Source: Bacteriovoracaceae bacterium (GTDB taxonomy: Bacteria > Bdellovibrionota > Bacteriovoracia > Bacteriovoracales > Bacteriovoracaceae). Taken from it: a stretch of 64,000 bases of DNA. This document shows, piece after piece, positions 1 through 64,000 of the stretch (position 1 is the stretch's first letter; each line of letters begins with the position of its first letter). Both the position numbers and the translations under genes were made by a program. The notes beneath the pieces were generated by a model. It searched no databases. It was not told the DNA's origin and saw nothing but the letters and a program-made list of their open reading frames with translations. The stretch covers positions 62,001-126,000 of the forward strand of contig JAIEMA010000005.1 of the NCBI GenBank assembly GCA_019752535.1, in the 5' to 3' direction.

Positions 1-1494
1 CCAAGCGGCTGCACGGTCACGATGCAACAAAGGCATCCCGTTATGAAACACACCGGCCTTCGCTGATGTGAGCTGCTTAAGACTCGCTTCAAGTTGCACC
101 ACCATCTCTTTGTCATGACAAAGAAGAAGTGTCTTCGCTTCTTTTGTGGCATTTAAGTGCTCGACCAACCATTCTACTTTTTGAGTGTATTCTTGTTTTT
201 CAGCATTCTTCCCTTTACCAGGATTGATAGGATGAGGATGCAGCACACGTTTAGGGAAAAATTCCGCAAAACTCGCCATGCGCTTTCTGGTATTTCTGAA
301 ATACACTCTTCCCGTTCCGTGACGATCAAGGAGATCGGCGAGTGTTTTCTCACGCTCTTCTTTCGTTTTGGGGACATTTAAATCAAGGGCCTTAAGTTTT
401 TTCTCTTGAGTGGCGGTGAGAGCTTTCTCAGCACTTAAGAATTTAGCAATCGCTGAAATCTCTTCATAGCCAGCATGTTCTTCTAAGAATTTGTCATAAT
501 CATGAAAGCGCTGAGGATCTAAAAGGTGCAAGCGAGCAAAGTGACCGCCAAGACCTAAAATCTCAGGAGTACCAGAGAGAAGAATTAAGCCTTCTGTATG
601 TTCTGCAATTTTCTCAATCAATTGATACTCTGCTGAGGGATTGCCTGGATTCCAGCGCAACTGATGGGCCTCATCAACGATCAGCATGTCCCATTCATCA
701 TTCAAGATACAATCTGAAAGCCATGGGTTTTGCATCAAGTAGCGAAGCGAGACAATAAAGAGTTGCTGATCTTCAAAAGGATTATCCCCCTCTTCAAGTT
801 CAGACTCATGATTAATAGTGGCAAAAGAGAGATTAAACTTTTTGAGCATCTCCACGAACCACTGATACACTAATGAATCTGGAACAATGATAAGTGCTCG
901 CTCCGCTCGACCGGTCATGATGAGATGATGCAAAATCATACCGGCTTCAATGGTTTTTCCTAGCCCCACTTCATCCGCCAGCATCACACGTGGGCGTGGA
1001 CGAGTGGCCACTTCATGGGCCACATATTGTTGATGAGGTATCAAGGCTAAGCGAGGGCCAGTGAATCCACGAACAGGGGAGAGAAAAAGATTTCTTTGAT
1101 TAAGCAGAAGATCATAGCGAATTTTAAAAAGATCATTTGAATCCACTTGACCAGCAAACAAACGCTCTTCGGGGCGAGAGAGAGAAAGAGTGTCAGAGAG
1201 ATTAGTCTCCGCAACAGCACCGGCCGCCGTGAGATAAGTCACAAGACCATTTTTTTCTTGAGCGTCCGTTACGAGATGAGTGCTGCCATCTTGCAGGCGA
1301 ATTTCATCGCCGGCCATAAATTGAATACGTCTGAGCGGTGCTGTTTGTGTTCCATAGCGACGTTCCACTTTTGCAGCGGGAAAATACACCATCACTGTTT
1401 TGGCTTCTGACTCCATAACCATGCCTAGACCCAATTCTGGTTCTGACTCACTGATCCAACGCTGACCGATAAGAAAATTTCTCAAGAGTGACAT
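1..1494 (-). CDS. rapA: RNA polymerase-associated helicase RapA (N-terminal part, cut by window edge)
   Basis: The frame is open from the ATG at 1494 to the window edge (498 codons), so roughly the C-terminal half of this usually ~970-residue protein is missing. RapA is a SWI2/SNF2 ATPase that rides on RNA polymerase and helps recycle it. The N-terminus has the GQRWISE(S)E(S)ELGLG-type RapA-specific region. The helicase motif I reads DEVGLGKTIEAG and the DEAH box is followed by QLRWNPG. The last codons visible match the start of the second RecA-like domain (VFHNGMPLLHRDRAAAW). It is transcribed divergently from the thioredoxin-like gene. The family call is secure; only the C-terminal half cannot be judged. 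Confidence 0.93.
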   Translation of the reverse strand, partial: MSLLRNFLIGQRWISESEPELGLGMVMESEAKTVMVYFPAAKVERRYGTQTAPLRRIQFMAGDEIRLQDGSTHLVTDAQEKNGLVTYLTAAGAVAETNLSDTLSLSRPEERLFAGQVDSNDLFKIRYDLLLNQRNLFLSPVRGFTGPRLALIPHQQYVAHEVATRPRPRVMLADEVGLGKTIEAGMILHHLIMTGRAERALIIVPDSLVYQWFVEMLKKFNLSFATINHESELEEGDNPFEDQQLFIVSLRYLMQNPWLSDCILNDEWDMLIVDEAHQLRWNPGNPSAEYQLIEKIAEHTEGLILLSGTPEILGLGGHFARLHLLDPQRFHDYDKFLEEHAGYEEISAIAKFLSAEKALTATQEKKLKALDLNVPKTKEEREKTLADLLDRHGTGRVYFRNTRKRMASFAEFFPKRVLHPHPINPGKGKNAEKQEYTQKVEWLVEHLNATKEAKTLLLCHDKEMVVQLEASLKQLTSAKAGVFHNGMPLLHRDRAAAW

Positions 1495-1559
1495 CCTAGG
1501 CAAAATGAAGAAAGATGGTATCCCAATCCTACGTTTATGGGCAATGAGTGAGGTCGATT

Positions 1560-2756
1560 ATGTTGCGCCTGTTTATTCTTATTCTGACTCTATCGTTTAC
1601 ATTTTCTGCACTCGCGCGCCGCTCCGATGCACCAAAATCGGGCGTCTGGAAGTTTGAGCTTAAATACCCGAACACAGAAGTCCCTTTTTTAATGGAACTC
1701 GAACCAGGTCGACATGGCTGGAGTGCAGTTCTGGTGAATGGGAAAGAGCGAATCGATATAGAAAAAATCATCGTTTCAAAGGGTAAGTGGATTCTTCCCC
1801 TTCAAACCTACCAAAACTATTTAGAGTTCACTTCTCTCTCTCCCAATCTTATTCGTGGCTATTTTGTGAAGCCTAATAAATCTCCTGAAGAGCGCATTCC
1901 TCTTGTGGGAACTCATGGCAACATTCGTCGCTTTAAACTTCCGGCCAACAAACCCAAAATTGATCTGAGTGGGAAGTGGTCAATGGAGATGATTGAGGAA
2001 GATGGAACTAAATCTCAAGCCGTTTTACTTTTTGATCAATCAGGAAATTCTCTTCACGCCTCTATCATGACAGTTACAGGTGATTATCGTTATATCAATG
2101 GCGTGGTCGCCGATGATTCCTTTGAAGCGGCAACCTTCGATGGCGTGTATAATTTTCTCTTTACCGGAAAGCTTGAAGGCAGCACCCTCTCTGGTGTGAT
2201 CGCAGGAAAGTCGACAACAAAATTTACGGCGACTCGAAATGATAAAGCCACTCTCCCCGATCCTCTCTCACAAACCCAAGTCGAGACTCTGGATTTCACC
2301 TTTCCAGATCTCGATGGCAAGAAAGTGAGCCTCAAAGACTTTACTGGTAAACCTGTGATTGTTCAGATCTTTGGCTCATGGTGCCCCAATTGTATTGATG
2401 AGCTGGGCTTTTTAGGACCATGGTACAAGCAGAATAAGAATCGTGGCGTTGAAATTATTGCTCTCTCATTTGAGCGGGCACTGAGTGAGAAAGAAGCTCT
2501 CTCGCATCTTAAAATGGTCGCTAAAAAACGTGCCATCCCTTACACAGTCCTTTTAGCAGGAAGTTCAAGTGCAGATAAACCAGCCGAAAAGCTTCCTGGA
2601 ATGAAAAATTTCATTTCATTTCCTACAACTATTTTTTTGGATAAGAATCATAAAGTCATGAAAGTCCATGCCGGCTTTAATGGGCCGGGCACGGGACTTT
2701 ACTATGATGAATTTAAAAAGATGTTTGAAAAAACAATCGATGAGTTAACGAAATAA
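1560..2756 (+). CDS. Secreted TlpA/AhpC-like thiol-disulfide oxidoreductase
   Basis: A 398-residue exported protein with a hydrophobic signal segment at residues 1-20 ending near ALA. The middle (about 30-240) has no family I can name but resembles the N-terminal domains of TlpA-type proteins. The C-terminal ~150 residues are a thioredoxin fold: a DLDGKKVSLKDFTGKP strand, the redox motif WCPNC (Cys275, Cys278) and the cis-Pro region FPTTIFLD. It probably exchanges disulfides in the periplasm. The ATG at 1560 is preferred over the GTG 12 nt upstream because GAGG sits 6 nt before it. It converges with the DUF2231 gene with one base between the stop codons. Confidence 0.85.
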   Translation: MLRLFILILTLSFTFSALARRSDAPKSGVWKFELKYPNTEVPFLMELEPGRHGWSAVLVNGKERIDIEKIIVSKGKWILPLQTYQNYLEFTSLSPNLIRGYFVKPNKSPEERIPLVGTHGNIRRFKLPANKPKIDLSGKWSMEMIEEDGTKSQAVLLFDQSGNSLHASIMTVTGDYRYINGVVADDSFEAATFDGVYNFLFTGKLEGSTLSGVIAGKSTTKFTATRNDKATLPDPLSQTQVETLDFTFPDLDGKKVSLKDFTGKPVIVQIFGSWCPNCIDELGFLGPWYKQNKNRGVEIIALSFERALSEKEALSHLKMVAKKRAIPYTVLLAGSSSADKPAEKLPGMKNFISFPTTIFLDKNHKVMKVHAGFNGPGTGLYYDEFKKMFEKTIDELTK

Positions 2757-2757
2757 G

Positions 2758-3336
2758 TTATTCGTCTTTGTCTTCTTCATCCTCAGATTCTTCAGTTTCT
2801 GATTTTCCGTAATCTTGATCATCGACAGGAAGAGCGGATTCCGATGTATTCACCCCAGGCGTAGGCAGAAGGCCCTGGGACTCAACCTCATCGAGTTTGT
2901 AAGCATTGGCCGCCTTATGGACATACACGAGCTCTCCGCCACTCTCTCCAGTGCGATAAGCGGTAAAACATTGAGCGAGCATAATCACAAAACTCAACAT
3001 CATGAAATAGAGCTGCAGTTCGGCCTTAAGAAATAAGACCAAAATAGCCACGACTGTGGCGGCTACTGAAAAAGCCACGAAGACTTCCGCTTTTTCTTCA
3101 TGTTCACTGATATGTTTTTTCTCAACCACTTTTTCAACAACATCTTCCTCACTCTCACCAAGATTCATCGAAAGATAACCTGTGGCAGTCGTGAGAACTT
3201 GAAGACCGATCACTAACCCCCAAACCATGGGCGAGAAAGCTTTCTGCTTAATCATCACCATGATGGCGACTGCTAAAAGAGGAATAATCACAGAGAGCGC
3301 GAGTGGAAAATGCACAAATTGAGGATGCAAAGGCAT
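2758..3336 (-). CDS. DUF2231-type integral membrane protein
   Basis: A 192-residue protein starting MPLHPQFVHFPLAL, the typical DUF2231 opening (HP-hydrophobic-HFP). Four hydrophobic segments are visible (about 10-30, 37-57, 83-103, 107-125), separated by a charged loop rich in Glu and Lys, and the tail is very acidic (SETEESEDEEDKDE). The family is uncharacterised; its conserved histidines have suggested haem or metal binding, but nothing here proves that. A good AGGAG Shine-Dalgarno lies 6 nt before the ATG. It is a single gene that converges with the thioredoxin-like gene. Confidence 0.75.
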   Translation of the reverse strand: MPLHPQFVHFPLALSVIIPLLAVAIMVMIKQKAFSPMVWGLVIGLQVLTTATGYLSMNLGESEEDVVEKVVEKKHISEHEEKAEVFVAFSVAATVVAILVLFLKAELQLYFMMLSFVIMLAQCFTAYRTGESGGELVYVHKAANAYKLDEVESQGLLPTPGVNTSESALPVDDQDYGKSETEESEDEEDKDE

Positions 3337-3381
3337 AGAAGACTCCTAAAAGGTTTCTCTTAGTATGCCTTTAAGACTGTA

Positions 3382-4191
3382 TTATGAGCAAGCCGCCTCT
3401 TGTGTTTCAAGGGCGGGCATCCATTTTCTTTTTAATGATCGAGCGAGATGTTTGGGGAAGGCCATAAAGCTGACTTTTCCGATCTGTAAAACCTCATCTC
3501 CATTTCTAAAGTCCATCAAATTACCATAGAAGAGATTCAACCAGTCCTCGCGATGGCGGAAACGCTGATCCTGCTCATTTTTTTGGAACATATTTCCTTT
3601 CACAGATCCACGGAAGACAAAATTCTTGCGATCAAAGATGGCCTCTTTATCAATAAAGAGCTCCCAGCGATATTTTTCATCAATCATTTTTGCAATCGCC
3701 AAATGTTCATTGCTGGCTTGCTTTAAAAAAGGAGAAGGATAGACGTCTTCAAAATAGAGACCTACGTTTCCTAAAGAAGAGAGAACACAAGCGACATTTG
3801 AAATCCAAACAGGCTCTAGCCAAGAATTTTTCACGAGATGACCAATCACAACCTTTGAAGTGAGCTTATGAGTTAGGCCCCCGCCCCTGGCGTCTGGTCG
3901 CACACAAGTAAGACCCAAGTGAAGAATATTTCCAATCTCCGGAGCTTCTAGAAGATAGGCCGAACAAAAGCCAATCATTCTTCCATCTGGGTCACGTGCG
4001 ACTGAGATCGCTAAGCGGCTGTATTGCTCACGTTGACCAGTAAGACACTGGTAAAAAGGAATTTCATCCAAGCAAGAGGAGGCGACTGCAAGAATCTCTT
4101 GATGAAATTTAAGAAGTTCTGTCTCACTCATGTGAAGACCAGGACGGTAAAATAAATCGATCTCAAAAGGCTTACTTCCAAAACGAATCAT
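3382..4191 (-). CDS. GNAT-family N-acetyltransferase-like protein
   Basis: A 269-residue soluble protein without a signal peptide. Residues 60-125 resemble the GNAT core: a strand ending in GFCSAYLL, then LTCVRPDARGGGLTHKL, which fits acetyl-CoA motif A (V-R-x-x-x-R-G-x-G). The C-terminal half (about 150-269) is not recognisable and may decide the acceptor. The substrate is unknown. GGGAGG stands just before the ATG. No neighbour suggests a pathway, as it lies alone between the DUF2231 gene and the dksA promoter region. Confidence 0.6.
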   Translation of the reverse strand: MIRFGSKPFEIDLFYRPGLHMSETELLKFHQEILAVASSCLDEIPFYQCLTGQREQYSRLAISVARDPDGRMIGFCSAYLLEAPEIGNILHLGLTCVRPDARGGGLTHKLTSKVVIGHLVKNSWLEPVWISNVACVLSSLGNVGLYFEDVYPSPFLKQASNEHLAIAKMIDEKYRWELFIDKEAIFDRKNFVFRGSVKGNMFQKNEQDQRFRHREDWLNLFYGNLMDFRNGDEVLQIGKVSFMAFPKHLARSLKRKWMPALETQEAACS

Positions 4192-4455
4192 AGAACCTCC
4201 CTGTTAAGCTCATGCTAAATCCTTTGCCCCAGCCCAAAAATTTATCAATGCCATTCAAGGCATCTTGCTGTGTTTCAGTTGTGATCATTCAGCACAACGG
4301 GCAAAAAAACTTCCTTGTCACTATTGAATGCGAAGAGTGCAATTTGAGTCTAGAGTTCGCCAAAAAACTGACGCATTCTTAACTCAACCTTTATAAAACT
4401 CACGATTTTGTAAGCAAATGTCAGCGCTTTTGAACCGATGTAAGACAATGCGTAC

Positions 4456-4484
4456 TTGGCAGAGTTTGATCGAACCGCTGTAAT
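4456..4484 (+). promoter_or_regulatory. Probable sigma70 promoter of the dksA-like gene
   Basis: TTGGCA (4456-4461) and TGTAAT (4479-4484) are separated by 17 bp, giving a transcription start near 4491 and a leader of about 40 nt ending in an AAGGAG Shine-Dalgarno (near 4517). It lies in the 338-base gene-free stretch 4192-4529, where I see no other convincing feature: no ORF with coding character and no terminator hairpin. Confidence 0.45.
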
Positions 4485-4529
4485 CATCTGACACACATCG
4501 GACAGACCCTCTTCTAAGGAGATTGAAGT

Positions 4530-4964
4530 ATGGCCCGTCTTAATAAGCATTTGACCAAGCAACACTTGGCCGCGCTAAAAGAAAAGTTGCACACGGAAGC
4601 TGAGAGAATTCGTGGGAACTTCACCGTTAAAAAAGCGGAGTACGAAAGTGCTTCACTGACTGGAGCCAAGGACGAAGTTGACGCCGCAAACGACAACATT
4701 CTACTTGCTGCAGACATGCGTTTCTCAAATCGTGAAGCGCTGTATTACAAAAAAGTTCTCAAAGCTATCGCCGCAGTCGACACTGAGCAATATGGCATGT
4801 GCGATGATTGCGGTGGTGAAATAAGCTTCACTCGCCTTCTGGCCCGACCTACTTCTGAAATGTGCATCATCTGCAAAGAAGAGTCCGAAAAAGAAGAAAA
4901 TCAAAACTACTTTGAGCGCCGCTCGAAGTCTCTTGGCAGAGAGATGAACGTCGCTTCAACGTGA
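4530..4964 (+). CDS. DksA/TraR-family zinc-finger transcription factor
   Basis: A 144-residue protein with the DksA layout: an N-terminal coiled coil (about 8-85) whose tip carries a D-x-x-D-x-A motif (DEVDAA near 48-53), then a four-cysteine zinc finger (Cys91, Cys94, Cys112, Cys115) in the form CDDC...CIIC. Proteins of this family bind in the RNA polymerase secondary channel and tune transcription together with ppGpp. The start is supported by AAGGAG. The stop overlaps the next gene's GTG (GTGA), so the YciO-like protein is translationally coupled. Whether it is the housekeeping DksA or a paralogue cannot be told from one window. Confidence 0.88.
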   Translation: MARLNKHLTKQHLAALKEKLHTEAERIRGNFTVKKAEYESASLTGAKDEVDAANDNILLAADMRFSNREALYYKKVLKAIAAVDTEQYGMCDDCGGEISFTRLLARPTSEMCIICKEESEKEENQNYFERRSKSLGREMNVAST

Positions 4965-5596
4965 TCGACTACATAGTTTCTGAAAATCCTGACGATCGAA
5001 TTTTAACAAAAGCCTCCCAAATTCTCAGAAATGGGGGGCTTCTTTGTATGCCCATGGACACCAATTGGGTGGTTTTAGCTGACCCGTATAATAAGCAGGG
5101 TGTCGATCGGCTTTATCAGTTTCGTCATGTGGATAACACCAAACATTTTACTGTCTTCTGCTCTAATTTTGCCGATGCGAGTGAAATCGCTGTCATCACA
5201 GACACAACTTTTAGACTTCTTCGCCGTGTTGTCCCTGGCTCCTACACTTTTATTTTTAAGGCCCAGAAAAAAATTATTAAGTATCTCAAAGCTTCAAAGA
5301 CTGACCATGAAGTTGGGATACGCTTTCCTCCTTCAAAGCTCTTACAGAAGCTTTTAGACGTGCACGGCGGTGTCGTGATCGGCACTCACGTGACGGCTGA
5401 GATGCTCCAAGACCATGAACCAGAACTTCCCATCTGGTCAGGCCTCATTGAAGAGCAGTTCGGTCATCAGATTGAATTAATTTTAGATTCAGGTGAAAAC
5501 GATTTCACAGGGCCCACGACCATTATTTCATTTAGTGAAGGCATTCCGGAACTCATCAGATCTGGTGAAGGAAGAGTAGACCTATTCGGATTCTAA
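4961..5596 (+). CDS. YciO/YrdC/Sua5-family protein
   Basis: A 211-residue single-domain protein of the YrdC fold. The opening (GGLLCMPMDTNWVVLAD) aligns with the YciO/TsaC segment GG-x-x-x-P-TD-x-x-YGL. The middle (HFTVFCSNFADAS, PGSYTFIFKA) and the end (GPTTIISFSEG) fit YciO better than TsaC, the threonylcarbamoyl-AMP synthase of tRNA t6A formation. The enzyme may therefore be a paralogue of uncertain function. It starts with GTG at 4961 inside the dksA-like stop codon and has no separate promoter. Confidence 0.75.
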   Translation: MIDYIVSENPDDRILTKASQILRNGGLLCMPMDTNWVVLADPYNKQGVDRLYQFRHVDNTKHFTVFCSNFADASEIAVITDTTFRLLRRVVPGSYTFIFKAQKKIIKYLKASKTDHEVGIRFPPSKLLQKLLDVHGGVVIGTHVTAEMLQDHEPELPIWSGLIEEQFGHQIELILDSGENDFTGPTTIISFSEGIPELIRSGEGRVDLFGF

Positions 5597-5609
5597 TCAA
5601 GACTGTTTT

Positions 5610-6324
5610 TTAAAAAGGAACAGTCTCAACTTGTTTTCTTAAATCCTGATGAGTCTTTACCCATGAGTCTGGTGGATTCATCCAAAAACTTTCTGCCTCT
5701 GGTGCCCACTGCGCTTGACGTGAACCAACGCTACCGAAACATTTAGCCTTCGTGCTCATATCTTTTGCTCCACCAGTAGAGCCAATCCAGCAAGCCCCGT
5801 TGGTATTTCCAACGATATTTGTCGCCATATAATCTTTAAGCTGAGTGAGATTCATATCTGGAGAGAGGGAGGGAGAAGCATAAGCACTAATGCGCCAAGT
5901 ACCATCATAAGAAGATCTGGGCATTTTACTGATGCGCTCGGTGTTTTGATAATTTTCTACATACCAACCAACTACTCCACCTTCAAAAGAGATCACTTCA
6001 ATATCTGTGGCAGGCGCTTCTTTGCGATTGGCCATGCAGTTTCGATAAAGTACATAAGCTCTTTCTGTTTTGAATACACAGGTTCTATTTTGATCACTTC
6101 CGGGAAATAAATCTCTTCCCAAGAATTTCAACTTTCCTGCATTAATATCTTCTAGAGCTTGTTGAGGAGTGTAGACGCTTGCAGGAGGAGCTGAGGCTTC
6201 ACAAGTTAAGCAAGGGGGCAGATCCGAGCTTCGATTCATTTAACTGGTCTATCTCTTTAACTAAAGTTGGAGAAGCATAAGCGATAGAATTCATCACCGT
6301 GAGAAAAATTAAGAGCTTTTTCAT
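5610..6324 (-). pseudogene. Secreted Cys-motif protein interrupted by a frameshift
   Basis: The ATG at 6324 overlaps the stop of the upstream gene (ATGA) and encodes a signal peptide (MKKLLIFLTVMNSIAYA) plus VKEIDQLNESKLGS, which matches the start of the neighbouring paralogue (VKEIDKLNASKLGS). That frame ends after 41 residues at the TGA 6199-6201. The rest of the paralogous motif (PCLTCEA) and about 195 further residues lie one frame over, open to 5610. The crossing point is a run of five C (plus-strand G run 6214-6218); one C fewer restores GSAPCLTCE. The mature part contains several cysteines and has no family I recognise. It may be a pseudogene, a +1 recoding site on proline codons, or a homopolymer sequencing error. 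Confidence 0.7.
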
Positions 6325-7193
6325 AATGTAAATTTATTCCCGCATTTAAGATTCAAAAATTTTAAAAGTTCAGCATCATCAGCAAAACTAAAATCAGCAT
6401 TTTTCCATAGAAGTGGAGCTGGCACACTACAGGTCTTACCATTTTGAGTGATCACGGCGTTACCTGGAATTTGTCGTGGGTCTTCTCCACGCTTGTCCAC
6501 ACGAATACTAATACCAGTTCCTGAATAAGTAATTGGAGCAAATTTTCTTTGAAAGCGATTGGGATTCAAATCAATTTTCCCTTCTTTGAGCACTCCCGAT
6601 TTAATTAACTTGGTATTTTTGTCATAGATCACTTTCTCACCTGTGGCCAAGGTCACATGCCACTCATCTCCTACAACTTCCGCTTTAGGAGGAGTTTTGC
6701 GCGGAACGATTAAAATCACAGATTCCATTAACTGAGAAAGGTATCCAGAGCCTGCATCATCAGTGATCCAAAGATAAGTTTCTCTCTTTGAATTATCAGT
6801 GGAGACGAAATGCCAATTTCTCTCCACTTTCTCCGCTGGATCAATCGGAGCTCCGGCCATCGCGTTTGGCCCACCCATCGTAAATTCAAAACCAGTGGGA
6901 CGAGGGATTGGATCATTTTTATCTTTGATATAGGTATTCCTCATATCTTTATCAATACCCTTACCGTTTGTAGAATATTCAAACTGAAGAGGTCTTGGAA
7001 CTTCTCGCTGAAACGGAGGAAGATCGCTTTGAGGTGGCGCCGGAAATCCATGCTTCATCTCCTCACAACTTAAACAGGGAGGCGAACCTAGTTTTGAGGC
7101 ATTTAACTTATCAATCTCTTTGACGGCTTCATGAGTGTTCTGCGCCAAAGCCTGAATCGAGAAGAGAGCACTCGCTAGTATTAAATTTTTCAT
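6321..7193 (-). CDS. Secreted protein, copy 1 of a duplicated 232-residue domain
   Basis: A 290-residue exported protein: signal peptide 1-17 (ending QALAQ), a short linker with the motif SKLGSPPCLSCEE, then a 232-residue domain (about 59-290) that is roughly 81% identical, without gaps, to the C-terminal domain of the upstream gene. Within it VERNWHFVS, YLWITDDAGSGYLSQLMESVILIVPR and FLNLKCGNKF are nearly invariant. I do not recognise the family. ATGA overlaps at both ends make it the middle gene of a three-gene operon. The N-terminal Cys-x-x-Cys tag is shared with the downstream gene, so the three proteins may act together in the periplasm or outside the cell. Confidence 0.75.
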   Translation of the reverse strand: MKNLILASALFSIQALAQNTHEAVKEIDKLNASKLGSPPCLSCEEMKHGFPAPPQSDLPPFQREVPRPLQFEYSTNGKGIDKDMRNTYIKDKNDPIPRPTGFEFTMGGPNAMAGAPIDPAEKVERNWHFVSTDNSKRETYLWITDDAGSGYLSQLMESVILIVPRKTPPKAEVVGDEWHVTLATGEKVIYDKNTKLIKSGVLKEGKIDLNPNRFQRKFAPITYSGTGISIRVDKRGEDPRQIPGNAVITQNGKTCSVPAPLLWKNADFSFADDAELLKFLNLKCGNKFTL

Positions 7194-7888
7194 AAGCTAA
7201 ATTTATTTCCACACTTAAGGTTTAAAAATTTTAAAAGTTCAGCATCATCTGCATATTTAATGTCTGTGTCGTTCCAGAGTTCACGAGCAGGAACTTTACA
7301 GCTCTTTCCATTTTGCGTGATCACTGCATTGCCTGGAATTAAACGAGGATCTTCTCCTCGCTTATCCACACGAATGCTAATTCCTTTTCCTGAATAAGTG
7401 ATTGGAGCAAACTTTCTTTCAAAGCGATTAGGATTCAGGTCCACTTTTCCTTCTGAAAGCACTCCAGACTTAATGAGCTTGGTCTTTTTGTCATATATAA
7501 CTTTCTCACCTGTGGCCAAGGTCACATGCCACTCGTCACCTACCACTTCAGTTTTAGGCGGCGTTTTTCTTGGAACAATTAAAATCACTGACTCCATTAA
7601 CTGCGAGAGATAACCAGACCCCGCATCGTCAGTAACCCAGAGATATGTTTCTCTCTTTGAGTTGTCTGAAGAAACGAAATGCCAATTTCTCTCCACTCTC
7701 TCAGTTGGATCAATGGGAGATCCGGCCATTTCATTAGGCCCTGACATTCTGAATTCAAATCCAGTAGGGCGAAGATTCGGATCATTTTTATCTTTAAGAT
7801 AGGTATTTTGTATTCCGACATCCACTCCACCTTGACTTGTGGAGAATTCGAATTCGAATGGACGCGGCTCGATCCTTTCAAAAGGAGG
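6321..7888 (-). repeat. Tandem duplication of a 699-bp coding segment (offset 869 bp)
   Basis: Segments 6321-7019 and 7190-7888 encode the same 232-residue domain plus stop, in register at a constant offset of 869 bp. By hand count about 189 of 232 residues agree, with a central stretch that is almost identical. Differences concentrate at the domain's first 40 residues and near residues 201-212. This looks like tandem duplication followed by divergence at the ends. Confidence 0.85.
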
Positions 7889-8683
7889 AAGATCTTCAGA
7901 AGAGCTTGTAGGTACAATCTTACTGCCATCGGGGTTGCAATCGGCGACAGACCGCCCCGCATTTTCTGTGGCATTTGAGATAACATCAATATTACCAGCA
8001 ACATTTAGCAGATCATTCTGCACAGTCGCATCATTGACCACTTCACTGTTAACGATGACTTCTGCTGCAATTTTTGCATACCCCGCACGGGCCCTCAGTA
8101 CTGCCGCTTGAAGACGACCGCACATGCCCGTACCAGCTTGAACACTCTGAGCACATATTTTATCTGCAAAATCAAAAAGCTCTAAGAGTTGAGGCTCTTT
8201 TCCTTTAGCCTTAATATCGCGAATGACATCTTCGATCGATTTACCACTTTCTTGAAATTTTTTATCGCAATTCGAGAAGGCTCGACTTCTATCAGTTGAA
8301 GTTAATGTTGATGTACAAAGGCCTTCACCAAAGAGCATAGGCTGACATTGCATTTCATTGGCGGCACAACTTCCATTTTGATAATTTGGATTATGTTTTG
8401 TGGGAGAAGAACAATAGGCACCCACTCTTTTACTAGGCCAGCCCGCATAAATACAATCAAGGGCTTCATCGGCCCAAGCTTCATTCATTAATTTAAAAAA
8501 TGTGGCTCTTCTCTTTTCTTCCCAACCAGAGAGCCTCTCATTGATTTGAGCAAAGAAGGCCTTATACTCTTTGAGCAACATGACCTTCTGTCGCATGTTG
8601 GATTCTTTAAAAACTTTCTTTCCACTTAACGCCCAAGAGTTAAGGGACATCACCATAAGTAAGGCTAAGACTTTAATTTTCAT
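7190..8683 (-). CDS. Secreted two-part protein, copy 2 of the duplicated domain
   Basis: A 497-residue exported protein, first in the operon, with GGAG 5 nt before the ATG. After a signal peptide (1-18) comes a Cys-rich region of about 240 residues with many paired cysteines (YCSS, CAANEMQC, GLCTST, NCDKKF) and a helical stretch. The C-terminal 232 residues duplicate the downstream protein. I recognise no family for either part. Fusion of a unique Cys-rich module to the shared domain suggests the shared domain provides a common binding or structural function. Confidence 0.75.
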   Translation of the reverse strand: MKIKVLALLMVMSLNSWALSGKKVFKESNMRQKVMLLKEYKAFFAQINERLSGWEEKRRATFFKLMNEAWADEALDCIYAGWPSKRVGAYCSSPTKHNPNYQNGSCAANEMQCQPMLFGEGLCTSTLTSTDRSRAFSNCDKKFQESGKSIEDVIRDIKAKGKEPQLLELFDFADKICAQSVQAGTGMCGRLQAAVLRARAGYAKIAAEVIVNSEVVNDATVQNDLLNVAGNIDVISNATENAGRSVADCNPDGSKIVPTSSSEDLPPFERIEPRPFEFEFSTSQGGVDVGIQNTYLKDKNDPNLRPTGFEFRMSGPNEMAGSPIDPTERVERNWHFVSSDNSKRETYLWVTDDAGSGYLSQLMESVILIVPRKTPPKTEVVGDEWHVTLATGEKVIYDKKTKLIKSGVLSEGKVDLNPNRFERKFAPITYSGKGISIRVDKRGEDPRLIPGNAVITQNGKSCKVPARELWNDTDIKYADDAELLKFLNLKCGNKFSL

Positions 8684-8802
8684 CAGATCTCCAATGCGTG
8701 CTTATCGGTTCAATCGCCCTAGAACCTGAGTGTTTTGCTTTAAGTTGTTGAAATGATGACCTGTAAGTCTTTCAAACTTCCACTTAAGGTCCTAAGAGTG
8801 GC

Positions 8803-8808
8803 TATAAT
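8803..8808 (+). promoter_or_regulatory. -10 box (TATAAT) of an apparently leaderless gene
   Basis: A perfect TATAAT ends 6 nt before the ATG at 8815, so transcription should begin at or within a base of the start codon. There is no Shine-Dalgarno between them. The -35 region is weak. Confidence 0.5.
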
Positions 8809-8814
8809 AAATAG

Positions 8815-9294
8815 ATGAAGATGTTTTTGGTTTTAAGCCTGTTATCAAGTTCTCTGTATGCAGGCCAGATGCGCACCTTTGCCACTGATGGCTGCACGAT
8901 GGCTCCGGATGGAACCGTTTATCGCCGTGGCCTCTGGCATGAATGTTGTGTCGCCCATGACCTCCGCTTCTGGGGAGGAGGAACAAAAGAAGAAAGAATT
9001 CTAGCTGATAAAAGTCTTAAGCAGTGTGTGACTGACAAAGCTGGTGTCGTGATTGCGAATCTTTTCTTTGCTGGTGTTCGCGCCGGAAGCGCCTCACCAT
9101 GGAAGATCCCAAGCAAGAAATGGGGCAACGCCTGGTTTGATCTTGCTGGATATCGCAAGCTCTCAGAAATTGAAATTCAAGAATTGATGACTGAAGTGAT
9201 GAAGCTTGATCTCAAAGAAGATATTCGAAATGAATATCTTCTCGAATTAGAAAATAGATTAAAAACTAAAGACGACGAAGAAGAAACGATGTGA
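8815..9294 (+). CDS. Secreted phospholipase A2-like protein
   Basis: A 159-residue protein with a signal peptide (1-17, ending LYAG). The mature part starts FATDGCTMAPDGT and carries W-HECCVAHDLRFWGGG: the CCxxHD catalytic signature of phospholipase A2 (Cys44-Cys45, His48, Asp49), with Cys27 as a likely disulfide partner. In secreted PLA2 enzymes His activates water and Asp helps position calcium. Here the calcium loop before the motif is short, so phospholipase activity is an inference. The C-terminal 40 residues are charged and helical. Translation probably starts on a leaderless mRNA. Its last 29 bp overlap the 3' end of the convergent hydrolase gene. Confidence 0.7.
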   Translation: MKMFLVLSLLSSSLYAGQMRTFATDGCTMAPDGTVYRRGLWHECCVAHDLRFWGGGTKEERILADKSLKQCVTDKAGVVIANLFFAGVRAGSASPWKIPSKKWGNAWFDLAGYRKLSEIEIQELMTEVMKLDLKEDIRNEYLLELENRLKTKDDEEETM

Positions 9295-10099
9295 TTTTCC
9301 CTGCGTGGATCGTGCCTGCTTTAATTAATGCATTTCTGTGAGCAGAATTAATTCTAAACACCAAGGGCTCTTTCACGGCATCTCTCAGTTGCAACTGATA
9401 CTTCGTGGGAACTGTCGTATCGCTATTAGCAATAAATAAATACATCGAATTTGGCTGGATATTTCCGGCTACACTTAAGGGATCATGAGGAATAGCGGCT
9501 CTGAGCGCTTCTTCATAAGCTTGCGCGTTTGGAAATCCAAGAGTCGAAAGACGTGTCTCTCTTTGCTTGACCACTAACTCTTGATCACTTGTCGCTAAAA
9601 CTCCAGCAGCATTTCCCGCACCAGCGGCAATCACACTTGCGATAATTCTGGGCTCAGAGCCTGCGACATAAGCTGAGAGCATGCCTCCAAGACTCATTCC
9701 GAGAATTCCATAACGACCAGTGAATTTATTTTCAGATTCAAGAATATCAATAATGCTGCTCACTCCGCCTTGCGCTCGAACGTAAGATTCATCATGAATC
9801 GAGAGATCAACAGCTTCTCTTTCTGGGGCCACAATCTTTACGACTTGAACGATATAAGCGGCCATACCGTTAGCGCAGAATTTAGCCGCAAGTCTTCTAT
9901 CTAGAACTGTTTCTCCCACAATCGGTGGGACGATAAAAACGACTGAGCTTTTTTTAGCTGGCACATACTCTTTGGTCGAAATATCCCAAGGAGTCTGATC
10001 GATGGGATCAACGGTTTTAAAAACTCTCTCGGCCCCTGTGCATTGAGCGAAAGAGAAAGTACTAAAAAGAAGCGAAGTTAAAATAAATAAATTTTTCAT
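9266..10099 (-). CDS. Secreted alpha/beta hydrolase
   Basis: A 277-residue exported protein (signal peptide 1-19, ending FSFAQ). It has the alpha/beta-hydrolase order: strand VVFIVPPIVG, nucleophile elbow GMSLGG (Ser136), acid in NSDTTVP (Asp227) and His254 in NSAHRN. The substrate is unknown; esterase, lipase and peptidase activities all occur in this fold. The ATG at 10099 is chosen because it begins the signal peptide. An upstream in-frame start would add 14 charged residues before it. TATATA ends 6 nt before this ATG, and the intervening bases include AAGG, so either a leaderless or a very short-spaced start is possible. It overlaps the phospholipase-like gene tail to tail. Confidence 0.8.
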   Translation of the reverse strand: MKNLFILTSLLFSTFSFAQCTGAERVFKTVDPIDQTPWDISTKEYVPAKKSSVVFIVPPIVGETVLDRRLAAKFCANGMAAYIVQVVKIVAPEREAVDLSIHDESYVRAQGGVSSIIDILESENKFTGRYGILGMSLGGMLSAYVAGSEPRIIASVIAAGAGNAAGVLATSDQELVVKQRETRLSTLGFPNAQAYEEALRAAIPHDPLSVAGNIQPNSMYLFIANSDTTVPTKYQLQLRDAVKEPLVFRINSAHRNALIKAGTIHAGKITSFLLRRL

Positions 10100-10206
10100 C
10101 CACCTTATATAGCGAATGTCGTTAATTAAGGGACTTAACAAGACTTATACATAACCTTTTTACCGCCCCCTAGACGATCCGTTTAGGCTTTTGCCAGGAT
10201 GGGGCC

Positions 10207-11091
10207 ATGAAAATCTTCTTATTCCTCCTCACCCTCTCCTTGGGAGCATGGGCCCAGGTTGATATTGATAATGAGCTGGCTCACCACACATCCCTCAATG
10301 GGACAATTGCTCGCTTAGATGCCTTTTCTAGTGACTATATTGGCTTACCCTATGGCGATGGGGGTCCGCTTGGTGAGGGAGCTCAAGGCCGCTATGACCA
10401 AGACCCGCTTTGGCGCTTCGATACTTTTGATTGCACTACGTTTGTAGAAACAATGATCTCCTTAGCGCTTTCAAGTAATGCCGATGAATTTCAACTTCAT
10501 ATGCGTGAAATTCGCTATGCGGACGGACGTGTTGATTATGTTTCAAGAAACCATTTCCCTAGTCGCGACTGGATTCCCAATAATATTCAAAATGGTTATC
10601 TTGAAGATCTCACCCATCAACTCGTAGATCCTCAAAATATTCTGACAGCTAGGGCCTTAATTGATCTCCCACGTCACTACCAAATGAAAAAACTCGATGA
10701 ACTTCGCGTTTTCGACATCCCTCAAAGAGAATTAACTCTTCGATTAGAAGAGTGGAGAGCCGAAGGTTTAAACCTTAAAGCCGAATACGCCACCCTCGAT
10801 TATATTGCTATTGATTGGCTGGTAAAACATCCTGAAGTTTTAAGAAAAATTCCACACGGAAGTATTGTGAATTTTGTGCGTCCGAACTGGGATCTCACAA
10901 GTGTTGCAGGCACGCATATGAATGTCTCTCATCAAGGCTTTATCTTTCAAGTCAATGGAATCACTATGCTACGCCACGCCTCTTCAGGTGGGGACAAACA
11001 TGTGCGCCAAGAGCCCTTCATGGACTATATTAAAAAGTTCGTGGGGCATGCCACTCTAAAGGGTGTGCATTTCATGGGAATCACTAAGTAA
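10207..11091 (+). CDS. Secreted DUF1460 amidase-like protein
   Basis: A 294-residue protein with a signal peptide (1-16, ending AWAQ). The motif FDTFDCTTFVET around Cys76, followed by a YVSRNHFPSRDW segment (His116) and a later GTHMNVSHQGF, is the pattern of DUF1460, an NlpC/P60-like papain fold annotated as N-acetylmuramoyl-L-alanine amidase-like. Cys76 and a histidine would form the catalytic pair. It probably cleaves peptidoglycan peptides or related amides in the periplasm or in prey. AGGATGGGG supports the start. It is a single gene, followed by the protease lipoprotein 50 bp on. Confidence 0.8.
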   Translation: MKIFLFLLTLSLGAWAQVDIDNELAHHTSLNGTIARLDAFSSDYIGLPYGDGGPLGEGAQGRYDQDPLWRFDTFDCTTFVETMISLALSSNADEFQLHMREIRYADGRVDYVSRNHFPSRDWIPNNIQNGYLEDLTHQLVDPQNILTARALIDLPRHYQMKKLDELRVFDIPQRELTLRLEEWRAEGLNLKAEYATLDYIAIDWLVKHPEVLRKIPHGSIVNFVRPNWDLTSVAGTHMNVSHQGFIFQVNGITMLRHASSGGDKHVRQEPFMDYIKKFVGHATLKGVHFMGITK

Positions 11092-11140
11092 AAAATTCAC
11101 AGCGACAGTTCATAAAGGATTTAAGCCCTATGCTTAGAGG

Positions 11141-11941
11141 ATGAATCGAATCATTCTCCTACTCGCTTTATGCCTTACGGTTGTGGCCTGCTCAAAGGGG
11201 AACTCAAGTTCTGCCCGAAAGAAAGTCACACTTACTCCAGAAATGATGAATATGTTAATGGCCCAGCAGGATCTCAGCTGTCCCACTGGTGACTGCCCTG
11301 ATTCCATCGCCAGATTATTTATCATTAACTTTGAAGATGCAGAAAATAGCTCAATGTGCTCCGGTTCACTTGTAGGTGAGCGCTTATTACTGACAAACTC
11401 TCATTGCATTGAACACGGCTCTCTTGAGCAAGTCTGCGATGGATTCTACGCTGTCTTTAAAACTCAGGCCGGTGGGTATGAGATAGCTCGCTGCAATCAA
11501 GTCTTATTTAGGCACAATCATATCGGTCGTTCACGTACAGATTTATCTAATCAAGATTATGCCTTAATTGAACTGGATAGAACTATTCATACAACCCCTC
11601 TAAAAATTAATCGCGAAGGTTTTAAAAGTGGAGACACAGTTCACCCCTTTGTCGTGGATCATGTCACTGCGGCTGAAGGTCGAATCATTAAATTAAACTG
11701 TGAAGTTTCGACTGATACCTCTAACGGAAGAGATAACGTACTTGAACATTGTCCCGCCATACCTGGTAACTCTGGTTCGGCCATTATTAGTGAATCGGGA
11801 GAAATCGCTGGAGTACTTTACGCTGCTCAAGACACAATTGTTGATGAGAGAAGTGACCTCACCTCTCGAATCAATGAGGACACGATCTCTCTTGGCTTTC
11901 CCATGAAAAGTATCTTAGAGGATTTAGATCAATGGCTTTAA
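11141..11941 (+). CDS. Trypsin-like serine protease lipoprotein
   Basis: A 266-residue protein with a lipoprotein signal (lipobox TVVAC, acylated Cys17). The chymotrypsin-fold triad is visible: His88 in TNSHC, Asp139 in NQDYALIEL and Ser211 in PGNSGSA. Cys73-Cys89 and other cysteines fit the fold's disulfides. It is probably held on a membrane facing the periplasm or outside and cleaves proteins. A TATGCT hexamer (11129-11134) lies 6 nt before the ATG, so the mRNA may be leaderless; the AGAGG touching the ATG is too close to act as a normal ribosome site. Confidence 0.86.
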   Translation: MNRIILLLALCLTVVACSKGNSSSARKKVTLTPEMMNMLMAQQDLSCPTGDCPDSIARLFIINFEDAENSSMCSGSLVGERLLLTNSHCIEHGSLEQVCDGFYAVFKTQAGGYEIARCNQVLFRHNHIGRSRTDLSNQDYALIELDRTIHTTPLKINREGFKSGDTVHPFVVDHVTAAEGRIIKLNCEVSTDTSNGRDNVLEHCPAIPGNSGSAIISESGEIAGVLYAAQDTIVDERSDLTSRINEDTISLGFPMKSILEDLDQWL

Positions 11942-12081
11942 TATAACAGTTCTGTTTCTTCTAGAACCGAGACCAAAATAGCTATTTGTTAGAAAATACC
12001 ACCTTATTGGGGCCACCTTGCCACTATCCGTAACCAACTTGAGGTTGTTAATTAATAGATAACTACACACAGGAGTTTTCT

Positions 12082-12657
12082 ATGAAATTGCTATTTAGCC
12101 TTTCTGCCCTTTTATTATCACTTAATGTCTTTGCTCAACGAGTAGATATGGAAATCAACGGCCGTCCCTACTCTTGCGTTCCAAGAAGCGGCGGAACACC
12201 AGGCGGCGGAGATGCTGGAAGCTGCGCGACTGTAGCGTACTCAGGCCCTTTCTCTAGAGAAGAGTCGATCAGACTTTGCGCTGGTTCGAGATCTGAAGCG
12301 CCTGCACGCTGTGCCATCGCTGCTTACTCTGGACCTTTTTCAAAAGAAGAATCAATTAATCTTTGTGCTGGAGCCTATTCAACTGGCCCTTCAGAGTGTG
12401 CCGTAAAAGCCTACACAGGTATTTTTTCAAAATCTGAAAGTTTAGATCTTTGCAGCAGTCCCTACGCTTCAGTGGCAACAGCTACTTGTGCCATCAATGC
12501 ATACTCTGGCGCTTACAACAGACAAGAAGCCATTAATCTTTGTCGTAATTCAAAATCTCTTGGCTTAACTGCCGAACTCCTCACAAAAGAAGAGTCCGAG
12601 CAATTAATGATTGAAGCCAACGAGAAAGCGATGCGCGAAGGTGTTTACAAGCGCTAA
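12082..12657 (+). CDS. Secreted protein with four Cys-paired tandem repeats
   Basis: A 191-residue exported protein (signal peptide 1-18). After an N-terminal CVPRSGGTPGGGD region come four repeats of about 29 residues of the form C-A-x-x-A-Y-S-G-P-F-S-x-E-E-S-I-x-L-C (Cys48/66, 77/95, 106/124, 136/154), each with exactly 18 residues from first to second Cys. The tail is helical and charged. No family is recognised. The even spacing suggests each repeat folds as a small unit closed by its own disulfide. AGGAG lies before the ATG. The stop codon overlaps the stop of the convergent glutaredoxin gene. Confidence 0.75.
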   Translation: MKLLFSLSALLLSLNVFAQRVDMEINGRPYSCVPRSGGTPGGGDAGSCATVAYSGPFSREESIRLCAGSRSEAPARCAIAAYSGPFSKEESINLCAGAYSTGPSECAVKAYTGIFSKSESLDLCSSPYASVATATCAINAYSGAYNRQEAINLCRNSKSLGLTAELLTKEESEQLMIEANEKAMREGVYKR

Positions 12658-13010
12658 GCCTTAATCTTTCCCTCTTTAATTTGTTGGGCGGTTTCTTGAT
12701 AGCCGCCCACAAGTTTACCATTCACAAAAACTTGTGGATAAGTAGGCCATCCGCTCCATAACTTGATTGCTAATCTTTTTTTCTAGTTAGAAAAATAACT
12801 TCCATACTCAAGATACTTAAATGGAACATTGGCTTCCGTGAGTGCTTTACGCGCTTTACTCACCACTGGGTTTTGCGCCATACCGACAACAACAACTTTA
12901 TTATTGGCGACGGCATCTTTGACTTCCTTCACAATATCTGGATGAAAACTTGTGATCGCGGCTAAGGCTTCCGGTGACAAAGAATCATTTGCTAAAATAT
13001 CTCTACTCAT
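12654..13010 (-). pseudogene. Glutaredoxin-like protein split by an in-frame amber codon
   Basis: The frame from the ATG at 13010 encodes 75 residues ending KYLEYGSYFSN, then a TAG (12783-12785, codon 76). It continues in the same frame for 42 more codons (KKRLAIKLWSGWPTYPQVF, then VNGKLVGGYQETAQQ) to a TAG at 12654. The family normally has Trp exactly at codon 76 (YxSxW), so TGG to TAG is a single change. The downstream half keeps the WPTxPxVF and GG motifs perfectly, so decay would be recent. The protein lacks the CxxC or CGFS redox site (GMAQNP instead), a known feature of this subfamily. The ATG overlaps the stop of the ABC exporter gene (ATGA), so they share a transcript. Confidence 0.8.
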
Positions 13011-14746
13011 ACATTCTCCCTGTTTTGTTCAAACTGTTTTTCTACTAATTTATGGTACTGACCGTTTTCATTTTTCATTAGTTCTTGATGACTTCCAGTC
13101 TCCACAATTTGTCCGTCTTGCATCACGAGTATTCGATCAGCGCGCTTAACGGTTGATAATCTATGGGCTATGACCATTGTGGTTCTCTTCCCCATTAGCT
13201 CTTCTAAGGCTTTCTGAACCAGATGTTCGCTTTCCGCATCAAGAGCACTGGTGGCTTCATCGAGAATGAGAAGTTTGGGATTTTTTAAAATAGCTCTTGC
13301 AATCGCCACACGTTGCTTCTGACCACCAGAGAGCTGGATCCCTCTCTCACCGACTAAGGTTTCATATTGATCAGGAAATCCCATGATGAAGTCATGAGCA
13401 AAAGCAAGCTTAGAAGCATTGATGACTTCTTCTCTAGAGGCTTGAGGCTTACCGTAACGAATATTATCAAACAATGATTCGGAAACTAAAATTGGCTCCT
13501 GAGAAACCAGCCCAATGGATTCACGAAGATCATTAAGGTGATACTGATTAATCGGATGGCCACCGATAAGAATATTGCCCGAAGAAACGTCATAAAATCG
13601 CATCAATAACTGAACAAGAGTTGATTTACCCGCACCAGATATTCCAACGACCGCTACTGTTTCTTGAGGAGCTATCGAGAAATTTATTCCTTTGAGCACT
13701 GGATACTCTGCACGAGCTGGGTAGGAGAAAGTCACATCCTTAAATTCAAGTTGCCCATCCTTCTTCTCTATTCTTCTCTCGCCACTTTTAATCACAGGAT
13801 GCATTTCAAGAATGCCAAATATTCTCTCACTGGCGCCAAAAGCCGACATGAAATCCGTCCAAAGGCTTCCTAACATTCCCACAGAAAATGCGACGGTCAT
13901 CACGTAAAGAAGAAACGAAGTCAGAGTTCCAACTGTCATCTCTTGAGAGATCACCATGGTTCCGCCGTACCAAACGATAAAGACGAGCGAAGCAAAGCCA
14001 ACCATCGAGACAAGATTCGTAAAACTCGCGATCACGCGGATTTTGCTTTTTGAAATTTTAAATGATTCTTCAAGACGATGACTGTAGCGATTGATCTCAA
14101 ATTTTTCTTGAGCAAAAGCTTTCACTGTTCGAATGCCTGAGATCCCTTCTTCTGCCACGCCTGTTGAAGTGGCGAGCGCATCTTGAGTGTTTCTTGATAT
14201 GGCTTTTACTTTTTTTCCAAATCTAGCAGCGAGAAGACCCAAAGGTGGAATGATGACTAAGATAAAAATGGTGAGTTTGTAGGAAGTCATAAACAACATC
14301 ACCAAGCCCCCCACCGCTTGAGCAAGTGCTCTGACCAACATTGAAATGTTCACGCTTAAGGCATTTTGAAGTAAGGCCGTATCACTTGAGAGTCTTCCAA
14401 TGAGCTCACCGGTTTTCTGGCGGTCAAAGAAGACCATATCTTGATTGAGTATCTGCGAGAAGAGTTTCTCTCTTAACCGCTTGACTGTTTTTTCACCGGC
14501 CAAAGTAAAGAAGTAGTAACGAAGAGCAGAGGTTACTGACTGAATGACGAATAAACCTAAGGCAAACAGGGCGGCTAAATTAAGTTGGCTTTGATCTTTG
14601 TTGGCAATTGCTTCATCAATAATACGTTTAATCGAGTGAGGATAGGCCAGAAGAGCGGCACTACTGATGGCCAGGAATAACATCCCCCAACCTAAGAGAG
14701 GCCATTCTTCGCGACTGAGTTTTAAAAGTTTTTTCAAAGTTTTCAT
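13007..14746 (-). CDS. ABC exporter, fused membrane and ATPase domains (MsbA/ABCB type)
   Basis: A 579-residue half-transporter: six membrane helices in residues 1-310, then a nucleotide-binding domain with Walker A GISGAGKST (near 370), the LSGGQKQR signature and Walker B LLILDEATSALD. Such proteins dimerise and export lipids, lipid A, peptides or drugs; the substrate cannot be read from sequence. It is divergent from the XRE regulator across a 56-bp region made of two palindromes, so that regulator very likely controls it. A TACATA box ends 6 nt before the ATG and there is no Shine-Dalgarno, so a leaderless mRNA is likely. The glutaredoxin-like gene follows with a 4-nt overlap. Confidence 0.9.
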   Translation of the reverse strand: MKTLKKLLKLSREEWPLLGWGMLFLAISSAALLAYPHSIKRIIDEAIANKDQSQLNLAALFALGLFVIQSVTSALRYYFFTLAGEKTVKRLREKLFSQILNQDMVFFDRQKTGELIGRLSSDTALLQNALSVNISMLVRALAQAVGGLVMLFMTSYKLTIFILVIIPPLGLLAARFGKKVKAISRNTQDALATSTGVAEEGISGIRTVKAFAQEKFEINRYSHRLEESFKISKSKIRVIASFTNLVSMVGFASLVFIVWYGGTMVISQEMTVGTLTSFLLYVMTVAFSVGMLGSLWTDFMSAFGASERIFGILEMHPVIKSGERRIEKKDGQLEFKDVTFSYPARAEYPVLKGINFSIAPQETVAVVGISGAGKSTLVQLLMRFYDVSSGNILIGGHPINQYHLNDLRESIGLVSQEPILVSESLFDNIRYGKPQASREEVINASKLAFAHDFIMGFPDQYETLVGERGIQLSGGQKQRVAIARAILKNPKLLILDEATSALDAESEHLVQKALEELMGKRTTMVIAHRLSTVKRADRILVMQDGQIVETGSHQELMKNENGQYHKLVEKQFEQNRENV

Positions 14747-14752
14747 AAGACA

Positions 14753-14795
14753 TATGTAAAGTCTGCTTTACATTATGTAAAGTTTAGTTTACATA
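14753..14795. promoter_or_regulatory. Divergent leaderless promoters built from two 20-bp palindromes
   Basis: Palindrome 1 (14754-14773) is ATGTAAAG-tctg-CTTTACAT and palindrome 2 (14775-14794) has the same arms around TTTA; their centres are 21 bp apart, two helical turns. For the regulator the -35 is TTTACA (14767-14772) and the -10 TACATA (14790-14795), 17 bp apart and 7 nt before the ATG. For the exporter the minus-strand -35 is TTTACA (14781-14776) and the -10 TACATA (14758-14753), again 17 bp apart and 6 nt before the ATG. Each palindrome arm serves as -35 for one gene or -10 for the other. A repressor bound here would shut both promoters. The likely binder is the XRE protein encoded alongside. 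Confidence 0.75.
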
Positions 14796-14802
14796 TATTT
14801 TT

Positions 14803-15078
14803 ATGAATCTTTCAAACACACTTAAAGAGCTGCGCCTAAAAAAAGGTGGCCTCTCTCAACAGCAGCTCGCCGAAATGGTGGGGTGTTCTAGGCAGTCCAT
14901 CATTGCCATAGAGACAGGTTGTAAAAACCCTTCAGTGGAGTTAGCACTTAAAATTTCTTTGGCCCTTGATACTCCCGTCAATGAGCTGTTCTCATTAGAA
15001 GAGGGCAAGGAGAAGGAAAAATTTTGTCAAAAGATCAGTGATTTTTTTAATCTATGGAAGAAGAAATCAAAAACCTAA
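14803..15078 (+). CDS. XRE-family (Cro/CI-type) transcriptional regulator
   Basis: A 91-residue protein. Residues 5-60 form an HTH_3 domain (LKELRLKKGGLSQQQLAEMVGCSRQSIIAIETG, read here in pieces: LSQQQLAEMVGCSRQSI is the helix-turn-helix), close to the small YgzD-like regulators. The tail is short and basic. It probably binds the two palindromes directly upstream, repressing itself and the divergent ABC exporter. No Shine-Dalgarno precedes the ATG. Its last 12 bp overlap the convergent S4-like gene. Confidence 0.87.
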   Translation: MNLSNTLKELRLKKGGLSQQQLAEMVGCSRQSIIAIETGCKNPSVELALKISLALDTPVNELFSLEEGKEKEKFCQKISDFFNLWKKKSKT

Positions 15079-15324
15079 AATATCGACGTAGGTTTTGCCC
15101 TTAGCTAGAGCTGAAGATGACTTAGCCCTTTGGCCCTTAATAAGAATCTTTTTTTGATTAAATAATTCTTTGAGTGCTGTTCTCGAGATGTTTCTTAGCT
15201 TTTCATTCTCTTCTTGGTCTCTTAATGCATTTAACAGTACGTTATCCATACGAGACTCTGGTTGCTCGAGTTCAATCACGATTCTAAAAGCATTAGGCAC
15301 AATCGCAGGAATAGATTCAGACAT
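15067..15324 (-). CDS. Small S4-like RNA-binding protein
   Basis: An 85-residue protein. Residues 40-83 (LRNISRTALKELFNQKKILI and then KGQRAKSSSALAKGKTYVDI) follow the S4 pattern: a helix ending in a basic SR-x-x-L-K-x-L segment, then a K-G-Q-x-A-K-x-S turn and a final strand. In pseudouridine synthases this domain is the N-terminal RNA-binding part. Here it stands alone, so it may bind RNA or ribosomes without catalysis. AGAGG supports the start. The S4 assignment is by pattern and is moderate. Confidence 0.5.
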   Translation of the reverse strand: MSESIPAIVPNAFRIVIELEQPESRMDNVLLNALRDQEENEKLRNISRTALKELFNQKKILIKGQRAKSSSALAKGKTYVDILGF

Positions 15325-15344
15325 AAATTACCTCTCAGTACTCA

Positions 15345-18122
15345 TTACCTCTTATCAAGCTCAAAGGCAACCGAGATGGCTTTAGAGACACTCTCTTTGG
15401 TAAAGGGCTTACTAATAATCCCCTGGCACTCTGAGATTAAATGATTCAACTCGCTCTCTTCCATATCTACTCCACCAGAAATAAAGACAAATTTAGGGGG
15501 CTTAGGTATCTTGCTTTTAACTTCACGAAGAAGCCCTATTCCATCGAGTACCGGCATTTTCATATCCGAGATAATAAGATCTACTGTTTGAGAATTGAGC
15601 TTCTCCAACGCTTTTTTGCCATTTTCAGCACTAATTGCTTTATGTCCAAGTGTCTCGACGATATAAGATAAAATTTCTCTAAGGCCCTCCTCATCATCAA
15701 CAACCAAAACATTATATTTTGAAGCTTCCTTGGTTTTAGTTTCCTGAGTTTGGCTAAGAACTTCCCTCACTTCTGCTTCATTCATGTTTTGTATTGGGAG
15801 TATAATTTTAAATTCACTGCCCACATTGATTTGACTCTTAATCTCAAGCTGACCATCATGCTCTTTAATAATTGAATTCACGAGAGCAAGACCAATACCC
15901 GTTCCTTTATTCACTTCTTTTGTTGTGAAGAATGGTTCAAGAATCTTGTTAAGATTTTCCTCTGCGATTCCACATCCATTATCTTTTACTGTAAATAAGC
16001 ATTGCCCATCGACTGAGTCCAAAATGATTTCAATTTGCGAATTGACTCTTCCTTCAAGGGCATCTTTGGCATTGGCGATAAGATTGATGATTGCTTGCTG
16101 GAGGCGACCTCTGTTGCCATAAATGATTATTTTATTTTTAATCCTAAAATTGAGCTGGATTCTAACGCCACTTTTTTCATAAATTTCAAACAAAAGATCA
16201 TAGGTCTCTTTCACAAGATCAGAAAAACTAAAGCTTGAAAGTTGTTCTGAATCAAGGCGAGAAAAAACTCTCAAGCCTTTGACAATGTTTTCAATACGAG
16301 TGATGGCTTTATTGATATTATCAAAATAATTTACATTATCTTTCTTGAAGTTAGAGGCTTTAATTTCCCCTTCAAGCATACTGAGATACCCCTTAACTAA
16401 CGCCAGGGGATTATTAATTTCATGCCCTACACCTGCGGCCATCTGACCAATCGAAGCAAGTTTTGCAGAATGAAGTGAAATTCTTTTTTGCTCTTCAAGC
16501 TTCTCTTCCAAATTAAACGAATTAATCATTTCGCCAACAACTTCAAGGAGAGGCTTCATATACTCAATCATCTCTTGGTGATAGCCCGCTCTGGTGTTGG
16601 CAACACCAATCATGGCAATAAATTGGCCAGAGTTGTAGCAAGGAAGCCCCAAAAAATTATGAAGCAGTGGATGCCCTGCAGGTAAGCCACCTGATTTAGG
16701 ATGATTGTCTGGATGATTAACTAATAGTGGATTGCCCGTTTTGATGACTTCACCAAAGAGAGTATTGAGATTTCTAAATTCAAGCCCTTTATCCGTATTT
16801 TCTAAAAAGAATTTTTTAACTTCCTCATTCCATGAAATATCAGTGATTGCAAACGAGCGAAGGAAGGGTTTACCTTCAGGATCAAGGTAAATCCCTCCAA
16901 TAAATCCATAACCACTCTCTGTAATGGAGAGAACTGAACTGAGCACCAATTCAAAGAATTTTTTTCTATTCCCATGAGATTCGATGTAATGCTTACGAAT
17001 CTCAGAGATTGTATGCTTCATAATCTCTTGCTTTTTTTCTTGAGTGACAACAAACCTAAATGCCACATACTCCGTTATTTTGCCCTCTAAGAAAACTGGG
17101 GCGATGGTCGTATCAACCCAATATGTGGATCCATCTTTAGCCCGATTACAAATCTCACCTCTCCATGATTTGCCAGATTTAATCGCCCCCCATAATTCAG
17201 TGAAAAATTCTTTTGGATGTGAGCCCGAATTTAAAATCCTATGATCTTTTCCTAGAAGTTCTTCTTTTGAATACTGAGAAATTCTACAGAAGTTTTCATT
17301 CACATAAGTAATTTTCCCTTGAGGGTCCGTTTTTACGACAATCGCAAATTGATTCAAGCCTTGATGAAAGCTGATAAGTTCTGCATTTTGTCTGTACGTC
17401 GCAATTTGTAAATTTTTTTTCTCACTTATGTCTTGAAAAATTCCAAATATCCCGACAATTGTATTATTTTCAAATCGAGGTTGCCCCATTGATCGAACCC
17501 AAAGATGCTTTCCTTGGGCATTAACGAACTCAAATTCTTCATCAAATGAAATTCCATGCTCTATGCAATCAGAAACACATTTTGAAATTCTCGCTTTTTC
17601 ATGATCTGGATAATAATTAATAGCCTCATCCACTCTGATGGGAATATCTCTAGGTATGGCATGCAGATCATAAACCCCTTCACTCCATCGTAATTCATTT
17701 CTTACGACATTAAATTCCCAACTTCCTATGGTAGCAATCCTTTGCAGCTCTTTGAGAAGACTATCTTTGATTAATAGATCAGTGATCTCTCTTCCCACGG
17801 CGAACATTAGACATAGATCAGCATCATAGTGAGCAGTCCAGCTAATGGAGCTCCATTCATTTTGCTTATTAAGATAACGATTCACAAAATTGACGGTATC
17901 TTCTCCCGATTGAAGTTTCTGAATAATATCGATGGAGGCATTTATATCCTCAGGGTGAATGTAGTCGAGAATCTTTTTTGCCAAAGCGTCAGACTCATTA
18001 AGACCAACGAGATTACAGAAAGCTTGATTCACTTGTTTAAAATAGCCGTCAATTCCGGCCATAACGAAAATATCCAAAGATTCTTTAAAGAATCTTTCCA
18101 TGTCCATTTGATCTAGTTTCAT
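15345..18122 (-). CDS. Hybrid histidine kinase (PAS x3, GAF, HisKA, HATPase, receiver)
   Basis: A 925-residue soluble sensor kinase without membrane segments. In order: three PAS domains (about 8-115, 125-240, 245-365), a GAF domain (about 395-545), HisKA with phospho-acceptor His near 567 (VGHEINNPLALVKGYL), HATPase with N box (NLIANAKDAL), DNGCGI and GTGIGLAL, and a C-terminal receiver with Asp near 852 (LIISDMKMP). It senses a cytoplasmic signal, possibly redox or a ligand, and may pass phosphate to an unlinked partner. The ATG at 18122 is chosen because AGGATAGGG lies just before it; two in-frame ATGs upstream (18140, 18155) lack one. No response regulator is adjacent. Confidence 0.92.
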   Translation of the reverse strand: MKLDQMDMERFFKESLDIFVMAGIDGYFKQVNQAFCNLVGLNESDALAKKILDYIHPEDINASIDIIQKLQSGEDTVNFVNRYLNKQNEWSSISWTAHYDADLCLMFAVGREITDLLIKDSLLKELQRIATIGSWEFNVVRNELRWSEGVYDLHAIPRDIPIRVDEAINYYPDHEKARISKCVSDCIEHGISFDEEFEFVNAQGKHLWVRSMGQPRFENNTIVGIFGIFQDISEKKNLQIATYRQNAELISFHQGLNQFAIVVKTDPQGKITYVNENFCRISQYSKEELLGKDHRILNSGSHPKEFFTELWGAIKSGKSWRGEICNRAKDGSTYWVDTTIAPVFLEGKITEYVAFRFVVTQEKKQEIMKHTISEIRKHYIESHGNRKKFFELVLSSVLSITESGYGFIGGIYLDPEGKPFLRSFAITDISWNEEVKKFFLENTDKGLEFRNLNTLFGEVIKTGNPLLVNHPDNHPKSGGLPAGHPLLHNFLGLPCYNSGQFIAMIGVANTRAGYHQEMIEYMKPLLEVVGEMINSFNLEEKLEEQKRISLHSAKLASIGQMAAGVGHEINNPLALVKGYLSMLEGEIKASNFKKDNVNYFDNINKAITRIENIVKGLRVFSRLDSEQLSSFSFSDLVKETYDLLFEIYEKSGVRIQLNFRIKNKIIIYGNRGRLQQAIINLIANAKDALEGRVNSQIEIILDSVDGQCLFTVKDNGCGIAEENLNKILEPFFTTKEVNKGTGIGLALVNSIIKEHDGQLEIKSQINVGSEFKIILPIQNMNEAEVREVLSQTQETKTKEASKYNVLVVDDEEGLREILSYIVETLGHKAISAENGKKALEKLNSQTVDLIISDMKMPVLDGIGLLREVKSKIPKPPKFVFISGGVDMEESELNHLISECQGIISKPFTKESVSKAISVAFELDKR

Positions 18123-18168
18123 TACCCTATCCTTGCTCATACAAAATTGTATCATTGAGGGATTTTTG

Positions 18169-18190
18169 AAGATTGATAGATATCAATCTT
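18169..18190. promoter_or_regulatory. 22-bp perfect palindrome, probable operator
   Basis: Arms AAGATTGATA and TATCAATCTT are exact inverted repeats separated by GA, between the divergent histidine kinase and outer-membrane protein genes and 47 bp upstream of the kinase ATG. It is AT-rich and has no T tail, so it is more likely a protein-binding site than a terminator. Its core half-site TTGATA also occurs in the palindrome before feoA. Confidence 0.5.
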
Positions 18191-18271
18191 GCTGGAAAAC
18201 TTAGCCCACCAAAAACAGTCAAGTATTCACCCATTTCTTAGGAATTGAACGAAAATGACCGAATAGCTCTT

Positions 18272-19360
18272 ATGGTTTATTTACTCTTCTTTTTTCTCAT
18301 CATTAACGCCTCAGCCGAGGCCAATGTTCTTGATATCGACTTACTCAGTTTTTGTGAAGAAGAGGGACTCAAATCTTATACTCCCCCACCATGTCAGGTT
18401 CCTTTAAAAAGTGAGGGCCCCTTAGAGGGCTTAGCTTTCTCGATGAATCAATTGGGCCTTAGTCCCCATTCGACACTTGATAAAGCGGCCACCTGTAAAA
18501 TGATTCAAGAAATTTCAGCTCAAGATGTTTCTCCTGTTGAAATCCTAAAAAAAACAGAGTCTGGAGAAGAATGGAAATTTCGCTTTCACTTTGGCTATAA
18601 CCGTACAATTTATGCGCCTACGAATATGAAACTTTCAAGTTCAAGACTCAATGTGGTTATTAAAGATTTTGAATTCCAAGAAAGAACATCTGCCGATTTC
18701 TATAATCCCAAGAACTGGGAATCCGCTCAAGACGCTTTCCGCTGGATTGATGAGCCAACAAATATGTTTTCTCTCTCAGCAGAAAAGAAAAATAATGTTT
18801 TTTATATCAATGCCTTTCATCCTAAATTTCTTAAAGAGCGCTACCAAGACAAACTTGTTACAGGCACGGTTGATGGAGTGGCCGTCAATCAAGTGATGCC
18901 CATCAATGAAGAGTTTGATGGCTATAATGCAAAGCCAGGCGAGATGAATCTTGTTCGCTTCGAGAACACTCATAAGCAGATGGACTGGCAAATCGGTTAC
19001 GGAAGAAAGTTTGTGATATTTGATAATAAAAAAGCAGGCCAGCTCTCTTATACGCCGCAAGCCTTTGTGGGTCTGACCACTGGAAAACATCTGACGGTTT
19101 ACACCAAAGAAGGCGAATACTGGGAGTTTGATGACTTTGAAGATAAGAGCAGAATTCAAGGCGTGAATGCGGCTTTAGGCCATGAGCTGGAATACAAAAG
19201 AGGAAAATTTGGAGTCTTTGCGGCCCAAAAAGTGACCGTCTCTCATCTTAAGCAGGGCTTTATGGATGGCACTGCCGAATTTAATATGATGTATGTAAAT
19301 CCCATCACAGTCGGCATTACGATAGATCTCTACAAGACTAAAAAGAAAACAAATCCCTAG
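18272..19360 (+). CDS. Outer-membrane beta-barrel-like protein
   Basis: About 362 residues: a signal peptide (MVYLLFFFLIINASAEA), an N-terminal stretch with three cysteines, then alternating amphipathic strands rich in aromatic residues (FRFHFGYNRTIYAP, DWQIGYGRKFVIF, GKHLTVYTKEGEYWEF, TVGITIDLY), as in outer-membrane barrels and the DUF3187-like group. The function is unknown. The start is uncertain: the ATG at 18272 begins the signal peptide but lacks a Shine-Dalgarno, while a TTG at 18245 would add nine residues. It is a single gene, divergent from the histidine kinase. Confidence 0.6.
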   Translation: MVYLLFFFLIINASAEANVLDIDLLSFCEEEGLKSYTPPPCQVPLKSEGPLEGLAFSMNQLGLSPHSTLDKAATCKMIQEISAQDVSPVEILKKTESGEEWKFRFHFGYNRTIYAPTNMKLSSSRLNVVIKDFEFQERTSADFYNPKNWESAQDAFRWIDEPTNMFSLSAEKKNNVFYINAFHPKFLKERYQDKLVTGTVDGVAVNQVMPINEEFDGYNAKPGEMNLVRFENTHKQMDWQIGYGRKFVIFDNKKAGQLSYTPQAFVGLTTGKHLTVYTKEGEYWEFDDFEDKSRIQGVNAALGHELEYKRGKFGVFAAQKVTVSHLKQGFMDGTAEFNMMYVNPITVGITIDLYKTKKKTNP

Positions 19361-19370
19361 ATTTAAGTCA

Positions 19371-19398
19371 AAAAAAAAGCCCCTGGTGAAGGGGCTTT
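19371..19398 (-). terminator. Intrinsic terminator of the tRNA-Leu gene
   Basis: Read on the minus strand: a 9-bp stem AAAGCCCCT/AGGGGCTTT with a 5-nt loop runs into eight T. On the plus strand the stem is not followed by T, so it serves the tRNA and not the barrel gene. A second short hairpin (19409-19425, arms AATCGCC/GGCGATT) lies between the tRNA and this terminator and may mark the processing site. Confidence 0.85.
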
Positions 19399-19436
19399 AA
19401 ACTCTAACAATCGCCAGAGGCGATTAAGTTAAAAAG

Positions 19437-19519
19437 TGGTGCCCGGTGAGGGACTCGAACCCCCACGATCACTCACCAGATCCTAAGTCTGGCGTGTCTA
19501 CCAATTCCACCAACCGGGC
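19437..19519 (-). tRNA. tRNA-Leu (anticodon TAG)
   Basis: 83 nt including an encoded CCA. Acceptor arms GCCCGGT/ACCGGGC pair perfectly. The D arm contains GGTGGAATTGGTAGACAC, the anticodon arm CCAGA-CTTAGGA-TCTGG carries TAG (reads CUA), the long variable arm TGAGTGATCG is typical of leucine tRNA, and the T arm has GGTTCGAGTCC. It lies between the small coiled-coil gene and its own terminator. Confidence 0.97.
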
Positions 19520-19563
19520 AAATAGGAGATGAGAATAATCGCTGAATTTGATTCCGGCAAGCC

Positions 19564-19785
19564 CTAGGAAGCTTTTTTACCCGCTGCACCAGGCTTTGGT
19601 TTGGCTTTTTCGAGGTCTTTTTTGAGTTTATCGAGCTGATTTTTAAGCGCCGTGTTCTCGGCACGCATTTTATTGATATCTTTCTTCGATTCACCGAGCA
19701 GATTCGTGGCCGCAGAATAGTCCGAAGAAAGCTTTTTAACGGCCGCTTCCATTTGAGACATTTTACTTTTTGTCGCCTGATCCAT
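19564..19785 (-). CDS. Small coiled-coil protein
   Basis: A 73-residue, Lys/Glu-rich protein with heptad spacing over nearly its whole length (ATNLLGESKKDINKMRAEN, ALKNQLDKLKKDLEKA) and a Pro/Gly/Ala tail. The ATG directly follows the stop codon of the large coiled-coil gene, so it is translated from the same mRNA. It resembles the C-terminal coil of that protein and could cap or pair with it. No named family. Confidence 0.6.
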   Translation of the reverse strand: MDQATKSKMSQMEAAVKKLSSDYSAATNLLGESKKDINKMRAENTALKNQLDKLKKDLEKAKPKPGAAGKKAS

Positions 19786-22700
19786 TTACGGATTAGAGCC
19801 CGCCTTCGCCAAGGCCCCAGTAAGCTCCGCCACTTTAGCTTCAAGCTCTTTAATACTTATCTCATATTTCCCCGCACGCTGAGACTCCATGGCCAAATCA
19901 AGTTCAAGCTTTTTAAGCTTACCACTTTGATCCTCAGTTTTAGCACTCGCTTGCGCGCCAATCGGTCCAGATGTAGAGATGGCCGATTTGAGAGCTTCTT
20001 CTAAGCGAGACTTTTCAGCGCGCAAACGTTGAGTTTCTGCTTGATCAAGCTCCATGCGTGATTTGAGTTTTGTAAGGTCTTTTTGAGCGGCTTGAAGAGC
20101 CACTTCTGCCCGCTGCTTATCCATTGTAATTTTTCGAACTTCTTCATCTTTTTTAGGACTGCTGCTACTTCCCTGCTTCTCCATGTTTGAAGCCATAGAG
20201 GTCAGCTTGTTTTTATAAACTTCCACCAAACGAGACATGGATTGTTTTTCTTGCTCTAAGGCGCGCAGTTTCTGAGCGTTGTTGGCTTGAGGAGAATTAT
20301 TCATCGCTCCAACCATTGTGCTTACTTTTATATTGAGATCACTTATCTCTTTATCTTTCTTGGCCATCATAAGGGCCAGACCATCTTTCGCTTTTTGAAC
20401 AACAATATCTCTCGATTTAAGCGCACGATTGGCCTTCTCGATTTCTTGTGCAAAGAAAGATTCCTTTTGCTGCATTTCTAATTTTGCTTTTTTGATGTCT
20501 AACTCAGCTTGCTTAGCCGCTTGAAGGATTTGCTGTTCACGCTCGAGAGCTTCTTTTAAACGTTGAGCATCTTCTGGATTGATCTCTTTCCCACTCGCCA
20601 AATCTTGAATCATCTGCATTTTTTGATTCATAGGAAGAAGAGCTGCGTCCGCTTCACTTTCTTGGGCCATCATGGCATTGACTGCATCTTTAGATTTCAC
20701 ATCGATCTTATGCATCTGATTGCGTGCATCTTTTAAAACTTTAAGCTCTGTATTGGCCGCTTCAAGTTGTCCCTTCGCTGTATTAAATTCTGATTCTAGC
20801 TGTCTTAATCTTTGAATCAATATTCCATTGGCCGCATCACCGGAATTTCCACCCTCATTTCCTGACTGTGTAGGAGGGGAAAAGAGCTTCTCAATAACTT
20901 GAGCACTCTCTATCTTTTTTACTTCCTCTCTTGAACCAGAAATTATTGTTTTAATGTCTGCTTCAGAGCCTTTTAAATAATGAGAGAGTGTTTTAATCAG
21001 AGCCGCTTCATCTGTTCCTGGGTTGCTGGCCACAATTTTCTTAACTGAAGTCTTTAAGACTTCACGCAAGAGTTTTTCTTGCTCCTCTGGTGTAATAAGT
21101 CCCGAAGCCTCATCTGCGCTCTTACCTGGGTAGAGTTGCTGCATTTTAGCTTGCAGCTCATTTTTAAATATCGATTGAAATTTATAATCTGGAAGTTCCG
21201 GAAGAACCGTTTCTGGGATAACAAATGATTCATCCACAGTCACAAATTCATCCATTATTTTTGGAAGTTCAGACTGAGCAAAAAGTTGTAAGTCACTTGA
21301 GGTCAATTTATCTAAAGTTTGACCCATTTTAGTTGCAAAACGAGTGAGATGATCTTGGACTTTCTTAGGGGCCAGAGTGTCTACGAGATTGCTCTTATAT
21401 TTCCAGTCACCCTTAACTTGATCTCCAATTCCTTGGCTGATTCTCATTACAAAATCGTCAGTCTTAATCTTTGATCCCTTGATCATCTGACTTTCTATTT
21501 CAGAATCTATACTTCCTGAAATTTTTTGAATCATGTCATCTTTGGCTTTCTTGCCTTTGACCATGATGGCCGCGTCACCTTCACCAGCTCCACCACTGAC
21601 GACAACAGGAACATCTAACTCAGCTTGCGTTCCCTTAATAAGCTCGGCCATATTAGCTTCATCAAAATCTCCAGAAATCTTTTCAGCAACCTTATCCGCA
21701 AATGTATCTTTCAAGCTTTGCTGAAATTTTTCATCATCTTTCAAACTACCACGAACTCTATCAATCTCTTGCTCATAAGCTTGGGAGACATTGTTTTTTC
21801 TTACTCGATCCATGACATGCTGAACATCAACTTCTTGCAGATTGGCAATCTCTCCCGCATCGAAGTAATCCGTTAACATATCCATCATTTGTGTCTCAGT
21901 CACTTGAGCGATGTCTTGGTCGGGATTGGTCTCTTTCCATTTATCAATCGCAAAAGCGACGAGATTTTTAGCCAAATCAGGATGATCTTTCAAATATCCA
22001 TCGTGCCCGGTCTCAGGCATAACCATTTCCAACAAGTGACCTGGAAGAGACTTATTATTGAGCTCCTCTAATTCTTCAGCCGTTTTTGTTTTGGCCAACA
22101 TCAACTGCTGCTCAATGTTTCTTTCAATTTGAGCTGTTGTGAAAACTTGATTTATAAGTAGAGAGCCAAAGCGTAAAGTACGCACACCTTTTTTATTTTG
22201 CCACAATCCCGTCAAAACCAATTTTGAAGCCGACTGTATGTACTGAACTTCCATATAATCTGTACTTTGTGCACAGATCGCTAGCAAATATCTCAGAGGA
22301 TCCTGTCCATTAGGCTCACCAAAACTGTCTAAGAGATATTCTGCGACATAGTTTTTAACAGGTAAATGAATCTGAACAATAGTCTCATGTCCTGTGTGCC
22401 CATAATCCACTTCAAAAGGAGCACCACCAATACCGGCCTGCTTTAAATAGAATAAGTAATAAAGAGCATGATCGACATAAGTTCTCACATTCACCACTGA
22501 GCCATCGTGAGAGTGAACAAAAGCACTCAAGCGATCCATGTCATTACCAATGCGTAAATGATTGGTCACCTTGAAGCTTGAACCTTCTTTCATTGAAGGG
22601 AAGTTTTCATCTAAGTGAACGCTCGCCTGTCCCTTAAAGAATTTATCAAGGGCCACCTTACCCATTTGATCAGAGAACCATTTTTGATCCACGATAAATC

Positions 22701-22962
22701 GACCATTATTAGCAATGAAAGAGGGATAATCTTTAACTACTCCTAAGGCCACGATCTTGATGTCATCTTCTACCGTATTAAACATACGACCAAGTGAATT
22801 GTAATCTTGTTCACCCGTCGTAATGATATGAGTTAATTCCATCCCTGATTCATAACCATCAAGCTCAACAACTTTCGCTTGAAGAGAATCGAGATACTCT
22901 TGAAGCTCATCTTGAATGTCTCCTGCATGATGCAAGATAAGGTATGGGCGATTTGTACTCAT
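19786..22962 (-). CDS. Large (1058-residue) protein with globular head and long coiled coil
   Basis: Residues 1 to about 290 are globular and unrecognised (begins MSTNRPYLILHHAGDIQDEL; several Gly/His segments such as DYGHTGHETIVQIHLPV). Residues 290-690 are largely helical. Residues 700-1050 are near-continuous coiled coil rich in Lys, Glu, Gln and Ala with two short breaks (QSGNEGGNSGDAANG, EKQGSSSSPKKDEE). There is no signal peptide or membrane helix, so it is cytoplasmic. It starts at the ATG overlapping the stop of the upstream HD-GYP-like gene (ATGA), not at the longer in-frame start. The layout suggests a scaffold or filament, such as a polarity or motility factor, but that is inference. 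Confidence 0.65.
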   Translation of the reverse strand: MSTNRPYLILHHAGDIQDELQEYLDSLQAKVVELDGYESGMELTHIITTGEQDYNSLGRMFNTVEDDIKIVALGVVKDYPSFIANNGRFIVDQKWFSDQMGKVALDKFFKGQASVHLDENFPSMKEGSSFKVTNHLRIGNDMDRLSAFVHSHDGSVVNVRTYVDHALYYLFYLKQAGIGGAPFEVDYGHTGHETIVQIHLPVKNYVAEYLLDSFGEPNGQDPLRYLLAICAQSTDYMEVQYIQSASKLVLTGLWQNKKGVRTLRFGSLLINQVFTTAQIERNIEQQLMLAKTKTAEELEELNNKSLPGHLLEMVMPETGHDGYLKDHPDLAKNLVAFAIDKWKETNPDQDIAQVTETQMMDMLTDYFDAGEIANLQEVDVQHVMDRVRKNNVSQAYEQEIDRVRGSLKDDEKFQQSLKDTFADKVAEKISGDFDEANMAELIKGTQAELDVPVVVSGGAGEGDAAIMVKGKKAKDDMIQKISGSIDSEIESQMIKGSKIKTDDFVMRISQGIGDQVKGDWKYKSNLVDTLAPKKVQDHLTRFATKMGQTLDKLTSSDLQLFAQSELPKIMDEFVTVDESFVIPETVLPELPDYKFQSIFKNELQAKMQQLYPGKSADEASGLITPEEQEKLLREVLKTSVKKIVASNPGTDEAALIKTLSHYLKGSEADIKTIISGSREEVKKIESAQVIEKLFSPPTQSGNEGGNSGDAANGILIQRLRQLESEFNTAKGQLEAANTELKVLKDARNQMHKIDVKSKDAVNAMMAQESEADAALLPMNQKMQMIQDLASGKEINPEDAQRLKEALEREQQILQAAKQAELDIKKAKLEMQQKESFFAQEIEKANRALKSRDIVVQKAKDGLALMMAKKDKEISDLNIKVSTMVGAMNNSPQANNAQKLRALEQEKQSMSRLVEVYKNKLTSMASNMEKQGSSSSPKKDEEVRKITMDKQRAEVALQAAQKDLTKLKSRMELDQAETQRLRAEKSRLEEALKSAISTSGPIGAQASAKTEDQSGKLKKLELDLAMESQRAGKYEISIKELEAKVAELTGALAKAGSNP

Positions 22963-23999
22963 GCGCTCAACACCTCCACATGGGGGTGTCGTAGCCAAAA
23001 TCTAAATTTTTCAACAATCCGATGTACCGGGAGACCTTCGATCGGTCGGGCCTGAAATGCCTTCCACAATGTGAGGATTCCATTATGTAAATGGTCCTCT
23101 AAGACCTCTTCACGATAATCAACCATATTGTCGGCCATCATCATGAGAGTTTCCCAATCTGACATCACAGAAAGTGACATTCCTTCAGGGAACCCAGTGC
23201 CATCACTCTTCTCATGGTGACGAAGAATACTCATTAAAAGTTCAGGATACTCTAGCTTTTTCCCCAAACTCTCAATCGCCTTCTCATAACCAAAGCGAGG
23301 ATGTTCTAAGAAGAGATTGACCTCTTTTTCACTTGCACCATTCTCTTTAAGAAGTGCATCTCCACCACCTGGGCGCCATCGCTCTTCTTGGCAAGCCAGA
23401 GAAACCCAATAACTAAAATCATCGTGAATCAGTCCAGCGTCTAGCCACCAGCTCACGTGATAAATCTCTTTGAGAAATCGAGGGTCATGATAGCCACTGG
23501 CCAATGACAAGAGAACGGCAAGGGATGAAACGAGCAATCCCCTTCTGTAAAGGACGACGTGCTTGTTTTGAAACTCTTCAACAAGTTGTGAGTCCGATTT
23601 AAACAATTCTCTACAAGCGAAAGACCAATCAATCATCTTCAATCCACCATCAGGCCTTAGACCCAATCGAAGATTTTCCATAAATTGATTTTTAGCTAAT
23701 TCATAATCAACAGGATCTTGAGCTTGCTGCCAATGCTGAAATGATTTTACTAAGTCAGAAACTTTATCAGTCTGAACAAAGGGTTTCCAAAGAAGATTTT
23801 TACTCGCCTTAAATTTTTCACGCCAAGGAAGTTCTAAAAAATCACCTGCGCGCTTTAGGCGAAGAATTTTTCCTGAATTTGTTTTTAAATACAAATCACC
23901 AGGCGCGAGTTCCCACTGAACAAGTTGTTCGCCTTCTAAATTTTGTAACTCACCTAGTGTAGGTGGGCTCCAAATAGGATTTGTTATAGAGTTCGACAC
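22959..23999 (-). CDS. Degenerate HD-GYP-domain protein
   Basis: A 346-residue protein with GTG start and AAGGAGG upstream. The C-terminal ~170 residues keep the second half of HD-GYP (EHPRFGYEKAIESL, then HHEKSDGTGFPEG and ADNMVDY), but the HD pair that should read HDxGK is LIHDDFSYW, lacking the GK. The catalytic metal site of the c-di-GMP phosphodiesterase family is therefore probably incomplete, and the protein may instead bind c-di-GMP or signal. The N-terminal half has a small all-beta start (about 20-60) reminiscent of PilZ-like folds, but I cannot confirm that. It leads the operon with the two coiled-coil proteins. Confidence 0.65.
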   Translation of the reverse strand: MSNSITNPIWSPPTLGELQNLEGEQLVQWELAPGDLYLKTNSGKILRLKRAGDFLELPWREKFKASKNLLWKPFVQTDKVSDLVKSFQHWQQAQDPVDYELAKNQFMENLRLGLRPDGGLKMIDWSFACRELFKSDSQLVEEFQNKHVVLYRRGLLVSSLAVLLSLASGYHDPRFLKEIYHVSWWLDAGLIHDDFSYWVSLACQEERWRPGGGDALLKENGASEKEVNLFLEHPRFGYEKAIESLGKKLEYPELLMSILRHHEKSDGTGFPEGMSLSVMSDWETLMMMADNMVDYREEVLEDHLHNGILTLWKAFQARPIEGLPVHRIVEKFRFWLRHPHVEVLSA

Positions 24000-24160
24000 A
24001 ATGTCTCACCCTCCTTGACCTTCTACTGATCGGGAAAATCCTTGAAAATTCGAGGAAAACTTAATTATTTGAGTAACATTCGTCATAGTTTTCACAGATG
24101 GTGGACGGTTTCACTCAGAGTCACTATGATGCAATCTTTTACTTAAAAGGTCGGTTACTC

Positions 24161-25591
24161 ATGCTCATTTGGGATTCGCTTATACTTGTCGCCTATATCT
24201 TCTTGATATTCGGTTTAGCATGGCAAGTCGGTGGAAGAAGTTTCAAAGGAGAGAACACGGCCGAGGGACAATATCTTGCGAATCGCTCCCTTTCATTTCC
24301 CGAAGTCATTTGCTCTATTATTGCCACAGAAGTGTCAGCTCTCACTTTTTTAGGTATTCCGGCTTTTGCTTATAACTCAGATTTTAACTTCCTTCAGATC
24401 TACATCGGTGCGATTGTCGGTCGATTTGTGGTCGCCAGAATTTTCATTCCTCGCATTTACGGCAAAGGTCTCACTCTTTATGAAGTTATATCTGGAAAAG
24501 ATGGCAAGGCGTCTGGAAGAAGACTCATTGCCATGTTCTATGCCACGAGCAAGATTTTTTCCGTTGGTGTAAGACTCTTCTCAGGCTCAATTCTGGTTGG
24601 CACTTTCATGGGTGTAAACACGATCACGGGGCTCTTGATTACGACTATAATCACATTCATTTACACTCTAGTGGGTGGACTTAAAGCTGTTGTGAGAACA
24701 GATATTTTACAGATGTCTTTATTCATCATAGGTGGCCTTGTCGCTCACTATCTCATTCCTCAAGTGGCCAATCAGTCTTGGGGAGATATGATGAGTCTCG
24801 CTTATGCGGCAGATAAAACAACGATATTTCATTGGAGTACTCCGATGAGCGTGCTGGCCGGCTTAGCGGGAGGCGTGCTCTTTGATATGTCGACTCACGG
24901 TGTGGATCAAGATTTTGCTCAACGTCTTATGGCCTCAAAATCACAAAAAGTGGGCCAATGGGCAATCTTCCTCTCCTCTTTCATCTCAATTGGCGTGGGA
25001 GCTCTATTCTTGGGTGTAGGCGCACTCTTATGGAGTTTCTATCAAGTGCACCCCTTTCCTAGTGAGATCCCCAATGCAGATCACTTGTTCGCACATTTCA
25101 TTGTGACGTATTTTCCGTCAGGCCTTAAAGGATTAATGGTAGCAGGAGTCATGGCCGCAACCATGAGCACCCTCGATTCAACAATCAATGCGCTTTGTGC
25201 AACTTTACATAATGATATTTTCCCCAAGAGAGACGAGACGAAACTTTCAAAATATATGTTTTGGGACAATGTCACCATTACGGTTTTGCTCTTTGTCGTG
25301 GCCGTAGTTGCTTCCACTAATAGCGGCTTACTGCTGCTCGGACTCAAGATTCAATCTTGGACGGCTGGCGCACTTTTGAGCCTCTTCTTTGCTCGAGTCA
25401 TCTTCAGAAAATTCTTCTCTGTGCCTTTTGATGCATGGACTGTTTTTGGAGCTTATATTTTGGGAATATCCGGAGTTGCTCTCAACACGATTTTTCTTAA
25501 AGGCGATTGGAACTGGAATACTTATTTCGGATGTGGATTTGGATTAGCGGCGCTCTTTCTTTTAGGAAAGTTGCGCCGCCAGCAAAATTAA
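24161..25591 (+). CDS. Sodium:solute symporter (SSS family)
   Basis: About 476 residues with 12-13 membrane helices. The family pattern is visible: [20 protein letters not shown] in TM1-2, the [14 protein letters not shown] loop typical of SSS members, and the [17 protein letters not shown] segment. It couples sodium entry to uptake of an organic solute (proline, sialic acid, pantothenate and sugars are known in the family); the specific substrate is not clear. The ATG at 24161 is chosen because it begins TM1 and has AAAGG about 10 nt upstream. An in-frame ATG at 24098 would add 21 residues. It converges with the ABC importer operon with a 4-bp overlap. Confidence 0.85.
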
Positions 25592-27312
25592 GACAAGAAA
25601 GCTTCTAAATTCTTTGGAAGTCCCTTAGGAATAGCACTCAAGAGAGTCTTAGTGTACTCCTCACGTGGATTCTTGTAGATGCGATCGGCGCGATCCATCT
25701 CGACAAGCTTCCCTTTATTCATGACTCCGACCTCATCCGAAATAAAGTTCACAACACCTAGATCGTGAGAGATAAAGATATATGTTAACTTGAACTCCTG
25801 TTGGAGATCCAAGAGGAGGTTTAACACTTGAGCCTGAATAGACACATCTAAGGCCGAAACAGATTCATCACAAATGACAAATTCCGGTCGAAGCATCAAG
25901 GCACGAGCGATACAAATTCGCTGACGCTGACCACCCGAGAACTCATGCGGATAGCGATTAAGTTGATTCGCCTTAAGCCCCACTTTCTCCATCAATTCTT
26001 TGGCCGTATTAAGTCTCTCAGATTTTCCACCGCCAAGTCCATGAACCACCAAAGGCTCAGTTAAGATTTCACCCACAGTCATACGTGGATTAAGAGATGA
26101 ATACGGATCTTGGAAAATGATTTGCATTTTGCGTCTCAAAAGACGCATCTGTTCATTGGGGAGATGAGTAATATCTTTTCCTTCATAGGAAATACTTCCC
26201 GAAGTCGGCTCAATCAAACGAAGAATGGTGCGGCCAAGGGTTGTTTTCCCACATCCCGACTCTCCGACTAGTCCCAAAGTCTTTCCGCGCTTTAATTGAA
26301 AGCTCACTCCATCAACGGCTTTCACCTCACCGACTTTTCTGCCAAATAATCCGCCCTTAATAGGGAAATGCGTATGCAGATCCTTAACTTCTAGCAGAAT
26401 GGGAGAATCATTCTTGGCTTCATAATTTTTTTCAAAAACTTGGACGCGCTCTTTAGTCACTTTAAGAGAGTTTCCTTCTTCATCCATGAAATCACTGACA
26501 GTTAAAAGACGCTTTGGATTCGCGCCAAGATCAGGACGACAGGCGATAAGTCCCTTTGTGTAAGGATGATTCGATTTTTCGAAAATTGAGCGCGTTTTAT
26601 CTTTCTCAACCATTTTCGATCGATACATCACAACCACTTCATCGGCCACATCAGCGATCACACCCAAATCGTGAGTAATGAAGAGCATACTCATCCGGTG
26701 CTTTTCTTGAAGACCCTGTAAGAGCTCTATCACTTGTTTTTGAATCGTCACATCAAGGGCTGTCGTAGGTTCATCACATATAAGAAGTTTTGGATCACAG
26801 GCAATGGCCATAGCGATCATCACTCTCTGTTTTTGACCACCGCTCATCTCGTGTGGATAGGCATGAACTTTTTGACTTGGATTAGGAATTCCGACTTCAT
26901 TAAATAAATCAATCGCCTTCTCCCAAGCCGTCTTCTTGTCCATTCCTCTATGAAGCATGAGTGTCTCAGCGACCTGAGCTCCTGTCTTAAACACTGGATT
27001 GAGACTTGTCATAGGCTCTTGAAAAATCATCGCAATTTTATTACCGCGAATTTTTCTCATCTCATCATCCGGAAGAGCTAAAAGATCTGTTCCATCAAAA
27101 AGAATTTTGCCTGAGATATTGGCCGGAGGCTGAGGAAGAAGGCGCATAATCGCAAGCGAAGTGACACTCTTTCCAGAGCCTGATTCACCAACGATACCTA
27201 CGGTCTTTCCCATAGGGACATCAAAGCTGATTTTATCTACTGCACGCATCGAATTGTCGCGTGTAATGAAATCGACTGTTAAATCTTGAATAGAGAGTAA
27301 AGGACGTTCCAT
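25588..27312 (-). CDS. Oligopeptide ABC importer ATPase (DppD-DppF type fusion)
   Basis: A 574-residue protein with two complete ABC ATPase domains: Walker A GESGSGKS and GESGCGKT, signatures MSGGQKQRV and FSGGQRQRI, Walker [13 protein letters not shown] and [12 protein letters not shown]. Each domain ends in the oligopeptide-type C-terminal extension ([21 protein letters not shown]). This is the fused DppDF/GsiA/YejF form that energises peptide uptake. The ATG at 27312 lies just after the permease stop; a longer in-frame start would overlap the permease. It is the last gene of the operon SBP-permease-permease-ATPase. Confidence 0.93.
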
Positions 27313-27313
27313 G

Positions 27314-28174
27314 TCACTTGCCTTTGAGTTTTGGATCGAGGGCATCACGAAGTGCATCCCCCAAAATATTAAATGCTAAAACAACTATAAACATCGCTAC
27401 CGTCGCACCCGCAAGTTGCCACCAGACGCCACGGGCAAGCTCCATACGCGCATCATCAATCATCGTCCCCCAACTTGGCTCACCCTGAACACCAAGGCCC
27501 AAGTAAGAGAGAATCACTTCTGACTTGATCGCCGTTTGAAACTGAAGAGATGTGTTAATAATGACCAAGTGAGTGACGTTGGGAAGGATATGGATAAATA
27601 ATTTTCTTAAATGCCCTCCACCAATCGCACCTGCCGCTTGCACATATTCGCGCTCTTTATGCTTCATAACTTCACCACGAATTAATCGCGCCAGTCCCAC
27701 CCAACCGGTCATCCCAAGGGCCAGATAAACCGAAGTAAGTCCTTTACCAAGAATCAGAGTGATCGAGATCAAAAGCATGATATTAGGAATTGAGGAGAAG
27801 GTCGTGATGAACCAAGAAATGATGTCATCAATCCAGCCACCAAAATAGCCGGCCAGGGCCCCAATTACTACTCCAATAGGAATAGCGATGAGAGAAGTCA
27901 CTAGTCCCACGCTCATGGCAATTTTTGTTCCGTGAATAACTTTTGCAAACACATCACGTCCAAAAAGATCAGTCCCTAACCAAAGACTTCCACCCGGAGG
28001 CAAATACTCAGCTCCCATGGAAGTCTTCCAATCCGGAACACCCACACCAAAGGAGGCAAGCAAGGCTATCAAAGAGTAAGCAAGGACTATAATAAGTGAG
28101 ATAAGTGCCCAGCGATCTCTCACTAAGCGCGAGAAAGCATCACCCCATAACGATTTAGTATCTTGATCTTGCAT
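27314..28174 (-). CDS. Oligopeptide ABC importer permease (OppC/DppC type)
   Basis: A 286-residue membrane protein of the binding-protein-dependent transport family: an N-terminal helix followed by the five-helix core with the EAA loop ([24 protein letters not shown]). The soluble segment [24 protein letters not shown] before TM2 marks the OppC/DppC group. It pairs with the upstream OppB-type permease to form the channel. Confidence 0.92.
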
Positions 28175-28180
28175 AATGTC

Positions 28181-29116
28181 CTACTTCAACTTCACTCGCG
28201 GATCGGCGAGTGTATAGAGCACGTCTGTGAGTAATGAAAACAAAATATAAGCAATGGAAGAGAGCACGGCCATCGCCTTAATCACTGGAAAGTCAGATGA
28301 GTTAAGTGCATTGAGCGTAATCCCACCTAAGCCAGGGATGGAGAAGAAGCTCTCCAACAGAAGAGCTCCGAGAATCAGAAAAGGAATTTGAATCACCACG
28401 TAAGTAATAATCGGGATCATCGCATTTCTTAAAACGTGCTTTAAGAGAACCGTGATCTCACCTAATCCTTTAGCACGCGCCGTTCTCACGTAGTCCTGAT
28501 AAATTTCATCTAAGATGACAGTTCTAAAGAATCGGACATCAGGCCCTAGACTTAAAACAATCCAAATGATTCCAGGAAGAGCGACATAGGAGAGAAACTG
28601 AGGGAATTCTGGCTCATAGCCACTAATTTCAAACCATCCCATTTTGTAAGCGAGAAAATATTGAAAGAAGAGAATGTAAGCAACTGACGAAATCGACATG
28701 CCAGCAATACACAAAAAACGGATAAATAAGTCGATTCCCTTGCCTCTATAGAAAGCCACGACGAGAGAGAGAAGAACAGAGACGATTGTTGAAATCGCAA
28801 AAGCCGGAATAGTAAGAGTCAACGAAGGCCAAGCTCCTTGGCGAATCATATCGTAGATATCTTGGCGGGTCGCCCATGAGCGGCCAAAATCCAAAGTAAA
28901 AGAGCTACGTACAACATCCATATACTGAGCAAAAAGTGGTTTATTTAAACCTAACTGTTCGCGAAGATCATGAATCTGCTGAGCTGTCGCATGCTTACCT
29001 AATAACAGTGGAGCTGGATCTCCAGCCACCACGTTAAAGAGGATGAAAATGATAAAGCTCACTCCAAAGATAACCGGGATTAAGTAAAGTAATCTTCGAA
29101 TAATATAATTCGTCAT
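28181..29116 (-). CDS. Oligopeptide ABC importer permease (OppB/DppB type)
   Basis: A 311-residue membrane protein starting MTNYIIRRLLYLIPVIFGVSF, the hallmark of OppB/DppB, with an EAA loop (DYVRTARAKGLGEITVLLKHVLRN) and a C-terminal PRVKLK-type DPR motif. Six membrane segments are visible. Only 6 bp separate it from the OppC-type gene and 13 bp from the binding-protein gene. Confidence 0.93.
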   Translation of the reverse strand: MTNYIIRRLLYLIPVIFGVSFIIFILFNVVAGDPAPLLLGKHATAQQIHDLREQLGLNKPLFAQYMDVVRSSFTLDFGRSWATRQDIYDMIRQGAWPSLTLTIPAFAISTIVSVLLSLVVAFYRGKGIDLFIRFLCIAGMSISSVAYILFFQYFLAYKMGWFEISGYEPEFPQFLSYVALPGIIWIVLSLGPDVRFFRTVILDEIYQDYVRTARAKGLGEITVLLKHVLRNAMIPIITYVVIQIPFLILGALLLESFFSIPGLGGITLNALNSSDFPVIKAMAVLSSIAYILFSLLTDVLYTLADPRVKLK

Positions 29117-29129
29117 TCCTAGCCTTCGA

Positions 29130-30893
29130 CTAGAACTTCTTTAAAAGTTCTTTTTTTGTTTCTAGATCAACATTCAAATACTGAGACTGTGTGTGGTTGA
29201 ATTCGATGTACTTATAGTTCTTCAGCCAACCGTGATTGAGAGACACTGTTGTACGGTGAACTCCATAGATCCATGGAACATCATCCCCCACCATCTCATA
29301 AAGTTTTTCGTAAAGAGCTGTTCTCTCCGGACTATCTTGCATAATAGCAGCTTGAGCAAAGATCTTATCAAAAGCAGCATTCTTATAGTTTGATGAATTT
29401 GATCCTGGTGATTCATTTGGCCCATACATTAACGAGAGGAAGTTCTCAGCATCTGGGTAGTCAGCTCCCCAGGCCATTCCGAACATCTGAGCAGTTTTTG
29501 TATTAGTTTTTTTGACTAACTCAGGCCAAGTGTTGGTGCTGATTTTTACCTTTACACCAATATCACTCATACACTTCGCAAAGAACTCACCTTGTTGGCG
29601 AGAAACTGTCGAACCAACCGTTTCGTAAGTCAGCTCAGGCAAACCCTTACCTTCTGGATAACCAGCCTCTTTAAGTAGTTTTTTCGCACGTTCAAGATCT
29701 CTATCAACAAAAGCATTCTTGTATTCTTTCTTATGACCTGCAATGCCAGGTGGAATGATCGACTGTGCGATTTGAGCCGTATTGTTGAAAAAAAGTTTAT
29801 TCGATTCAACGCGATCGTAGGCCAGTGAGAGCGCCTGACGAAGTTTCAAATTTGACGTAAACAAAGGATCATTGTGGTTAAAGGCAATGTAAGTCACATC
29901 TAGTGAAGGCACCATAGAAAGTCGGATTCCTTTCTTAGCCATTTCAGGAGCAATCTCTTTACCACCAACAATTGCTTGGTCAAAATTATCTTTTGGAACA
30001 CCCAAGAGATCCGCTGATCCTTTTTGGAAGTTCAACCATTGTGGTTGAGCTTCAATGACAATATTCACAATGATTTTCTCTACGAGTGGAAGTTTTTTTC
30101 CAGCATCACTCAAGAGCCCCTGACTCTCATCACTAGCTTCACCTTCTGAAGGATAGAACTTGTCTCTGAAAGTAGGATTACGCTTATAAACAATACGATT
30201 TGAATTATCGAAGTAATCAAGAACGAAAGGGCCGGTTCCAACAGGATAGTTTTGAAACTCTTGGCCAAATTTTTCAACTGCTTCATGGGCGACAACAGAT
30301 GTAAAAGGCATCGCTAATGAATAAAGAAACTGAGGAAATGGCTTATTCAATTTAACTTGAAGAGTGTAATCATCGATCTTCTTTAAGCCAGAGATCTCTT
30401 CAGCATAATTTACTTTTTCTGCCGTTGAGTTTTTCTCTCTCCACTCATTTAAACCAGCAATCTTTCCATCCCAAACCCACCAGCCGGTAGACTGAAGCTT
30501 CGGATCACCAAGACGCTTAAATGAGTAAACAAAGTCATCGGCCTTAAGTTCTCGTCCTTTGCCATCTGCAAAGGCTTTTGAATCGTGAAACTTCACACCC
30601 TTCTTAATTTTAAAAGTGTATGTCAGTCCATCTTTCGAGACTTCAGGCATCGACTCTGCAAGATTGGGAGTCAATTCATACGGACGCTTTAAATAATGAA
30701 ATTCAAGCAGGGTCTCATACACTTTTCCGACTTCATTTGCAGAATACAGATCCGCTGCATAGATAGGATCAAATCCTTTTATCTTTTGAGAAGATATAAG
30801 ATTCAAAACTTTCTCATCAAAGTTTTGTTCTCGACTGCAACTTAATGCAAATAGAGTAAGTGATAAAATAGAAACCAAAATACGTTTGGACAT
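29130..30893 (-). CDS. Oligopeptide ABC importer substrate-binding lipoprotein (SBP_bac_5)
   Basis: A 587-residue lipoprotein (lipobox LFALSC) of the extracellular solute-binding family 5 (OppA/DppA). The family features are DPIYAADLYSANEVGKVYETL at the start of the mature part, GLTYTFKIKKGVKFHDS, the NYPVGTGPFVLD segment and the LRQALSLAYDR hinge. Being a lipoprotein rather than free periplasmic, it may sit on a membrane near prey-derived peptides. The ATG at 30893 is chosen because GAGGAGAGGG lies just before it. First gene of the operon. Confidence 0.92.
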   Translation of the reverse strand: MSKRILVSILSLTLFALSCSREQNFDEKVLNLISSQKIKGFDPIYAADLYSANEVGKVYETLLEFHYLKRPYELTPNLAESMPEVSKDGLTYTFKIKKGVKFHDSKAFADGKGRELKADDFVYSFKRLGDPKLQSTGWWVWDGKIAGLNEWREKNSTAEKVNYAEEISGLKKIDDYTLQVKLNKPFPQFLYSLAMPFTSVVAHEAVEKFGQEFQNYPVGTGPFVLDYFDNSNRIVYKRNPTFRDKFYPSEGEASDESQGLLSDAGKKLPLVEKIIVNIVIEAQPQWLNFQKGSADLLGVPKDNFDQAIVGGKEIAPEMAKKGIRLSMVPSLDVTYIAFNHNDPLFTSNLKLRQALSLAYDRVESNKLFFNNTAQIAQSIIPPGIAGHKKEYKNAFVDRDLERAKKLLKEAGYPEGKGLPELTYETVGSTVSRQQGEFFAKCMSDIGVKVKISTNTWPELVKKTNTKTAQMFGMAWGADYPDAENFLSLMYGPNESPGSNSSNYKNAAFDKIFAQAAIMQDSPERTALYEKLYEMVGDDVPWIYGVHRTTVSLNHGWLKNYKYIEFNHTQSQYLNVDLETKKELLKKF

Positions 30894-31026
30894 AGTCCCT
30901 CTCCTCAAGATGGCGAAGTGATCATATTGAAATCACTCTATTTTAAAAGCAAGGTCTTCTCCTGACTATAAAAAGAAAAAGAACACGACAAGAGGTGCAA
31001 TTTGACACCCGACTCACACAGTCAGG

Positions 31027-31707
31027 TTAATGATGACTAAAAAAGAGCTCCTGGCGAAGTTCAACTTGATCAGAAAACTCGAGTTTGTGAATGACTTCTA
31101 TGGTTACTCTCTTAAAGAAAGAGTCAGTAAGATTTTTAAACACAACGCGCATGCTCCATGTGGGTTTTATTTTTATCACACCCGTGAACTCTTCTTTTTT
31201 TTCATCCCAACTCCATGTTGAGATCACTTCATCCCACTTACAGTCCCAATTATTGGCAGACTGCAGCACACAGTTTCGAGTCAAAGAAAGTTGATCACTG
31301 TGGGTCCAGCGAAGAAGATGGTGGAGATAAAGAACAAAATCTTGACCCAACTGAGGATAATTCAATTTTCTTTTTGTCGAGGCCACTCTTAAGGCATCCA
31401 CTATCCGCCAGCGAAAATCATTTTGTTCTGGAATGGCCGTGGGTCTTGTTTCATTGAGCTCAGGAAAATCAAAAATTTCTTCACCCTTTAAAGGAATCGA
31501 AATCGCCATCTTCCAACCGTTGTTTATAAATAGTGATTCAAACGAGAACACCCATGATTCAGGTCCAACTTCAAGGCGAGCCTTACCTTCTCCATCCATG
31601 GAAACAAATTTCCATAGACTTTCAAAAGCCGGATCTTTGGGTGCTTTGGTGGCACATGAAAATAAAAAAAGAAGAATGAAAAAACGAAACCCCATGAACA
31701 AGATCAT
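31027..31707 (-). CDS. Uncharacterised lipoprotein with a hairpin over its start codons
   Basis: About 226 residues. The signal peptide (MILFMGFRFFILLFLFSC) ends in a lipobox Cys, giving a lipoprotein. The mature part is beta-rich with many Trp and Phe, and Cys-x-x-Cys is absent. No family recognised. Two in-frame ATGs (31707, 31695) both lie in the arms of a terminator hairpin; neither has a Shine-Dalgarno. Expression probably depends on readthrough from the upstream TPR gene and on translation that keeps the hairpin open. Confidence 0.55.
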   Translation of the reverse strand: MILFMGFRFFILLFLFSCATKAPKDPAFESLWKFVSMDGEGKARLEVGPESWVFSFESLFINNGWKMAISIPLKGEEIFDFPELNETRPTAIPEQNDFRWRIVDALRVASTKRKLNYPQLGQDFVLYLHHLLRWTHSDQLSLTRNCVLQSANNWDCKWDEVISTWSWDEKKEEFTGVIKIKPTWSMRVVFKNLTDSFFKRVTIEVIHKLEFSDQVELRQELFFSHH

Positions 31708-31712
31708 GGGGT
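31680..31712 (-). terminator. Intrinsic terminator overlapping a lipoprotein start codon
   Basis: On the minus strand a perfect 9-bp stem ACCCCATGA/TCATGGGGT with a 6-nt loop is followed by TTCGTTTTTT. It lies about 30 bp after the TPR-lipoprotein stop codon, where its terminator would be expected, but both ATGs of the next gene are inside the stem. It can therefore act as terminator and as a translation switch. Confidence 0.7.
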
Positions 31713-31740
31713 GCGAATTGTTTAACGGCAAGTGAGATTA

Positions 31741-33603
31741 TTAATCGTTATTTTCTAGAAGGATTGATGCAGGCGATCTTTCTGAATCTAAACTCTCCAG
31801 AACGCTTACAATTTCCTTCTTCTCAGAATTCAAACGCGCATTCTTAAGAGCTTGTTTTAAAAACTCTTTGGCTTGATTGTAGTTTTTCATTTCTTTGTGA
31901 ATCAAAGCCAAGTGCTTGGCGATGACCATATCATCAGGAACTTTTTTAAATGCGTGAGTTAGCTCTTTTAATGCTTCTTTCTGACGGCCCGTCTTAAAAT
32001 AGTACCAGCCCAAAGAATCTCTAATGTATCCATCATCCGGAGAGATCGCTAGAGCCTTCTCTATATAAGGAAGAGCTTCCGCTGGCGACTGACCGCGCTC
32101 AAGCATCGAATAGCCAATAAAGTTCCAAGCATGAGCATTCTTGGGATCTTTATCTAATATTGTCATAATAATAGAGGTCGATGATTTAAAGTCGCGCACC
32201 TTTTCATACAATCCAGCTAAATAGTATTGATGCTGAAGATTGAATTCTTTTTCGCTCGAAACTTTTGCCAAGCTTTGAATCGCTTCAGAGTCCTTTTCTA
32301 CAGACTCAAAATAGCCAGCTTTCAAGACACTTAATTCGACTTTCAGTTCAGGGATATTTTGAATTTTACTTTCAACAACATTTAAAAATTTATCCCCTAA
32401 CTTTCCTTCTTTTCCACCTTGATAGAATTCTTGCAGAGCAAGGCTTGAGAGCATGCTCGCCATCTGAAAGCTAGAATCTTGATAAAGTCCGCTTGAAGTA
32501 GGGATCTTAGCAAAATAGTCGATTGCAGTTTCAAATTTTTCTAGTTCTTGGTGAATAGCCCCTAGGTAATAGAGAATTTTATCTGAATCTGGGACGTATT
32601 GGAGAAGCTCTTTAAAAACAGAGATCGCTTTATCGTATTCCTTAGCATCTGTATAAAGGATACCAAGCTTCACTTTCATATTGAGATCTTCAGGCTCTAA
32701 ATCAACGAGACGTTCAGCATAAGGGATCACTTCAGCAAATCTCTCTTTAATAAAGAGAGCCTGCACCAAACGATTTAAGATAGACTCATCATTTGGTCTT
32801 AGAGCTAAATGTTTTTTATAAACAGCAATGGCCTTGTCAATTTGCTCCCACTGCTCATAAACCAACCCTAAAGCAGCTGCTGATTGAGAGGCAGCTGGAT
32901 CTCTGCGATGAGAGTCCTCAAAAGCAGAAACGGCCGATTTTAGATCTCCACGATCAACATGCATTTTTCCAAGGTAGTAGCCATAAATTCCATTTTTTGG
33001 ATGCTCTCTCTGGCAAACCTTAAGCTGACCCTCTGCCTCTTTCCATTTTTTCTCTAGAGCAAGAGATTTACCTAGAAATAAACAAGCATCTTCTTGTTTA
33101 GGGTTCTTCGCTAAAATTTTACGATACATCGATTGAGAGTCACTCACCTTGTCCAGGCTTGCATAAATCCCGGCCAGGATCAAAGCGACGGATTCATCTT
33201 TTCCATCGTCTCTCTGATAGAGTTTTTGAAGGACGTCTTGCGCCTCTTCCATTTCACCTAAACGAATCAGTGCAACAGCAAATTTTTTATGAACAAACGG
33301 GTCATCAGTGAGAGAGATGAGATGGCGGAAAAGCACTGAACCAGTCACGTAATCGCCCTCCATTAGAGCCGAATTACCCTTCAAAAATAAACTTGTAGAT
33401 AAATACTGAACGGACGAGTGACCTTGTTTTTTTGACTCTGCTACGAGCGTTTCAAGTCGCTGGGAAGCAAGAGCTAAAGCCTCTTCGTTAATTTTAATTT
33501 TATCCTCTTCGGTCAAAACATACTTTTCAGTCTGATGCGCACAACTGACGAGCAAAATTCCGAGAGAAATAAGAGTGAAAAAGGCATTTGTGAATTTTTT
33601 CAT
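31741..33603 (-). CDS. TPR-repeat lipoprotein
   Basis: A 620-residue lipoprotein (lipobox LLVSC, then AHQTEKY). From about residue 60 to the end it is a string of tetratricopeptide repeats of 34 residues; clear ones include PEDLNMKVKLGILYTDAKEY, PDSDKILYYLGAIHQEL, PKNAHAWNFIGYSMLERGQ and PDDGYIRDSLGWYYFKTGRQ. TPR lipoproteins of this type hold protein complexes together at the outer or inner membrane, for example in polysaccharide secretion, pilus or envelope assembly. The partner is unknown. AAGGA lies 11 nt before the ATG. Confidence 0.85.
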   Translation of the reverse strand: MKKFTNAFFTLISLGILLVSCAHQTEKYVLTEEDKIKINEEALALASQRLETLVAESKKQGHSSVQYLSTSLFLKGNSALMEGDYVTGSVLFRHLISLTDDPFVHKKFAVALIRLGEMEEAQDVLQKLYQRDDGKDESVALILAGIYASLDKVSDSQSMYRKILAKNPKQEDACLFLGKSLALEKKWKEAEGQLKVCQREHPKNGIYGYYLGKMHVDRGDLKSAVSAFEDSHRRDPAASQSAAALGLVYEQWEQIDKAIAVYKKHLALRPNDESILNRLVQALFIKERFAEVIPYAERLVDLEPEDLNMKVKLGILYTDAKEYDKAISVFKELLQYVPDSDKILYYLGAIHQELEKFETAIDYFAKIPTSSGLYQDSSFQMASMLSSLALQEFYQGGKEGKLGDKFLNVVESKIQNIPELKVELSVLKAGYFESVEKDSEAIQSLAKVSSEKEFNLQHQYYLAGLYEKVRDFKSSTSIIMTILDKDPKNAHAWNFIGYSMLERGQSPAEALPYIEKALAISPDDGYIRDSLGWYYFKTGRQKEALKELTHAFKKVPDDMVIAKHLALIHKEMKNYNQAKEFLKQALKNARLNSEKKEIVSVLESLDSERSPASILLENND

Positions 33604-34027
33604 CCGAATGACGTCCTTAGCCAGAAAGACCTTCCAGTGGTCTCTCTGAGAACTTATCGGACAAAAAATCGAGAAATTTTAAACAAACACCATTTGCCCC
33701 TATCTTTTTACACAATGAGCCAAGTCGCTGTTATCACAAGCATTGAACGGTATTTTTTGCCTTATCGAATCTTAATATAGTGTTTAGCACAATTATTTTG
33801 ACGGAGTATGTTGACGGCCTTGCAACGCGTTTAGTATCTATGCCCACGAACAACGCAATTTGCTCAACCGAACATAGCGTCACTTTCCGTAGCTTCGATC
33901 TTGCGGAAAGATTTAGACACTTATGGCCGAAACTGACTAAAAGGCGTTTTACAAAACACTAGTTATTTATAATAGTACCTCGGTCTTTATCGACAGGTAG
34001 GAAACCAAATCAGATAGGGGAAACGAT
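33604..34027. other. 424-base gene-free region between divergent genes
   Basis: It holds the promoters of the TPR lipoprotein (minus) and the PhaR-like gene (plus). The short ORFs here lack coding character. There are two TTGACGG repeats 12 bp apart (33799, 33811) and a 7-bp stem (CTTTCCG/CGGAAAG, about 33884-33911) that could belong to a small RNA or leader, but with no terminator after it I do not call an RNA gene. Confidence 0.4.
33968..33973 (+). promoter_or_regulatory. -10 box of the PhaR-like gene
   Basis: A perfect TATAAT about 55 bp before the ATG; no good -35 box at 16-18 bp. The predicted leader of about 48 nt ends in AGGGGAAACG, a usable Shine-Dalgarno. A conventional promoter, unlike the leaderless ones nearby. 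Confidence 0.45.
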
Positions 34028-34426
34028 ATGAAAGAAGTTAGAATCATTAAGCGCTACCAGAACCGCAAGCTGTATGACACATTTCAGTCTTGCTACGTGA
34101 CCCTTGAGGAAATCGCTCAGATCATCCGCGAAGGCCATGAAATCCAAGTCATCGACAACAAGTCAAAAAACGACATCACGTATATGACTCAGATCCAGTT
34201 GTTGTTTGATCAAGAGCGTAAAGCTTTGAAGCCAGGTAACACTGAACTTCTTAAGCGCGTTATCCGCTCTGAAGAAGGAACTTTGACTGGCTACATCACA
34301 ATGCTTGAAGCAAAGCTTGGAATGGAAGTTTCAACTCCAGAAGTAGCACCAGCTGTTACTGAAGAGTTCAAGCCTTTCCTTTCAACAATGACTTCAACTG
34401 TTGAGAACACGGCTACTTTGAACTAA
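34028..34426 (+). CDS. PhaR-type (PHB accumulation regulator) DNA-binding protein
   Basis: A 132-residue protein. Residues 4-65 match the PhaR N-terminal domain: IIKRYQNRKLYDTFQSCYVTLEEIAQ with the invariant RYxNRKLYDT, then an IQVIDNKSKNDIT stretch. The second domain (about 66-100) resembles PHB_acc. In other bacteria PhaR represses phasin and PHB genes and binds PHB granules. No PHB synthase or phasin gene is in this window, so in this organism the protein may control something else, possibly the beta-barrel gene beginning 10 bp downstream. Confidence 0.85.
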   Translation: MKEVRIIKRYQNRKLYDTFQSCYVTLEEIAQIIREGHEIQVIDNKSKNDITYMTQIQLLFDQERKALKPGNTELLKRVIRSEEGTLTGYITMLEAKLGMEVSTPEVAPAVTEEFKPFLSTMTSTVENTATLN

Positions 34427-34429
34427 TAT
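34401..34429 (+). promoter_or_regulatory. Leaderless promoter inside the end of the PhaR-like gene
   Basis: TTGAGA (34401-34406) and TAATAT (34424-34429), 17 bp apart, with the -10 ending 6 nt before the ATG at 34436. The -10 contains the PhaR-like stop codon. No Shine-Dalgarno precedes the ATG. Confidence 0.6.
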
Positions 34430-34435
34430 CCTCTT

Positions 34436-35143
34436 ATGAGGAATTCGATTTATAAAAAAGTCGCGGCTTCGGTCGCGACTTTTCTTTTTACAGCCCCCCT
34501 ATTAGCCCAAACGAAGCCATTCGCTCCGAAGATTCAAACTCCTTCTACAAAAGAAGAGTTAGTTTCAAAGGAAAAGCCTGTTGCTGAAAAACCCAAAGAA
34601 GCGGAAAAGTCTGAACCACAAGTTTCGGCTAATGCGCCTGCGCCTCGCCGTCTAAGACAGCACTCTTTTGGTGTAGGTCTTGGTGAGACATTTCTTTTAG
34701 GAAAATACGCAGACTATGGTCAAGACAAGATAACAATGGATCTTCTCTATTCATATGCGGCCAGTTACTCATTTGATGTCCTTGTGAATGCTCACTGGAG
34801 TGAGCATAAAGACAAATCTGAAAAAATGCGTGTGATGGGATTAAACGCTGCACTCAAGAGCCGTCTTTTTGAATTCGATAATTTCTCACCTTATGTTTTG
34901 GGTGGTTTGGGCTTTTATGCTCCAAGAGCTTATCGAAATGTGAATGGCAGCAATAAGTGGTCTGAACAGAAAATCACATTCGGCGCCAATTTTGGTGGCG
35001 GCGTTGATTTAAGATTAAATGATGAGTGGACAGTGGGAGCACTTGGACAGCTTCATTGGCCTTTCACTGCAAAACAAGACAATGGTCCTGACGTCAAAGG
35101 CTATTACTTTAAACTGCTACTGACTCTCGCCTATTCATTCTGA
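34436..35143 (+). CDS. Outer-membrane beta-barrel protein (OmpA/porin-like)
   Basis: A 235-residue exported protein: signal peptide 1-25 (ending LLAQ), a Pro/Glu/Lys-rich linker (about 26-75), then an eight-strand-like barrel of alternating strands (FGVGLGETFLLGKY, ITMDLLYSYAASYSF, FSPYVLGGLGFYAP, ITFGANFGGGVDLRL) ending in aromatic Phe as barrels do (LLLTLAYSF). Probably OMP_b-brl type. Codons 7-18 form a strong intrinsic terminator, and the promoter appears leaderless. The two ArsA-like genes follow 10 bp later. Confidence 0.75.
   Translation: MRNSIYKKVAASVATFLFTAPLLAQTKPFAPKIQTPSTKEELVSKEKPVAEKPKEAEKSEPQVSANAPAPRRLRQHSFGVGLGETFLLGKYADYGQDKITMDLLYSYAASYSFDVLVNAHWSEHKDKSEKMRVMGLNAALKSRLFEFDNFSPYVLGGLGFYAPRAYRNVNGSNKWSEQKITFGANFGGGVDLRLNDEWTVGALGQLHWPFTAKQDNGPDVKGYYFKLLLTLAYSF
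34456..34489 (+). terminator. UUCG-loop intrinsic terminator inside a signal-peptide coding region
   Basis: A 12-bp stem, AAAAGTCGCGGC against GTCGCGACTTTT (one G-T pair), closes on a UUCG tetraloop (34468-34471) and runs into CTTTTT (34484-34489). It is within codons 7-18 of the beta-barrel gene and about 30 nt past the PhaR-like stop. It may end PhaR-like transcripts and, when not covered by ribosomes, stop the barrel mRNA. Confidence 0.8.
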
Positions 35144-35152
35144 GGATCACGC

Positions 35153-35977
35153 ATGGGTTTCACCCCGAAGCGTCTTTATATCTTCACTGGCAAAGGTGGG
35201 GTGGGCAAAACCACTCTCTCTTTAGCATTTACTCAATGGCTTAGAGAACAAAACCTCTCAGCAACGTACCTCACTCTCTCCCAGCAAGCACTCAGCGACG
35301 AGAGGGCGAGCTATCCGACCCAATCTCTAAATGAATGGGGAAACATTCCACATATCCATCTCGAACTTGAAGAATGCGCCGAAGGCTATATTTCCAAAAA
35401 ACTCGGCTCATCCATGCTCTCTAAATGGATCGTGAAAACGGCATTTTTTAGGGCCCTCGTGAATATGCTGCCCGGCTTTGGGTATGTGATTTCTGTAGGA
35501 AAAGTTCTCGATATGCTCAATGAAGACCCACAATTAATTATCGTACTCGATGCACCTGCTTCGGGTCACGCGCTTGCTATGCTTGAGGCGACTTCAAATT
35601 TTAGAGAAATTTTTCAAGCGGGCTTAGTTTTTGATGATACAGAGAAAATGCTTAAGAGACTTTACGATGAGAAGCACACAGGAGTGAGGATTCTGACCTT
35701 ACCCACGTCGCTTTCCATGCAGGAAGCCGTTGAACTTAAAACGTCAGTTCAAAAGCTCGCTCCCCTTGATACTAAAATCTTCCTCAATCATTCTTTAGAA
35801 AGTTGGACAACAGAGCTCTCTGATGCCCCTGTTGCAATGAAAGAGAAACTCTCGCTCGAGCTTGAAGTGATTGAAGAATTTAAAAATGATCTCAGCGCCT
35901 CAATCCCTTATTCGGCAAGCTCGTCTGCTAAAGAAATTTATCAAGACATTAAATCTTCATTGGAGAAATTTGTTTGA
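35153..35977 (+). CDS. ArsA/Get3-like ATPase, subunit 1
   Basis: A 274-residue protein of the deviant-Walker ATPase group. P-loop GKGGVGKTT (signature Lys intact), a switch-II-like LDAPASGHAL segment, and a C-terminal half with SLSMQEAVELKT. In ArsA this group drives arsenite export; in Get3 it targets tail-anchored proteins. No arsenic genes and no CxxC metal site are present, so neither role follows directly. It is followed by a second, different ATPase with TTGA overlap, suggesting a heterodimer. It is shorter than typical ArsA halves. Confidence 0.8.
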   Translation: MGFTPKRLYIFTGKGGVGKTTLSLAFTQWLREQNLSATYLTLSQQALSDERASYPTQSLNEWGNIPHIHLELEECAEGYISKKLGSSMLSKWIVKTAFFRALVNMLPGFGYVISVGKVLDMLNEDPQLIIVLDAPASGHALAMLEATSNFREIFQAGLVFDDTEKMLKRLYDEKHTGVRILTLPTSLSMQEAVELKTSVQKLAPLDTKIFLNHSLESWTTELSDAPVAMKEKLSLELEVIEEFKNDLSASIPYSASSSAKEIYQDIKSSLEKFV

Positions 35978-37041
35978 AAATCCCAATAAGATCATTTGAT
36001 ATTTTTTTCGGAACAGGCGGAGTAGGTAAAACGACTCTTGCTACCGCTCGTGCCATTCAATTGGCCAATGAAGGGCAGCGCGTGCTTCTCATGACAATTG
36101 ATCCGGCTAAGCGCCTCAAAGATATTTTGGGCTTAGGCGATGATTGTGCCGGTGAGATTAAAACTATTAGTGAACTACCCGAGATAGGAAAAATTAAAAC
36201 TCCTTTTGATGCCCTCTTAATGTCTCCTCCAAAAACGATTGAAAGGATGGGACAGGCGGCCGGAGTGAAAGAGCTCTCTCAAAATAGAATTGTAGAAGTT
36301 CTCGCACGCCCCAATGGGGGTATGAATGAAATTCTCTCCTTGATTGAGCTTCAATCCCGACTTGAGTCGGGAAAGTATGATTGTGTGGTTCTTGATACAC
36401 CACCTGGTCCGCATTTTTTAGATTTCTTAGATGGCCTTGAAAAAATCAAAAGTTTTTTTGATCAACGTTTTGTAGAGATCTTTACTTCTTTAGGCCGAAG
36501 AGCAATGGAGCAGCCTCATAAAGGTCTTATGAGCGGGCTAATTGATAAAGTCGTAGGAGCTGGAGTGAATAAGCTTCTCTCTTACCTTCAAAAAGTGACT
36601 GGTGAGAAATTTGTAGAGGACTTCCTCGCTGCGCTTGAAGTTATTTATCGCTCTCGCTCTTCATTTGTCTCTGGTCTCGCCATGGAAAAAAAGCTCTGCG
36701 ATCCACTCCAAGCGAATTGGTTTTTGGTGACATCTGTGGAGCAAGGTAAATTCAACGAAGCTAAAGAAATTCAGCTCGCTGCTGCAAAAAAACAAAGAAA
36801 AGAAATGTTTCTTCTTTTAAATAAGGCCCTGATTCACCAGCTGGAGAGCTGGAATCCTGAGGCCGGCTCAAAGGCTGCCAAACTTAAAGAGTCTCTTGTT
36901 ATCAAAGAGAAGAATTTACGAGATATAACAAAGACGCATTTTACTGGTTTATTTGATTTTCCTGAAATCATGGCCAGCTCGCCCACTCAACATGTTAAAG
37001 AATTAGCTCTCCAATGGAGTCATCATGCAAATAGTAACTAA
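35974..37041 (+). CDS. ArsA/Get3-like ATPase, subunit 2 with altered P-loop
   Basis: A 355-residue ATPase of the same fold, starting with TTG inside the previous stop. The P-loop reads FGTGGVGKTTLA: the Gly-Lys after the first Gly, the signature lysine that acts across the dimer, is Thr here. A-type features DPAKRLKDILG and VVLDTPPGPHFLDFL are kept, and a long helical C-terminal region (about 165-330) follows. One subunit with and one without the signature lysine suggests an asymmetric dimer with one full catalytic site. It overlaps the gshA start by 17 bp. Confidence 0.8.
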   Translation: MKIPIRSFDIFFGTGGVGKTTLATARAIQLANEGQRVLLMTIDPAKRLKDILGLGDDCAGEIKTISELPEIGKIKTPFDALLMSPPKTIERMGQAAGVKELSQNRIVEVLARPNGGMNEILSLIELQSRLESGKYDCVVLDTPPGPHFLDFLDGLEKIKSFFDQRFVEIFTSLGRRAMEQPHKGLMSGLIDKVVGAGVNKLLSYLQKVTGEKFVEDFLAALEVIYRSRSSFVSGLAMEKKLCDPLQANWFLVTSVEQGKFNEAKEIQLAAAKKQRKEMFLLLNKALIHQLESWNPEAGSKAAKLKESLVIKEKNLRDITKTHFTGLFDFPEIMASSPTQHVKELALQWSHHANSN

Positions 37042-38257
37042 AGATCAACTTGAAGAGTTTGTTTGTAAAAACTGGGAAATGCTCAATCGCCAGATTGATG
37101 AGTGGCAAAGTGAATTCACACAGCCCATTTATTCAAGCGTGGATATTCGCGAGAGCCAAACGAAATATGCACCAGTCGATCACAATCTCTACCCTGCTGG
37201 TTTTAATAACATCTGTCAGAAAGACCTTAAGGCTGCATCGCAACTTTTTAAAGACGGTCTTCTCAAGTTGTGTCCAGGAGCAGGCAGAGTAGCACTTATC
37301 CCTGAGTCTCACACAAAGAATAGATGGTATCTTGAAAATGTGTTCTACCTCGCTCAGTCTCTTGAGGGAGCTGGATTCAGTGTTGATATTATTTCACCTG
37401 ATAAAAATTTATTTGCAGAAGGTCCAACGCTTCAGCTTAAGACTCAATCTGAATTTGATCTCACTATTCATCAAGTCAAAGTGGAAAACGGTTTTTTCCA
37501 AAGAGTGGATGGCAATACAAATATCTATGATGTGATCGTCCTCAATCACGATCAATCAATTCCTTTAGATGTCGATTGGAAGAATTTCCAAACGCCAGTT
37601 GCGCCGACACCATTTGCTGGTTGGACTAGACGCCACAAAAACATCCACTTCAAATACTATCGAGAAGCCGCAAAGCAGTTTTGTGAATTGTATGAAATTG
37701 ATCCTAATCTCATACAAGCTAAATTTAGATCCGTTGACGGCGTTGATTTCGAAACTAAAGAAGGAATTGATAAGCTTGCGAATGAAGTGGACGCCCTCCT
37801 CAAGGAGCTGCCAGAGGGTTCAAGTGTATTTGCAAAAGCCTCACAAGGGACCTATGGAATGGGGATTTCCGTGTTCTCAAGTAGAGATGAGGTCCTCAAT
37901 ATGAATCGAAAAACACGTAACAAAATGGATATTGGTAAAAATAATATCAAATTCACTAGTGTCTTAGTTCAAGAGGGTGTGGAGACCATTATTAAGGTTG
38001 AAGATGCGCCCGCTGAGATCACGACCTATCTCGTGGCCGGAAAAGCGATGGGTGGTTTTATGCGCTATAACCCCCAGCGTGGTACGAATGCCAATCTCAA
38101 CTCTCAAGGGATGCTTTATAACAAGTTTTGCTTTAGCGATATTTGCCAAGACACTGATACGCACATCAAAGAAGCCGTTTATGCTTTGATTGGCAGACTA
38201 TCTGTGCTGGCAGCTTCTCGCGAACTTCATGAATTACAAGAACAAGGAAGACTATAA
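37025..38257 (+). CDS. gshA: Glutamate-cysteine ligase (GshA, PF08886 type)
   Basis: A 410-residue enzyme that joins glutamate and cysteine, the first step to glutathione. It belongs to the compact proteobacterial type rather than the E. coli GshA type. Recognisable segments are YAPVDHNLYPAGFNNIC, IPESHTKNRWYLENV, LNHDQSI, WTRRHKNIHF and MRYNPQRGTNANLNSQGM. It overlaps the ArsA-like gene upstream and the next gene by one base (TAATG), so it is translated with the cystathionine enzyme that can supply cysteine. No glutathione synthetase is seen next door. Confidence 0.88.
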   Translation: MQIVTKDQLEEFVCKNWEMLNRQIDEWQSEFTQPIYSSVDIRESQTKYAPVDHNLYPAGFNNICQKDLKAASQLFKDGLLKLCPGAGRVALIPESHTKNRWYLENVFYLAQSLEGAGFSVDIISPDKNLFAEGPTLQLKTQSEFDLTIHQVKVENGFFQRVDGNTNIYDVIVLNHDQSIPLDVDWKNFQTPVAPTPFAGWTRRHKNIHFKYYREAAKQFCELYEIDPNLIQAKFRSVDGVDFETKEGIDKLANEVDALLKELPEGSSVFAKASQGTYGMGISVFSSRDEVLNMNRKTRNKMDIGKNNIKFTSVLVQEGVETIIKVEDAPAEITTYLVAGKAMGGFMRYNPQRGTNANLNSQGMLYNKFCFSDICQDTDTHIKEAVYALIGRLSVLAASRELHELQEQGRL

Positions 38258-39414
38258 TGAAAAAGAAAACTCACTCATTTGAAACTCGTGCCATCCATGT
38301 CGGTGGAGACCCAGATCCAGTCACTGGTGCGATTATGCCGGCCATTTATCAAACTTCTACTTATGTTCAAAGCTCCCCTGGTGAACATAAAGGCTATGAG
38401 TACTCTAGAACTCACAATCCCACGAGGGATCGTCTCCAGGAATGCCTAGCTTCACTTGAGGAAGCTGATCACTGCTTAGTCGCTGCTTCAGGGCTTGCGG
38501 CGTCCTCTCTGATCATGCATGCCCTTCCTCATGGCAGTAAAGTGCTCTGTGGTGATGATGTCTACGGAGGTACTTACCGTTTATTTACAAAAGTTTTTCA
38601 GGACACTCATAAATTTGAGTTCGCCGACACAACAAATCTTAAAACGTTAGAAGCCAAAGTTGTAAAATTTAAACCGGCTCTTATTTGGATTGAGACTCCA
38701 ACAAATCCGATGCTCAAAATTTCAGATATCGCTGGAATCGTAAAAATAGCGAAGAAAGTAAAAGCGATGGTTGTAGTGGACAATACTTTTATGAGTCCCT
38801 ACTTTCAAAAGCCACTCACTTTGGGCGCTGACATTGTGATGCACTCGATGACCAAATATATAAATGGTCACTCAGACGTAGTGGCCGGAGCTCTCATGCT
38901 CAACAAAGGTCCATTTTATGAGAAGCTTAAATTTTTACAAAACTCTGTCGGCCCTTGTCTGGCTCCGTTTGACTCATGGTTAGTTTTAAGAGGTATTAAA
39001 ACTCTAGCTATCCGTATGGAAGCCACAGCTAAAAACGCCATCAAAGTGGCGGAGTATCTAGAAAAACATGCGAAAGTTCAAAGCGTGGTCTACCCAGGAC
39101 TGAAGTCACATCCTCAACATGCTCTAGCAAAAAAGCAAACTTCTGGACATGGCGGTATGATTACCTTTTTCATCAAAGGTGGAATTAAAGAATCGCGCAA
39201 ATTTTTAGAAAGTGTCCGCTTGTTTGCTCTGGCCGAAAGTTTAGGTGGTGTTGAGAGTTTAATTGAACACCCAGCGATCATGACACATGCTTCAATTCCA
39301 GCAAATATTAGAAAAGATCTTGGTATCCATGACAATTTGATACGCTTAAGTGTTGGCATCGAGCACATCGATGACCTGCTTGCCGATCTTGATCAAGCCT
39401 TTAAGAAAGTCTGA
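38257..39414 (+). CDS. Cystathionine gamma-lyase or gamma-synthase (PLP enzyme)
   Basis: A 385-residue Cys/Met-metabolism PLP enzyme. The family pattern is ETRAIHVGGDPDPVTGAIMPAIYQTSTY at the start (quoted in parts: AIHVGGDPDPVTGAI and PAIYQTSTY), YEYSRTHNPTR, DDVYGGTYR, and the PLP-lysine site SMTKYINGHSDVV. The C-terminal substrate segment LAESLGGVESLIEHPA is typical. Lyase (cystathionine to cysteine) is favoured by coupling to gshA, but gamma-synthase cannot be excluded by motifs. It ends 2 bp before the convergent secreted protein's stop. Confidence 0.85.
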   Translation: MKKKTHSFETRAIHVGGDPDPVTGAIMPAIYQTSTYVQSSPGEHKGYEYSRTHNPTRDRLQECLASLEEADHCLVAASGLAASSLIMHALPHGSKVLCGDDVYGGTYRLFTKVFQDTHKFEFADTTNLKTLEAKVVKFKPALIWIETPTNPMLKISDIAGIVKIAKKVKAMVVVDNTFMSPYFQKPLTLGADIVMHSMTKYINGHSDVVAGALMLNKGPFYEKLKFLQNSVGPCLAPFDSWLVLRGIKTLAIRMEATAKNAIKVAEYLEKHAKVQSVVYPGLKSHPQHALAKKQTSGHGGMITFFIKGGIKESRKFLESVRLFALAESLGGVESLIEHPAIMTHASIPANIRKDLGIHDNLIRLSVGIEHIDDLLADLDQAFKKV

Positions 39415-39415
39415 T

Positions 39416-40054
39416 TTATTTAGAAGGGGCCGGCTGTTCAGTTTTAACTGGTTCAGTCGGTGCTTTCTCTTTCACCTCAACCGGTGCCACAGGTGCTGGA
39501 GCAGAATCAGTTGAAACGTCACCTTTAAATTTTTCAAAAATCGATAACACGTCTGTGTAGCGACTAAAGAGCATGTTGTCGCCTAGGTATCTTTCAATTA
39601 AAAGATAAGTGCAATATGTTCTTCCATGAGGTGTCGTAAGACTATCACGATCACCTTCCGCAAAAATTAATCCATCATCCTGAATGACATCAACGAGATC
39701 AAAGTACTGGCCACAAAAATCAGAAGTGTTACGAGTTTTATCTGGCTTGATGCAATTATCTGTCTTCTTCGCCACATCTATACCAGTCGCAGAAGAGACT
39801 TTGATATGAACAGGCTCGCGGCAAACATCAATCACCCATTCTTTTGGAAGATAGCGACGATAAGAAATCTTGATGAGACAGCTTTTTTTCTCAATCACTA
39901 ATTCATGAGGCAAAAGACCGAATAATGGGCCTTGATGAGCAATCTTAGTTTTGTAACTTGCTTCAAGACAAGACTTAGATGAGAAACGCTCTAAAGCAAG
40001 AGCATTAAAACTCAAAGTGAGAAGGAGAAGAAGGCTAAACTTTTTGTATGCCAT
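39416..40054 (-). CDS. Uncharacterised secreted protein
   Basis: A 212-residue exported protein (signal peptide 1-20, ending NALA). Mature part has seven cysteines, the basic segment LIKISYRRYLPKEWVIDVCREPVHIKV (in parts: ISYRRYLPKEW, VCREPVHIKV) and a C-terminal Pro/Ala/Glu/Lys-rich tail, as in proteins that span the periplasm. No family is recognised. Its start lies 20 bp inside the end of the upstream PP2C-like gene, so the two are coupled. Confidence 0.6.
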   Translation of the reverse strand: MAYKKFSLLLLLTLSFNALALERFSSKSCLEASYKTKIAHQGPLFGLLPHELVIEKKSCLIKISYRRYLPKEWVIDVCREPVHIKVSSATGIDVAKKTDNCIKPDKTRNTSDFCGQYFDLVDVIQDDGLIFAEGDRDSLTTPHGRTYCTYLLIERYLGDNMLFSRYTDVLSIFEKFKGDVSTDSAPAPVAPVEVKEKAPTEPVKTEQPAPSK

Positions 40055-41204
40055 GGCGATTAACCTCCATCATCACGGCCGTTGCATCTTTACTTAAGAA
40101 GTCACCTGATGAATGTTTTTTCAACTGAAAGAATAACTCAATTAGCAGCTCTGAACCAGGCATAGATCCATTTGTTTTCACAAATTGTTCTCTATCCACT
40201 CCTGTGCAGGCTTCATTCCAATTAAATATGAACCCTGGAGAGAAAACAATGATTTTTTCACCCCGCGAAAGACCGAAAGAGAACTTGGCCTCATTCATTT
40301 TTGTCTCCGAGAACGCCTTCAATTGCGGCAGTGCTCTAGAGCCTTTTTCCTGACTGAATAACTCGAAACCTCCAAAGCAGAAGCCCTCGCATTGCAAGGT
40401 TATTTGATCAAGTTTAAGAAGCAATATTTGAACATCTACTGGCTTTTTCTTGTGCTCATTGATGGCCTTCATCTCTAAAGAAGCTTCCTGGATAAAAAGT
40501 TGAGGATCAAGACCTTGATCTCCCCCTTTATATTTGTTCAATATTCCAAGTAAGCAGCTAGAGGCTAAGTAAGAAGAGGTATGCAAAAAGATCATATAGA
40601 CCTGGTTTTGACCTCTAATCACATCAAAGTACTCTGACCCACTTCCATCGCCCACAGCATACTTACTTGTGAGATTTACACCTTTAAGATCTTCAGTTCT
40701 TTTTGGAACAACACCTTCATGAATTTTTTTGGCTTTGAGCATTTCATTCTGAGCACCACGAATTAGCTCATCCATCTCTTGGCTAAACTTCACCATCTGC
40801 TCTCTGTATCTCGCTCTCTCTTGTTTCTGGCGCCAAAAAAAGAGTAATTGATTTTTGACTAATCCCCATTGAGAGGCATCCATAGGAAGTGATTGAATAG
40901 AGATGACCTTGTCTGAAAGAAGCATCAATTTATCCATCCACTCTTTCCAGGATTTTTGCACAGGATGAGGCATGAACAAAATCACAGCTGGATAGGTATT
41001 CATCAAAGAGAGGAAATGATCATCAATCGGCGTTCCTTCTAGCGATGGAACATCAATAAGGAGTACGTCGGATCTAGACTCCAGGGCCAATTTTAAGAAC
41101 TTCTCGGGGCCCAAAACCTCTATATGAGGATAAAAATCCTCTAGATCGAGATGGTGCTCCTGCATCGCCGGTAAAAGGCGGTTATGAATATCAATGATTT
41201 GCAT
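40035..41204 (-). CDS. Degenerate receiver plus PP2C/SpoIIE-like protein
   Basis: A 389-residue protein. Residues 1-120 look like a receiver-like fold (VLLIDVPSLEGTPIDDHF with an Asp where phosphorylation would fall). After a coiled linker, residues 150-380 follow the RsbU/SpoIIE phosphatase order: AKKIHEGVVPKR, YAVGDGSGSEYFDV, YLASSCLLGIL, FSPGFIFNWNEA. The canonical GGDYYD and GHG metal sites are altered, so it may be a pseudophosphatase that binds partners such as anti-sigma factor antagonists. It is divergent from the HD-GYP gene. Confidence 0.6.
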   Translation of the reverse strand: MQIIDIHNRLLPAMQEHHLDLEDFYPHIEVLGPEKFLKLALESRSDVLLIDVPSLEGTPIDDHFLSLMNTYPAVILFMPHPVQKSWKEWMDKLMLLSDKVISIQSLPMDASQWGLVKNQLLFFWRQKQERARYREQMVKFSQEMDELIRGAQNEMLKAKKIHEGVVPKRTEDLKGVNLTSKYAVGDGSGSEYFDVIRGQNQVYMIFLHTSSYLASSCLLGILNKYKGGDQGLDPQLFIQEASLEMKAINEHKKKPVDVQILLLKLDQITLQCEGFCFGGFELFSQEKGSRALPQLKAFSETKMNEAKFSFGLSRGEKIIVFSPGFIFNWNEACTGVDREQFVKTNGSMPGSELLIELFFQLKKHSSGDFLSKDATAVMMEVNRHGIQKV

Positions 41205-41342
41205 GACTTCTTTTCGGGTAGTTACAGGCTAAACCTTAGATTTTTCAGCCCTTTATCTTTCTTCTCAATATTTTCGGGGAGGTTCCGAGAAGTCTAACTG
41301 TACGGGATTTTCGTTATCCCTAACTGCTGATTTGGAAATGAG

Positions 41343-42068
41343 ATGAAGAAAACAAACAACGTGTTTCAAATTCCTTCCTTCACAACTGCTCAAGCTTTGC
41401 TCACGCTTGCGGCCGAAGGTGAACGTCTTAAGATTGAAAATCAAAAGATGGCAGAAATGATGGCGCGTACAATTTTAAAAGCTCTTGATTGCAAAGACCA
41501 TTATACATTTGGTCACAGCATGAGAGTGGCGTATTTCTCTCTCGTGACTGGCAGTGAACTTGGATTGACTGAAGATGAGATGAAGGAACTAGAACTTTCG
41601 GCCATCTTTCACGATATTGGTAAAATTGGAACTCCTGATCAAGTGCTCAACAAGCCGAGTCGCTTGACTGAAGAAGAGTTCGCTATCATGAAACAGCATC
41701 CGGAGCTGTCTTATGAAATTCTTAAAGAGTATCCCTCTCTTGAAAAGATTGGTCTCAATGCCCGCTACCATCATGAAAGATATGATGGCCGAGGCTATCC
41801 TGAAGGAATGAAGGGAGAAGAAATCCCTCTTTTCGCAAGAATCATTCTCATCGCTGACACCTTTGATGCTATGACTTCGACAAGACCCTATCGTAAAGGT
41901 CTTGATTACAGCGTGGCATTTGATGAACTCAATCAATTCTCTGGTTCGCAGTTCGATCCAAAATGTGTAACAGCTTTTATTGAAGGAATGAGAAAAGAAT
42001 CACTTAAAGGTGAAGACGAATTCCTCATCCCACTGCTTGACCGCAAATTCTCAAAGAATGCGGCTTAG
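41343..42068 (+). CDS. HD-GYP c-di-GMP phosphodiesterase
   Basis: A 241-residue protein that is essentially one HD-GYP domain after a 45-residue helix. All motifs are present: His58 (FGHSMRVA), HDIGKIG (90-96), His119, HHERYDGRGYPEG (143-155), ADTFDAMTSTRPYR. It should hydrolyse c-di-GMP to GMP or pGpG. There is no sensory domain, so the signal must come from a partner, perhaps the divergent PP2C-like protein. Its stop overlaps the end of the convergent TonB-like gene by 4 bp. Confidence 0.9.
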   Translation: MKKTNNVFQIPSFTTAQALLTLAAEGERLKIENQKMAEMMARTILKALDCKDHYTFGHSMRVAYFSLVTGSELGLTEDEMKELELSAIFHDIGKIGTPDQVLNKPSRLTEEEFAIMKQHPELSYEILKEYPSLEKIGLNARYHHERYDGRGYPEGMKGEEIPLFARIILIADTFDAMTSTRPYRKGLDYSVAFDELNQFSGSQFDPKCVTAFIEGMRKESLKGEDEFLIPLLDRKFSKNAA

Positions 42069-43090
42069 AGGCAGAAATCCGTTTTTGTATTGCTTGTAAT
42101 TTTTTTCTTCTGAATCCAGGCGCAACCAGCCTCTGATTGATACACACTATCGGGATAACACTCTTTCAATTTCCCTTGAGACTTCAGAGATGAATTATTC
42201 TGCTGACACACCTTAAAGCTAGGTCCATCCACACAAGCCCAGTGCTTCTCTTTGCAGTTATAAACTAAACCGCGTCCAGAGTTATTGTAATCCGGTGGTT
42301 CAATATAAGTGTTACCGACCTGAGGAGTGGATTCTTTGTTTTCTTCAATTTGCTTTTCTAGATCCTTCAAAATTTGATCAGTCATATCACCAGACCCAGG
42401 AGTCGGAACTCCATTGTCAGTGATTTGATCCGCGCCTGGAGCTGCTTCTCCCCCGGCCCCTTCAGTTGGGGTCGCTTCTTCTCCACCACCTGGCACGTCA
42501 GAGAAAATATTATCCACTGGTGGCTCTTCAACGACAGGCTCTTCTGGAGCTGTCGCTTCCACAGGAGCTGAAGCTTCAGACTCAGAAATCGTAGAGGCAT
42601 CATCACTTGGAATAGCATCTGGAGCTGTCGTCGTAGGAGTTGTGGCCGTCTGATCTGTTGGAGCAGTTGGAGTTGTCGCTTCAGTCGCCGCCGTCTCTTC
42701 TACAGGTTTAGCTTCTTCAGTAGTTGCTGCCGCTGTGCCCGCTTCAGCTTCTGCTTTGGCCTTAGCTTCGGCTTCAAGCCTTGCTTTTTCACGTTCTAAT
42801 TTCTTTTTTGATGGCTTTGGTTTTGCTGCAGCCTCAGTGACTTCTGGGACAGGTTCCTCAGATGGCATCATGGTGTCATAGATCCCATAGAGGACGGCAG
42901 CAGCAATGACTGCACGAATGATTTTCTTTTTTTTCTCAGCTGCGGCATCAGGAACTTTTATATTTGGATCAGTAGAGTCTTCATCAGCTGCAGCACCAGG
43001 GCCTGTTGAGTCTTCGTTTGATTTTTTTCCACCAAGAACTTTGGTTAAAAAAGGCAATTGAGTGAGCAGTTTTGCTTTCCATGCAGGCAT
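42065..43090 (-). CDS. Membrane-anchored Pro/Ala/Thr-rich protein with Cys-rich end (start uncertain)
   Basis: From the ATG at 43090: 341 residues with a basic N-terminus, a membrane helix (about 58-76, IRAVIAAAVLYGIYDTMM), a long Ala/Pro/Thr/Glu spacer of about 170 residues and a C-terminal domain with six cysteines (VYNCKEKHWACVDG, KECYPDS, AGCAWIQ). The layout resembles TonB-like periplasm-spanning proteins. The same frame stays open upstream for 54 more codons, an acidic Glu/Asp-run that looks coding and repeats the motif IPFLNRGASK versus LPFLTKVLGG. There is no ATG, GTG or TTG in it: ATT at 43252 or a one-base shift from the ATG at 43274 would be needed. Confidence 0.65.
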   Translation of the reverse strand: MPAWKAKLLTQLPFLTKVLGGKKSNEDSTGPGAAADEDSTDPNIKVPDAAAEKKKKIIRAVIAAAVLYGIYDTMMPSEEPVPEVTEAAAKPKPSKKKLEREKARLEAEAKAKAEAEAGTAAATTEEAKPVEETAATEATTPTAPTDQTATTPTTTAPDAIPSDDASTISESEASAPVEATAPEEPVVEEPPVDNIFSDVPGGGEEATPTEGAGGEAAPGADQITDNGVPTPGSGDMTDQILKDLEKQIEENKESTPQVGNTYIEPPDYNNSGRGLVYNCKEKHWACVDGPSFKVCQQNNSSLKSQGKLKECYPDSVYQSEAGCAWIQKKKITSNTKTDFCL

Positions 43091-43354
43091 ATCACCAGAT
43101 GCTGGAGCCGGTGAAGATTTTTTCTTGGGCTTCTCTTCCTCTTCTTCCTCATCAGTTTCATCATCGTCCTCTTCATTTTTGGACGCACCACGATTTAAGA
43201 AAGGAATCTTTCTTTTAAGTTCTTCTAATTGCTGTTTTAACTTTTCGAGAATAACTCACCTCAAAAATGCTCATTGTAGCTTAACCGCTTAAGATTTATT
43301 ATAAATGAGGAACGCACGTAGCTCAATGATCTCAACACCCTCCAAGGCAACTAA

Positions 43355-43975
43355 GTGATCGATGATGGTGTCATAAAATTCAAAATGAGCCTCAAAATGG
43401 CGCCCCCACTGCCTGCTGAGGAGGTTCTTCCCATTGAAAAATGGCGTGCCATTCTATGGAGACTGGGTCTTATTGGTGAGTATCCGATAGAGAAAGTTGG
43501 CTACGGAAATCTCTCTGCAAGATTGCCCCTATCCAGAGGGGGATTTCTTATTACTGGCACACAAACTGGACACCTGCCACACTTGAATCGGCACCACTAC
43601 ACGCGTGTGGTGGAGTGTGATCTTTCACGCAATAAAGTCAAAGCGGAAGGCCCCATAGGACCATCCAGTGAGAGTCTTACACATTTTGGAATTTATGAGG
43701 CAAATCCTCAAATAAATGCCATTTTTCATGTCCATCATCGAGATATTTGGCAGCGAATGATCGATATGAATGCGGAATCAATTGCCGACGATGTCTCCTA
43801 TGGAACACGTGAGATGGCCGAAGCTGCCAAAAATACGATTCAAGGCAAAGATCAGGGCGTGTTTGTGATGAAAGGTCATCAAGACGGCATCATTGCTTAT
43901 GGCCCCACAACAGAGATGGCCGGAAAAATTCTGCTTAAGCTTTACCGCGATTTGGGGCCTCAGGAAGTTTTGTAG
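43355..43975 (+). CDS. Class II aldolase/adducin-family protein
   Basis: A 206-residue protein of the class II aldolase fold. Recognisable parts are GYGNLSARLP (substrate/phosphate loop), LITGTQTGHL, the metal-binding HVHHRDIW pair and a third histidine in MKGHQDGI. Typical members cleave or epimerise phospho-sugars such as fuculose or ribulose phosphate, or act in methionine salvage. The substrate is unknown. The GTG at 43355 has AAGG 7 nt upstream; an ATG at 43385 is an alternative. Its 3' end overlaps the convergent ATP-grasp gene by 41 bp. Confidence 0.8.
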   Translation: MIDDGVIKFKMSLKMAPPLPAEEVLPIEKWRAILWRLGLIGEYPIEKVGYGNLSARLPLSRGGFLITGTQTGHLPHLNRHHYTRVVECDLSRNKVKAEGPIGPSSESLTHFGIYEANPQINAIFHVHHRDIWQRMIDMNAESIADDVSYGTREMAEAAKNTIQGKDQGVFVMKGHQDGIIAYGPTTEMAGKILLKLYRDLGPQEVL

Positions 43976-44975
43976 CAAATCTTTTTATTTTCTCTTCCAT
44001 TTCATGGCGAGAATTTGCTTCAACCCAAATCCATGTAAAAAGACTCTCTTCTGGAGAAATTACAAAAACTTCTTTTTGATATTTAAGCTCTCTCCATTGA
44101 GTGACAGTCAAAGAAATGGGAAATAAACGCAAACCAGCAAATGCTGACTGATTTTTTTTCCATAGCTGATAAGAAATCCAGCCCATGGTTTTACGAGGAT
44201 TTATCTCTGAGCCGGGATGAAAATGGAGATGACCATCTAGGGTATAAAAAAAGGCATCGACACTAAACACACCTTCATAACCTTTAAGACTGATTTCTTT
44301 TTGAAGAACTTTTAAATCCTCGGCCCAATTCAGTGTCTCTTTGGGAGGCTGATTCATTTGATTCACGTCAATGATACTTCCTCTCCATTGAAATCTTTCA
44401 TCTACGATGTTGGTATAGAATTGATACTTCTTTTCGTCAGGTAGCCATAAGGCACTGAGATCTTGCACACGTTCTAAGAGCGGTTCAAGGACCACCCCTT
44501 TTAGAATCATTTTCTCAATTTTTTCTTTGTTTTGGAGGAGAAGGTTGGAATGAATTTTTAAATGTCCCCTACCAGACATTCCATCACTGACTTTGAAAAG
44601 CCATTCGCCTGTTGTGACTTTTTCGACAACTTGATCCCACGACTTCACTTCGAAACCGTGTACCTTCTGTCTCTTATCCCACCAGTGAAGGAAATTAACT
44701 TTTGATGAGAGCTCTTTCATGAGCGGGATATTTTTTGTCTCGCCCCAATAGTCAACGGCTTCACCAGATTCAGCAATATGGGCTTTAAATCCTCTAAACG
44801 ACTCTATGTGAGTTAAGTAATCAGTAGAATATTTTCGATGAATAAGAATGGGATGATCAGTTAATGAAAAAAATAAAAACTCTATTGTCGAATTAAGAGA
44901 AGGCTTTCTTGGTTTGCCACTGATGAATTCTTCAAAATCGATGTTGATGCGATAAGGCTTCAAGTGAGATTCCAA
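43935..44975 (-). CDS. ATP-grasp ligase-like protein
   Basis: A 346-residue protein with the ATP-grasp order: KVSDGMSGRGHLKI (phosphate/adenine-binding loop), LEPLLERVQDLSALWL, VDAFFYTLDGHLHFHPGSEINPRKTMG (in parts: VDAFFYTLDG and EINPRKTMG), the metal-binding Glu-x-Asn pair. Such enzymes form amide or peptide bonds with ATP. Its start lies inside the end of the DUF455 gene (16-bp overlap), so the two proteins are made together and likely modify the same substrate. The product is unknown. Confidence 0.7.
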   Translation of the reverse strand: MESHLKPYRINIDFEEFISGKPRKPSLNSTIEFLFFSLTDHPILIHRKYSTDYLTHIESFRGFKAHIAESGEAVDYWGETKNIPLMKELSSKVNFLHWWDKRQKVHGFEVKSWDQVVEKVTTGEWLFKVSDGMSGRGHLKIHSNLLLQNKEKIEKMILKGVVLEPLLERVQDLSALWLPDEKKYQFYTNIVDERFQWRGSIIDVNQMNQPPKETLNWAEDLKVLQKEISLKGYEGVFSVDAFFYTLDGHLHFHPGSEINPRKTMGWISYQLWKKNQSAFAGLRLFPISLTVTQWRELKYQKEVFVISPEESLFTWIWVEANSRHEMEEKIKRFATKLPEAPNRGKA

Positions 44976-45787
44976 CTCTTGCGATTGGTAACCTTAAACT
45001 CATCCACAAACTCTCCCAGTTTTAATACCCAATCCTCTTCAAGGCCAGCGGCTCTTCGCGTCTCTGGACGATAATTAGAGCCCTTCGCTCTTGCGGGAGT
45101 AAGGGGATAAGGCAGAACCGAGCGATAATAGTCCCAAAGCGTTTGATCTTTTTTCCATATCCCCATCCAGTGGGCCCCTAGGGCGACATGGGTGATTTCA
45201 TCTTCATAGACTTGCTTCATGATGTTGGCAGTTTTTTCATCGCCAAGTTGTCTGAACACACTTTCGTACTGAAGAGAGAAATCCAGATTAGCTGACTCAA
45301 AAGTCAGCGCCATCAAAGAGAAAAAAGAATCAGGCGTTTTCAATTTTTCCATCTGTCGCCAGAAAAAATTATTCAAGGGCATATCCCCGAACTCAACTCC
45401 ATCTTCGTTGAGTCTTTGGATGTAGAGAGCTAAATGTTTTTGCTCATCACGTAGCGCAGCTAGAATTCCGCGCTTCATGCGCTCAGAAGTTGCATCAAAG
45501 TGAGGGTAAACAAGCAATGCAGCGGCCATCATTTCAATGGCCAGAAGTTCATGATTGGCAAAACTATGAATCGCAATTGAGCGCCCACTTGAAGTTCCTA
45601 GGGCATTCCCCTTAGGGAATTTAAGCTGCTTATCAGAAAATGCTAAGCGTTCTATACGACCCGGTGTCTGAGGAAGAGTGTAGGTTTTAAACTCACCCAT
45701 AGGTGCGGTTAAACTAATGGGCCGCAATTTGTCTTCTAATTTGGGGCCTAAAAGAACGGATTGGGCCCATTCCATGACTGTTAACAT
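44960..45787 (-). CDS. DUF455 ferritin-like protein
   Basis: A 275-residue protein of the ferritin-like helical fold. Typical metal ligands are visible in pairs: the HELLAIEMMAAALL segment (residues ~75-90), RDEQKHLALYIQRL, and a second pair in FESANLDFSL and EDEITHVALGAHWM. Relatives such as MiaE use a di-iron site to hydroxylate tRNA or other substrates. It starts by TAATG overlap with the helicase gene and leads into the ATP-grasp gene, suggesting a two-enzyme pathway: oxidation then ligation. The substrate is unknown. Confidence 0.8.
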   Translation of the reverse strand: MLTVMEWAQSVLLGPKLEDKLRPISLTAPMGEFKTYTLPQTPGRIERLAFSDKQLKFPKGNALGTSSGRSIAIHSFANHELLAIEMMAAALLVYPHFDATSERMKRGILAALRDEQKHLALYIQRLNEDGVEFGDMPLNNFFWRQMEKLKTPDSFFSLMALTFESANLDFSLQYESVFRQLGDEKTANIMKQVYEDEITHVALGAHWMGIWKKDQTLWDYYRSVLPYPLTPARAKGSNYRPETRRAAGLEEDWVLKLGEFVDEFKVTNRKSWNLT

Positions 45788-48699
45788 TACTTCCGCCCAG
45801 GACCTTTGCCGCCACTTTTATTTTTAGATTTATTTCGACGATTTTTGCCGCCTCCAGGACCGCCACCTACACCAGTGAAGGCAGCTGCCGCACGTGATCC
45901 CCCTGAACCTGGTCGAGACATGCCGCCAGCGCCAGGTCTTAGGGCTTTTGATCCACCGGCGCGAAGGGCATTAAGATCAATTCCGCTTCCCGAGGGCTTT
46001 ATTCCTTGAGACTGATCAGCGGCCGGTTTAGGACGAAGATCGTTACGAGGCTCATTACGGGATTCATTACGTTGCTCAGATCGTGGCTCAGAGCGATTAT
46101 CTCTTCTGCGTCCTCGTCTCTCATCTCGAGGCTGGCGCTCTTCTTTAAAATCTCTCCCAGGGCCGCCACCTTGGCCGCGACGAGAGTTTCGTCTGGCTTG
46201 GAAGCAGTTATCACAAATGGCAAAACGAGAACTCATTGAAAGCTTGCTGCCACAACTCGAACACGTTTTTGTCGTCTTCTCAGAGAGCAGGCTATTAAGT
46301 TTTTCAACCGCTTTGGCTTTATTTTCTAAAAGCTCACTCTCTTGGAAATTAAAATTCTTTCCATCAAAGTGACGAGCAAGCCACTGATAAAGTTCGACAC
46401 ACTTAATTGATGTCTCTAAATAATCGATATCATCACTGTTGGGATCAATGAACTCATTGAGGATTGGCGCATTATCGACATAGTGCTTAAGTATCCAAAG
46501 ATAATATTGCACATGCTCAATCAACCCTAAATTCACTGGAGCACAGGCGAATCCAAACATCTCAGTTGTTGAGAGATGACTCAATTCATCTGTCTGCTCA
46601 ACCATCTCCGCAAGCTCAATCATCTCTTTTAGATCAGTACAGTAGAATGGATTTTCAAACGTCATGGTATTAAACAGACGTAAGAATTCCGAGAGAGAAA
46701 GAATAGGAAGACCATTGATATCAAGGGCGCTATTCACACTCTTATAAATTTCTAAATCGGGGCCCACCATCGCCTTGCGACTCTGCTCAAGTGTGTGATC
46801 TAAAGCCTCTTGAAGACGATCAAGACCACCCTCCACTCTATTGAGCGTCGTAGTGTATCCCGTTGGGAAGCGATTAAATCGACCCGCTCGACCCGCGATT
46901 TGTTTGATCTCACTCATTGAAAGTGGAAATTCTTTATTATCGATAAATTTTGAGAGGGCACTAAAGACAATACGTTGAACCGGAAGATTCATTCCCATGG
47001 CAATAGCGTCAGTTGAAACCATGATATCTGTTTCACCAAAATCAAATTTTCTGGCTTGCTCACGTCTCACTTCTGGTGAGAGTCGACCATAGACAATAGA
47101 AACTTTGAAATCGAGATTTTCTAGGTCGGCCTTAAATTTAAGGGCATTTCTGCGAGAAAATACAATTAAGGCATCTCCACGCTCAAGCTCTGCCAGAGTG
47201 AGTGTGTCACTCATCACTTTAAGTTCAGTCATGCGCTTATATTCTTTCACCTCAAGAGTATCACCCGTAAGTTTTAATATCTGTTTGACGAGTTCTAAGA
47301 CGGAAGCATCTCCACACAAATGCACTTCATCAGCTTGAAGATTCACCAGAGCGCGAGTCCAAGCCCAACCTCTTTGAGAATCGGTTAGCATCTGAATTTC
47401 ATCAATGACCGCGCACTCAAATCGCTCATTTAAACGGGCCATCTCAATGGTTGAAGAAAAGTGAGTCGCGCCAGGAATATCAATCACCTCTTCACCAGTA
47501 AGTAGCGTTGTGACCGCTCCTTTCTGGTTCATCGTATCAAAAAGCTCAGCAGCCAGAAGTCTTAAGGGTGCAAGGTAGCAGCCCTTCTTGGATTTAACGA
47601 GAGCCTCTATCGCATGATAGGTCTTTCCTGAATTGGTCGGGCCCATGTGATAGATGATTTTACGATTAATTTTTCGAGCATCCGCGTGCACCCAGAACTG
47701 ACCCAGATAATCTCTAAGGATGGTACTTGAGATATCTTTTCTTTTTAAAAGCAGGACGGAGCGAGTGAACTTTTCAAATTCTTTTTTAAGGAAGCCCTCT
47801 GGCTTCCAAATTCCCGTTTCTTGCTGAAGGAAGAAGCGATCAAATTCAGCCGGTGTAATAATTTCTGGTTTGAGCCCCTGTTCGACTAAACAAGTATTAA
47901 AAAAGACCATGAGCTTTTCACGGTAGACTTTTCCAAGTGGTGAGTTTCCCGAAAACTTAGAGCGAAATATCGCTTTGACTTCACTTTCAATCTTATTAAG
48001 CGAGCTGCGTTTAAATTTATTGCGAACGTTATTAATTCCGCGCTCCATATTCTTGCGCAGATTAAACACGTAATTTGAAACATCTGTTATTGAGCGTGTA
48101 ATCGCCATCTCAAACAAGCGCTCTTCAGCATCGTTGAGAAGTTTCTCTTGCTGGGCCATCACTTCTTCACGAAGCTTGGTGCGATAATCGGCAAGGCACT
48201 GAGTGCACTGGCAACTCAGATCACCAGGACTCATCTTTAAATCAAATTTGGTTTTTACTTTTTCTTGAGAGCTATTATGGGCTTCAAGCTTCTCTTTAGC
48301 CCAATCACTAAAGCTTTCACGATAAGAGACCGCAAGCTCTTCATTGAAGCTGCTCTCAAGCATCAAAGGCCACTGATCGGTCAGTGGAAACAGATACTCT
48401 TCTAATAGAGCGACTTCAAGCAAGGCTTCTCTATCGGTCAGATCTCTGAGAGATCCAAAATTCTTTTCAAAAATGCTTTCAAGAGAAGGGGCCACGCTCA
48501 AAAGCTTAAACATTTCTGTATAAACAGTTTGTAGAGTTCCTAGAACGATTGCAGCTTCTTCATTCGAGCGAATAACGGCATCATCCTCACCACTCAAACT
48601 AGTAGAGATGAAAGCCTTACGTGCTAAATCTAAATTTGAAAGCAGATCCCCGAAGAAGGGTTGGGGATCTGCCAAAAGAGTCGTTTGTGTTTCGTTCAT
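45787..48699 (-). CDS. SUV3-like DExH RNA helicase with zinc and Arg-rich tail
   Basis: A 970-residue protein. Residues 1-345 are helical with one CQCTQC knuckle. Residues 346-800 form a helicase core like mitochondrial SUV3: MGPTNSGKT Walker A (near 352), YLAPLRLLA, VIDEIQM (DEIQ, near 433), VSTDAIAMGMNLPV, and QIAGRAGR motif VI. A zinc ribbon CSSCGS...CDNC (about 813-833) is followed by an Arg/Gly/Glu/Asn-rich disordered tail of about 130 residues. SUV3 works with an exoribonuclease to degrade RNA. No RNase gene is adjacent. TAATG overlaps link it to the M28 gene upstream and DUF455 downstream. Confidence 0.85.
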   Translation of the reverse strand: MNETQTTLLADPQPFFGDLLSNLDLARKAFISTSLSGEDDAVIRSNEEAAIVLGTLQTVYTEMFKLLSVAPSLESIFEKNFGSLRDLTDREALLEVALLEEYLFPLTDQWPLMLESSFNEELAVSYRESFSDWAKEKLEAHNSSQEKVKTKFDLKMSPGDLSCQCTQCLADYRTKLREEVMAQQEKLLNDAEERLFEMAITRSITDVSNYVFNLRKNMERGINNVRNKFKRSSLNKIESEVKAIFRSKFSGNSPLGKVYREKLMVFFNTCLVEQGLKPEIITPAEFDRFFLQQETGIWKPEGFLKKEFEKFTRSVLLLKRKDISSTILRDYLGQFWVHADARKINRKIIYHMGPTNSGKTYHAIEALVKSKKGCYLAPLRLLAAELFDTMNQKGAVTTLLTGEEVIDIPGATHFSSTIEMARLNERFECAVIDEIQMLTDSQRGWAWTRALVNLQADEVHLCGDASVLELVKQILKLTGDTLEVKEYKRMTELKVMSDTLTLAELERGDALIVFSRRNALKFKADLENLDFKVSIVYGRLSPEVRREQARKFDFGETDIMVSTDAIAMGMNLPVQRIVFSALSKFIDNKEFPLSMSEIKQIAGRAGRFNRFPTGYTTTLNRVEGGLDRLQEALDHTLEQSRKAMVGPDLEIYKSVNSALDINGLPILSLSEFLRLFNTMTFENPFYCTDLKEMIELAEMVEQTDELSHLSTTEMFGFACAPVNLGLIEHVQYYLWILKHYVDNAPILNEFIDPNSDDIDYLETSIKCVELYQWLARHFDGKNFNFQESELLENKAKAVEKLNSLLSEKTTKTCSSCGSKLSMSSRFAICDNCFQARRNSRRGQGGGPGRDFKEERQPRDERRGRRRDNRSEPRSEQRNESRNEPRNDLRPKPAADQSQGIKPSGSGIDLNALRAGGSKALRPGAGGMSRPGSGGSRAAAAFTGVGGGPGGGKNRRNKSKNKSGGKGPGRK

Positions 48700-49880
48700 T
48701 AATTCGCTAACTCTACCATATACGCTATGGCGAGTTTAGCAAATTTTGCTGCGTGATCTGCGTTTCCACCAGCTGTCTCAATTGTGTCTTTGTCTGTATG
48801 GATGGCGTGATTAATGTCTTCCATAGTTGACTCAAACGGGATTGACGCGGGGAAGCCATTGTTCGTCCAAGAAGCGTGGTCAGAACATCCGTAACCACAC
48901 TTCGAATAGCCCCAAGGAACTTTCACGTATTCATCAATCAAGCGGCCGATGAATTCATTTTGAGCCGTATTCGTATAGTCAGTCATCATGACGATGTCTT
49001 TATTGGCCGTGCCTTTTCTTAGAGTCATGTCGTACTGAAGAACGCCAACGACGTTTTTACCTTGTGACTTAAATGTAGAAGCAATGTCTTTAGAACCTAA
49101 CAGTCCCACTTCCTCAGCTGCATAGGCCATGAACATGATCGTGCGCTTCGGCTTGAAGTTGTTGGCCAGGGCAATTCTCATCGCTTCAGTAAGAGTTGAA
49201 ATCCCTGACGCGTTATCATCTGCACCTGGTGCGCGAGACTTAGGACCGCCAAACCAGCCTCCGGCGATTGAGTCAGCATGCCCGCCCATAATGATAATTT
49301 CATTTGGGTAGTCAGAGCCTTCAATTGTCATAACAACTGAAGGTTGAGGAAATTTAGAGTGCTTAAAGAGATCAACCTTAATATCAGATCTTGAGTTTGA
49401 AAGACTCTTCCAAGTCTTCATTACAAAATTTTGAGAATCTGAACCTGTATCAGCGGTGTAATAGCGATTATGAAAATTCGACATCTCACGAATTTGCTTT
49501 TCGATGTTTTTTGCACTCACCTGCTTCACCATCGGCTCCACAAGTTCCTGTTGATCAATATCGTGATCAGAGAAAACACCCTTCATCGCAAAGTGCATGT
49601 CACCACGAGGAACAAAGGCTAAAAGTGCTTCTGCTTCTGAATCATGGGAAATAAATCCACCACAGCGGTGAAGTTCATTGTGAATCGCCGAAGAGAGCTT
49701 ATCGATTTCTTCATCACTCAGCTGAATGAGAGAGACGCCATTGCCTTCTTTTTCTACCATCAATGCTTTTTGCATTGGAGCGAGTTTTCCAAGTATTTGT
49801 GAATCTACAGTCACCCAGTGCTTAGGTGATGCAGCAAATGCAGGTAATGTTATGAGTAGTGATAATACGAGTTTTTTCAT
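48699..49880 (-). CDS. Secreted M28 aminopeptidase
   Basis: A 393-residue exported protein (signal peptide 1-16, ending AFAA). The zinc-binding pattern of M28 peptidases is complete: GGHADS, PGADDNASG, YAAEEVGLLGS, LQYDM and a late NHAIHT. These are co-catalytic zinc sites of leucyl-type aminopeptidases, close to Vibrio and Aeromonas enzymes. It probably trims prey peptides in the periplasm. It is first of an operon that continues with the SUV3-like helicase by a one-base overlap. Confidence 0.9.
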   Translation of the reverse strand: MKKLVLSLLITLPAFAASPKHWVTVDSQILGKLAPMQKALMVEKEGNGVSLIQLSDEEIDKLSSAIHNELHRCGGFISHDSEAEALLAFVPRGDMHFAMKGVFSDHDIDQQELVEPMVKQVSAKNIEKQIREMSNFHNRYYTADTGSDSQNFVMKTWKSLSNSRSDIKVDLFKHSKFPQPSVVMTIEGSDYPNEIIIMGGHADSIAGGWFGGPKSRAPGADDNASGISTLTEAMRIALANNFKPKRTIMFMAYAAEEVGLLGSKDIASTFKSQGKNVVGVLQYDMTLRKGTANKDIVMMTDYTNTAQNEFIGRLIDEYVKVPWGYSKCGYGCSDHASWTNNGFPASIPFESTMEDINHAIHTDKDTIETAGGNADHAAKFAKLAIAYMVELAN

Positions 49881-50012
49881 GCCTTTCCATCCTTGTGAAA
49901 GTTACCAAATGATTAGCCCACGTCTGAGACATGTTGCCAAGTATCTGGGGAATTAAGTCAGGGAATGACAGTTCTTTAATAGTAACCATGCGCAGCAATG
50001 AGGTTTTGGAGT

Positions 50013-50018
50013 TATATT
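50013..50018 (+). promoter_or_regulatory. -10 box of an apparently leaderless gene
   Basis: TATATT ends 6 nt before the ATG at 50025; the six bases are AATGGG, which contain an out-of-frame ATG. The -35 region is weak. This supports 50025 rather than the upstream in-frame ATG at 49998 as the start. Confidence 0.4.
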
Positions 50019-50024
50019 AATGGG

Positions 50025-51014
50025 ATGAAAACATCAATTACAAAAATGCTTGGAATTAAACACCCTATAATCATGGCGCCCATGTTTTTGGTTACGACCG
50101 AAGAGATGATGATCGCCGCCGGAGAATCGGGAATAACAGGATGCATACCGGCCCTTAACTGGCGAAGCATTGAAGAGCTAGAAGCTGGTATCAAGAAAAT
50201 TCAAGCGGCCACCAAGGCCCCTATTGGGATCAATCTCATCGTCAATAAGTCGAATCCACTCTATAAAAAGCAACTTTTTAAATGTCTCGACCTAGGGGTG
50301 AATTACTTTATCACTTCCCTAGGCTCTCCCGAAGAAGTCATCAAAGAGTCTCATAAACAGGGAGTGAAAGTTTTTTGCGATGTCATTGATGGTGACTACG
50401 CCCAGAAAGTGGAAGACCTAGGTGCCGATGCTCATATCGCAGTGAACTCCGGTGCTGGTGGGCATTTGGGAAATATTCCGGCCACTATTCTTGTACCGAT
50501 GCTTAAAGCGCAGAGTAAAATTCCAGTCATCGCTGCCGGCGGTATCGGTGAGGGCCACGGTTATTTTTCAATGTTTGCTCTTGGAGCTGATGCCGTTTCT
50601 ATTGGTTCGCCATTCATTGCCACGAAAGAATCTAAAATTAATGATGGCTATAAACAAGCCTGCGTCGATTACGGAGCAAAAGACATTGTTGTCACCACTA
50701 AACTCTCTGGAAGTCGCTGCACAGTGATCAAGACACCTTATGTTGAAAAGATCGGCACGGACCAAAACTTTATTGAAAATTTTTTGAATAAAAACAAACA
50801 AGCAAAAAAATACGCCAAAATGATTACTTTCTGGAAAGGAATGAAGCTTCTTGAGAAAGCGGCTTTCTCCGCTTCTTACAAGAGTGTGTGGTGTGCTGGT
50901 ACATCCATTGAATTTACTGAAAAGCAATCAAGCGTCGCTGAAGTCGTCGATCGCTTTGTTTCTGGATTTGAGAAAGCTGAAAAAGAATTTGAATCAAGAA
51001 GGAATTCTCCATGA
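50025..51014 (+). CDS. Nitronate monooxygenase/FabK-like flavoenzyme
   Basis: A 329-residue TIM-barrel flavoprotein of the 2-nitropropane dioxygenase/FabK superfamily. Features are LGIKHPIIMAPMF at the start, AVNSGAGGHLG (FMN-phosphate Gly loop), VIAAGGIGEGHG and ALGADAVSIGSPFIAT. The nucleophile/substrate part differs between nitronate oxidases and enoyl-ACP reductases, and I cannot decide which is here. The next two genes (thioesterase-like, lipoprotein) overlap it and each other, suggesting an acyl or fatty-acid theme. Confidence 0.8.
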   Translation: MKTSITKMLGIKHPIIMAPMFLVTTEEMMIAAGESGITGCIPALNWRSIEELEAGIKKIQAATKAPIGINLIVNKSNPLYKKQLFKCLDLGVNYFITSLGSPEEVIKESHKQGVKVFCDVIDGDYAQKVEDLGADAHIAVNSGAGGHLGNIPATILVPMLKAQSKIPVIAAGGIGEGHGYFSMFALGADAVSIGSPFIATKESKINDGYKQACVDYGAKDIVVTTKLSGSRCTVIKTPYVEKIGTDQNFIENFLNKNKQAKKYAKMITFWKGMKLLEKAAFSASYKSVWCAGTSIEFTEKQSSVAEVVDRFVSGFEKAEKEFESRRNSP

Positions 51015-51517
51015 GCGCTTTTGATATCTTAGAGAAATTTCTTAAAAAAGACGACAAACTCTCACGCATGGCCGCTGATAACATGCTTCGTGTGGGAATC
51101 CCATTTAACGCTCCTCATGGCTTTTCTTTTAAAAAGCTCGCGCCTGAAGAAGTTCAAATATATCTTCCCAATTTTAAACTCAATCACAATCACCTTGGCG
51201 GCATGCACGCCTGTGCGATTGCGACACTTGGTGAATTTTGTGCAGGAATGACTTTAGTGAAGCATTTAGGAATGAAGCGCTATCGCTTTATCCTAAGTGA
51301 ACTGAGTGTGAAGTATCATCTTCAAGGCAGAACGGGACTTACTGGAGTGGCTAAAATGCCTTCTGAGAGAATCGAGCAAATCAAAGAAGACCTCAAAACT
51401 AAAGATAAAATCCTAGTGGAACATAATACCGAAATCATGAACAAGCACGGCGAGAAAGTCGCTGATGTAAGAACTGTTTGGCAGGTGAAAGATTGGGAAA
51501 AGGTGCAATTGAAATGA
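51011..51517 (+). CDS. DUF4442 hotdog-fold thioesterase-like protein
   Basis: A 168-residue protein of the hotdog fold, DUF4442/PaaI-like: LNHNHLGGMHACAIATLGEFCAGM, with the conserved NH(x)GG loop on the long helix, and RFILSELSVKYHLQGR on the later strands. Relatives hydrolyse acyl-CoA thioesters. It overlaps the flavoenzyme gene by ATGA and the lipoprotein gene by ATGA, forming a tight three-gene operon. Confidence 0.75.
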   Translation: MSAFDILEKFLKKDDKLSRMAADNMLRVGIPFNAPHGFSFKKLAPEEVQIYLPNFKLNHNHLGGMHACAIATLGEFCAGMTLVKHLGMKRYRFILSELSVKYHLQGRTGLTGVAKMPSERIEQIKEDLKTKDKILVEHNTEIMNKHGEKVADVRTVWQVKDWEKVQLK

Positions 51518-51786
51518 AATCATTAATTATCCTCGCTTTGCTTTCAAGTTGTGCGGCTAAGCCTTTAGGCATCAGAGTTGCTCAAAATGCTGAAGAACTC
51601 AAAGCTTGCGATCCTATCCCTACTTTTGTGGCCCTCTCTTGTGGTGAAACAAAGAGCTGTGAAGAGTGCTTAAAAGTGATGAGTGCTGAAGCCCATAAGA
51701 TGGGAGGAAATGCAATCTTACTTACACCACAGAAAGCCCAATGTGACGCTAGTCAGATGACGGCCCAAGTCTGTCGCTGTCCTTAA
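51514..51786 (+). CDS. Small Cys-rich lipoprotein
   Basis: A 90-residue lipoprotein (lipobox LLSSC at the end of MKSLIILALLSSC). The mature part has a CDPIPTFVALSCGETKSCEEC cluster (in parts: VALSCGETKSCEEC) and a C-terminal CRCP. No family is recognised. The ATG at 51514 overlaps the previous stop; the longer in-frame start upstream would put charged residues before the signal and is rejected. Confidence 0.6.
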   Translation: MKSLIILALLSSCAAKPLGIRVAQNAEELKACDPIPTFVALSCGETKSCEECLKVMSAEAHKMGGNAILLTPQKAQCDASQMTAQVCRCP

Positions 51787-51792
51787 TTGGGA

Positions 51793-52644
51793 CTACACAA
51801 TGTCAGAGAAGATCTTTAGCTTAGAAGTTCGCTTCGATTCTTCAATACGTAGTGATTCAAAATCTGAAGCATAGTTTCTTTTTTGAAGTTCACTCTTGAG
51901 AAATTCTGCAGCCTTTTCTTCAAGGAATAATTTCTTTCCATAATGACCATTGAGAATCAATACGATCTCTTCGCTCTCAAAATAGATTCCCCCCCCCTGA
52001 CTCTCACCTAGTCTGTAGGACAAATTGAGCAGCTGCACTTTCTTTTGCTGCAACGGTGTCAAGGCTTTTACTTTTAAAGAATACTTTGGGGGCACATAAA
52101 TCGATAAGTATTCATTGGATTTTTGAGGAGTACGAACACAGAGAGTAATTGTGGGGAACTTTAGATGGACGATCTTGTGAATGAATTCTTCACCTCTTTT
52201 AATTTCTTGCACAGAGTTTGTCTCAAGAATTTCCGAGCCCAATTCTAAAGTCTTACCTTCAGATAAGATCTGCCCTTTATTTTCAGCTTCAAATTTATAT
52301 CTGGTTTGCAGCGAGGCACCTTCGATGACTTTAAACGCACCTTCGAAGTGATGATCATGAATTGATGTATCAGTGTGAAACCAATAATACATATCAATAC
52401 AAAATTCCTCGCATCGATAGAGTGTTATTGAAAAATCACTAAATTCACCTTGAGGAAAGGTTTGGGAAGGGAGTTCAAGTTTACTTATTCCCAACTCCAA
52501 ATCTGCGAGCTGAGGTATACCCTCAATCTTTGTTGCCTTAAGCTCCTGAATTGAGACTTGAGCAAAAGATGAGGCCTTCATCTTTTGAGTGATACTTTCA
52601 CCTAATTTAATAATTTGCCGTTGAAATGCTTCTAGATTATTCAT
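51793..52644 (-). CDS. Cupin-like protein, possibly cysteine-dioxygenase type
   Basis: A 283-residue soluble protein. The segment FHTDTSIHDHHFEGAFKVIEG, with H-x-H and a following G-x-F, is the cupin motif 1 pattern seen in metal cupins such as cysteine dioxygenases, and the later FIHKIVHLKFPTITLCVR could supply the second-motif histidine. The rest is not recognisable. It is a single gene convergent with the small lipoprotein. Confidence 0.45.
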   Translation of the reverse strand: MNNLEAFQRQIIKLGESITQKMKASSFAQVSIQELKATKIEGIPQLADLELGISKLELPSQTFPQGEFSDFSITLYRCEEFCIDMYYWFHTDTSIHDHHFEGAFKVIEGASLQTRYKFEAENKGQILSEGKTLELGSEILETNSVQEIKRGEEFIHKIVHLKFPTITLCVRTPQKSNEYLSIYVPPKYSLKVKALTPLQQKKVQLLNLSYRLGESQGGGIYFESEEIVLILNGHYGKKLFLEEKAAEFLKSELQKRNYASDFESLRIEESKRTSKLKIFSDIV

Positions 52645-52692
52645 GTTGAATAATTCTAGCCTTAGGGCGAGCATAAATGCACTAAAATGAGA

Positions 52693-52712
52693 AAGGGCCC
52701 CTAAGGGCCCTT
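52693..52712 (-). terminator. Hairpin terminator after the serine protease gene
   Basis: Eight-bp stem AAGGGCCC/GGGCCCTT with a 4-nt loop, followed on the minus strand by TTTCTCATTTT. It lies 28 bp after the protease stop codon and 48 bp before the cupin-like gene start. Confidence 0.6.
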
Positions 52713-52739
52713 CTTAATTTAAGATTGGGGAACTCAATC

Positions 52740-53624
52740 TTATTGCAGGCGCTTCAGAGACTTAATATTGGTGATATATGTTACATCTTCACCGCGGCCA
52801 TCGTCGTTACCTTGTACATTCGACACCCTACAACCATTCGGGCCCGCCACATAATCTGTATCACCGCGTACGAGAATTCCCTCAACTTCTAATGTATTGG
52901 CATTGAAAACGGCTGAACCTGAGTTACCACCGTAAGTATCAAGGTTGCCAACAAAGTACATCTCCTTCGTTGAGCGAACCTTTGCACCTGCAGCGACTTT
53001 AGTTGGTAAGCCTGTTGGATGGCCAATCACAACGATTGGAGTTCCAACTGCAATCTTTCCTGATTTTCTGAAATTCAATGGACGTCTAGCCGTTACTGGA
53101 CGATCGAGCTCAATCACTGCGTAATCATTTTGATCATTACTTAAAACTTGCTCGATAATTTTTTTACATCCATAGATATTTTCTTTTCTCACAGTCACTT
53201 TGTTCACGCCCGGAGTATCGAGTTTATAGTCAAATACCCATTTGAAATCTGAACAATCACCCATGCTCTTCATGCAGTGACCAGCAGTCACAAGAATCTT
53301 GTCACTGACTAAAAATCCAGAACAATTGGCAGCCGTAGGTTGAGCTGCAAATCTCTCCGTCGCACAAATTCCACGACTCATAAGAGTTGGACCAGAGATG
53401 ACGATGTCTTTTTTGCTTCCACCACTCCATCCTCCACCCGTTGTCGCTAAATCCTTAGCAGGAATCATGGCGGCAGTGGAATTGGCGACTTCTACAAGAG
53501 CACTACTTGTCACTTCATAAATATCTTGTCTGTTATCATCACCATAAATGACTTTAGGTTCATGTCTTTGAGCTAGGGCTCCTAATGAACTTAGAGCAAG
53601 AGTAGCAAGTAGGATTTTTTTCAT
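52740..53624 (-). CDS. Secreted trypsin-like serine protease
   Basis: A 294-residue exported protein (signal peptide 1-19, ending ALAQ) with a ~60-residue pro-region, then the chymotrypsin fold with triad His116 (TAGHC), Asp167 (NDYAVIEL) and Ser235 (GGNSGSAV). Six or more cysteines can form disulfides. It differs from the lipoprotein protease at 11 kb by being soluble. The start at 53624 has GGGAG 6 nt upstream. A longer in-frame frame continues upstream into the feoB 3' region but is not coding-like. Confidence 0.88.
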   Translation of the reverse strand: MKKILLATLALSSLGALAQRHEPKVIYGDDNRQDIYEVTSSALVEVANSTAAMIPAKDLATTGGGWSGGSKKDIVISGPTLMSRGICATERFAAQPTAANCSGFLVSDKILVTAGHCMKSMGDCSDFKWVFDYKLDTPGVNKVTVRKENIYGCKKIIEQVLSNDQNDYAVIELDRPVTARRPLNFRKSGKIAVGTPIVVIGHPTGLPTKVAAGAKVRSTKEMYFVGNLDTYGGNSGSAVFNANTLEVEGILVRGDTDYVAGPNGCRVSNVQGNDDGRGEDVTYITNIKSLKRLQ

Positions 53625-53704
53625 TTCTTCTCCCAAGGAAGAGGTGGTGTGCGCGGACACTATCGAGAGTGAGACGATATGGCAGGGGGGTGTGAAAAGA
53701 TTTC

Positions 53705-55549
53705 TTACAGCAAAATTCGATAAGTCAAAAAGGCCATAACCCACGCTAATACAAGGGTATAGGCAACCATACCTAGGGGGGCAGCCCAACTTCCTGACTC
53801 TCTTTTGATCACGGCAATTGTGGAGATGCATTGAGGGGCAAAAACAAACCAAACGATCAATGAAGCCAAAGTAGCCAAAGAGTATTGCGTGCCAAGGACT
53901 GAAGTTAACTGACTGGCCTGTGACTCCTCATCTCCTTCAACAGCATAGACTGTACTTAAAGCCGCCACGAGAACTTCTCTTGCGCCCATCGCAGGAACGA
54001 GGGCGGTATTAATTTTCCAATCAAAGCCGAGAGGAGCAAAAATGGGAGTAAAGGCTTTTCCAATCACAGCAGCATAAGAGTGCTCAATATCACCCATCGA
54101 TCCATTTTCGTGACGAGGGAATGAAACTAAAGCCCAAATGACCAGCGAGAGAAGGAGAATCACTTTACCGGCCTTACTCACAAAAATTTGGGCTTTGTTC
54201 ATAAGGGTGCGAGCAAGGTGTCTTAACTTTGGCAATCTGTAGGGTGGCAATTCCATCAGAAGCATTGAGGGAGCTTCATGAGGCATGACTTTTCTTAAGA
54301 CTGCGGCGACCAAAATTGAACTTATCATTGGAAAGACATAGAGACTCATCATAGCGATTCCTTGATAGGAAAAAGGTCCTAGATGAGCTGATGAGGGAAT
54401 GATCGCTGCAATTAACAAAGTAAAGACTGGTAAGCGAGCAGAGCAAGTCGTGAGAGGAATAACCATCATCGCAACTAACCTTTCACGGCGATCTTCTAAA
54501 ATACGAGTCGCAAGAACACCAGGAATAGCACAGGCATGACTTGAGAGAAGTGGAATCATGGCTTTTCCTGGAAGCCCAAGCTTTCTCATAAAGCCATCCA
54601 TCAAAAATGCCGCTCGTCCTAAATAACCCACATCCTCTAGGAACTGAATGAACAAGAAGAGTAAAAGAATTTGTGGAAGAAAAACAATAACACCACCCAC
54701 TCCTCCTATAATTCCATCAACAATTAAACTGTGGAGCAAAGGATGTGTAATCAGTTGACCGACTTGAGTGCCCAAAAATGACAGAGCTGCCTCAATAAGA
54801 TCTTGAGCGGGCCCCGCCCAACTGAAGAGGGCCTGGAACATAAGAAATAAAAGTCCAAATAGGACAAAAAATCCGCCAATAGGATGAAGTGCTAAGCTAT
54901 CAAGTCTAGCCGTTAAAGAGTCTGGACGAAGTGGTGTTTGAATAACTTCTTTTAACCACATATCAATTGTTTTAAATTTCTCAGAAACATAGAGAGGGTT
55001 TTTAATTCTTTTTTGATAATCTGGAGCGATCTCTATATTTTTAGCTTCAAAATGATGGAGCGACTGCCCGACTACTTCTTTTAATTGAGGCAAGCCTTCA
55101 CCCGTGATGGCCGAGACAGGAATGACAGTACAGCCCGAGAGTTGAGAGAGCTTTTCGAAATTTAAAATCTGACCACGCTTTTGAGATTGATCCATCTGAG
55201 TCAGAGCAATGACGGGTCTGTGACCAAGCTCTAAGATTTGAAGCAAAAGATAAATAGACTTTTGTAAATGAGTCGAGTCCAAAACTAAAATAAGTGGGCC
55301 TGAGTTTTGAATTTTTCCAGTGAGCCAGTCGCGGGCCACTTTTTCATCTAAGGTCGCCACATCTAAAGAATACAAACCCGGTAAGTCTACAAGCTCACAG
55401 CCCTCACCTTGAGGAAGCGACATGTGAGCCATTTTTTTCTCAACAGTCACACCAGGAAAGTTCGCTACTTTTTGAAAACTACCCGTCAAAGCATTAAACA
55501 ATGCTGTCTTACCTACATTGGGCATTCCTACAAGTGCGACAGAGTTCAT
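53705..55549 (-). CDS. feoB: Ferrous iron transporter FeoB (short form)
   Basis: A 614-residue protein: N-terminal GTPase domain (G1 GMPNVGKTA, G2 Thr in FPGVTV, G3 DLPG, G5 SAITG) and C-terminal membrane domain with about ten helices and paired Gate motifs (FLPQILLLFLFIQFLEDVGYLGR in parts: VFLPQILLLFLF and LEDVGYLGRAAF; CSARLPVFTLL). It imports Fe2+ at the inner membrane. G4 should be NxxD but reads TQMD. The protein is about 130 residues shorter than E. coli FeoB. It overlaps feoA by one base. Confidence 0.92.
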   Translation of the reverse strand: MNSVALVGMPNVGKTALFNALTGSFQKVANFPGVTVEKKMAHMSLPQGEGCELVDLPGLYSLDVATLDEKVARDWLTGKIQNSGPLILVLDSTHLQKSIYLLLQILELGHRPVIALTQMDQSQKRGQILNFEKLSQLSGCTVIPVSAITGEGLPQLKEVVGQSLHHFEAKNIEIAPDYQKRIKNPLYVSEKFKTIDMWLKEVIQTPLRPDSLTARLDSLALHPIGGFFVLFGLLFLMFQALFSWAGPAQDLIEAALSFLGTQVGQLITHPLLHSLIVDGIIGGVGGVIVFLPQILLLFLFIQFLEDVGYLGRAAFLMDGFMRKLGLPGKAMIPLLSSHACAIPGVLATRILEDRRERLVAMMVIPLTTCSARLPVFTLLIAAIIPSSAHLGPFSYQGIAMMSLYVFPMISSILVAAVLRKVMPHEAPSMLLMELPPYRLPKLRHLARTLMNKAQIFVSKAGKVILLLSLVIWALVSFPRHENGSMGDIEHSYAAVIGKAFTPIFAPLGFDWKINTALVPAMGAREVLVAALSTVYAVEGDEESQASQLTSVLGTQYSLATLASLIVWFVFAPQCISTIAVIKRESGSWAAPLGMVAYTLVLAWVMAFLTYRILL

Positions 55550-55785
55550 TATTTAATCTCTTCAATCCCAATCATGAGAGCTTCACTTTTTGCTAAAGCG
55601 ACATTGATCCCACGTATGCGCACTAAAAATGGATTTTTTAATATGGGAGCAACAGCTTCGCATTTGACTTCCATTCCAGGCACAAAACCCAGCTGGCGAA
55701 AACGAGAAGCAACCGGTGAATCTTCGTCCACCGTGAGACTGAGTATTCGATAATTCTGTTGAAGAGTCGCTTCGTTTAAAGTCAT
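55549..55785 (-). CDS. feoA: FeoA-type ferrous iron transport protein
   Basis: A 78-residue SH3-like protein matching FeoA: MTLNEATLQQNYRILSL opening, RQLGFVPGMEVKCE in the centre and a C-terminal LAKSEALMIGIE strand. FeoA binds FeoB's GTPase domain and supports iron uptake. A TTG in frame at 55821 would make 90 residues, but that TTG is better read as part of the -35 box, and the ATG at 55785 gives the usual family length. Confidence 0.85.
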   Translation of the reverse strand: MTLNEATLQQNYRILSLTVDEDSPVASRFRQLGFVPGMEVKCEAVAPILKNPFLVRIRGINVALAKSEALMIGIEEIK

Positions 55786-55821
55786 GGGGTTTGATATATC
55801 AAACACTTGGATGCCTGACAA
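55786..55821 (-). promoter_or_regulatory. Leaderless feoA promoter with a 16-bp palindromic operator
   Basis: Minus-strand -35 TTGTCA (55821-55816) and -10 TATATC (55798-55793) are 17 bp apart, and the -10 ends 7 nt before the feoA ATG. The perfect palindrome GTTTGATATATCAAAC (55789-55804) covers the -10, the right place for an iron-responsive repressor. The half-site TTGATA recurs in the 22-bp palindrome at 18169. Confidence 0.6.
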
Positions 55822-55903
55822 GCCATCCTTTGCTAAATCTTAACCTGGCCTAAGGCCTTCTGACCGAGATATCACCATAAAAACCGAGACTTTGGAGTTA
55901 TCT

Positions 55904-57436
55904 ATGACACGCTTTATGATTGTTCTCATCTTCGTTTTAGCTGGCTGTGCAAGCAAATATGAACCGAATAAAAGCTACAAACTCACCCTTCTTCATACCA
56001 ATGATCACCACGGTCGTTTTTGGTCAAACAAAGATGGCGAATGGGGATTGTCTGCTCGCTCTACTTTAATAAAAAGCATTCGCAAAGAAGCGAACTCCGC
56101 TAACGCTGATGTACTTTTACTTGATGCTGGTGATGTCAACACAGGGATTCCGCAGTCTGACATGTTGGACGCTGAGCCGGATTTTAAGGGAATGTCGCGT
56201 CTTCAGTACGATGCGATGGCAGTTGGTAATCACGAATTTGACAACAACCTAGAAGTTATTCGCAAACAAGAAAGCTGGGCCGGTTTCCCATTTCTTTCGG
56301 CCAATATTTATAAAGATGGTAAAAGATTATTTAAACCCTACATCATCAAAAACATGCATGGGTTAAAAGTAGCCATCTTGGGTCTTACGACAAAGGACAC
56401 TCCACTAAAATCAAAAATGGAAGGTCACGTAAACGTCGAGTTTAGAGATCCTATTGAAGAAGCTAAGTTAATTGTTCCGGAACTAAGAAAAAAAGTACAA
56501 ATCGTTATCGCTCTTACTCATATGGGACATTTCGCCAATGAAAATCATGGAGCTGACTCGCCAGGAGATGTAACTCTTGCAAGAACTGTCTCAGGGATCG
56601 ATATAATTATCGGTGGCCACACCCAAATTCCTCTCTTCAAGCCAGACATCCAGAACGGAACTATAATTGTTCAAGCTTATGAGTGGGGAAAGTATTTAGG
56701 TAAGATTGATGTCGTGAGCAAGAATGGAAAGCTAGAGCTCAAAAATTATGAATTGATTCCTATCAATCATAAAGATCAAAAAGAAAAAATTGCTGAAGAT
56801 AAGGAATTAAAAGAATTCCTCGCTCCTTTTAAATCACAAGGTGATAAGACTTTGCTTGTTGCTGTAGGAAAGAGTGACGAAAAACTAGAAGGTGACAGAG
56901 CCGTTGTTCGTTTTAAAGAAACAAACTTAGGCAACATCGTGACTGAAGCCTATCGCTCAAAGTTTGGAGCAGACATCGGCTTAGCTAATGCTGGTGGCAT
57001 TAGAGATAGTATCCCAGCTGGTGTCATCAATTATGAGAGCATTCTTACTGTCCTTCCATTTGGAAATGACATCGTGACTGTTCAATTATCCGGCATGGAA
57101 CTCAAGGCTTATCTCTCTCGCGTCCTCTCTGAGCTCACGCCAGGATCAGGGAGTTATGCCCAAATGACGGGAGTAAAGGCGACTTTTAATCTCAAGAATA
57201 AAACATTTAGCAAGTTAGTGATTGCTAACAAACCAATTGAGATGAAAAAAATCTACACCCTTGCCCTCCCAAGCTTTATCGCTGGAGGCGGTGATAACTG
57301 GCCTGATCTTCGTAGCAAAAATCTTCAAAGCTTTGGATTTATGGATGCAGATGTTGTCCGTGAGTACATTACGAAGCACGGAACATTTAAAACAAATGAA
57401 TTTGGGCCATTCGATAACATCAAAATTTTAAAGTAA
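55904..57436 (+). CDS. UshA-like 5'-nucleotidase/phosphodiesterase lipoprotein
   Basis: A 510-residue lipoprotein (lipobox LAGC). The metallophosphatase motifs are complete: HTNDHHGRF, DAGDVNTG, VGNHEFDNN, ALTHMG and GGHTQIP, followed by the C-terminal 5_nucleotid_C domain with NAGGIRDSIPAG. It hydrolyses nucleotides or nucleotide sugars outside the inner membrane, releasing nucleosides for uptake. GGAG lies 6 nt before the ATG at 55904. It is divergent from feoA. Confidence 0.9.
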   Translation: MTRFMIVLIFVLAGCASKYEPNKSYKLTLLHTNDHHGRFWSNKDGEWGLSARSTLIKSIRKEANSANADVLLLDAGDVNTGIPQSDMLDAEPDFKGMSRLQYDAMAVGNHEFDNNLEVIRKQESWAGFPFLSANIYKDGKRLFKPYIIKNMHGLKVAILGLTTKDTPLKSKMEGHVNVEFRDPIEEAKLIVPELRKKVQIVIALTHMGHFANENHGADSPGDVTLARTVSGIDIIIGGHTQIPLFKPDIQNGTIIVQAYEWGKYLGKIDVVSKNGKLELKNYELIPINHKDQKEKIAEDKELKEFLAPFKSQGDKTLLVAVGKSDEKLEGDRAVVRFKETNLGNIVTEAYRSKFGADIGLANAGGIRDSIPAGVINYESILTVLPFGNDIVTVQLSGMELKAYLSRVLSELTPGSGSYAQMTGVKATFNLKNKTFSKLVIANKPIEMKKIYTLALPSFIAGGGDNWPDLRSKNLQSFGFMDADVVREYITKHGTFKTNEFGPFDNIKILK

Positions 57437-57513
57437 GTTCGCATTCGCCTGAGCCCAAAACTCAGGCTCTGTGCCTCAAGACTAGACTATTTTTCAAGTG
57501 TCAGAGACGATAA

Positions 57514-57535
57514 AGGTAACCAAGGATGGTTACTT
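57514..57535 (+). promoter_or_regulatory. Hairpin that presents the ribosome site in its loop
   Basis: A stem AGGTAACCA/TGGTTACTT (nine pairs, one G-T) closes over the 4-nt loop AGGA (57523-57526), which is the Shine-Dalgarno of the nuclease gene. The stem ends right at the ATG (57536). It could let a protein or temperature control nuclease translation. Confidence 0.5.
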
Positions 57536-58303
57536 ATGAAAAGACTAGGATTAGGTCTTCTTTCACTGCTTGTAAGTTTCACTTCTCTCGCCTCTCCGGC
57601 ATGGTCACCCATCGACCAAGATCACCTTGAAATAGTCGACCATTTTGCCATCACCATTGGCTACAGTGAGGAATTTGAAGTCCCTCAATGGGTTGGATAT
57701 GTCATGAGAAAAGATAATCTGAGGGGATGTGTATCAAGAGGCAGCAACTTTAGAGTTGATCCACTGATTTCTACCAGAAGTGCCTCTCCAGATGACTATA
57801 AGTCCTCTGGCTTTGATAGAGGTCACATCGCTCCTGCAGGAGACATGAAATGGCATGCTCAAGCCATGAGTGAGTCGTTTTACATGAGCAACATGACTCC
57901 TCAAACAGCAAAAATGAATAGAGGCCAGTGGGCACAATTAGAAAATCAGGCACGTGCTTGGATGAAAGAAGCCGATGAAACACTTGTGATCTCTGGGCCC
58001 ATCCTTCAAGCGGGTCTGCCAAGAATTGGAAACTCTCAAGTGGCCGTTCCTTATGAGCATTACAAAATATTATTAAGAAACAGGGCCGGAAAAAAGAGCG
58101 CCATTGCCTTTTTGATGGGGCAGAATCCAGCGACAAACGATTTAAGTACTTATGCAGTAAGTGTTCGTACCATTGAAGAGAAAACGGGGCTGAATTTCTT
58201 TCCTCATCTCTCACAAAGCGAACAAGATGATGTTGAGCAAAATCTAGATCTCAATCAATGGAATTTTAAAGCTTCTTTTAATTATGATCCTTGCCTAAAC
58301 TAA
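57536..58303 (+). CDS. Secreted NUC1-type DNA/RNA endonuclease
   Basis: A 255-residue exported protein (signal peptide 1-20, ending LASPA). The DNA/RNA non-specific endonuclease core is present: FDRGHIAPAGDM (DRGH 94-97, His97 the general base), MSNMTPQ (Asn119) and NRGQWAQLE (metal Asn128). It resembles Serratia nuclease/EndoG and would degrade prey nucleic acid. Its Shine-Dalgarno is in a hairpin loop. Its end overlaps the convergent kinase gene by 9 bp. Confidence 0.9.
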   Translation: MKRLGLGLLSLLVSFTSLASPAWSPIDQDHLEIVDHFAITIGYSEEFEVPQWVGYVMRKDNLRGCVSRGSNFRVDPLISTRSASPDDYKSSGFDRGHIAPAGDMKWHAQAMSESFYMSNMTPQTAKMNRGQWAQLENQARAWMKEADETLVISGPILQAGLPRIGNSQVAVPYEHYKILLRNRAGKKSAIAFLMGQNPATNDLSTYAVSVRTIEEKTGLNFFPHLSQSEQDDVEQNLDLNQWNFKASFNYDPCLN

Positions 58304-59905
58304 AGGAAGTTCAATCACAAAAGTTGTTAGTTGAGATTTTTCTAGTAAATACAACTTACCCTTATGAGATTCTATTATCTTCTTTGAGATGGATAAGCCA
58401 AGGCCCACACCTTTTCCAATATCCTTGGTGGTAAAGAATGGCTCAAATATTTTTTGAGTCATCTCTTTTGGAACACCTGGGCCTGTATCAGAAATGGAGA
58501 TTTTGACGTGGCCTTCTATTAAATCAATTTTAAGACCTACAGTCCCACCAGCTTTTAAAACTTGGAAAGCATTCATAAGCAAATTGAGTAAGACTTGAGA
58601 AATTTCGATAGGACGACAAAATACTTCGACGTCATTCTTTAACAGCTCGATGTTGAGAGTAATTTTTTCTTCGATGAATTTATCTTTTACGAGGTCATAG
58701 GTGTCTTTAACAATTGAATTCAAGCTCTGATGAACCATCGGATCTTGAGAGGAATCTCTCGACATTCGTTTCATCGAAAGAACTGTTTTTGAAATCCTCT
58801 GCAAAGTAAGATTTGATTTATCTAAATATTGTAGAAAGTTCTCTTTATTAAAATTATCTCTTTCAAGATTCTTTTTCATCAAATCGATAAATCCTCTCAA
58901 AATACTTAAAGGATTGTTGATCTCATGAGCAATCCCTCCGGCCATTTCACCAAGAGCTGTTAGTTTGGTTGATTGTCTCAAGCGAATATCACTCTCTTTT
59001 CTCTTCGAGATATCTTCACAAACGATAACGACTCCACCTATTTCACCTTGGAAATTCTTCCAGGGAACCAGCTGCCATGAAATCCAAGTTGAAACTCCAG
59101 GAGATAAAATAATCTCTTCATCTGGGTTGCCTAAGACTTCACCCATTTGACATCGTAGCACACGCTGTTTCCATTCATCTTGATAATGAGCGTGAGCGTC
59201 CCAAACCTTTACCCCAATAGGATTTTCTACAATGAATTCATATTGTTTAAGCCAAGAATCTGACAAAGCGATATAGCGGGACTCTTTGTCTAACATGGCC
59301 AAAGGTAGAGGAAGCGCAGTTAAAAGGGCTTTGAGTTCTTTTTCTCTAATTTCTTTTTTTTCAGCTTCAAGTAATTTATTAAGAATACGTCTATGATCAG
59401 CTTCAAAGATGCCACTGGCAAATGAGGCCACCATAATAGCAAAAAACTTGTCTTCTGTAGTCCATTCCCGATTTCTGACGGATGATTCACAACAAATAAT
59501 ACCGGCCATCTCGCCATCAAAAAAAACAGGAACATCAATTAGTGAATTCACGTTAAAAGGAACACAGTAACTATCCTTGAATTCAGAAGTAAAAGGACTA
59601 GTCATGCAGTCTTCTACCGCAACAACTCTCTCCTCTTTAATCGCAGCAAAATAAAGAGGGGCTTCGTCTTCCGTTATGACTGCGCCATCACTCCATTTTT
59701 TGGTGTTAACATCAAAATTAGCTTCTGAGACAATTTGAGTTCTTTCCTTATCATAAGACCAGAAACCCACAATATCGATTTCCATGGCTTGTGCCACTTC
59801 TTGAGTCAGGAAACGTAATGCCGTCTTTCGATCACCTTTGTTTAACAGTGAGTGACTGGCGATCCTGGCAATTGTGGTTTGATAAAAATTGAAATCTCTC
59901 TTCAT
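58295..59905 (-). CDS. Sensor histidine kinase (GAF, PAS, HisKA, HATPase)
   Basis: A 536-residue cytoplasmic kinase: GAF (about 25-175), PAS (about 190-300), HisKA with His near 325 (IAHEINNPLSILRGF), HATPase with NLLMNAFQVLKAGG and DTGPGVP and GVGLGLSISKKI. No receiver domain or partner regulator is adjacent. The ATG follows directly after the M3 peptidase stop, so the kinase is the last gene of a four-gene operon. Confidence 0.9.
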   Translation of the reverse strand: MKRDFNFYQTTIARIASHSLLNKGDRKTALRFLTQEVAQAMEIDIVGFWSYDKERTQIVSEANFDVNTKKWSDGAVITEDEAPLYFAAIKEERVVAVEDCMTSPFTSEFKDSYCVPFNVNSLIDVPVFFDGEMAGIICCESSVRNREWTTEDKFFAIMVASFASGIFEADHRRILNKLLEAEKKEIREKELKALLTALPLPLAMLDKESRYIALSDSWLKQYEFIVENPIGVKVWDAHAHYQDEWKQRVLRCQMGEVLGNPDEEIILSPGVSTWISWQLVPWKNFQGEIGGVVIVCEDISKRKESDIRLRQSTKLTALGEMAGGIAHEINNPLSILRGFIDLMKKNLERDNFNKENFLQYLDKSNLTLQRISKTVLSMKRMSRDSSQDPMVHQSLNSIVKDTYDLVKDKFIEEKITLNIELLKNDVEVFCRPIEISQVLLNLLMNAFQVLKAGGTVGLKIDLIEGHVKISISDTGPGVPKEMTQKIFEPFFTTKDIGKGVGLGLSISKKIIESHKGKLYLLEKSQLTTFVIELPLV

Positions 59906-61933
59906 TTAAGCCATTAATCCTGCACGCTTTAAGAGAGCATCGACAGAAGGCTCTTTACCTCGGAATTTTTTGTAAAGCTCCATCGGGTGCTCGGTTCCAC
60001 CTTTTTCAAGTATGTGTTCTCTGAACAAAGCCGCCGCGATCGGATCGAAGATTCCTTTTTCTTGGAAAAATTCAAATGCATCTGCATCCAAGACTTCAGC
60101 CCACTTGTAGCTATAGTATCCGGCCGAATATCCTCCAGCAAAGATATGAGAAAAAGAACATGAGCCATTGGTTCCTTCCACGTTTGGAAGTAAATTTGTA
60201 CCCTCTGTGGCTTTCATTTCAAATGTAACAACATCTTTAATCTCAGATGGATTAGTGGAGTGCCAGGCCATATCGAGACTCGCGAAAGTTAACTGTCTCA
60301 TCGTAGCGAGACCTTCTAGGAAATTACCCGCCTTCTTAATTTGATCGATAAGTTCAAGAGAAATTTTCTCACCTGTTTCAAAGTGGTGAGCAAATAAATC
60401 GAGACACTCTTTTTCTTGAACCCAATTTTCCATAATCTGAGAGGGCAATTCGACGAAATCCCAATAGACACTCGTGCCAGATAAGGCCGTATAACGGCAT
60501 TGAGACAACAGACCATGGAGAGCATGACCAAATTCATGATAGAGAGTCGTCACTTCATTAAGTGTCAAAAGTGAGGGCTTAGTTTTCGTGGGTTTTGTGA
60601 AATTACAAACAATTCCGACATGCGGTCTTCTCACTTCTCCACGAATAAGTCCTTGGTCAGACAAATTTGTCATCCAAGCACCACCGCGCTTTGTTTCTCG
60701 TGGAAAGAAGTCCATGTAAAACAGCCCCATGAAACCTTTCTTCGCATCAGAGACTTCAAACACTTTTACATCTTCATGATAGGTGGGAAGATCTTTCACT
60801 TCTTTGTATTGAAGACCATAGAGCTTTCCGGTGACCGCGAAAATTCCATCAATTACTTTTTCTAACTGGAAGAAGGGTCTAAGTTTCTCTTCATCAAGAC
60901 CAATTTCTCGCTGTTTTAAAATTTCAGAATAATAAGCAGAATCCCATCTCTCGATTTGATTGATGCCATCAATCTCTTTTGCAAGAGCATTGAGTTGAGC
61001 GATTTCTTTTTTGGCTTGAGGCTTAGCTTTCTCTTGTAGCTCTTTTAAGAAGGCAGTCACTTTTTGTGGAGTTGAAGCCATTCTCTCTTCAAGCACATAA
61101 TCTGCGTGCGTTTTATAGCCCAAAAGATTCGCTCTCTCATGGCGAAGTTTAGTGATCGTCATGACATTTTGTTGATTATCTAACTCTCCTCCAAATGCTT
61201 TAGAAGCATTGGCCATAAAGATCTCTTTTCTCAATTCGCGATTTTTTGCATAAGTAAGAACTGGCACAATCATCGGGTAATCAAGAGTTATCAGCCATGA
61301 CCCCTTCTTACCCTTCTTCTCAGCGGCTTCTGCAGAAGCTTCTTTAAAAGATGCAGGCAACCCTTCTAAGAGTTTTTCATCTGTAATGACTTTCTCAAAC
61401 TGATTAGTGGCCTTAAGAACATTTTGAGAAAATGCGAGCGTGGTCTTTGAGAGTTCCTCGTCTATTTCTCTTAGGCGTGTCTTGTCTTTGGCATTGAGAT
61501 TGGCGCCGTTTCTCACGAACCCTCGGTATGTTTTCTCCAAAATCATACGCTCTTCACTTGTAAGAGTTTGCTTCTCTCTAGATTCCCAACACTCTTTAAT
61601 TCTAGCAAACACAATTGGATCTAATGTCACATCATTACCAAAAACAGTAAGCTTCTGAGACATCTCAGGGGCGATCTTTTCTAATTCCTCAGGACAGTGA
61701 GCAGAGTGCAAATTGTAAAAAACACCAGCAACTTGGCCAACCGTTTCTCTGAGCTCATCGAGCTTCACAATGACATCGTTAAATGAACTTCCCGTTTGTT
61801 TTTTCCAAAGTTCTAAATTTTTTCTAGCATCTTCTAATGATTTATCTAGAGCAGGAATGAAATCTGCAATTTTAACTTGATCAAAGGGGATGGCCCCAAA
61901 ACGTAATGTTGAAGGTTGGAGTAATGCTTGCAT
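59906..61933 (-). CDS. M3-family metallopeptidase (Dcp/OpdA-like)
   Basis: A 675-residue cytoplasmic peptidase without signal peptide. The zinc motif HEFGHALHGLLS (near 466) and the flanking GTSVYWDFVELPSQIMENW are typical of dipeptidyl carboxypeptidase/oligopeptidase A. It breaks down imported short peptides. The start at 61933 has AAAGGA 7 nt upstream; a longer in-frame start adds hydrophobic residues and is unlikely. It follows the transporter gene by 11 bp. Confidence 0.92.
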   Translation of the reverse strand: MQALLQPSTLRFGAIPFDQVKIADFIPALDKSLEDARKNLELWKKQTGSSFNDVIVKLDELRETVGQVAGVFYNLHSAHCPEELEKIAPEMSQKLTVFGNDVTLDPIVFARIKECWESREKQTLTSEERMILEKTYRGFVRNGANLNAKDKTRLREIDEELSKTTLAFSQNVLKATNQFEKVITDEKLLEGLPASFKEASAEAAEKKGKKGSWLITLDYPMIVPVLTYAKNRELRKEIFMANASKAFGGELDNQQNVMTITKLRHERANLLGYKTHADYVLEERMASTPQKVTAFLKELQEKAKPQAKKEIAQLNALAKEIDGINQIERWDSAYYSEILKQREIGLDEEKLRPFFQLEKVIDGIFAVTGKLYGLQYKEVKDLPTYHEDVKVFEVSDAKKGFMGLFYMDFFPRETKRGGAWMTNLSDQGLIRGEVRRPHVGIVCNFTKPTKTKPSLLTLNEVTTLYHEFGHALHGLLSQCRYTALSGTSVYWDFVELPSQIMENWVQEKECLDLFAHHFETGEKISLELIDQIKKAGNFLEGLATMRQLTFASLDMAWHSTNPSEIKDVVTFEMKATEGTNLLPNVEGTNGSCSFSHIFAGGYSAGYYSYKWAEVLDADAFEFFQEKGIFDPIAAALFREHILEKGGTEHPMELYKKFRGKEPSVDALLKRAGLMA

Positions 61934-61944
61934 ATCAAATCCTT

Positions 61945-63126
61945 TTAATGAAACAGGCGACGCTGTAACTTGAATAATAAGTAAATTGTGACTGTCCAAA
62001 TGAGAAGAGCGACAATCATAACCTTATTGAGCATCTCGGCAGACTGATAATAAATCAAGACGCCGGCAATCGAGGCTTTAGCAGTACGATAAACGAACAT
62101 ATCAGTGAGGTATTTGGCTCCATACTTTTGAACTGGCTTCATCGGATGATAAAGAAGCTCTTTGCCGGCACTAAAAAGTGAATAGTCACTAGCTTTAAGA
62201 AAGACATAGAGAACGGCGCTAGCAGTCAAAATTCCAGAATTAAGCCCAAAAAGCAGACAAGCTAAGTAAGATATCGGGATAAAAAAATGCAGACTTCTCT
62301 CTCCAAAAAACTTCAACAAGAGAGGCAGGACAACTAATTGGAGGGCCAATGTTAATGAGTTGGTGGCCGTATAGACTTCACCTAAATAAGCCGTCCTCAA
62401 ACTTGAATCAGTGATGGCTTTTTCAAAATAAAGACTGAATTGAAAATCAGCAATATTAATAACTATCTGGCTGAGGGCCACAATCAAACCAATGAGAAAA
62501 ACATATCTTTTTAAATCAATTGAATTGAGTGACTTTAATGGTGAATGCTCAGCTCTTGAAACTGATTCCGTTCCAGGAATTTTTTCTAGATAGATCGCAA
62601 AAAGTGCAGAAATAAATACAAGTGACAATCCAGCATACAGAGTCACACTCGTTCCAAAGCTTTTAGCAAAATAAGTGGTAAGCAATCCTCCAAGAATCCC
62701 ACCGATACTTCCTAAGGCACCAAGAGGGCCAATCCATTTGAGAAAGTCTTGGCGATTAAGCCAACTATTTGCATAGGCCAGCAGGAGATGAACCTGTAAG
62801 ACGATATAAACTTCTTTCCATGCGAATAGAAAGAGCGCTCCAGATTTAATTGAATTGAGATAAGCAAAGTGACCCATGCCAAAGAAGAGAACACTAAATA
62901 AGCTGATACTTAAAAATGTAAAATGAAATCCCTTCGAACTTTGGAGACGGTTTGAAACTCCAACGGCAATGGCCAGTAAGACCACTGCCAAAAGCCAACC
63001 CTGAGGTGATGCTTTCGCACCGTATGCTTCGACAAAATAAGTCGTAGAGCTCGCGCGAACAAGGGGGTAATTGAAGAGGACAAAGAGGTAGCTTAGTCCT
63101 AAAAAAATAAAGTTTCGACGATTCAC
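61945..63126 (-). CDS. Nucleotide-transporter-like MFS membrane protein
   Basis: A 393-residue protein with about 11 membrane helices. The segment KELLYHPMKPVQKYGAKYLTDMFVYRTAKA is characteristic of NTT/Npt-like or MFS members (in ATP/ADP translocases the matching segment reads KE-x-x-Y-I-P-L-...-K-x-K-A-x-x-D). It may move nucleotides or related solutes. It starts with GTG inside the DtxR gene stop (GTGA), so it is translated together with that regulator. Confidence 0.65.
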   Translation of the reverse strand: MNRRNFIFLGLSYLFVLFNYPLVRASSTTYFVEAYGAKASPQGWLLAVVLLAIAVGVSNRLQSSKGFHFTFLSISLFSVLFFGMGHFAYLNSIKSGALFLFAWKEVYIVLQVHLLLAYANSWLNRQDFLKWIGPLGALGSIGGILGGLLTTYFAKSFGTSVTLYAGLSLVFISALFAIYLEKIPGTESVSRAEHSPLKSLNSIDLKRYVFLIGLIVALSQIVINIADFQFSLYFEKAITDSSLRTAYLGEVYTATNSLTLALQLVVLPLLLKFFGERSLHFFIPISYLACLLFGLNSGILTASAVLYVFLKASDYSLFSAGKELLYHPMKPVQKYGAKYLTDMFVYRTAKASIAGVLIYYQSAEMLNKVMIVALLIWTVTIYLLFKLQRRLFH

Positions 63127-63641
63127 TTGAGGTAGCTGTCGCCTTTTTGGATATCGATGAATTCTTCTGGATGATTAAATTGAGTGAAGTCAAAAGAGGT
63201 AGAAAACTCTTTGCTCTTTAACTCTCCATTACAAAGATCTTTCATGAAGGCAAAAAATAAATTTCGAGTTTCTTCACTCATCAAATGCTCCATGAGACAG
63301 GAATCTTTGTGAGCCGTTTCTTCATTCACACCGACAATATCTTTTAAAAAATAAAACAAAAGAGTTCTAGAAGATAAAATATCGTGAACAGCGTGATGTC
63401 CCAATTGAGAGAGTGAGAGAAATTTTGAATCGTCTTCTAAGACGAGATCACGCTTTCTTAAATTATTAAGTGCAGTTGAAACTGAGCCTTTCGTGAGTCC
63501 CATTTCATGAGCAATATCAGTGACTCGTGCATAACCTTTCGTCTCTTTCAGCTTATGAATGGCCAAAAGGTAGTGAACCATCGAGTGAGTCAGGTCATTA
63601 TCATGAGTGTGCTGGACGGGAGATTTCTTATCTGTATTCAT
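63123..63641 (-). CDS. DtxR/MntR-type metal-responsive regulator
   Basis: A 172-residue protein. Residues 18-78 are a winged helix (VTDIAHEMGLTKGSVSTALNNL, in parts: DIAHEMGLTKGSVSTALNNL) like MntR/DtxR; the following helices include DSCLMEHLMSE, which carries Asp, Cys and Glu/His residues used for metal binding. It probably represses with Fe2+ or Mn2+. It is first of the operon DtxR-transporter-M3 peptidase-kinase. FeoAB, 8 kb away, is a natural target. Confidence 0.85.
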   Translation of the reverse strand: MNTDKKSPVQHTHDNDLTHSMVHYLLAIHKLKETKGYARVTDIAHEMGLTKGSVSTALNNLRKRDLVLEDDSKFLSLSQLGHHAVHDILSSRTLLFYFLKDIVGVNEETAHKDSCLMEHLMSEETRNLFFAFMKDLCNGELKSKEFSTSFDFTQFNHPEEFIDIQKGDSYLK

Positions 63642-63836
63642 GCCCCTACCCTATCCCCCCCTGCGTTTAGCGTCAAATGATAATTATTCTTTGCACTTAG
63701 CCATCATGGACAAGGCCCGTGCAGAGAGAATAAACCTTTGATTTAATTAACGCTCCGCCGACTGATCGAGTTTGCCTCTCCATTTGGACCCTTAAGGCAT
63801 GTTAAACTGAGATTAAGAATATCAAGGATTTATCTT

Positions 63837-64000
63837 ATGAACTCTTTACGTCTCTTCTTGGCCCTCATTCTTTGCATGTCAACGGCGACGGCCCAGACTC
63901 TGAATGAGAGTTTTAATAACACAAAACCACTCACAGATGCTGAGCAATACGATGCTGATCATTACATTCATGCAGGTAAAACAAAATCGATCCTAGAATC
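63837..64000 (+). CDS. Secreted protein, N-terminal part (cut by window edge)
   Basis: 54 codons visible: a signal peptide (MNSLRLFLALILCMSTATAQ) and the start of a charged mature part. AAGGA lies 8 nt before the ATG. The family cannot be assigned from this fragment. Confidence 0.6.
   Translation, partial: MNSLRLFLALILCMSTATAQTLNESFNNTKPLTDAEQYDADHYIHAGKTKSILE

Follow-up and report, generated by a model that had tools for sequence, protein, structure and literature searches.

A conserved terminator-type hairpin within signal-peptide codons of the beta-barrel gene that follows phaR in Bacteriovoracaceae

The stretch of DNA that we analysed, here called the window (64 kb), is part (contig 3) of a 3.49-Mb draft genome whose closest named relatives are Bacteriovoracaceae genomes. 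The window holds a phaR-like gene (Table 1), which scored 78.5 bits against the NCBIfam PhaR model, under that model's cut-off of 109.45. A gene encoding an outer-membrane beta-barrel protein starts 9 nt after the phaR-like gene and is followed by two genes encoding ArsA-type ATPases and by gshA. On the other side of phaR lies a TPR-repeat gene, which remains divergent from phaR in 52 of 54 loci; the 424 nt between the two genes (33604-34027) contain no convincing gene.

Table 1. Features of the phaR-barrel locus, in window positions.
Feature	Position	Strand	Basis or remark
phaR-like gene (132 aa), upstream partner	34028..34426	+	Pfam PHB_acc_N 1.9e-25, above cut-off
-35-like TTGAGA in phaR V-E-N codons	34401..34406	+	TTGA(A/G)A kept family-wide; V/I/L codon always GTT/ATT/CTT
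-10-like TAATAT; TAA is the phaR stop codon	34424..34429	+	17-nt spacing; T at sixth position conserved
Small 5-pair hairpin TCCTCTTATGAGGA around barrel ATG	34429..34442	+	nearly identical in five congeners; putative element
Outer-membrane beta-barrel gene (235 aa)	34436..35143	+	Pfam OMP_b-brl 4.6e-8, above cut-off
Predicted terminator hairpin, 12 pairs, cUUCGg loop	34456..34483	+	fold; relatives keep it with changed stems
Predicted terminator U tract CTTTTT	34484..34489	+	directly 3' of the hairpin
ArsA-type ATPase 1	35153..35977	+	9-nt gap after barrel; synteny 53/54 loci
ArsA-type ATPase 2	35974..37041	+	downstream of ArsA-type ATPase 1; synteny 53/54 loci
Glutamate-cysteine ligase GshA	37025..38257	+	Pfam GshA 7e-114

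Of 129 genomes of the family (Bacteriovoracaceae/Halobacteriovoraceae), 126 have a phaR homologue, and 80 named contigs also have one; removal of duplicates left 79 loci with a downstream gene. The non-redundant set (n=44) holds loci that share under 70% identity across their signal-peptide codons. The same barrel family comes after phaR in the related loci: with the exception of one truncated contig, the downstream genes of the 79 loci scored above 230 bits against a barrel profile, which was itself built mostly from these loci. Among the 54 loci with sufficient flank, 53 keep the order phaR-barrel-arsA-arsA, and only short gaps separate barrel and arsA; gshA comes next after the arsA pair in 20 loci whose fetched flank extends that far, so that gshA probably belongs to the same operon. 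Two routes of entry into the operon are known, from phaR and from a promoter that overlaps the phaR stop; given the conserved gene order, every known route therefore crosses the hairpin described below. A transcript of the barrel gene cannot start past this hairpin without forfeiting the signal peptide.

The promoter-like pair TTGAGA-17-TAATAT, described from the window sequence in a preliminary description of this DNA, is present at 34401-34429, and its -35 part is conserved among relatives at synonymous sites. Outside g1 and genus g37, the phaR codon that supplies the first T of TTGAAA reads GTT in 21/21 loci with Val, ATT in 11/11 with Ile and CTT in 3/3 with Leu; in the same phaR genes GTT and ATT account for about 47-48% of Val and Ile codons. 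The sixth base of the -10 is T in 34 of the 44 non-redundant loci, compared with 9-24 at adjacent positions. This fixed codon choice and the conserved -10 T therefore point to selection on the DNA, as a promoter would show. The -35 is strong in g1 and weaker, degenerate (TGGAAA), in g37, and the motif is absent at phaR ends outside the family.

In the window TAATAT ends 6 nt ahead of the barrel ATG at 34436, and a start predicted 7 nt past the -10 falls on the ATG itself; hence the barrel mRNA is predicted to be leaderless. The stretch 'ATCCTCTT' upstream of this ATG holds no Shine-Dalgarno sequence, a feature that had been pointed out for the window and proved usual throughout the family (SD core at 19/74 barrel genes vs 70/74 phaR genes). 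The leaderless arrangement proposed at the same time applies to part of the family: a promoter about 7 nt before the start without a Shine-Dalgarno was found in the window, its congeners, L012 and genus g37, where gaps are 9-10 nt, and elsewhere the predicted leader reaches about 45 nt. Six loci (L073, L074, L096, L109, L180, L181) have a strong small hairpin between the phaR stop and the barrel ATG, e.g. GGGGGATATTAATCCCCC, which lies just past the predicted transcription start and may shield the 5' end or act otherwise. We also considered whether occlusion of the AUG separates phaR read-through RNA from leaderless RNA, and set the idea aside, since g37 gave some signal of this kind and the window's genus gave none.

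The hairpin, AAAAGTCGCGGC-TTCG-GTCGCGACTTTT, includes one G-U among its pairs and begins in codon 7, 20 nt past the A of the barrel ATG. It occupies codons 7-16, with the T-rich tail in codons 17-18, all within the codons of the signal peptide MRNSIYKKVAASVATFLFTAPLLA. Thus the 12-bp UUCG-loop stem with its U tail from codon 7 is where it had been reported, as are all other parts of the element within 34401-34489. The predicted folding energy is -23.5 kcal/mol (z = -3.9), equalled by 0 of 200 shuffles. In the window genome by itself the case for the hairpin is modest: 12 of 300 synonymous recodings of the first barrel codons match its strength, and neither promoter-like sites (8 vs 7.1) nor terminator-like sites (5 vs 5.2) are commoner in the region than in shuffles. 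What raises the hairpin above chance is its conservation among relatives.

Each locus was scored by folding the 40 nt that run up to and include a T-rich tract and comparing the energy with that of 300 synonymous recodings. Over the 79 loci the mean energy was -17.3 kcal/mol, against -6.0 in the synonymous shuffles; 71 loci passed at 5%, 63 at 1%, and 47 beat all 300 recodings. The non-redundant set behaved alike, with 39/44 loci passing at 5% and 33/44 at 1%, and shuffles of signal-peptide codon order were beaten at 1% by 71 of 76 loci. A GC-rich hairpin followed immediately by a U tract, the hallmark of an intrinsic terminator, is thus found at 34456-34489 and in 71 of the 79 loci, so the terminator-type element first noticed in one signal peptide is conserved above synonymous chance. 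By this score, four loci with short to moderate gaps (L099, L108, L109, L112) lack a complete terminator in the signal-peptide codons. Some misses reflect limits of the method: L105 has a hairpin whose loop is too long for the 36-nt span of the score, and L109 has the hairpin but no T tract. In genomes with two phaR-barrel copies (L042/L053, L080/L084) the hairpin is kept at both.

It could be argued that signal peptides mimic terminators by chance, their Lys codons being rich in A and the Phe codons after them rich in T, and the window gene alone, with its 12/300, would fit this. We surveyed 1184 genes, of which 758 were called in 0.8 Mb of G109, a relative, and 426 came from the window's genome (about 0.45 Mb of it), and found hairpins of -15 kcal/mol within the first 38 codons in 15 (~1.3%). 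Among signal-peptide genes 6 of 402 reached that strength, two of these being the barrel itself. With 39/44 non-redundant loci passing the synonymous shuffles, we consider chance a very improbable explanation; for the family as a whole a chance look-alike was ruled out by three nulls, namely synonymous codons, codon order and other genes of the same genomes. A general rule by which a short gap brings a terminator into the next ORF was weak and was dropped: at -15 kcal/mol the counts were 10/429 vs 4/736 (p = 0.01), and at -13.5 kcal/mol 10/429 vs 12/736 (p = 0.5).

The sequence of the stem turns over while its pairing is kept. Counted over its inner 8 nt, the left arm comes in 44 versions across the loci. 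Two congeners have the stem AAAGCCGCGGT/ACCGCGGCTTT, two others AAAGTCGCCG/CGGCGACTTT, genus g37 ACTCATGGCC/GGCCATGAGT and marine forms GTGCCAGTGG/TCACTGGCAC. Within g37 the peptide changes from L-M-A...A-M-S to L-V-A-T...V-A-T-S with both arms altered together, from ACTCATGGCC/GGCCATGAGT to ACTCGTGGCCAC/GTGGCCACGAGT, and the residues therefore co-vary in a way that preserves pairing. Arms of the same locus are 96-100% paired, high by construction, vs 42% when arms are swapped between loci, a contrast that is a sign of stem diversity and no test of pairing. The tract carries 6.1 T per 9 nt vs 5.3 expected from synonymous codons, partly biased by the choice of tract, and its Phe codons are 99 TTT and 0 TTC, which is not main evidence because the tracts were picked as T-rich.

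We asked to which gene the hairpin belongs. Measured from the barrel ATG, the T tract is at +56.6 (sd 8.9); measured from the phaR stop it is at +80.3 (sd 22.6), and this second distance scales with gap length (r = 0.96). Being steady from the ATG and variable from the stop, the hairpin therefore belongs to the barrel ORF. Its 5' arm starts on average at ATG+27 and nowhere earlier than +17 (+20 in the window). An initiating ribosome covers to about +15, so that the arm is just past the cover of an initiating ribosome and within reach of an elongating one.

Outside the family the picture differs with gap length. In other families of the phylum phaR often has an ordinary terminator about 25-60 nt past its stop (L193-L195, L197-L201). 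In the sister family f8 the barrel also comes after phaR, usually 68-320 nt off, and a strong terminator is present in many gaps of 94-320 nt, while the signal codons there form nothing comparable. In L205, the one f8 genome whose gap is 26 nt, the hairpin lies within the signal-peptide codons, and two genomes with gaps of 71-82 nt (L214, L226) have one near the ORF start. Conversely, a family member with a 171-nt gap (L087) has an intergenic terminator and the signal-peptide hairpin is absent. Because the terminator often lies between the genes in long-gap sister lineages, as it does in L087, it is probably ancestral to phaR and would have shifted into the barrel gene as the gap was lost. Just 3' of phaR, two loci of other families have very long inverted repeats that are nearly perfect: about 35 pairs in L189, and GGTGCCAGGCCGTGTTTACGGAC... 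in L195.

Together these comparisons give good support to the view that the signal-peptide hairpin is an intrinsic terminator, predicted to end phaR transcripts and to throttle the operon. The hairpin would very likely end the transcript of the phaR-like gene, in the way that intergenic terminators do in sister lineages. It would end most phaR transcripts and halt most of the polymerases on either route into the operon, from phaR or from the overlapping promoter. In our view polymerase would most probably pass mainly when a ribosome already at work on the signal peptide covers the 5' arm of the hairpin, and passage of this kind may serve regulation. We give about even chances to this reading as a whole, in which a terminator in the ORF ends the phaR RNA, throttles the operon and is passed when the signal peptide is translated. 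The ORF is the sole site downstream of the operon's own promoter where ribosomes could override a terminator, and a hairpin kept in the ORF despite leaders of 35-55 nt in several lineages is what would be expected if translation must override it. The preliminary description had tied only outer-membrane protein output to such an element, which is too narrow because the barrel, both arsA genes and probably gshA would be gated.

Opening of a stem-loop terminator by ribosomes has been demonstrated by mutation in S. gallolyticus pil1 (PMC3894217). On the other side, E. coli data (Li et al. 2015, as reviewed in PMC7858274) put terminators that lie within the first 100 nt of an ORF at close to 100% efficiency despite translation, because ribosomes still lag behind polymerase, and a pyrL terminator placed in a translated reporter still lowered output about 18-fold (PMC5021804). 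A fresh ribosome on the leaderless end may often come too late. The likeliest ribosome would be one that, having completed phaR, reinitiates 9-10 nt further on at the barrel ATG, or else one that binds the leaderless end very early. A restarting ribosome, or plain leakage, is at least as likely as the immediate leaderless engagement originally proposed; a ribosome coming from phaR is better timed for short gaps, not for gaps reaching 55 nt. A search for antiterminator pairing gave no consistent result across the family (18 of 70 loci at 5%, mean rank 0.38). In L014 and other g37 loci the start-codon region reads CATGAGT, as the terminator's 3' arm does, and could pair with the ACTCATG of the 5' arm; this possible antiterminator would cover the AUG as well.

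The main rival, and a serious one, is a fixed leaky terminator: the hairpin ends the phaR RNA, and a constant fraction of polymerases passing it sets the ratio of phaR to the operon, with little role for translation. We regard this as a real possibility, somewhat short of an even one. The overlap with the signal peptide would be a remnant of gap collapse around an ancient phaR terminator, and the placement in the ORF could indeed simply reflect loss of the intergenic gap. The ordinary terminators soon after phaR in sister lineages, the strong ones in many 94-320 nt gaps of the sister family and the one that L087 keeps in its 171-nt gap all agree with a leaky terminator. So do the hairpins in lipoprotein signal codons at nqrF-apbE, in 10/29 loci with mostly short gaps, where apbE plausibly requires lower expression than nqr, and the internal terminators that set operon stoichiometry in clostridia (PMC9045158). 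Yet gaps of 35-55 nt would permit a hairpin nearer phaR and it is kept at ATG+57, and a conserved promoter upstream of the terminator is odd if termination ignores events between the two.

That same promoter, lying over the phaR stop with a terminator 55-100 nt on, might instead mark a gene for a short trans-acting RNA. Both elements are conserved at sRNA-like lengths, and the E. coli rules reviewed in PMC7858274 predict near-total early termination. We think a small RNA improbable, as the stem and the sequence upstream of it turn over between genera with no conserved seed, and the hairpin keeps its place in the signal-peptide part of the reading frame, something for which an sRNA has no need. 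No upstream segment is common across genera and Rfam gave no credible match, so neither a seed nor a known family marks the element as a 3'UTR-derived sRNA. Its unvarying position within signal-peptide codons would also suit a coding hairpin that acts on translation or targeting, slowing ribosomes at the signal peptide, or on mRNA decay, and not on transcription; mRNA-programmed pauses in membrane targeting have been described (PMC4359368). A U tract right after the stem (the 6.1 vs 5.3 T given above), the rarity of such hairpins in other signal-peptide genes of these genomes and the exchange with intergenic terminators according to gap length make a purely translational role unlikely.

A second junction in the window's genome carries a similar element. 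At L235 (G000:C4:47378-48415) an apbE-like lipoprotein gene overlaps the apparent end of nqrF, and its signal codons contain a terminator-type hairpin, CACCCTGCC-TCTG-GGCAGGGTG, followed by T8; with L236, L238, L239, L244, L253, L254, L256, L263 and L264 this makes the 10/29 family loci, so the device may form a small class. More speculatively, and on balance doubtfully, signal-peptide codons might be a preferred terminator site at compact junctions, suited to it because their residues need only hydrophobicity. They would then form a class of translation-gated checkpoints in which the operon of an exported protein is transcribed only while its signal peptide is translated, with phaR-barrel as the best case, nqrF-apbE as the second and L205 of the sister family as an independent one.

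In nearly all sampled genomes of the family the operon would be readable only by passing a stop signal within its own first gene. A signal peptide that doubles as a terminator means that two codes are selected together, with residues shifting jointly to keep the RNA pairing. If translation gates the terminator, the expression of an exported protein would be coupled to translation without a regulator protein. Terminator finders that skip coding sequence overlook conserved elements of this kind, and recoding such a gene would alter its transcription.

A search of largely open-access literature found no published account of this element. The nearest likeness is pil1 of Streptococcus gallolyticus, where a translated frame running into a stem-loop terminator opens it and deletion of the start codon or of the stem alters expression (PMC3894217). 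There a separate leader peptide with phase-variable repeats precedes a terminator located before pilA, whereas here the terminator is within the signal peptide of the first structural gene and there are no repeats. The ribosome-mediated attenuators of trp and pyrBI likewise have a terminator close to the promoter, and where the ribosome stands can decide whether it forms; in contrast to them, the present loci have no regulatory codon run, no consistent antiterminator and no separate leader peptide, the ORF over the hairpin being the barrel itself in all loci. Internal terminators of cellulolytic clostridia are also intrinsic, lie between operon genes and lower downstream expression, but they are located in long intergenic regions (PMC9045158) and not in an ORF with a promoter ahead. 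Finally, premature 3' ends within coding sequence have been mapped in E. coli and Borrelia, many of them attributed to Rho or processing (PMC7815308, PMC10319736), whereas the element described here is one predicted intrinsic terminator, at one place, conserved through the family.
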